From a virus, in the IMG/VR virus record IMGVR_UViG_3300030419_001062, positions 29,713 through 53,047 of that record: a DNA stretch of 23,335 nt. One strand, written 5' to 3'. This document shows, piece after piece, positions 1 through 23,335 of the stretch (positions are counted from its first letter, which is position 1; the number at the start of each line of letters is the position of its first letter). The notes below the pieces were generated by a model. That model saw only the letters and a program-made list of their open reading frames with translations, ran no database searches and was not told the DNA's origin. The translations under genes and the position numbers were made by a program.

Positions 1-31
1 GAAACAGATGGTTTATTTTTTTGTTTTGCCA

Positions 32-256
32 TTATTCTTCCTCTTCGTTTTGTTCTCTTGCTTTCTTTCTAGCGATAGCAACATCAGATAGTGAATCAAG
101 GACAACTACATTTGTTATCTCATCATCTGATAGGTTTATATTATGTTCTTCAGCAAATGAATGTTTTAATTTATCAATAAAATCATCCCTAGTTTCTGCT
201 TCAAAACCAAACTGTGTGAATCTGATAGTTATATCAGCACTCCATTCTTTAGACAT
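32..256 (-). CDS. Small acidic hypothetical protein (74 aa)
   Basis: I do not recognise this 74-residue protein. It reads as an acidic alpha/beta protein with a short charged C-terminal tail (ends EQNEEEE). No cysteine cluster, membrane segment or catalytic motif is visible. The start is well supported: an AGGAGG Shine-Dalgarno site lies a few bases upstream of the ATG on the minus strand. It is the most downstream gene of the leftward block in this window and lies 8 bp after the preceding gene, so it is probably cotranscribed with the helicase. Only 31 bases remain to its left and they hold no further gene start. Confidence 0.7.
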   Translation of the reverse strand: MSKEWSADITIRFTQFGFEAETRDDFIDKLKHSFAEEHNINLSDDEITNVVVLDSLSDVAIARKKAREQNEEEE

Positions 257-264
257 ATGTCCTC

Positions 265-528
265 CTATTCACAAGTATCACAAAGAAATCTATCTTTAAG
301 TTCTTCTTCGCTTACTTGATTTCCGTTATTGATTGTAAGATAGCCTTTAGACTTTATTGTATGTAAGTCATCCATTAACTTTGTCAAGTCATCAGGGCTT
401 TCTCCTGTTATTTTATTAACATTATCTCTGTAATAAACAACAGATTTATATAGTAATTTCCATTCATCATCATTGACAAGGATACCATATCTTTGATAAT
501 CGTTAGTTTTTTCTTCCATTTCTTTCAT
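265..528 (-). CDS. Small hypothetical protein (about 84-87 aa)
   Basis: This is an unrecognised small protein, mostly helical in appearance, with a CxxC pair at its extreme C-terminus (LCDTCE). Two in-frame starts are possible. The ATG at 528 has GGA directly against it, whereas the fourth codon (ATG at 519) has AAGGA about nine bases upstream and may be the true start, giving 84 aa. Either way its start lies inside the 3' end of the helicase gene (17-26 bp overlap), which suggests translational coupling. Function is unknown; the company of the helicase suggests a replication accessory role, but that is inference only. Confidence 0.65.
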   Translation of the reverse strand: MKEMEEKTNDYQRYGILVNDDEWKLLYKSVVYYRDNVNKITGESPDDLTKLMDDLHTIKSKGYLTINNGNQVSEEELKDRFLCDTCE

Positions 529-1846
529 TCCTTATTCTTATCGTTTCATTTAATGCATCATCAGATGAATCAACTACTGCACATCTATCACCTGCTACAC
601 CAAGATGAACGCTACCAGTTTTACCGTATCTATTCTTACCTAATACTATCTCCAGTCCATACTCTCCATTTTGAGAGTCTTCGTAGTAGTATCTCCAGTC
701 ATAATACATAAATAAAATCATTTCAGCGTCTTGCTCTATCGAACCCGAATCTCTTAAATCTCTCATTATAGGGCGTTTATTTTGTCTATTTTCACACTCT
801 CTATTTAATTGAGATAAAAGGATAGCAGACATATTATAAGTCTTACACGCTCTTTTGTATTGTTTCATAATAGAGTCAATTCTTAGTCTATTATCATCAA
901 TCCCTGGAACATCTATAAGACCTATATAGTCATCTATAACTACATCAGGTTTATACTTTCGTATTTCTCGCATGGCACTATCTATGTCAAAAAGATTATC
1001 AAACATTCTAAGGTCTTTAAAATCTTCTGAAATCTTTTTCCGTGCTTCTTCAGCATCTTCAGCATCTCCATCAATAAAGTTTCCAAGTCTCATTGATTCT
1101 GCTGATAGTTGTGATGATTCCATTACAATTAGTTTCTTCATCATTTCTATATTAGACATCTCACGATTAAAAACTAAAACCTTTCTACCTTCTTTCAATA
1201 ATCTTCTAACTATATTTATCATCATTGTCGATTTGAAATGCCCAGGTCTTCCTGCAATAACAGTAATTTCTTGTCTTGTCATTCCACCTGTTAGGTCGTC
1301 TAGTTTACTATAACCTGTGCTTATTAGATTTTCTGTGTTAAACATATTTTCAACAGATTCACCTAATAATTCATCCAAGTCAAAGTTTTTCTGAACTTCG
1401 AGATTTAGTATATCTTCTATTTCTCTATTAAGTTTAGATAGTGCTAGTGTCGAATCTTCCATTGAGCCAAATAGTGAATTTTGAATTTCAGTTGATTTTT
1501 TGATTATATTTCTCATCAACCATTTTTGATATACTATTTTAGCATATCTATTAGCAGTTGATGGACTTACTACATCTTGAACTAAATCAACTAAATATAA
1601 GGAAGGGCTATTACACCCTTTAGTATTTTCCCCTATATCGTGCAGTAATGTGATAGCATCAATCTTCTTTCCATTCTTCTGCATAGACATAATAGATTTC
1701 CATATTGTCTGGTGCCATGTAGAATAAAAACATTCATGCGTTGGTAAATACTCGTGGCAAGAATCATATTGATTATTATCACTTAGTATTGAACCAATTA
1801 CTGCTTTCTCCGCTTCTTCACTATGAGGCGATATTTGTCGTCTCAT
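503..1846 (-). CDS. DnaB-type replicative DNA helicase
   Basis: This is a 447-aa DnaB-family hexameric helicase that would unwind DNA at the phage replication fork. Residues 1-105 are an N-terminal DnaB-like helical domain (HSEEAEKAVIGSIL is typical). The RecA-like motor spans about 170-435: P-loop region IAGRPGHFKST (197-207), Walker B VVIDDY (302-307), the glutamine-containing H3-type segment ILLSQLNRE (342-350), an RDLRDSGSIEQDA segment (362-374), and the C-terminal LGKNRYGKTG loop. The P-loop is unusual: the Gly normally before the catalytic Lys is Phe (HFKS instead of xGKT). The start is clear, with AAAGGAGA just upstream, and it overlaps the 65-aa gene before it by four bases (ATGA). 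No primase domain is fused. Confidence 0.93.
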   Translation of the reverse strand: MRRQISPHSEEAEKAVIGSILSDNNQYDSCHEYLPTHECFYSTWHQTIWKSIMSMQKNGKKIDAITLLHDIGENTKGCNSPSLYLVDLVQDVVSPSTANRYAKIVYQKWLMRNIIKKSTEIQNSLFGSMEDSTLALSKLNREIEDILNLEVQKNFDLDELLGESVENMFNTENLISTGYSKLDDLTGGMTRQEITVIAGRPGHFKSTMMINIVRRLLKEGRKVLVFNREMSNIEMMKKLIVMESSQLSAESMRLGNFIDGDAEDAEEARKKISEDFKDLRMFDNLFDIDSAMREIRKYKPDVVIDDYIGLIDVPGIDDNRLRIDSIMKQYKRACKTYNMSAILLSQLNRECENRQNKRPIMRDLRDSGSIEQDAEMILFMYYDWRYYYEDSQNGEYGLEIVLGKNRYGKTGSVHLGVAGDRCAVVDSSDDALNETIRIRNERNGRKN

Positions 1847-2040
1847 ATTTTCTCCTTTATGTAATAGTATCTTGTTCCATGTATCTTTGCAGACTTAATC
1901 TTTTTACCTTTAACAATTAAATCTGCAAAGTACATCCTCGGCAATGGTATACCTTTTTCTATTAAGTCTTTAACGCTGTGTGGTTTAAGTCGCAATAGAA
2001 CTTCAACACGATTACTCGACATCCTGTTTTTCGCCTTCAT
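1843..2040 (-). CDS. Small basic protein, possibly winged-helix
   Basis: This is a 65-aa (or 59-aa, from the ATG at 2022) lysine-rich protein. The segment SVKDLIEKGIPLPRMYFADL followed by a basic beta-hairpin-like end (KIHGTRYYYI) is compatible with a small winged-helix DNA-binding fold, but this is a guess from pattern, not a recognised family. Its 5' end overlaps the upstream DUF669-like gene by 29 bp and its stop overlaps the helicase start (ATGA); its last codons contain the helicase Shine-Dalgarno site. That placement makes it a real gene with high likelihood. A helicase loader or accessory role is possible but unproven. Confidence 0.65.
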   Translation of the reverse strand: MKAKNRMSSNRVEVLLRLKPHSVKDLIEKGIPLPRMYFADLIVKGKKIKSAKIHGTRYYYIKEKI

Positions 2041-2530
2041 CCCACGACCTAAGTAATCTTGCCGCAGTTTCTTTTCTCATACCATTTCTAGTATGATACT
2101 CATTTTTAAAGACGTTAATTATAACAGGTAGCCCCATAACCATGTCCTTGGTAATGTTTGGTAGTTTGTAAATAGTAGAGCCACTTCCATTACTTACTTT
2201 CTCCATTTCTATACCAAGTTTATCTAAGGTTTGCTTATATGCAAAATTACCAGCACGGACCCGCTGGTTAGACGGGTCCAATGATGTTTTGAATCTGAAT
2301 ATACCTGTGTCATTAACTTGACTATTGGCATATTCTGAATCTGCCAGTTGGTATGTAAGATGATATAAGTCGCAAATATTACCTTGCTTGGTCTTAATAT
2401 CTCTTTTAACTGACATATCTACAATGTGTGCTGGGTATGTTCCCTTTGGTATGCTTACCTCTTTCACTTCCTCATAATATGATTCATCAGAATCAAATGA
2501 GGCGAGTATATCATCAACTTCAGGAGGCAT
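2012..2530 (-). CDS. DUF669-like protein, putative ssDNA-binding protein
   Basis: This 172-aa protein has the layout I associate with phage DUF669 proteins, which usually sit in recombination cassettes and are thought to act like single-strand DNA-binding proteins: an acidic N-terminus, then a beta-rich core opening with IPKGTYPAHIVDMS, a middle NFAYKQTLDKLGIE helix, and a closing strand pair around VMGLPVIINVFKNEY (residues 132-146). The assignment is by pattern and context only. It lies between the Rad52-like annealing protein (11-bp overlap upstream) and the helicase, where a ssDNA-binding partner would be expected. Start ATG at 2530 is within the end of the preceding gene. Inside the gene, bases 2257-2279 form a perfect 7-bp inverted repeat. 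Confidence 0.6.
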   Translation of the reverse strand: MPPEVDDILASFDSDESYYEEVKEVSIPKGTYPAHIVDMSVKRDIKTKQGNICDLYHLTYQLADSEYANSQVNDTGIFRFKTSLDPSNQRVRAGNFAYKQTLDKLGIEMEKVSNGSGSTIYKLPNITKDMVMGLPVIINVFKNEYHTRNGMRKETAARLLRSWDEGEKQDVE

Positions 2531-3137
2531 TATCTGCTACCAGTAGTTCATTCAACTTCGACATAGTGGCTTCGAGGTTTGAAGGGGTTATTTTGCCATC
2601 TGCTAATGCTTTTAAAACCTTCTTTGCTTCGTCTTCGGGAATTCCGTTACAAGCATCTTGTATGGTTTTTTGCTGTGCCATAGTTATAGTGGATGGTTTG
2701 GGTGCTTTAAGTGATGAAACATATTTGTTATCATCAAACATTCCCATAAAAACATCAGCATTGAATCCAAGTTTACTCAGACCTTTGGTAAGAGCATCTG
2801 TGGCAACTTTCTTGGCAAAGTCATCATCTATTCTACCATTTCTTTTATAAGTGATAGAAGAACTGATAGGGAATCTGTATTCCTTATCATCATCTTCTAA
2901 CTTATACCAGAGCATAGCAGAATAAAGAAATAAGCCGTCTTCCTCATAGCAGTGGAAATTCTCTCCTAAGACACCCCAACCTTTACCGAAAGGACCGAAT
3001 AGTTCAGTCGCCATCTTTAATTGGTATTGAGCACCTATTGCTGTAAATCCACCACGCTGATTCACTTTCTTAGTGTATTTCGGGTCAGTAGTATCTACCT
3101 TTGACCAGACATCACTAAGTCCATTACTTTCTTTCAT
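2520..3137 (-). CDS. Rad52-like single-strand annealing protein
   Basis: This 205-aa protein looks like a phage Rad52/ERF-superfamily recombinase (Sak-type), which anneals complementary single strands during phage recombination and replication. Supporting pattern: an N-terminal DVWSKVDTTDPKYTK segment, then RGGFTAIGAQYQLKMATELFGPFGKGW (about 29-54), a beta-rich middle, and the characteristic KKVATDALTKGLSKLGFNAD segment followed by FMGMFDDNKYV (109-140). The last 60 residues are a separate, lower-complexity helical tail, as is common for protein-interaction ends. The start has a strong AAAGGAGA site. A folded RNA and A/T run lie in its 160-base leader. The nearby PD-(D/E)XK nuclease and DUF669-like protein make a plausible recombination set. 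Confidence 0.82.
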   Translation of the reverse strand: MKESNGLSDVWSKVDTTDPKYTKKVNQRGGFTAIGAQYQLKMATELFGPFGKGWGVLGENFHCYEEDGLFLYSAMLWYKLEDDDKEYRFPISSSITYKRNGRIDDDFAKKVATDALTKGLSKLGFNADVFMGMFDDNKYVSSLKAPKPSTITMAQQKTIQDACNGIPEDEAKKVLKALADGKITPSNLEATMSKLNELLVADNAS

Positions 3138-3168
3138 TTGTGGTCTCCTTTATTTAAAAAAAATTTTT

Positions 3169-3237
3169 GGGGACTTGGCATATAGACGTTCATTCGTTGT
3201 CTGTGGCTAACTTCTTGTACAGAGCAACCAAGCCCCC
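3169..3237 (-). ncRNA. Folded leader RNA / terminator-like structure before the Rad52-like gene
   Basis: On the minus strand this 69-base stretch is closed by GGGGCTTGG pairing with CCAAGTCCCC (nine pairs, one bulged T). Inside, TTGCTCTGT can pair with ACAGACAA with one bulged C, giving a second hairpin. It is followed by AAAAA and then TTTTTTTT just before the Shine-Dalgarno site of the downstream gene. The layout could be an intrinsic terminator or attenuator with a long folded head, or a processed leader. I recognise no known riboswitch class. It lies in the 161-base gap between the 88-aa gene and the annealing-protein gene; the rest of that gap shows nothing clear. Confidence 0.5.
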
Positions 3238-3298
3238 TAATACACGGGTACGTGAACTATTAACTACAATCGAATTGTTAAACCCATGCATTATTATA

Positions 3299-3565
3299 TT
3301 ATCCTTGATTATCAAATACTGCTTTGGTTAGTCGTTTTGCAACATCCTCAGCATTACGTTCTTTAATTACCTGCCAGTTCTTTATATAATCTTTCACCTC
3401 AAGTAAAGCAGACATATTTAATAATGCTTCTCTACTTTCTTTATTATCTCCATTAACGTATTGTTCCATCCATAAAAGAACTTCATCTAATATATCAAGG
3501 TAATGTTTATGGTTAGAATTTGTCTTAACAAGTTTTTTTGCATCTATAACTTCAAAATCACTCAT
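3299..3565 (-). CDS. Hypothetical helical protein (88 aa)
   Basis: This 88-aa protein is predicted mostly helical from its sequence (HYLDILDEVLLWMEQYV, then SREALLNMSALLEVKDYIKNW) and has no cysteine or membrane motifs. I do not recognise a family. Its ATG overlaps the stop of the upstream membrane-protein gene by four bases (ATGA), indicating coupled translation. Downstream lies the folded leader element before the annealing-protein gene, so it may be the last gene of a transcript that starts near the nuclease. Function unknown. Confidence 0.65.
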   Translation of the reverse strand: MSDFEVIDAKKLVKTNSNHKHYLDILDEVLLWMEQYVNGDNKESREALLNMSALLEVKDYIKNWQVIKERNAEDVAKRLTKAVFDNQG

Positions 3566-3789
3566 TTACGGAATCCTTCTAACCATTCTTTTACTTTGTC
3601 ATAGAAACTATAATTCTCAACGGGCATACCTAAATGCTCTTTGATGTCATATATAGCGTTTCTAATCATTATGTTGGTACAAGTAAAGACTAAGAAACCT
3701 AAGCCGACAAATAGACACGCTATCCACCAACCATTCGCTTCCCAACCTACAAACTCGGTCCACCATATCCAGTATAAAGAATCTCTCAT
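3562..3789 (-). CDS. Trp-rich single-span membrane protein (75 aa)
   Basis: The open frame continues upstream to 3909, but that part overlaps the nuclease gene. The ATG at 3789 has an excellent AAAGGAGT site and starts one base after the nuclease stop, so I take 3789 as the start. The 75-aa product begins MRDSLYWIWWTEFVGW, carries seven tryptophans in its first 23 residues, then one hydrophobic span (about WWIACLFVGLGFLVFTCTNI, residues 22-41) and a charged helical tail of about 30 residues. It is likely anchored in the inner membrane. A holin-like or membrane-tethering role is conceivable, but nothing proves it and its place among recombination genes is unusual for lysis. Confidence 0.72.
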   Translation of the reverse strand: MRDSLYWIWWTEFVGWEANGWWIACLFVGLGFLVFTCTNIMIRNAIYDIKEHLGMPVENYSFYDKVKEWLEGFRK

Positions 3790-3790
3790 C

Positions 3791-4510
3791 TTATACTCCT
3801 TTAATTCCACCACCACATACATCGAAATATTTACAATACTTAGGGTTGCATTCCCAATTATAAACTGGTGCATCCCCCGTTCCAATAGGTGGTAGTTCGT
3901 TGTTGTCAATATAAGTATTTACTTTCCCCCAATATTCTTTAACTCTATCTATAGTTTCATCTATAGGTAAAGTTATAGTTTTTATAATAGATTTATCTTT
4001 ATTATAATATATTAATCCTACCTCTTCTATTCCTATATTAGGATGTTCTTTTAGAAACCAGTAAGCGTAAGTGCCTATCTGGAGAGCATAATTTCCAACA
4101 TCGCCATTGGAGAGAGATTTGAATTTCCAAGCGTTGCAAGTCTTTATATCGTATAAAGTTCCATCATCAACAAAAGCCAAGTCTATAAATCCACGAACTC
4201 TAAATTCTGGAATAAATAGTTCTTTTTCTATGTAGATTGGCGTACCAGTTTGATTTGCCCACTCTTGGACTGCTTTTTGAATATCTTCATGGACTATATC
4301 GCCCAATCTGAATAATCGGAGGGTGTCGGCATCAAAGCCTTCTTCTAAAATTATTGTCTCATCTAACGAGAATATATGCTTTCGCATACAAAGACCTGCA
4401 CTGGAGGAATGTAACCACTCCTCCAGTCCAGTATAACGTAACTTTTGTTTATTCTCATTGATAGACTTTATGTATGAATCGTATATTTCCTTAACATTCG
4501 GTCTACCCAT
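3791..4510 (-). CDS. PD-(D/E)XK nuclease, Cas4/RecB-like with Fe-S cysteines
   Basis: This 239-aa protein belongs to the PD-(D/E)XK superfamily and resembles Cas4/RecB-type exonucleases. Visible active-site residues are H74 (LGDIVHEDIQ), D110 in RGFIDLAF, D121 and K123 in LYDIKTC, and the Q144/Y148 motif (QIGTYAYW). Four cysteines are placed as in the iron-sulfur nucleases: C41 (SSAGLCMRKH) and C221, C226, C232 near the end (ECNPKYCKYFDVC). It would resect DNA ends to give single strands for the Rad52-like protein encoded 654 bp downstream. The stop is one base before the next gene's ATG. The absence of Cas1/Cas2 or a repeat array argues against a CRISPR role. Confidence 0.85.
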   Translation of the reverse strand: MGRPNVKEIYDSYIKSINENKQKLRYTGLEEWLHSSSAGLCMRKHIFSLDETIILEEGFDADTLRLFRLGDIVHEDIQKAVQEWANQTGTPIYIEKELFIPEFRVRGFIDLAFVDDGTLYDIKTCNAWKFKSLSNGDVGNYALQIGTYAYWFLKEHPNIGIEEVGLIYYNKDKSIIKTITLPIDETIDRVKEYWGKVNTYIDNNELPPIGTGDAPVYNWECNPKYCKYFDVCGGGIKGV

Positions 4511-4513
4511 ATG

Positions 4514-4699
4514 CTAAACTCTTTTACGTTTTGCTTGAAAAACTGATTTTGGCAGTATTGTCTTTTGTGAATCAACATACTGTTCAACAAGTTCTCCAAG
4601 TTTGTCTTGTAAAATGTCTCCATTGATAGTACATATTAGTTTGAATTGTCTCCAAACTCCATCTTCGCAACGGAAACTTTTTGGTTTTAATTGTGTCAT
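4514..4699 (-). CDS. Small ribbon-helix-helix-like protein
   Basis: The frame can be extended to 4750, but the ATG at 4699 follows a purine-rich AAGAAGAGAGA ribosome site and starts a compact 61-aa protein, so I prefer it. The sequence SFRCEDGVWRQFKLICTING, followed by a helix DKLGELVEQYVDS, matches the usual rhythm of ribbon-helix-helix (CopG/Arc-like) DNA-binding proteins: strand, helix, turn, helix. If so it may regulate the leftward genes, possibly from the AT-rich 190-base leader in front of it. The C-terminal end is basic (QAKRKRV). Family assignment is by pattern only. Its stop lies three bases before the nuclease start. Confidence 0.6.
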   Translation of the reverse strand: MTQLKPKSFRCEDGVWRQFKLICTINGDILQDKLGELVEQYVDSQKTILPKSVFQAKRKRV

Positions 4700-4890
4700 G
4701 GCGTCTCTCTTCTTTAAAAATGCGTTTTTCTGCGTACATAAAATTAGCAAATTTCGAGATTTTTTAATAAATGTTTTAAATAAAACAATATATCAAAAAA
4801 TATCACTTGATTTTTTGCTTTTTCGCTGTCGCCTGGGCTGTCGTATCCCAGAAAAAAAACGATTTGTTCCATATTTATATGCCACAACTT
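4700..4890 (-). promoter_or_regulatory. AT-rich leader with a small hairpin, possible promoter
   Basis: This 191-base gap is very AT-rich. Bases 4833-4851 form a 5-bp GC hairpin (CTGGG with CCCAG) beside an eight-base A/T run, with two direct copies of GCTGTCG around it. The run of T precedes the hairpin on the minus strand, so it is not a standard terminator for the leftward genes. Further down there is a TTGATA element with only weak -10 candidates 17-19 bases later. A promoter for the regulator-nuclease group is plausible from context but is not proved by the sequence. Confidence 0.3.
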
Positions 4891-5547
4891 CTAAGAGATA
4901 ACGAATCCTCCACTTTTTAAGCAGAATGTAGCAAAGTTACGGACATTCTCTTTATCAATTTGGTAACTATTCTCAAAATGAGGGGTTTTCCCCTTACCAT
5001 TACAAGCGTTACAACCCTTGCATTTGTGTGCCCATTCATATCCTACATCCAAAGGTGAATTACCCGTTCTGTCTTTTGGTTTTAGACTATCGTGATGTTT
5101 TAACCACTCTTTCTCACTTTTCCATCCTTCCCATCCTTCTCTTGTTCCAGTACCTTCGCAACAATGGCATTCTTCATCTTCTAAAGTTGCTACAAATTTC
5201 TTTCTAGCATCTATTAGTTTATCAATACTACCATTGTCGAGTAGTGTCCAGAGTCTATTTCCAACTCGTGTAGCCTTATCAGACGTTATGCAATGACTGT
5301 CATTAAATCCACCTGCTAACATATCCTTTTCATCAAGAATATCAGTAGAAACAGAGCATACCATCTCCCATAGTGGTCTCCACCACCAATTATTGTTACG
5401 AAAGTATGCTCCATCTACTGTTTTCAGCAGATTAAAGTATTCCTCAGATTCTCTTTTATTACTCCAATCAAGAGGTTGAGGAATGGTCATTCCACTAGGC
5501 TGAATACCTGTTAAGTCGAATCCCATATCTACTGTAATCTCCTTCAT
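4891..5547 (-). CDS. Hypothetical protein with DnaJ-type zinc finger motifs
   Basis: This 218-aa protein is unrecognised overall but carries two CxxCxGxG motifs like the zinc-binding repeats of DnaJ: CHCCEGTG (127-134) and CNACNGKG (179-186), with an extra cysteine at 176 and an insertion of about 45 residues between the motifs. The N-terminal 120 residues include a very Trp-rich stretch (NNNWWWRPLWEMV, 51-63). No J-domain is present, so it is not a DnaJ. It starts inside the stop codon of the ParB-like gene (TAATG), without a clear ribosome site of its own, so it depends on coupling. A role in DNA modification or binding is possible, but nothing shows it. Confidence 0.72.
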   Translation of the reverse strand: MKEITVDMGFDLTGIQPSGMTIPQPLDWSNKRESEEYFNLLKTVDGAYFRNNNWWWRPLWEMVCSVSTDILDEKDMLAGGFNDSHCITSDKATRVGNRLWTLLDNGSIDKLIDARKKFVATLEDEECHCCEGTGTREGWEGWKSEKEWLKHHDSLKPKDRTGNSPLDVGYEWAHKCKGCNACNGKGKTPHFENSYQIDKENVRNFATFCLKSGGFVIS

Positions 5548-6326
5548 TATATGAAGCGTACAAATGACTGAGAGTGGAAGTTATAAACTCCTTCGAGTTC
5601 ACGACAACACTCCTGCCATTTAGAACAAGGTCTCAACTTTTGACTATACTTAGAGAGTCGTTTGCACATCCTTTCGTGATTGTACTCTGGATGGGTTAAG
5701 ATGTTTAATATAGCCATCATCCAACTTTTATTAACAGAGAAAGGCATCAATCTGCGAATATCGCCAGATAGAGTTGCCAATTCGTTTGCTTCATTGATGT
5801 TGGGGATTGCTAATGAACCATCTTTAAACTCATCAAACATAGCCTTTGAATACGTTCCATGATTAAGCATAGTTAATGCCATTGTATGGCTTAATGAATG
5901 CTTTCTCTTGAAACCAGCATATATTTTGTATGCAGAGTTTTCATTCTTAGCAAGATGATACTTTAACCAGTCTTGAGGACCCCACCTTTTCACATTTTGA
6001 GACACCATTCCGATGTCATTTACGTGCAAAGCGTCATCCACTTGGTAAAAGATTGGAAGTCCTAATTCCATTCTTGCTACAAAACGATGTTGTCCATCAT
6101 AGATTCTGAAATCAGAGTCTACAAGGATAGGGTACTTCTCTCCAAGGTCTTTTTTACGCAATGACCTTTTAAGTTGCTTAACAAATGGTTTCGTTACTTT
6201 CCTATTCTCGTCAAGAACGGAAAATAAAGAATAATCCATTGTCATCTTTGTTTGTGCATAGATTCCCATCTCTTGGTTAAGAGTTGGTTTTAACTCGGTA
6301 GTCATTGTCATTTTATTCTTAGACAT
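5547..6326 (-). CDS. ParB/Srx-fold domain protein
   Basis: The frame is open up to 6434, but that would run over the tRNA-like element. The ATG at 6326 has AAAGGAAA at good spacing and starts MSKNKMTMTT, so I use it (259 aa). Residues about 45-97 resemble a ParB/sulfiredoxin-fold domain: KYPILVDSDFRIYDGQHRF, then VARMELGLPIFYQV. The DGQHR box is the usual phosphate-binding GxxR motif of this superfamily. The remaining 160 residues look helical and could bind DNA. No ParA partner is visible, so plasmid-type partition is unlikely; in phages such proteins can be regulators, nucleases or modification enzymes. A perfect 8-bp inverted repeat in its leader may be its own operator. Confidence 0.72.
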   Translation of the reverse strand: MSKNKMTMTTELKPTLNQEMGIYAQTKMTMDYSLFSVLDENRKVTKPFVKQLKRSLRKKDLGEKYPILVDSDFRIYDGQHRFVARMELGLPIFYQVDDALHVNDIGMVSQNVKRWGPQDWLKYHLAKNENSAYKIYAGFKRKHSLSHTMALTMLNHGTYSKAMFDEFKDGSLAIPNINEANELATLSGDIRRLMPFSVNKSWMMAILNILTHPEYNHERMCKRLSKYSQKLRPCSKWQECCRELEGVYNFHSQSFVRFI

Positions 6327-6351
6327 AAGTATTTCCTTTATCATTGTTAAG

Positions 6352-6390
6352 ATATAGTGCTTTTGCCATACCAAATTACCTTCACTATAT
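6352..6390 (-). repeat. Inverted repeat in the leader of the ParB-like gene
   Basis: ATATAGTG and CACTATAT form a perfect 8-bp inverted repeat separated by 23 bases, and inside the loop TTTG can pair with CAAA. It lies between the tRNA-like element and the ribosome site of the ParB-like gene. It could be an operator for a dimeric protein or an mRNA hairpin. No U-run follows, so it is not an intrinsic terminator. Confidence 0.45.
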
Positions 6391-6400
6391 ACAAAATTGA

Positions 6401-6441
6401 GAATAGGGGAGGAATCGAACCTCCCTGCAACCATTCTATTC
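6401..6441 (-). ncRNA. Minimal tRNA-like element (acceptor stem plus T-arm, 41 nt)
   Basis: On the minus strand GAATAG pairs with CTATTC as an acceptor-like stem. It encloses a linker with AATGGTT (the usual tRNA D-loop sequence) and a perfect T-arm, GGAGG-TTCGATT-CCTCC, that can be extended to six pairs. Together the stems give 12 pairs, as in the acceptor-T stack of a real tRNA. There is no D-stem, anticodon arm or encoded CCA, so it cannot decode. It starts ten bases after the stop of the 95-aa gene. It shares 16 T-arm bases and GAATGGTT with the element at 11271-11345. It may be a processing signal, a tRNA mimic or a remnant. Confidence 0.55.
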
Positions 6442-6450
6442 TATTAACCA

Positions 6451-6738
6451 CTAATCCCAAGTGTAAATCCTTTGCCATCCATCTTTGGTGCCAGTGGTTC
6501 GTTTACGGAAATCCAATACATTTTCCTTAAACGTCTTTTCTTTGTCAAAGAACTCAACTATTTCGTCCTTGTATTCGTAGTCAGGGTTGTCATATCCATA
6601 CTTATCACCACAATCAGCACAGTATGCAGACGAGCCTATTATATACCCGCCCATCATATTGTCATATGGACCATTACAACCATCACAACAAACAACTTCA
6701 CCGAAATTGTTTTCTTCGACCAGTCTTAGTTCACTCAT
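6451..6738 (-). CDS. Small zinc-ribbon-like protein (95 aa)
   Basis: This 95-aa acidic protein has two cysteine knuckles: CCDGC (C17, C18, C21) and CADC (C40, C43), about 20 residues apart, as in small zinc ribbons. The second half (PDYEYKDEIVEFFDKEKTF) is helical and charged. I do not recognise the family. Its ATG overlaps the end of the upstream gene by eight bases, with AGGAG just before it. It ends immediately before the 41-nt tRNA-like element. A role in binding nucleic acid or a protein partner would fit, but that is inference. Confidence 0.7.
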   Translation of the reverse strand: MSELRLVEENNFGEVVCCDGCNGPYDNMMGGYIIGSSAYCADCGDKYGYDNPDYEYKDEIVEFFDKEKTFKENVLDFRKRTTGTKDGWQRIYTWD

Positions 6739-7141
6739 TTGTAAACTCCTGTATTCCTGTTGTATTAACTATTCTTCCTTTTATTTTCTGAGAAAATGAT
6801 ACTATTATTTGATTGGTCTCATCTGCGTATTTCCAATAGTTAGGGACAACAAATGCCATTATCCCTGAATCGTCTTTCTTCTTGGTGCAAATAAAAATAT
6901 ACATTGTCCCTTCTTTCTTCTCTGGATTCCATTTGGCTTTAGAAATAAGCATAAAATCACCATTATACTTTTCCCAAGCACTCTCGAAATTGTCATAAAT
7001 ACCAGTTGCTTCAATCCAATCTAAACAAATTGAATCATCTGCACAGCATTTAAGCCAATCTTCGCCTTGGTCCTCAAGATTAATATCAGGAAGTACTGGT
7101 GCATTAAACTGCTCCAGATAGTATTCTTTTTCATGTTTCAT
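6731..7141 (-). CDS. Hypothetical protein (136 aa)
   Basis: This 136-aa acidic protein has alternating helices and strands, for example DFMLISKAKWNPEKKEGTMY and later ADETNQIIVSFSQKIKGRI, with three cysteines in the N-terminal half (C32, C33, C39) and one in the middle. No family is recognised. The start at 7141 is preceded by a weak AGGA site. Upstream is a strong hairpin that separates it from the 265-aa gene, so its expression may be partly uncoupled from the AAA+/VWA module. It overlaps the zinc-ribbon gene downstream by eight bases. Confidence 0.65.
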   Translation of the reverse strand: MKHEKEYYLEQFNAPVLPDINLEDQGEDWLKCCADDSICLDWIEATGIYDNFESAWEKYNGDFMLISKAKWNPEKKEGTMYIFICTKKKDDSGIMAFVVPNYWKYADETNQIIVSFSQKIKGRIVNTTGIQEFTNE

Positions 7142-7186
7142 AGTACATTGATTCCTATATTATTAAGTTTCCATAAAGTTCAAGAG

Positions 7187-7214
7187 AAGGGGGCATGGAA
7201 ACCCATACCCCCTT
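7187..7214 (-). terminator. Strong G/C hairpin, terminator-like or mRNA-stabilising
   Basis: On the minus strand AAGGGGGTATGG pairs with CCATGCCCCCTT over 12 positions with a single G-T wobble and a four-base loop. It lies 16 bases after the stop of the 265-aa gene. No clear U-run follows (CTCTTGAAC), so termination may be partial, or the hairpin may instead protect the 3' end of the AAA+/VWA message. Confidence 0.6.
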
Positions 7215-7230
7215 ATAGAAGTGGAGATGT

Positions 7231-8028
7231 TTATGCCTTTGGTAATTCGTCCGGCAAATGTACATCAACTTCTAAATCATCAAAGTTTGCTCTGACAATC
7301 TTCTCTTCCTCCATTTCAAGACCAACCTTCTCAAGCAATTTATTGACTGGCTTACCATCTATAGCATGGAGCATAGTCTTCATCATCATCTTTGCTTGGT
7401 CTATGTCGTTTGCAGTCAAGGAATCAATCATCTTTTCCATCTCTTTTACCATATAGTCTCTGTCACCTAATTTCCCCATATGCTTGGGGTCCAGTTGCAC
7501 AGAGTGGTAATCGTCTCCACCTTTATCCATCTCTGCTGATACTGCCTTTCTTAATTCAACAGGAGTATCTTTTGGAAACTCTACTGCTAAACCAATATGG
7601 TCGAAATGCAAATCAGCAATTTGGATTCTGATTCCTTCTTTGTTGTTAGGACCATCCTTGACTCCTACTTTCTCTAACTTGGACCATGCTTCTTGCAACA
7701 TTATCATCATCTGTACGTACATCTTGGCACATACATCAGCACGAGTTAGGTCCTTTTTAGCGAATCGATTTAGTGGAGGAAGTCTACCATTGTCATAATG
7801 ATGGTCAATTATAGACTCCCGTTCCTCTAAATAAGTAGTAATCACTCTAGCCAACTCTTGTGTATCTTTACACTTATTAGCCATGTGAATCATATCATTT
7901 TGCAATGCTTGGTGATATGTATCATCATGGTAAGAGCCACCTACAGGATACTCCAAGTTGGACCAGTCGATGTCTTTCTTTAAAGCAGAAAGGCTTCTAC
8001 CGTCCATAGAGTCACTTAACTTACTCAT
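7231..8028 (-). CDS. Unknown protein encoded with the AAA+/VWA pair (265 aa)
   Basis: This is an unrecognised 265-aa protein. The first half looks helical (for example DMIHMANKCKDTQELARVITTYLEE). The middle has a short beta segment (IRIQIADLHFDHIGLAVEFPKD), and the second half has two Met-rich helices (YMVKEMEKMIDSL; DQAKMMMKTMLHAI). No catalytic motif is obvious. It begins 16 bp after the VWA gene with a strong AAGGAG site and ends before a strong hairpin, so it looks like the third gene of the AAA+/VWA transcript. A partner or substrate-adaptor role for that module is a reasonable inference but is not shown. Confidence 0.72.
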   Translation of the reverse strand: MSKLSDSMDGRSLSALKKDIDWSNLEYPVGGSYHDDTYHQALQNDMIHMANKCKDTQELARVITTYLEERESIIDHHYDNGRLPPLNRFAKKDLTRADVCAKMYVQMMIMLQEAWSKLEKVGVKDGPNNKEGIRIQIADLHFDHIGLAVEFPKDTPVELRKAVSAEMDKGGDDYHSVQLDPKHMGKLGDRDYMVKEMEKMIDSLTANDIDQAKMMMKTMLHAIDGKPVNKLLEKVGLEMEEEKIVRANFDDLEVDVHLPDELPKA

Positions 8029-8044
8029 TTGGTTCTCCTTTTTG

Positions 8045-9055
8045 TTATTTAAGTCTTTTTATCGCATTGATAAAATCATCCGTTGTAAATATATTGTTAA
8101 TAATTCTTCTTCTTGCTTGACTTGGTAAGAGTTTTAAACTCTCTAACTTAGCAGTACCAAGCCAATCATCTAATTCATCGCCTCGGATATTCATAAACCA
8201 ATGAATTGTATTGTTCTCCATTGATTCACGTACTATTCTCCACCCGTCAGTATCTCCAAAGAATATTATATGTCTATTATGAAAATGTTTCCATCTAGCA
8301 ATCTTCTGTTCAAGTATAGTCTCAGCATCCATGAATTCAACAAACTTCTTTTTAACTGGACAAAACTTTCTTGTTATATATGCATTTGGTGCATCATACA
8401 TCTCCACAAGCCCATGTCCAATAACTGCTCTTGCTATATTAGCATACATCATTGCTTGTTCCGAACAAGAAGGACTTGTATCAAGTATTAATATAACTTT
8501 TTCCAACTCTCTATCTTTTCTACATATATGAATTGGAACTTTTGTCATCACTCTATTAAGTAATGCATCTTCATCCCAAAATTCATTGCCAGGGAATATG
8601 TCAGTACCACATTGGTCTTCAGCAAACTTAGAAATCATTATACTAACTGCGTTTCCAAGTCTTTTTATTCTATTGCCCCTCAATGAAACAATATCATTCA
8701 TATCATTGGCAATTTCAACCATCCCTCTGTTAAGTCCAGACTCTCTTGACCAATCAAGCATATTTGGAAAATCAGTATCGTATATTCTATCTTTGGTATC
8801 TTGTGGCATATCATAGAATGGAATCTCTTTAACCTCTTGAATACCTTTCTTTACGTCCTTCTTTTCACGTGGTTCTTTAAGTTTGGACTTTTTAAATTCT
8901 GGTTTTCGTTTCCTTGTTTCGTCTTTTGGAGGTTCCTTGGGTGACGAATAATCATCACCCAAGTTTGGTTTGTTTGTTTGTTGTATGTGAAAGTTAGATT
9001 TTTCACTCTCAACTTCAGAAACGGACCATTTCCTCCATTTTGTATTCAATCTCAT
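8045..9055 (-). CDS. VWA-domain protein (CobT/ViaA-like partner of the AAA+ ATPase)
   Basis: This 336-aa protein has a low-complexity, lysine-rich N-terminal region (about 35-75), a helical middle (about 80-175) and a C-terminal von Willebrand A fold. The metal-ion-dependent adhesion site is visible: VILILDTSPSC gives D192-x-S194-x-S196, and FFGDTDGW (266-272) supplies the later acidic metal ligand. VWA proteins of this type usually work with a MoxR/CobS-family ATPase (CobS-CobT, NorQ-NorD, RavA-ViaA), remodelling a target or inserting a metal. Its ATG overlaps the stop of the ATPase gene by four bases (ATGA), so the two are made together. No CobN is present, so a true cobalt chelatase is unlikely. 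Confidence 0.82.
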   Translation of the reverse strand: MRLNTKWRKWSVSEVESEKSNFHIQQTNKPNLGDDYSSPKEPPKDETRKRKPEFKKSKLKEPREKKDVKKGIQEVKEIPFYDMPQDTKDRIYDTDFPNMLDWSRESGLNRGMVEIANDMNDIVSLRGNRIKRLGNAVSIMISKFAEDQCGTDIFPGNEFWDEDALLNRVMTKVPIHICRKDRELEKVILILDTSPSCSEQAMMYANIARAVIGHGLVEMYDAPNAYITRKFCPVKKKFVEFMDAETILEQKIARWKHFHNRHIIFFGDTDGWRIVRESMENNTIHWFMNIRGDELDDWLGTAKLESLKLLPSQARRRIINNIFTTDDFINAIKRLK

Positions 9056-11226
9056 TTTGAGTATTTATCTCTCAATCTTTTGAGTTGAGTACAATTCACC
9101 TGTACGGACGTATCAGTATCATTCAGGTACCAGAAACAACATCTGTTTCCAAATGCAGTAAAACGTATACCTTTTGAGTTCCACAACGAAGACTTGACAT
9201 ATGGATATGGTATCCATCCGCCTTTCCCTGTTGATAACTCTTTCATTATGGCACGTGCATTTGTGCCATCAACAAAAGTATACATTGGGAATACACCTAG
9301 TTCTTCACATAATACTTCAATTAGTTTTTGACTCATGTTACCATGAATACGTAATTCAAGCATATGATAATCCCTAGTGTCATCATATCCACCAACTGTT
9401 ACCGAATCACACTTTACCCAGTCTGTATCAAAATACTCATGCTTCGCAATATCAATGCTACTTGATTGATACATTTGGAAGCCTTTTTCTTTCGATATAG
9501 CACCAACAATATTTGCCCAACGAGAACTTTTAATATGTCCATCTCTGAGGTGGAAACGAGTAACCCCAAATTCAGCAATATCATTGTATTTTCTCATCAA
9601 CTTAGTATTAACATTTGGCATATTATATTGTTCGACAAATGTATGTCTAGACGGACACCAATCAGAATCACTTTCAGAACTAGCCCACAATAAACACGCT
9701 CCACTGCTTCTACCCGTGGATAGTTCAGATTGCAGTCTATGTATAAATGAGACTGGTGTGATTATTTGTAGTCCAATTTCTTTAGTCCATCTAAAGTTAA
9801 TCTCCACTTTACTCTTGACGCCATTGCTTTGTTCTTCAAACACTCGTCTAGTTATAACTTCGTTAGTTGTCATAGACTTGACAATATGTCTATTGAACTT
9901 TGACATTCTCAGAAACTCACCACGTTCACAAGTAGATAGTGTCAGCATAACTTCACCAGACAACTGCTCTATTGTTTTTGTGATATTGGCAGGTTTACGA
10001 CCAACAATTTTACCAACCATTGGAACAATGTGTTTAAATGCTCCAGCCTGATTACCGTCCTTGCTATCGTGTCTTATTAATAAAGACTCAATATCAATAG
10101 GGTATTCAATAGCCAAAGAATCTGTACATTGTTTTATCCAAGTAAGATTGTATGGATTGTCGGTTGCCTCGCCTAAATAAGCCAATGCTGAGTACATTTC
10201 TTCTGAATTCTCCACAATGCCACCATTACTCTTGACTTGTTCAAGTTCAAAACATTGAACATTGTCATCAGATTTCCATTCAACTTGCTCCACCAATGAA
10301 GGTAGTTGTAGTTGATTTTCATCATCTGACGTTGGAACATCAAGATTTTCTGGAACATTACCATATTGTTTAGAATCAATCTTAGTTTTATGGACGCTGA
10401 TATAAGACTCAAAATCTTCCAAGTCTATATTTTCAGCATTCTTCAACATATGATGATTCTCTTCTGTTTTGGTAATGTACTGGCGAACCAGGGTATCCCA
10501 GTCAGCATACTTTCCAAGATAATCTATTGCATCAAGCAAATTTCTTAACTCTTGTATGGTTACTGGTTTCTCCATTTTACTTGCCAATGCTCTACAGTAT
10601 AAAACTAGAACATTAGGTAAGTATTTATGGTCCTTGTGAGTAGACAACAAAGCATCTTTAACCAACTTTGGATGTAGTTGCTCCATGTCTATTTTTGAGA
10701 ATCTACGAAGAAATGGCTCAGAGAAAGGTCGTTCATCATTGGATGTCAGCATAATCAAGAGATTATCCAGATTTGCTTGTATCTTTTCACCATTTTGAGG
10801 TGGCAATGGTAGTCTTCCAGATTGAAAGAAATCTAGAAAGTAACCATCTGCTGATGGACGACTCTTATCCCACTCGTCTAATACGAGGAGAACCCGTTCC
10901 TTCTGAGAAGCAATAGCGGCTTGGTAGATAGTAGATTGTTCGATAGTCATTCCACTAGGTGTGTCCTCACTAGGATACAACTTTAGTAGTAAATCAGTCT
11001 CATAAGTTCCAGGGCTGACTTGGTGCCAAAACATTTTGACATCTAGTATCTCAGCAAGAACTTCAGGAAGAAATGATTTACCAACACCTGCAGGACCATG
11101 TAGCATAACTCCACGAGTGGGTTTGCTATTTAGTCCAGACGCAACTTGTGTTACGAAGAGTGGTGAACAGATGTATCCTCTTGATTGCATACCATCATAG
11201 AGTGACTTGACATCTATTTTCTCCAT
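9052..11226 (-). CDS. MoxR/CobS-like AAA+ ATPase with a large C-terminal extension
   Basis: This 724-aa protein has a MoxR/CobS-type AAA+ domain in its first 250 residues: Walker A GPAGVGKS (44-51), Walker B VLLVLDEWD (112-120), sensor-1 Asn in MLTSNDERP (163), and an EPFLRRF arginine-finger segment (170-176). Such ATPases form hexamers that remodel partner proteins through a VWA adaptor. Residues from about 280 onward (around 440 aa) match nothing I recognise; they include an acidic linker (280-320) and a beta-rich C-terminal half. Usual MoxR proteins are only about 300-350 aa, so this is an unusual fusion or expansion. The stop overlaps the VWA start. The start has ATG preceded by AGTAAAAGG. 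A tRNA-like element lies in the leader. Confidence 0.86.
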   Translation of the reverse strand: MEKIDVKSLYDGMQSRGYICSPLFVTQVASGLNSKPTRGVMLHGPAGVGKSFLPEVLAEILDVKMFWHQVSPGTYETDLLLKLYPSEDTPSGMTIEQSTIYQAAIASQKERVLLVLDEWDKSRPSADGYFLDFFQSGRLPLPPQNGEKIQANLDNLLIMLTSNDERPFSEPFLRRFSKIDMEQLHPKLVKDALLSTHKDHKYLPNVLVLYCRALASKMEKPVTIQELRNLLDAIDYLGKYADWDTLVRQYITKTEENHHMLKNAENIDLEDFESYISVHKTKIDSKQYGNVPENLDVPTSDDENQLQLPSLVEQVEWKSDDNVQCFELEQVKSNGGIVENSEEMYSALAYLGEATDNPYNLTWIKQCTDSLAIEYPIDIESLLIRHDSKDGNQAGAFKHIVPMVGKIVGRKPANITKTIEQLSGEVMLTLSTCERGEFLRMSKFNRHIVKSMTTNEVITRRVFEEQSNGVKSKVEINFRWTKEIGLQIITPVSFIHRLQSELSTGRSSGACLLWASSESDSDWCPSRHTFVEQYNMPNVNTKLMRKYNDIAEFGVTRFHLRDGHIKSSRWANIVGAISKEKGFQMYQSSSIDIAKHEYFDTDWVKCDSVTVGGYDDTRDYHMLELRIHGNMSQKLIEVLCEELGVFPMYTFVDGTNARAIMKELSTGKGGWIPYPYVKSSLWNSKGIRFTAFGNRCCFWYLNDTDTSVQVNCTQLKRLRDKYSK

Positions 11227-11270
11227 CCTTTTACTCCTGTTTTTTGTTCAATAGGTACAAAGTGTACCAG

Positions 11271-11345
11271 AGCCCTGCAGAGGAATCGAACCTCCATTAT
11301 GTCGAGGATTTTGCGGAGTCCCAAAGACATTAACCATTCAGGGCT
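11271..11345 (-). ncRNA. Degenerate tRNA-like element (75 nt)
   Basis: On the minus strand AGCCCTG pairs perfectly with CAGGGCT, and a T-arm GGAGG-TTCGATT-CCTCT sits just inside, giving a tRNA-like acceptor-T stack. After the 5' strand comes AATGGTT, the standard tRNA D-loop sequence, but no D-stem. A 5-bp stem (ATGTC with GACAT) replaces the anticodon arm and has a 22-base loop instead of seven, so no anticodon can be assigned with confidence. No CCA is encoded. It lies eight bases after the stop of the 46-aa gene and ahead of the AAA+ gene. The shape recalls the D-arm-less tRNA-like part of tmRNA, but no tag-coding region is present. Confidence 0.6.
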
Positions 11346-11352
11346 TGGTTGA

Positions 11353-11493
11353 TTATAATAAATACATCATAACCAACATAAGTGCAACAAGACCAGCCAT
11401 AGTCAACATATCCATTATAGGGAATGTTGGACTGACTTTATCCATCGCTGAAAGTATGGCATTAGTCTTTGTTGTTTTCTTTTTTCTTGGCAT
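11353..11493 (-). CDS. Tiny single-span membrane protein (46 aa)
   Basis: A 46-codon frame starts MPRKKKTTKTNAIL and ends with a hydrophobic segment, IMDMLTMAGLVALMLVMMYL, that would span a membrane once. The basic N-terminus would stay in the cytoplasm. The start has a strong AAAAGGAGAG ribosome site six bases upstream, which is the main reason to call it a gene. It lies between a folded RNA element upstream and a tRNA-like element downstream, and precedes the AAA+ ATPase gene. Function unknown; possibilities include a small membrane regulator or a membrane anchor for the AAA+/VWA module. Confidence 0.7.
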   Translation of the reverse strand: MPRKKKTTKTNAILSAMDKVSPTFPIMDMLTMAGLVALMLVMMYLL

Positions 11494-11561
11494 ATGCTCT
11501 CCTTTTACTTAGTACAAAACTTTCTTTAGTAATATGCTTCCATTTAGATTAAAAGAAATAT

Positions 11562-11638
11562 AGGGGGACCAGTAGAAATGATAGGCACATGACATTGGAA
11601 AGCCTACCATAACTGCGAAGCGAGTGAGATGTCCCCCT
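11562..11638 (-). ncRNA. Highly folded RNA element at the end of the 214-aa gene
   Basis: On the minus strand this 77-base element is closed by AGGGGGAC with GTCCCCCT (eight perfect pairs). Inside, CAGT pairs with ACTG, and then ATGGTAGGC pairs with GCCTATCAT over nine positions (one wobble) with a 15-base loop. A 15-base bulge lies on the 5' side. The stop codon TAG of the 214-aa gene forms part of the closing stem. It is followed by the T-rich run TATATTTCTTTT, so it may terminate transcription, but the nested stems are more elaborate than a simple terminator. It matches no RNA class I know. Confidence 0.6.
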
Positions 11639-12281
11639 AATCTTTTGTCCAGTCAATATCATATTTCAAATCTAATTCTTGTTTTATTACATCCAATGAT
11701 TCTCCAGATGAGAATCTACGTTGCATCTCTTGGTTGTATCTTCTCTTCAATATATCATTGTTGGAATTCATCACTTTGACTCCATTGATATAGTTACCAT
11801 CAATATAAACTGTTCTTGGAATTCCCAGTTTCTTAACTGGGTCATTATAACCAATGACAGTTCCAGTATGTAATACTTCATCTTTAAAATGTTCATTGGT
11901 ATGTTGTACACGCCAACCAATCTTATCAAATTTCTTACGTTGTAACTTGATACCATTAGCAGTTAGTTTGCGATTGTCTTCCACGACAAATTGACAAGAT
12001 ATATGATTTGAGCCTTTACGTCCAAATATTTCTATTGCTTTATCAATCACGTGGTTCCGATGTTTGTTGTTGAGACATAATTGTCTTGGAAACTCGGAAT
12101 ATTTAATACCATCTTTTGTTGTTATTTGTTTTACTATTGGATATAATGTGTGGTATTTATTTCTATATGCAACTGTTCCATATTTTACTTTAAACTTAGC
12201 ACATAGTTCTCTGGATACATTTACACGAGGACCCTTTTCAGGGTCCCCGTATATCCAACGTATTTCTTTGGCATTCTTCAT
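11637..12281 (-). CDS. Hypothetical basic protein (214 aa)
   Basis: This 214-aa lysine/arginine-rich protein is unrecognised. It contains a basic helical N-terminus (SRELCAKFKVKYGTVAYRNK), a central basic stretch around NGIKLQRKKFDKIGW, a beta-rich part (HTGTVIGYNDPVKKLGIPRT) and a helical C-terminal tail. A nucleic-acid-binding role is plausible from the charge. Its ATG overlaps the stop of the 50-aa gene by four bases (ATGA). Early in the gene, bases 12229-12246 form a 6-bp perfect hairpin that could influence translation. Its stop codon is built into the folded RNA element that follows. Confidence 0.68.
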   Translation of the reverse strand: MKNAKEIRWIYGDPEKGPRVNVSRELCAKFKVKYGTVAYRNKYHTLYPIVKQITTKDGIKYSEFPRQLCLNNKHRNHVIDKAIEIFGRKGSNHISCQFVVEDNRKLTANGIKLQRKKFDKIGWRVQHTNEHFKDEVLHTGTVIGYNDPVKKLGIPRTVYIDGNYINGVKVMNSNNDILKRRYNQEMQRRFSSGESLDVIKQELDLKYDIDWTKD

Positions 12282-12430
12282 TTGTACATCACTCTAAATC
12301 CATCATTCTTCGCCATCTTCAGATGTTTGCCACAACCAGGCATCCATAATTGAGTGATTATACCATTCAATCGATATAATCCGAAGAATCTGCCAATTGC
12401 ATTTTTATTGCATTTACATTTAATCTTCAT
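12278..12430 (-). CDS. Tiny cysteine-containing protein (50 aa)
   Basis: A 50-codon frame starts MKIKCKCNKNAIGRFFGLYR and has CxC near the start (C5, C7) and PGCGKH later (C33, H36), a spacing that could hold one metal ion. It fits exactly between its neighbours: its ATG overlaps the TGA of the gene before it (ATGA) and its own TGA overlaps the ATG of the next gene (ATGA). A GGAGG site lies in the end of the upstream gene at good spacing. The double overlap makes it very likely real even though it is short. Function unknown. Confidence 0.75.
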   Translation of the reverse strand: MKIKCKCNKNAIGRFFGLYRLNGIITQLWMPGCGKHLKMAKNDGFRVMYK

Positions 12431-12825
12431 TCTGCCTCCATTGCTAATACTGATTTATATCCATTAACTAATGAATCAATATTATTTATAATGGAATTAA
12501 CTTGACCAAAATGATAATATTCATCACTTATTTGACAAGTACATCTATCTCCATCACATTCTAATGATCTAAGCAGTTCCGCTTTAATTCCCAATAAATG
12601 TTCCAAGAACTGTTGTGTTGTGTTCTCGTCCATTTCTATTACAGGACCATTAAAACCATCATATCTATTGTCAATACAGTCATCTGATACATCAGAATAT
12701 TCTGCATCTACAATATTAGTATTTCCAGAGTCTAGAAGTTTTGGATGTACAAAGCATTCTGGTGCTTTATCTCCAGCCTTCCATGTCCCTAGATATACTA
12801 GTTTCACTCGCTCGTTATTACTCAT
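12427..12825 (-). CDS. Hypothetical acidic protein (132 aa)
   Basis: This 132-aa acidic protein has a beta-like N-terminal half (VKLVYLGTWKAGD) and a helical C-terminal half (ENTTQQFLEHLLGIKAELLRSL; NSIINNIDSLVNGY). A CDGDRCTC cluster (residues about 89-96) separates two helices and might bind metal. No family is recognised. The start has a strong AAAAGGAGA site. It is the first gene after the terminator that closes the upstream gene, so it probably has its own promoter in the 100 bases before it, though none stands out clearly. Confidence 0.68.
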   Translation of the reverse strand: MSNNERVKLVYLGTWKAGDKAPECFVHPKLLDSGNTNIVDAEYSDVSDDCIDNRYDGFNGPVIEMDENTTQQFLEHLLGIKAELLRSLECDGDRCTCQISDEYYHFGQVNSIINNIDSLVNGYKSVLAMEAE

Positions 12826-12933
12826 TTTATTCTCCTTTTATTTGAGTATTGTATTAAAATCTTTGACTATTTTAAGTTATGGACCAAGAATCGTAGTACA
12901 TAACTTTCTTTAGGTAAGTCTAACCATGTGAGC

Positions 12934-12973
12934 AAAAAGAAGAGCGTCATCATCAATACTGACGACAACGCTC
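12934..12973 (-). terminator. Intrinsic terminator for the first leftward gene
   Basis: On the minus strand GAGCGTTGTC pairs with GATGACGCTC over ten positions (two wobbles) with a 12-base loop, followed at once by TTCTTTTT. It lies 28 bases after the stop of the 179-aa gene, the expected place. This splits that gene from the next operon. The remaining 110 bases to the next gene hold a 6-bp inverted repeat (GTTATG with CATAAC) but no convincing promoter. Confidence 0.75.
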
Positions 12974-13001
12974 AACTTTTATCTACTTTCAGTCAATGCA
13001 A

Positions 13002-13541
13002 TTACTTTTGTTTTACTGTGTTCCAATAGACTTTCAATTCTTTCTCTACAAAAGAGTTAGTCTTGAAATCTTTTACAATACAGCGAACTGAATTGCTATC
13101 TTTGTCGAAATACAATGACACTTTATTATCAACTTTCTCGATTGATTTTTTATCAATAGCATTGAAATTGTCAATTATTGACTGCTTCGATTTTTCAATC
13201 AAGTTTAATTGAGTATCATTATAATCACTTTTCATTCTGCTTGACGTAGCGACAAGTTTTTTGTCTTGTAACTTTGTCACTTCAATCATAACGGCCGTAT
13301 GAAATAACACATCATCAATCTTTGTCTCAATAGATTTTTTGATACGTTCATTAATTGTCGTTTTATGCTCAGATAGAGTTTTGACGTCAATAATGAATGA
13401 TGTATCAATGACTGTATCAAGACTATTTTTGATAACATGATTTCTGAATACTGAATCATATTGACTGAGTTTTGTTGTCTCAATCTCAATAGCAGAATTC
13501 ATTGACTGTTTTACTGTTTTCTTTTCTGTTTGTGATTTCAT
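13002..13541 (-). CDS. First leftward gene, hypothetical (179 aa)
   Basis: This 179-aa lysine- and serine-rich protein is unrecognised. It looks mainly helical and has a coiled-coil-like middle (TINERIKKSIETKIDDVLF; LIEKSKQSIIDNFNAIDKK) and a beta-rich end (KVSLYFDKDSNSVRCIV). There are no cysteine clusters or membrane spans. The ribosome site is weak (GTGAG before ATG). It is the first gene of the leftward block, just downstream of the tandem 13-bp repeats, and has its own terminator. That arrangement is typical of an early phage gene acting on the host or on the nearby control region, but this is inference. Confidence 0.65.
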   Translation of the reverse strand: MKSQTEKKTVKQSMNSAIEIETTKLSQYDSVFRNHVIKNSLDTVIDTSFIIDVKTLSEHKTTINERIKKSIETKIDDVLFHTAVMIEVTKLQDKKLVATSSRMKSDYNDTQLNLIEKSKQSIIDNFNAIDKKSIEKVDNKVSLYFDKDSNSVRCIVKDFKTNSFVEKELKVYWNTVKQK

Positions 13542-13553
13542 TATGTTCTCACT

Positions 13554-13592
13554 TTCTATTGTGAAGTTCTATTGTGAACTTCTATTGTATCA
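13554..13592. repeat. Three tandem 13-bp direct repeats
   Basis: The unit TTCTATTGTGAAG / TTCTATTGTGAAC / TTCTATTGTATCA is repeated three times head to tail; the third copy diverges in its last bases. Bases 13563-13582 also make an inverted repeat (GAAGTTC with GAACTTC). Their place just before the first leftward gene fits operator sites or origin iterons. Confidence 0.65.
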
Positions 13593-13612
13593 TGCTCTAT
13601 CACTATCTAAAT

Positions 13613-13638
13613 AATACAAGTTCTCAATAACTTGTATT
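13613..13638. repeat. Perfect 10-bp inverted repeat
   Basis: AATACAAGTT and AACTTGTATT are perfect reverse complements separated by CTCAAT. The size and symmetry fit a binding site for a dimeric repressor or an origin protein. It is not followed by a T-run on either strand, so it is not a terminator. Confidence 0.6.
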
Positions 13639-13658
13639 GTCACTAGCACAATAAGACG

Positions 13659-13673
13659 TACTGCTTCGCAGTA
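13659..13673. repeat. Compact hairpin containing GCGAAGC
   Basis: TACTGC and GCAGTA pair around a three-base loop. On the minus strand the centre reads GCGAAGC, a DNA sequence known to form an exceptionally stable mini-hairpin and reported at some phage origins. Here it lies inside the candidate origin. Confidence 0.55.
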
Positions 13674-13795
13674 ATACAAATCTAGTTCAAATATATGAAA
13701 GTTACAAGATTTCAATAAAACTTGATTTTTTTGAATCTGAAACGAACCGGTACGCAACGCAAAAAAAAGACCCACACACAATGTACAACAATTTT

Positions 13796-13827
13796 CAAAA
13801 TTTTCTGGAAAAATTTTTCAGATTTTG
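13796..13827. repeat. Imperfect A/T-rich inverted repeat
   Basis: CAAAAT at the left pairs with ATTTTG at the right, and the inner part CTGGAAAAATTTTTCAG is nearly palindromic. It ends within the -35 element of the proposed rightward promoter, so a protein bound here could control that promoter. Confidence 0.45.
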
Positions 13828-13853
13828 ATAAAAGTGACTAGGTTATTTATAGG
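13825..13853 (+). promoter_or_regulatory. Candidate rightward sigma-70-type promoter
   Basis: TTGATA (five of six to the -35 consensus) is followed after exactly 17 bases by TATAGG (four of six to the -10 consensus). It points toward the packaging genes. The A/T-rich DNA downstream offers other possible -10 boxes, so this is a candidate only. Confidence 0.35.
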
Positions 13854-14005
13854 ATAGGATATATATAGGTTATATAGGTTATTATACTAGGATATTATAT
13901 AGTATATATAGTATATATATTATAAAATAACATTAAAACAATAAAGAGAGAAGAAAAAACATAGTTTTTTATACCAACTAATGATGTTTTGTTGTAAACT
14001 TACCT

Positions 14006-14206
14006 ATGAAGACAACATCTATACACAATGCACGACACCATTGTGCTAACTTTTGGACAGGGAAATGCTTAGGTGCTATGTTTACACGGATGTCTGGCTC
14101 ACTAACCTGTAGGATAGATGGTAAATTCGCAAATAAAGATTGCGTTGTAGAGAAAGGATGTACTTATTTTGAGCAAACTGTTGTTCCAGGAATTAAGGGA
14201 CTCTAA
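14006..14206 (+). CDS. Small cysteine-rich protein (66 aa)
   Basis: This 66-aa protein carries five cysteines (C13, C21, C35, C46, C52) and conserved-looking segments CANFWTGKCLG and CRIDGKF, ending with CTYFEQTVVPGIKGL. The spacing suggests a zinc or iron-sulfur site. I do not recognise a named family. There is no clear ribosome site before the ATG, so the exact start is uncertain. Its last 38 bases overlap the metallophosphoesterase gene if that gene uses the TTG start, which suggests the two are coupled. It is the first gene of the rightward block. Confidence 0.68.
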   Translation: MKTTSIHNARHHCANFWTGKCLGAMFTRMSGSLTCRIDGKFANKDCVVEKGCTYFEQTVVPGIKGL

Positions 14207-14996
14207 AAAGAAGACCCCTAAGAAAAGAAAACATAGAAGGGCAATCGTAATACCTGATTGTCACTTCCCTTTACAATACCAACCAGCAGTAAACTGCGTT
14301 CTGAAGGCTATCGAGATGATAAAGCCTAATATATTCATATGCTTGGGAGATTTAGGAGAGTGGCATAGCGTTTCGCCCTTCAAATATAAGAGAAGAAAGA
14401 GACCACCACTTGAATACATCTTAAAAGAGGTAGAAAAAGAAGAAAAACAAGTGAATGCTGGTTTGGACCAGTTTGATAAAGTATTAAAATCTGTCAAATG
14501 TGAAGAAAAGCACATGATAGAAGGTAATCACGATGCTTGGCTTAATTATTTCGTAGATGAGTTCCCTTATCTACCACAATACAAGTTTCCAGAGATAATG
14601 AGGCTAAAAGAACGTGGATATAAGTATTATCCTTATGGTAAGTTTGTCAAGATGGGTAAATTGTATATGTATCACGGAGGTCACTACTCTACAATTAACC
14701 ATACTAGACAACACGCAATGAATTTAGGAAAAAATATTCTTTACGGACATACACACGATGTTCAACGTAGTGGTATGACCCATGTAGATGGTGCCCACCA
14801 TGCATTTTCTTTAGGATGTCTGAAAGATATGACATCTGAGGCGAATATGTGGCTTCGGGGTAGGACTACAAATTGGGCTCATGCATTCGCAGTTATAGAT
14901 TGGTTCCCTAATGGCGACTTCAGGATTGATGTTGTCGACATCCATAACGGCAGAACATTCGTATGGGGTGAAGAAATAAACGGGAACAAGGAGTAA
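14169..14996 (+). CDS. Calcineurin-like metallophosphoesterase
   Basis: This 275-aa protein has the metal-binding motifs of calcineurin-like phosphoesterases: D30 and H32 in VIPDCHFP, D61 in CLGDLGEW, N120 and H121 in EGNHDAW, H169/H172 in YHGGHYS, and GHTH (193-196). The family uses two metal ions to hydrolyse phosphoesters, on nucleic acids, nucleotides or proteins; the substrate here is unknown. The first frame start is TTG at 14169, with AAAGGA about ten bases upstream; a second TTG at 14181 is possible. No ATG lies before the first motif. The basic N-terminus (DSKKKTPKKRKHRR) is notable. It precedes the terminase genes. Confidence 0.85.
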   Translation: MSKLLFQELRDSKKKTPKKRKHRRAIVIPDCHFPLQYQPAVNCVLKAIEMIKPNIFICLGDLGEWHSVSPFKYKRRKRPPLEYILKEVEKEEKQVNAGLDQFDKVLKSVKCEEKHMIEGNHDAWLNYFVDEFPYLPQYKFPEIMRLKERGYKYYPYGKFVKMGKLYMYHGGHYSTINHTRQHAMNLGKNILYGHTHDVQRSGMTHVDGAHHAFSLGCLKDMTSEANMWLRGRTTNWAHAFAVIDWFPNGDFRIDVVDIHNGRTFVWGEEINGNKE

Positions 14997-14998
14997 GT

Positions 14999-15064
14999 AT
15001 GACGATGCTTATTAAAAAAAGACATACTCGGAGGGGTGGTTTGGTGCTACCAAGAAATAATTAG
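14999..15064 (+). CDS. Possible 21-aa basic peptide
   Basis: A 21-codon frame (starts MTMLIKKRHTRRGG) has a near-ideal ribosome site: AAGGAG five bases before the ATG, overlapping the stop of the phosphoesterase gene. The product would be strongly basic. It could be a real micropeptide or a translated leader for the terminase small-subunit gene, which itself has a weak ribosome site. No further evidence supports it. Confidence 0.35.
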   Translation: MTMLIKKRHTRRGGLVLPRNN

Positions 15065-15076
15065 GTCGGGTGTAGT

Positions 15077-15838
15077 ATGTCTCAATCTAAAGTAATAAAT
15101 GGTGTAAGTGAGGTCCTATACGACAATGTTGAAGAATGGACTGAATTAACTGGATTTGAGGATATAAATGCAGATTGGCGTTCTGGTAGTGAGAATGAAT
15201 GGATTCTTACTGATGATGGGCAAGTCTGTAGAGTTCTCAAGCGTGGTGAGATGCGTAATAATGCTAAAAAGGTAAAACCTTATATTCGCACTATTCTTGG
15301 CACATATCTTGTTGATAGTCCTACTAAGATGGAAGGAGAGCCTCCTAGAAATATATATGCATTTGCTAAAGGTAGCAATCATTATGAACAGCGTATGAAG
15401 AAAGATAAGAAGCCAACGTCTAAAGAGACTATGTTTGCTAAATATGTTGCTAATGGGCTACCACCTGTTGATGCATATCTAAGAGCATTTCCTACTAACA
15501 ATAGAAAATATGCTGACCATACATCTAAAGCGTTAATGAAAACAAAAAGGATTTCAACATTGATTACAGAAGAAATGAAAGCCAATCTTCAAAAAGTAAA
15601 TATTGACGAAGAATATCTACTAACAAAGACTAAAGAAATAGTTGACAAGGAAGATGGAAGAGACGGGGATAAACTTCGTGCTATTGAAACATTGATGAAA
15701 ATAGCAGGGATGTTTCCTGATAACCAAAAAACAGAGTCACTTACCGTATTTCAAGGTTTTAGTCAAAAAGAACTTGAGGCAATCAAGGGTAGTGATGTGA
15801 AAGCACTAGCCCATGCCGAAAAACCCATCGAAGACTAA
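15077..15838 (+). CDS. Putative terminase small subunit
   Basis: This 253-aa protein is probably the small terminase subunit, which recognises phage DNA and regulates the large subunit. Residues 1-105 form a beta-rich N-terminal part (NEWILTDDGQVCRVLKRGEM). The middle (about 115-165) has the terminase-type helix-turn-helix pattern: MFAKYVANGLPPVDAYLRAF followed by ADHTSKALMKTKRI. A helical oligomerisation-like segment follows (EEYLLTKTKEIVDK; GDKLRAIETLMKIAGMF). The position, one small gene before the large subunit, supports the call. The ribosome site is weak. Sequence similarity to named families is only by pattern, so the call is moderately sure. Confidence 0.72.
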   Translation: MSQSKVINGVSEVLYDNVEEWTELTGFEDINADWRSGSENEWILTDDGQVCRVLKRGEMRNNAKKVKPYIRTILGTYLVDSPTKMEGEPPRNIYAFAKGSNHYEQRMKKDKKPTSKETMFAKYVANGLPPVDAYLRAFPTNNRKYADHTSKALMKTKRISTLITEEMKANLQKVNIDEEYLLTKTKEIVDKEDGRDGDKLRAIETLMKIAGMFPDNQKTESLTVFQGFSQKELEAIKGSDVKALAHAEKPIED

Positions 15839-16052
15839 TATCCCTATAGACTATCTTGCTGATTTCAGTACTGAGCGTGATATATGTGAAGTATGTGAAA
15901 AGCAAATTGATGACAATTCTAAACTTCTTGTTTGGGACGATGAAGGTAATGTACATGGGTATGCCTGTATTTTTTGTAAAACTATATATGATGAAAATGA
16001 TGAATTAACTAAAGTATCAACTGGAGAGTCTGAAACACTATATGAAGCGTAA
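15813..16052 (+). CDS. Small zinc-ribbon protein between terminase genes (79 aa)
   Basis: This 79-aa acidic protein has two CxxC knuckles, CEVC (25-28) and CIFC (52-55), 23 residues apart, a classic zinc ribbon. Its start overlaps the end of the small-terminase gene by 26 bases in another frame and lacks a strong ribosome site, so it is likely translated by coupling. Placement between the terminase genes suggests a packaging or HNH-like accessory role, but it has no nuclease motif and the function is unknown. Confidence 0.68.
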   Translation: MPKNPSKTNIPIDYLADFSTERDICEVCEKQIDDNSKLLVWDDEGNVHGYACIFCKTIYDENDELTKVSTGESETLYEA

Positions 16053-16200
16053 GAGAAAGAATGGTGAGTGGCGTGAACAAATTAATTTCACAGATGGCAT
16101 ATTTAATGATTATTTAGATATTGATGTATTTAATGTAAAAAAAAGAAAGAAGAAGAATGTCAAAAAAAGCAACATTCAACATAACACCAGGTCCCAATGA
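16042..16200 (+). CDS. Possible small basic protein overlapping terminase (52 aa)
   Basis: A 52-codon frame (starts MKRKRKNGEWREQINF) overlaps the zinc-ribbon gene by 11 bases and the start of the large terminase by 44 bases. It has two clusters of lysine and arginine, one at each end. It has no clear ribosome site. If it is real, the terminase could start at its second ATG (16202), just after this stop. The overlap pattern is tempting, but evidence is thin. Confidence 0.3.
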   Translation: MKRKRKNGEWREQINFTDGIFNDYLDIDVFNVKKRKKKNVKKSNIQHNTRSQ

Positions 16201-17764
16201 AATGGCAGAGCGAGATAAACTTCTCGCACAGTCAATGGAGAGTTTGGTGTATTTTGGTAGAGCATTCTTACCTAAAGACTTTCTACATAAGAGTGCATCT
16301 CCTGATTTCCATTTTGATATAGCAAAAAAATTAACACAGCACGAATCAGGTGCTCGTATATGTAATATTATCCCACGTGGCTTTGGCAAGTCTATTCTAT
16401 CTAAATCTGCTATTCTACATAAATTATTATTCTCACCAAAAGAGAAACAGCAATTCATTGCTTGGGTAGCAGAAGAACAAGGTCAGGCTATTGACCATTT
16501 AAAATATATTAAGAATCATTTAGAGTATAATCAGCAAATAAGGTATTATTTTGGTAATCTCGCTGGTGACGCAGTAGGTAACAGATGGACTGAGAAAGAT
16601 ATTGTTACTGCTACTGGAGACAGAATAATGGCAAAAGGTACATCACAGCGTCTACGTGGTCGTAGTGAGGTTGATGTTCGCTATACTGGTATTGTACTTG
16701 ATGACTTTGAATCTGAATTAAATACAAAAACACCTGAAAGACGCCAAGAGATAAAACAATGGATTGTTTCAACTGTTTATCCTGCATTAGAAGAATCTAA
16801 AGGGAATGAAGGTTGGATATGGTTATTAGGCACTATTGTACATTATGACAGTTTTCTTCAAATGGTTGTTGATGGATTCAATGAGGCTGTAGAGAATGAA
16901 AAGAGTTATCCTTGGGATGTGACATTTTACAGGGCAATAAGAGATGATGGTAGCCCATTATGGGAATCTCAGTTCCCATTGGAGAAGTTAGAGCAGAAAA
17001 GACGTGAGTTCATAGAAGCAGGTCTTGTCAATAAATTTGCTCAAGAGTATATGAATGATGCACGTGATATTACTAATGCGTCATTTAAGGTGGATAGAAT
17101 ACAATATCATAACGGGAGATTTGAAGTTAAAGATAAACAGACGTTTTTAATTATCAATGACGATGCAATCCCTATAAATGTTTATATTGGCGTTGACCTT
17201 GCGGCTACTGCTACTAATACATCAGACTATCAAGCAATAGTTGTTCTTGGTGTCGATGCTGAGAATAATAGATATGTTTTAGAATACTTTAGAGAACGTA
17301 TCCCTACATTCGATGTACCAGACGAAATTATAAAATTATGTAAACAGTATGCACCAATCCGTCGTGCTACTATTGAGACTGTTGCCGCACAAGAAATGGT
17401 TAGAGATATGCTATCAAGGATGGCAGTATCAGATAGAAGATTGATGCCAGGTCTTTTTAAAGGTGTAAAGCCTGTTGGTAGAATAAAGAAAGAAGATAGA
17501 CTTGAAACTGCATTAGGTCCTATTGTTAATAATAAAAGATTATATATAAGACGCTCAATGACTGACCTAGTTGATGAGTTCTTTGAACACCCAATGTCAA
17601 GACATGATGATGTTATGGACGCATTGTACTATGCTGATTATTATGCCAAGGCTCCAAGAAGTGGCAGATTTAGTGCCAGTGAGTTGAGCGATGAAGAACT
17701 ATGGAAGAAAAACCAAGCAAAAAAATCAGCAGTTTTCAACTGGATAACAGGTGCCAGAATTTAG
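16157..17764 (+). CDS. terL: Terminase large subunit
   Basis: This 535-aa protein is the packaging motor. The ATPase half shows a Walker A-like PRGFGKS (73-79) and Walker B GIVLDDFE (178-185, acidic residues D182, D183, E185). The nuclease half has an RNase H-like fold with D347 (IGVDLAATATNTSDYQ), E407 (ATIETVAAQE) and the HDDVMDALYYA motif (483-493). These are the expected residues for cutting concatemeric DNA. The ATG at 16157 follows a purine-rich stretch (AGAAAGAAGAAGA); an internal ATG at 16202 is an alternative. Length and layout are typical. It lies before the portal gene, the usual phage order. Confidence 0.95.
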   Translation: MSKKATFNITPGPNEMAERDKLLAQSMESLVYFGRAFLPKDFLHKSASPDFHFDIAKKLTQHESGARICNIIPRGFGKSILSKSAILHKLLFSPKEKQQFIAWVAEEQGQAIDHLKYIKNHLEYNQQIRYYFGNLAGDAVGNRWTEKDIVTATGDRIMAKGTSQRLRGRSEVDVRYTGIVLDDFESELNTKTPERRQEIKQWIVSTVYPALEESKGNEGWIWLLGTIVHYDSFLQMVVDGFNEAVENEKSYPWDVTFYRAIRDDGSPLWESQFPLEKLEQKRREFIEAGLVNKFAQEYMNDARDITNASFKVDRIQYHNGRFEVKDKQTFLIINDDAIPINVYIGVDLAATATNTSDYQAIVVLGVDAENNRYVLEYFRERIPTFDVPDEIIKLCKQYAPIRRATIETVAAQEMVRDMLSRMAVSDRRLMPGLFKGVKPVGRIKKEDRLETALGPIVNNKRLYIRRSMTDLVDEFFEHPMSRHDDVMDALYYADYYAKAPRSGRFSASELSDEELWKKNQAKKSAVFNWITGARI

Positions 17765-17787
17765 GTCAAAAATCCCCACTTTTATTT

Positions 17788-17808
17788 TGTAATAAAAAAA
17801 ACATTACA
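17788..17808. repeat. Small inverted repeat between terminase and portal genes
   Basis: TGTAAT and ATTACA are perfect complements around an A-rich nine-base loop, in the 72-base gap between terminase and portal genes. The hairpin is AT-only apart from one pair on each arm and has no T-run after it, so it is a weak structure. It may be a protein site or chance. Confidence 0.25.
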
Positions 17809-17836
17809 TAAATTCTGTACGTAAAGGTATAACTAC

Positions 17837-19888
17837 ATGGAATACGATAAACGAGCAGAAATCAACAAAGACATATTTGAGCAGTATAGGGATGCGAGAG
17901 CAGACTGGGATAGAGAAGCAAGGGAAGACCTTGATTTTTATTTTGGAAACCATTTTACTGATGACGAATCACAACATTTAGCATCTGTTAATCAAGCAGA
18001 TGTCCCTATGGACCGTATCGGTCCTGCTATAGATAAGATGAAAGCAATGCTTACATCTCGCTCTCCTGCATTTACTATAGTTCCTAGAGAAGATTCAGAT
18101 GTTAAACTAGCGTCTGTTTGGAGAACAATACTCGGATATACTTGGCAAATATCAAATGCTACTATGCATTTAAAACAGGCTATCCATGATTATACTACAA
18201 CAGGTCTTGGATATTTATATGCTTATACTGATACAGAGTCAGATATGGGCAAGGGCGATATAAAGATTGTTAATATAGACCCATTTAGAGTTTATGTCCC
18301 GCCAAATTGCAGAGACAGATGGTTTGATGATGCTGATAATGTTATTCTATCTACTATACTAACAGGACAGCAAGTTGTTAATCAATATCCTGAATTAGGT
18401 CCGCAACCTAATCCAGAGACTGGTGAGATTGAGCCAGGGCTGATAGAAGAACTATCTGGCTATATGGATTTTGATTTCCCTTCAAGTCAGAATAAGCAGA
18501 GCCAAACTATATTTACTCCTGATGTTGTAAAAGATAAAGACCATTGGGATGTAACAAAATATCAAATATTAGAAAGATTTTATAAAACTAAAGTTCCATT
18601 TTATCGTGTAGTTGATACAAAGAACCAAACAGAGATGGTTATGGACGATATGGAATTTCAAGTATTCTTAGACGAAAATCCCGCTGTGTTTGAGCGTGGT
18701 CTTATGGAGTTTGAAGAAGTTCTCCAAACAAGAGTGGGGGTAACAGCATCAATAGGAGAGGTAGTTTTGTATGAAACTATCCTTAATACTGAAGTGTATC
18801 CAATAGTACCTTTGCCAAATAACTATGCTGGTACTCCATACCCTCGCTCAGATGTACAAAGGGCAAAGGAAATGCAACGTCTTCTCAACAAACTCTGGTC
18901 TCTCGCTCTCTCCCACGCTCAAGCATCGGCTGGACTTAAATTAATTGTACCATTAGGTAGTGTTGATGATGTCGCTGAATTAGAAAAGAATTGGTCTAAT
19001 CCTAATGCAGTTATTGAAATTGATTCATCTCAAGGGGAACCTCATTATCCTCAACCTTCTCCTTTATCTGGAGAATTTTATAGATTAATACAATCAGCAG
19101 AATTTTATATTGATTTTATTTTTGGTATCCCTGAGATGATGCACGGTTATCAAGATAAAGCACCTGATACAGTTAGAGGTACTGAAAGAATGATTTCATT
19201 AGGTCAAGAACGACCTAAAAGTAAACTTAGAGATATTGAGTTCAGTTTAGAAAGATTGGGTCTTGTAATGTACTCACTTTCAAAAGGTCATTATAATTAT
19301 AAGAAGATGTTCAGATTATCTCAGGCTAATAATGACTTAGATGATGTTACAATCAATATGTATGATGATATAACTGGAACTGTGGTTGATATTCAAAAAG
19401 AACGTCACGACCTTGGACAGCACGATATTAGCATAGAGCCAGGCTCTACGCTACCAACTAATAAATGGACAGAATATGGTGTCTATCTTGAAGCATATCA
19501 GGCTGGACTCGTTGATAGACAAGAAGTATTAAAGAAGAATCCTGAAATATTTGATAAAGCAGGGGTTCTTAATCGATTTGGTGAAATTGCTCAACTTCAA
19601 CAACAGTTGGCTCAAGCAACTCAACAAATCAAATCATTGCAGGGTGACTTGCAAACAGCCAGTAGAGAATCAATCCATGCTAAGAAAGCATTGGAGGTCC
19701 AAAAGACTAAAAGTGTTCTCGATGGGCTGGAACATAAAGCCAGAGCAGAGCAATCTGCTAAGGGTAAGAAACTAGACGCAGAAGTGAAGGTACAACTTGA
19801 GAGATTAAAAAACTCGACTGAAATGGTATATGAAGAAGAAAAGGCGAAGGCGAAAGAAAAGGCGAGTAAAAATAGTCAGGCTCAATAA
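17837..19888 (+). CDS. Portal protein
   Basis: This 683-aa protein is the portal, forming the dodecameric ring through which DNA enters the capsid. It has the usual long alpha/beta layout, beginning with a helical FEQYRDARADWDREAREDLDFY segment, then a core with DPFRVYVPPNC (about 153-163), a central YAGTPYPRSDVQRAKEMQRLLNKLW-type helix, and the clip/stem part. The final 110 residues form a long coiled coil rich in Gln and Lys (LQQQLAQATQQIKSLQGDL, then a charged helix to the end), like the barrel extension of P22-type portals. Size and position between terminase and scaffold support it. AAAGGT precedes the ATG. Confidence 0.9.
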   Translation: MEYDKRAEINKDIFEQYRDARADWDREAREDLDFYFGNHFTDDESQHLASVNQADVPMDRIGPAIDKMKAMLTSRSPAFTIVPREDSDVKLASVWRTILGYTWQISNATMHLKQAIHDYTTTGLGYLYAYTDTESDMGKGDIKIVNIDPFRVYVPPNCRDRWFDDADNVILSTILTGQQVVNQYPELGPQPNPETGEIEPGLIEELSGYMDFDFPSSQNKQSQTIFTPDVVKDKDHWDVTKYQILERFYKTKVPFYRVVDTKNQTEMVMDDMEFQVFLDENPAVFERGLMEFEEVLQTRVGVTASIGEVVLYETILNTEVYPIVPLPNNYAGTPYPRSDVQRAKEMQRLLNKLWSLALSHAQASAGLKLIVPLGSVDDVAELEKNWSNPNAVIEIDSSQGEPHYPQPSPLSGEFYRLIQSAEFYIDFIFGIPEMMHGYQDKAPDTVRGTERMISLGQERPKSKLRDIEFSLERLGLVMYSLSKGHYNYKKMFRLSQANNDLDDVTINMYDDITGTVVDIQKERHDLGQHDISIEPGSTLPTNKWTEYGVYLEAYQAGLVDRQEVLKKNPEIFDKAGVLNRFGEIAQLQQQLAQATQQIKSLQGDLQTASRESIHAKKALEVQKTKSVLDGLEHKARAEQSAKGKKLDAEVKVQLERLKNSTEMVYEEEKAKAKEKASKNSQAQ

Positions 19889-19918
19889 TGTTGTACACAT
19901 TTAAAAGGAAGGTTAAAA

Positions 19919-20734
19919 ATGGAAGAACAACTCCAAAATGCTAATGAAATAGCAGAAACAAATCCAGTTGCCGATGTCATGGCAGATGGTGGTGTACCTG
20001 TAGAAGAAGGACATCAAGAACAAGCAGTTCAACAAGAATACGCTCAAGAGGAAGTATATGACGATGGTGGGTATTATCAAGACCCTGATGCAATCCCTGA
20101 GCAAAATGTTGAATCCCAGACTTCGCACGTTGATTGGGAATCTGAATCTAAAAAGTTTCAGTCTTTGTATGATAAGGCACAGGCTGATAACCAAAAGATG
20201 CAAGATTTACTAATGCAACAATTGGAGACGCAAGGGAGTCAACAGGTCGGACAGCATGATGTTGGTGAACCAGAATCAAGTATGCCTTCTGAGGATGAGT
20301 TTAGTCCTTGGGATGCTTATTATAAGCCTAATTCTCCATCATACAATTTAAGAGTTCAACAAGAGAACGAAAGAATTGATGGTGCAGTACAGGCTCATAT
20401 GACCCAACTAAATAACCAAATGGTTATGAATAATACGGTTAAGGAACTAAGAGATAATTACAATATGGAGGAGAATGAAGTCCGTGATTTCATGGAATTT
20501 GCTACTACTCCAAGAGGACAACTACCCCTAGATACACTTGTAAAAGTGTGGGGTGCAGGAAAAACTCAAGGTCAACCTAACCCTACGTTGGAAAAAGTAA
20601 AAGCGAATCGCAATGTTCCTAAGACAGCAGGAGTTCTTCAGGGTCAGAAACCTCAACCTGCAAAGAATGAGGCACAGAAGACTTGGGAGAGCATAATGGG
20701 TCATAGTAAGACTGCTGGTTCGAAAATTCCATAA
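19919..20734 (+). CDS. Putative capsid scaffolding protein
   Basis: This 271-aa protein is very acidic and Gln-rich in its first 70 residues, then helical (SKKFQSLYDKAQADNQKMQD; NTVKELRDNYNMEENEV), with a basic C-terminal tail (LEKVKANRNVPKTAGV and onward). That acidic-helical-basic layout is typical of scaffolding proteins that guide procapsid assembly and then leave, with the basic tail contacting the coat protein. Its position between the portal and capsid genes is the standard one. A strong AAAAGGAAGG ribosome site precedes the ATG. No protease motif is visible. Confidence 0.82.
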   Translation: MEEQLQNANEIAETNPVADVMADGGVPVEEGHQEQAVQQEYAQEEVYDDGGYYQDPDAIPEQNVESQTSHVDWESESKKFQSLYDKAQADNQKMQDLLMQQLETQGSQQVGQHDVGEPESSMPSEDEFSPWDAYYKPNSPSYNLRVQQENERIDGAVQAHMTQLNNQMVMNNTVKELRDNYNMEENEVRDFMEFATTPRGQLPLDTLVKVWGAGKTQGQPNPTLEKVKANRNVPKTAGVLQGQKPQPAKNEAQKTWESIMGHSKTAGSKIP

Positions 20735-20759
20735 ACTAAATAACAAAAGGAAATAAGAA

Positions 20760-22184
20760 ATGGCTTATTTTGATTCAGTAGACAGTAATGTTGGTGTAGC
20801 CGCATCTACTGCTGTCTCAACGAGTGTATCTGGTGAATCTTTTCCTGGCGTTCCACAAAGACGATTATATGCCTTCGGTGAGAGGGTAGCAGAATTGGCT
20901 CCTGAGGAGTCCCCGTTCTTCGTTTACTTATCTAAGGTGGCTAAGTCACCAACTGATGATAGCGTATTTAAAGTCCTTGAGAATCGCTCAAAGATTGACT
21001 GGACAGACAGAAGTGGTGTTTGTAGTAATTTACAGACAACAGACGCCGCAAGTGGTAGCAATTTCAGTTCTAATGATGCTCAAATTGGCGATGCCGTATA
21101 CATGAATGTTACATCTTCTTCAGGCGTTACACTAATTCCAGGAATGGTTGTAATGGTTGAACGTAACACAAGTGATGGTAGACCAATTCCACTTATCTTA
21201 AAAATAGATGTTGCGGCTTCAACTGCTGACTGGAAATGTTCAGTTGTTGAAAATAGTGGCAATGATGACGCAGGTAACCAATCCGATTCTAAATTTCAAG
21301 TAATCGGTACTGCATTTGAAGAAGGTGGAAGTGCACCACAGTTCTGGTCTAGTGGAATAGACGATGCCTATGGATATACTCAAATATTCAAGACATCTTG
21401 CTATATGACTGGTACAGCAATGGCAACAAAGTATCGTGGTTACGCATCTGAGTGGGACCGTATTTGGTCTCTCAAATTGCGTGAGCATAAAGTTGACATT
21501 GAACGTGCTATGTTGTTTGGTCAAAAGTCTCGTTATACAGACGTACAATCACCTACTAAGAATATTCAAACATCTGACGGTATCGTAGGGTATATCTTGC
21601 GTAATTCAGGTACTGAAGGTTCAGCATTGCAGTCTGATGATAATGCTACTGACTTTGCTTACGAATCAGGCAAACCTTATGTAAGACAGATTACATATGC
21701 TAATATGACTTACGATAGGTTCTTGGCTGATTTAGAAGTAATGTTTGACCCAGCACGTGGTGGTAATTATGGTAAACTCTGTTTAGCAGGTATGCCAACA
21801 ATTACTTGGTTTAATAAACTAGGTAGTGGTGGATTTTTACAAAATTCATCTCCAAGCAATTCATTGAACATTGACGTAGAGCCTCGCTCTGGTGCTTTCG
21901 GGCATAAGATTTTGCAGGTCGATACAGTTCATGGTCAGTTGAATATTGTTAGAGAACCACTATTCCGTGGGCTATCAGCAGGGTACCTTGCTTGTGTTGA
22001 TTTAGACCATGTAGCCTATAGACCTCTTGTAGGTAATGGACATAATCGTGATACTCATATTATGACTAATGTTCAGACACCTGACGAAGATTCTCGTAAG
22101 GACCAAATCCTTACAGAAGCAGGTTTAGAGATTACATTGCCTGAAACTCACGCATTGTACGCTTTCCAAGCAGACTCTGTCTAA
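20760..22184 (+). CDS. Major capsid protein
   Basis: This 474-aa protein is the likely major capsid protein. It follows the scaffold gene, has a strong AAAAGGAAAT ribosome site, and is Ser/Thr/Gly-rich. The N-terminal arm leads into RVAELAPEESPFFVYLSKVA (48-67), a pattern typical of HK97-fold coat proteins whose N-terminal helix carries a PxxSPF-type sequence. The long middle insertion (about 90-200) is beta-rich. The C-terminal part contains a DRFLADLEVMFDPARGG spine-helix-like segment and a strand-rich axial domain. I cannot name the exact family with certainty; the SU10-type capsid group is a candidate. Confidence 0.85.
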   Translation: MAYFDSVDSNVGVAASTAVSTSVSGESFPGVPQRRLYAFGERVAELAPEESPFFVYLSKVAKSPTDDSVFKVLENRSKIDWTDRSGVCSNLQTTDAASGSNFSSNDAQIGDAVYMNVTSSSGVTLIPGMVVMVERNTSDGRPIPLILKIDVAASTADWKCSVVENSGNDDAGNQSDSKFQVIGTAFEEGGSAPQFWSSGIDDAYGYTQIFKTSCYMTGTAMATKYRGYASEWDRIWSLKLREHKVDIERAMLFGQKSRYTDVQSPTKNIQTSDGIVGYILRNSGTEGSALQSDDNATDFAYESGKPYVRQITYANMTYDRFLADLEVMFDPARGGNYGKLCLAGMPTITWFNKLGSGGFLQNSSPSNSLNIDVEPRSGAFGHKILQVDTVHGQLNIVREPLFRGLSAGYLACVDLDHVAYRPLVGNGHNRDTHIMTNVQTPDEDSRKDQILTEAGLEITLPETHALYAFQADSV

Positions 22185-22196
22185 TAATAGTTAATT

Positions 22197-22219
22197 GGGG
22201 GGTGGCAACACCCCCCTTT
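22197..22219 (+). terminator. Strong hairpin after the capsid gene
   Basis: GGGGGGTG pairs perfectly with CACCCCCC around a GCAA tetraloop, followed by TTT. It lies 12 bases after the capsid stop. The stem is very stable and the loop is of the GNRA type. The short T-run suggests partial termination, which would make capsid mRNA more abundant than the downstream head-completion genes. Confidence 0.8.
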
Positions 22220-22223
22220 GATT

Positions 22224-22313
22224 ATGAGTGATAAACCTTTTACATCAACAAGTGAACCAGTGAATAAGCCAAGTAAGCCTATTCCTGATTATAAGCCTAA
22301 GAAAAAGAAATAA
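22224..22313 (+). CDS. Possible 29-aa proline/lysine-rich peptide
   Basis: A 29-codon frame (starts MSDKPFTSTSEPVNKPSK) ends with a lysine run and its TAA overlaps the ATG of the next gene (TAATG). It has no ribosome site because the terminator hairpin lies directly in front, so translation would be weak unless coupled. The neat junction supports a real small gene; composition suggests a disordered peptide. Confidence 0.4.
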   Translation: MSDKPFTSTSEPVNKPSKPIPDYKPKKKK

Positions 22314-22603
22314 TGGCAACACATTTAATAGCATTAACTTTAGCAGAAAAAATGAACTCTTTACAGAGTCTCCCGTATGATAAATATACGTTTCAAGAGT
22401 CTTGCAATTACTATGTAAAGAATAATGAGACTGGATATAGTAGTATTGGTCTAAATGACTATACGCCACAAGAGGCATGGTCAATTATAATGAGTAAAAA
22501 TTTTACAGAGCATACTCTTGCTGAGTTGCTCAATTTAAAGGCAGGGGTTGCATTGCATACATATACTGCTGTAGAAGCAATTAATAAAATATCGAGTTTA
22601 TAA
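22313..22603 (+). CDS. Hypothetical head-region protein (96 aa)
   Basis: This 96-aa protein is unrecognised; it looks mainly helical (LIALTLAEKMNSLQSL; TPQEAWSIIMSKNF; LAELLNLKAGVAL). Its start overlaps the stop of the small upstream frame (TAATG) and its stop overlaps the next start (TAATG), so the three genes form a tightly coupled group. Being just after the capsid gene, it may be a minor head or head-completion protein, by position only. Confidence 0.65.
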   Translation: MATHLIALTLAEKMNSLQSLPYDKYTFQESCNYYVKNNETGYSSIGLNDYTPQEAWSIIMSKNFTEHTLAELLNLKAGVALHTYTAVEAINKISSL

Positions 22604-22821
22604 TGAATTGTCAACATTGCGATAGCCCGAACCCAGAAAATTGGTTTAATTGTAAAGAGTGTGGTAAACGTGCCAATCCTCCTAAATGGACACCTCAAGT
22701 GGTTATTAGAGATGGTCAGTTTGCATCTGCATTCAGAAAAGACCAGATAGATATGAAAGTTATTGATGGTGAGGATTATGCAAAACAACTCGTTGAGCAA
22801 AGAAAACGGAAATACGCATGA
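22603..22821 (+). CDS. Small zinc-ribbon protein (72 aa)
   Basis: This 72-aa protein starts with a clear zinc ribbon, CQHC (3-6) and CKEC (17-20), with the sequence FNCKECGKRANPP typical of rubredoxin-like knuckles. The rest is a basic helical tail (KQLVEQRKRKYA). Its ATG shares a base with the preceding stop, and its own stop overlaps the next ATG (ATGA). Function unknown; small zinc-ribbon proteins are common among head genes of environmental phages. Confidence 0.68.
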   Translation: MNCQHCDSPNPENWFNCKECGKRANPPKWTPQVVIRDGQFASAFRKDQIDMKVIDGEDYAKQLVEQRKRKYA

Positions 22822-23335
22822 AATATAATGCACAAATAGGAGAATTAACTGGAACAGATGGTCTTGAGGCTACATATGATGCTTACTGTACTGAAGGTGC
22901 TAAGGCTATTATTAATCTTATGCCTCCTTCTATTTTAGAACAAATATCTACAGTTAGTACATTTACACTTAATCTTGATATTGATGGTAAGAGAATATTG
23001 AATGTTATGAGAAATGATGGCTCATATGATAGACCTTGTAGAAAAATATCATCTGGATTACGTGGTAACGCAGAAGACTCAGGAGACATGAACTATGCTC
23101 TTGCTAGTGACCCAGTATATTATGTAGAGTCAGAAAAGATTTATATTAAACCTGAACCTGGAACAGATAAAGGCATTTGCAATTATGCTACGTATCCTAC
23201 TATAGATGCAAGTGCCACAGATGTTGGTTCTTTAGATAAGTTTCCAGATGAATATGAACATTTAATTGTATTGTATGCATCAATAAAAGAATTACAAAAA
23301 CAAATGTATGATATGAAAGCATCTCTACCAACACA
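22818..23335 (+). CDS. Putative head-tail adaptor protein, 3' end outside the window
   Basis: A frame starts MKYNAQIGELTGTDGLEATY at an ATG that overlaps the previous stop (ATGA) and stays open for 172 codons to the right edge, so the gene is partial. The visible part is a beta-rich first half (STFTLNLDIDGKRILNVM; PVYYVESEKIYIKPEPG) and then a helix, FPDEYEHLIVLYASIKELQK, typical of phage head-completion or head-tail adaptor proteins, which often have an aromatic-EYE-hydrophobic helix. The call rests on that helix and on position after the capsid gene. Confidence 0.65.
   Translation, partial: MKYNAQIGELTGTDGLEATYDAYCTEGAKAIINLMPPSILEQISTVSTFTLNLDIDGKRILNVMRNDGSYDRPCRKISSGLRGNAEDSGDMNYALASDPVYYVESEKIYIKPEPGTDKGICNYATYPTIDASATDVGSLDKFPDEYEHLIVLYASIKELQKQMYDMKASLPT

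Follow-up and report, generated by a model that had tools for sequence, protein, structure and literature searches.

Overlapping genes for a MoxR-type AAA+ ATPase and a VWA-type protein form a distinct, strongly conserved pair in uncultured marine phages

The closest described relatives of the gene pair reported here are two-part machines in which a MoxR-type AAA+ ATPase works with a VWA protein. In the NorQ-NorD system, the VWA domain is seated on the AAA+ ring and inserts a finger into the pore, the ATP-driven motion of the ring is relayed through this domain to the target, and the metal site of the VWA domain (MIDAS) is required for function though not for ring binding (PMC9976466, PMC13036017). 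RavA-ViaA of E. coli are reported to interact with fumarate reductase (PMC10585395). Phage MoxR-VWA pairs are known in several virus groups, where their role has been guessed, often as cobalt chelation, with the exception of one archaeal virus. Here, we describe a pair carried by a 23,335-nt window of viral DNA, which comprises bases 29,713-53,047 of a 53,047-base virus record; all coordinates below refer to this window, and all features given with coordinates lie on its minus strand. Given that the two terminal 600-base stretches of the record match by 92%, it probably represents a near-whole genome, terminally redundant or circularly permuted. An earlier note on this DNA had proposed a phage-specific remodelling machine, consisting of an oversized ATPase, a VWA protein and possibly their 265-aa neighbour as an adaptor; the underlying observation was confirmed, while the interpretation was partly supported.

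The ATPase gene (9052..11226) encodes a protein of 724 aa, whose residues 1-270 form a complete AAA+ core with all catalytic motifs. These include Walker A (GPAGVGKS, residues 44-51; 11074..11097), in which G44, G47, G49 and K50 are invariant, and Walker B (LLVLDEWD, residues 113-120; 10867..10890), in which D117, E118, W119 and D120 are invariant. In the alignment of relatives, N163 is invariant at the sensor 1 position, as are the candidate arginine fingers R174-R175 (10702..10707) in 41 relatives. A Pfam scan identified AAA_5 in 41/41 ATPase relatives, and the window protein itself scored 36.5 bits, above the Pfam cut-off of 22. An AlphaFold model, for which the alignment of the 41 relatives served as input, was confident for the core and less certain for the C-terminal half (mean pLDDT 72, pTM 0.45). 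When this model was compared with the PDB using Foldseek, NorQ chains made up 18 of the top 19 matches (TM-score by target 0.65-0.75, with ~255 residues aligned), with CbbQ2 (6l1q) at rank 8 and 5c3c at rank 20. From a viral structure library, the matches were MoxR/CobS-like phage ATPases, with TM-scores by query of ≤0.30, as expected if the core alone aligns. By its motifs, its AAA_5 domain, its nearest fold and its linked VWA gene, the protein belongs to the MoxR-type AAA+ ATPases, as the earlier note had read it. A CbbQ_C domain behind the AAA core is a trait of the NorQ/CbbQ subfamily; CbbQ_C (PF08406) was absent from the families listed for the 41 relatives. The NCBIfam label 'MadB ATPase' was not supported, as its best matches reached 49 bits, far short of the cut-off of 475, and were unspecific, with sub-cut-off matches in 14/14 control genomes.

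The core also matches PHROG 249 (CobS-like, annotated as 'porphyrin biosynthesis') in 40/41 relatives, which raises the question of whether the pair could be part of a CobS-CobT-like cobalt chelatase that uses the CobN of the host. Indeed, viral cobST clusters have been reported from hosts of eight orders, and the use of host CobN was proposed for them (PMC8651126). However, the PHROG 249 match is limited to the core, and the clamp-loader PHROG 168 matches equally well and in 41/41 relatives. Moreover, neither CobN nor ribonucleotide reductase was found in the 16 carrier records (0/16 for CobN, with controls positive in 5/14 genomes), which upholds the absence of CobN remarked on earlier; the nearest fold is NorQ and no chelatase; and, for the VWA protein, any given PHROG family was matched by at most one relative. 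We therefore regard a chelatase role as highly improbable.

The second gene (8045..9055) encodes the VWA-type partner of 336 aa. Its start overlaps the stop of the ATPase gene in the four bases ATGA (9052-9055), as previously described, and no evident ribosome-binding site precedes it in the window sequence. Two parts of a MIDAS are invariant in 34/34 relatives: the DxSxS motif (DTSPS; D192, S194 and S196), which is followed by an equally invariant Cys197 (8465..8482), and, within GDTDG (8243..8257), D268 as the probable last MIDAS residue, with D270 also invariant. C178, R168, R261, P223 and N224 are likewise invariant (34/34). The loop-2 Thr of the MIDAS, however, is not conserved among the 34 relatives, with none found between residues 224 and 261, so that the metal site, which had been called intact, is supported in four-fifths. 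No Pfam family recognises the VWA protein; the best, VWA_CoxE, stayed below its cut-off for the window protein (E 0.22) and for one relative in which it reached E 0.003. An AlphaFold model built on the 34 relatives showed an alpha/beta fold, with good confidence beyond about residue 80. In Foldseek, the two top PDB hits of this model both fell on chain G of the NorQ-NorD complex, at E 2.1e-3 (probability 0.96; TM-scores of only 0.29/0.37) and at E 5.7e-3 (probability 0.82). We take chain G to be NorD from its place in the NorQ-NorD entries. Taken alone, this predicted fold match to NorD is modest; the NorD reading is strengthened because the ATPase, in a search of its own, matched the partner subunit of this very complex.

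To collect relatives of the pair, IMG/VR was scanned with patterns and profiles, which revealed a related ATPase on at least 44 virus contigs besides the window, counted by contig name. The degenerate pattern DEWDK[ST]RP retrieved relatives where single-protein scans and tblastn did not: scans for close relatives with single window proteins found none, and tblastn with the ATPase, the VWA protein, the third gene and two relatives gave no match in 50,697 phage records. Plasmids yielded two weak matches, confined to the AAA core. Among the distinct ATPase genes followed by 600 bases of sequence or more (n=34), a VWA gene followed next to the ATPase on the same strand in every case, and the frames overlapped in 30. 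This linkage goes far beyond chance, since it holds for 34/34 genes across AAA domains with a median identity of 50%.

Most carriers belong to one marine phage group, which has terminase, portal and DnaB in common with the window; their terminases are mostly 66-72% and their DnaB proteins 40-59% identical to those of the window. Among the matches listed in the 50,697 phage records, terminases were 24-26% identical, and the capsid matches among phage records showed 25-28% identity. By these values, the carrier group appears to have no close cultured relative. Since the contigs had been collected via the pair itself, we controlled for search bias by re-collecting loci via the terminase. For 11 terminase-found loci with at least 9.5 kb upstream, the region expected to hold the pair, both genes were present in 4 and neither in 7. 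The pair was not found in 16 whole records from the terminase search, which included the 7 non-carriers; the VWA profile matched six other records, and not the one non-carrier of the 7 that was included in that search. In the terminase tree, 32 carriers and 7 non-carriers part in a single step (support 99/98), a split that was recovered in 98% of bootstrap trees. As the root of the tree is not fixed, either one gain or one loss would fit this split. By sequence and linkage, the two genes are passed on together as an overlapping unit, which marks out a lineage of marine phages. The split between carrier and non-carrier terminases also provides natural controls.

Next, we considered the genomic surroundings of the pair. 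The genes for terminase, portal and capsid run rightward, while a leftward block ends in the replicative helicase DnaB (503..1846; DnaB_C E 2.4e-51). The next conserved gene of the leftward block encodes a ParB-like protein (5547..6434; PHROG 12305, E 8.8e-18; shared cluster c24), and the position of the pair is conserved in this block together with ParB-like, PDDEXK, Rad52/exonuclease-like and DnaB genes. On an unrelated 109-kb contig of the virus database, the pair is located near a DnaB helicase, a DnaD-like loader and a replication initiator. No metal-enzyme or rubisco gene was recognised in the window, that is, no target of the NorQ-NorD or CbbQ-CbbO type lies nearby. Because the pair sits with replication and recombination genes and not with virion genes, its target is more likely to be found among host or replication-phase proteins than among structural proteins. 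This placement bears on one of the two main rival readings, according to which the pair is a chaperone of virion assembly, remodelling a protein of the capsid, the tail or the virion interior. Precedents exist in the MoxR-VWA proteins p618/p892 of the Acidianus two-tailed virus and in a pair proposed for jumbo phages (PMC7911831, PMC7824862), and the phages studied here have genes for large proteins (1,025 and 1,892 aa) of the virion interior or tail that may need help during assembly. Yet the pair is set apart from the rightward virion genes, and the sister lineage has homologous terminase, portal, scaffold-position and capsid genes while lacking both genes of the pair. An assembly role is, in our estimation, unlikely.

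Behind the VWA gene follows a third gene (7231..8028), whose 265-aa product may be an accessory protein, as its position suggests. The slot is nearly always occupied by a protein of 130-310 aa; one protein family fills it in 27 loci, while the third-slot proteins of other subclades are apparently unrelated, and profile comparison does not join them to the 27-locus family. With a profile made from a family of 12 third-slot proteins, hmmsearch matched the window protein at E = 0.008, so that its membership is uncertain; its gene position makes this match more believable, short of proof. The co-occurrence of three genes, on which the earlier note had placed weight, therefore holds for the ATPase and VWA genes (34/34), and for the third gene as a conserved slot more than as a conserved protein. 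The adaptor role suggested for the 265-aa protein is no more than a possibility. Third-slot proteins often end in -EA, -ES or -KS, and such an end could conceivably serve as a MIDAS ligand; this idea was left unproven, as the acidic residue varies.

The unusual size of the ATPase is due to 400-440 unrecognised residues, with the C-terminal half proper at residues 325-724 (9055..10254). Both its size and its lack of a recognised family agree with what had been noted before. Indeed, 30/32 complete relatives have ATPases of 679-793 aa, which makes the large size a family trait; the remaining two measure 460 and 504 aa, indicating that the full extension is not indispensable everywhere. The possibility that the region is an ordinary known domain was not borne out by library searches: no Pfam family matched in more than one of 33 relatives, no PHROG family matched in the relatives scanned, and no PDB sequence match was better than E 0.6. 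An internal repeat, sought by profile self-comparison, was not found. AlphaFold predicted, with low to moderate confidence, alpha/beta structure at residues 330-502 and 585-724, and the best-conserved stretch, GE....E-I-A-R....D-R-W....G....I, spans residues 424-489. The region evolves fast: within the phage clade, median pairwise identity was 57% for the AAA core and 17% for the C-terminal half, as compared to 33% for the VWA domain and 16% for the N-terminus of the VWA protein. The identities of the C-terminal half and the VWA domain correlate with r = 0.91, and those of the AAA core with either of the two with r = 0.77, all as plain pairwise correlations that ignore kinship. This pattern fits a C-terminal half that meets the VWA protein or shares its partner. 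The C-terminal half would most likely touch the VWA protein, the third-slot protein or the target, its fast evolution paralleling that of the VWA protein, and it is a concrete candidate for a new target-recognition domain.

A quickly evolving C-terminal half would also suit a changing target, as expected for the other main rival, namely that the pair serves counter-defence or host takeover by remodelling, and thereby disarming, a host defence or regulatory protein. In the non-carriers, which form the sister lineage, the corresponding stretch contains many small unrecognised ORFs, a usual place of host-takeover genes, and MoxR-vWA pairs are known in bacterial conflict systems (PMC7159879). However, no known anti-defence family was found. 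PADLOC matches were weak and restricted to the AAA core, and did not support a defence-system identity. In addition, full-length chromosomal copies exist in 7/245 genomes of the Salinibacter-type class, which better suit a housekeeping target. A role in counter-defence is thus rather unlikely, and the chromosomal copies show that the family is not strictly phage-specific, contrary to the earlier proposal. In two other phyla, one carrier genome each was found among 395 and 136, respectively, both already known.

The neighbours of these cellular copies suggest a further target. In several Salinibacter-type chromosomes, the pair is flanked by a fumarate-reductase/succinate-dehydrogenase flavoprotein gene on its upstream side and a GlpA-like FAD gene on its downstream side, and the pair of an unrelated MAG is immediately preceded by a GlpD-like FAD gene. 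The pair might accordingly mature or inactivate FAD-dependent dehydrogenases, in the manner of RavA-ViaA and fumarate reductase, with phages using it to adjust host respiration. Against this reading, the neighbourhoods amount to essentially two independent cases, the gap in Salinibacter is about 600 bases, two related genomes have no flavoprotein gene in the stretch read, and no FAD-dehydrogenase gene was seen near the pair in phages. We consider it improbable.

Overall, the pair is real and strongly conserved, and constitutes a separate family within an established type of machine. What stands of the remodelling machine first envisaged is the AAA+/VWA pair, by sequence, fold and linkage, without its restriction to phages. 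In our view, the two genes probably encode an ATP-driven two-part remodelling machine of the NorQ-NorD/CbbQ-CbbO kind that represents a new family. By analogy, the ATPase would form a hexameric ring, the VWA protein would dock on this ring and grip the target via its metal site, and ATP hydrolysis would push the target into another conformation. The likelihoods that we assign to the rivals partly overlap with that of this machine, as the rivals concern the target and the favoured explanation concerns the machine. A more specific proposal is that of a new viral AAA+/VWA family whose ATPase bears its own fast-evolving target or adaptor domain, which was fixed once in uncultured marine phages, acts early on a host or replisome target and has become a settled chromosomal pair in Salinibacter-type bacteria; this full scenario we put forward only tentatively. 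The strict linkage, the marking of a lineage and the distance from cobalamin genes make the pair a clean case for studying the role of such machines in infection. Salinibacter, unlike the uncultured phages, is cultivated, and its chromosomal copies are a possible genetic entry point.

With respect to known systems, the pair resembles NorQ-NorD most, as both consist of two linked genes for a MoxR AAA+ and a VWA protein, and NorQ-NorD is the nearest fold for both phage proteins. The proportions are reversed, though: NorQ is a protein of ~30 kDa without a large C-terminal extension and NorD one of ~70 kDa with a full MIDAS including the Thr (PMC9976466), whereas in the phages it is the ATPase that is large and the VWA protein that is small, the MIDAS lacks a conserved Thr, and no sign of a nitric oxide reductase was seen in the surroundings. 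The AAA core is also near CbbQ of the rubisco activase CbbQ-CbbO by fold, from which the phage ATPase differs by its large C-terminal half, and the phage pair by showing no carboxysome or rubisco context. Viral CobS-CobT clusters likewise combine a phage-borne AAA+ with a VWA protein, and PHROG 249 matches the core; the pair described here has no CobN or RNR nearby or in its records, and its VWA protein falls outside known phage families. In phage N4, AAA and VWA-like genes (gp24/gp25) adjoin as well, but gp25 is metallopeptidase-like, with DUF2201_N and DUF2201, and family-level kinship was not supported, with profile comparison probabilities of 2.5% and 15%. RavA-ViaA share the MoxR AAA+ and VWA composition, and some cellular copies of the phage-pair family have FAD-dehydrogenase genes as neighbours; RavA-ViaA did not figure, however, among the best 50 fold matches listed for the ATPase. 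Finally, p618/p892 of the Acidianus two-tailed virus and the jumbo-phage pairs are virus-encoded MoxR-VWA proteins for which a role as chaperones was reported or proposed (PMC7911831, PMC7824862), and their descriptions set them apart from the present pair, as they concern virion tail development or proposed virion assembly, whereas the pair described here keeps its place among replication genes.

The VWA-type partner of the MoxR-type ATPase (window 8045-9055, minus strand) carries, in addition to its metal-site (MIDAS) residues, two cysteines and a second aspartate, C178, C197 and D270, that were invariant in all 34 of the 34 relatives, with C197 immediately following the DxSxS motif. It is conceivable that these residues form a disulphide or a metal site. 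Directly behind the VWA gene, similar short C-terminal tails (-EA, -ES, -KS, -KA) were frequent among proteins without detectable homology, encoded by the window (7231-8028, minus strand) and by relatives' genes at this position.

Chromosomal copies of the ATPase-VWA pair were found beside FAD-type neighbours. Among Salinibacter-type chromosomes (L049 7511-17105, L178-L180), several have the pair with a fumarate-reductase/succinate-dehydrogenase flavoprotein gene on one side and a GlpA-like one on the other, and in an unrelated MAG (L048 8013-12311) it follows a GlpD-like gene.

Elsewhere in the window, a calcineurin-like phosphoesterase gene (14169-14996) adjoins the terminase block; it was common to 26 loci carrying the pair and recognised in only one of the seven sister-lineage loci lacking both genes. 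In the virion-gene block of the whole virus record, G000, the C-terminal part (CIPEGTSIDTPDGDGFNTIENIKVGDKVIGYNG...) of a 387-aa protein (L003 1139-2302, that is, G000 16139-17302) resembles, on inspection by eye, a Hint/intein-type domain. Two proteins encoded in the tail-gene region of the record (L002 4642-5871 and 7070-7630) were likewise judged by eye: the first, of 409 aa, has collagen-like (GPT)n repeats, and the second is similar to 2OG-Fe(II) oxygenases. The two ends of G000 (1-602 and 52446-53047, the latter being the window end) agree at 92% across some 600 bases. This suggests that the record is a near-complete genome with terminal redundancy or circular permutation, and that sequences of slightly differing strains were combined in its assembly.

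A terminase related to that of the window was encoded in at least 530 of the 600 sampled stretches (terminase relatives L088-L166), and cultured-phage terminases, among the matches listed, were only 24-26% identical to it; the virus belongs to an abundant group of marine phages that seems to be uncultured.
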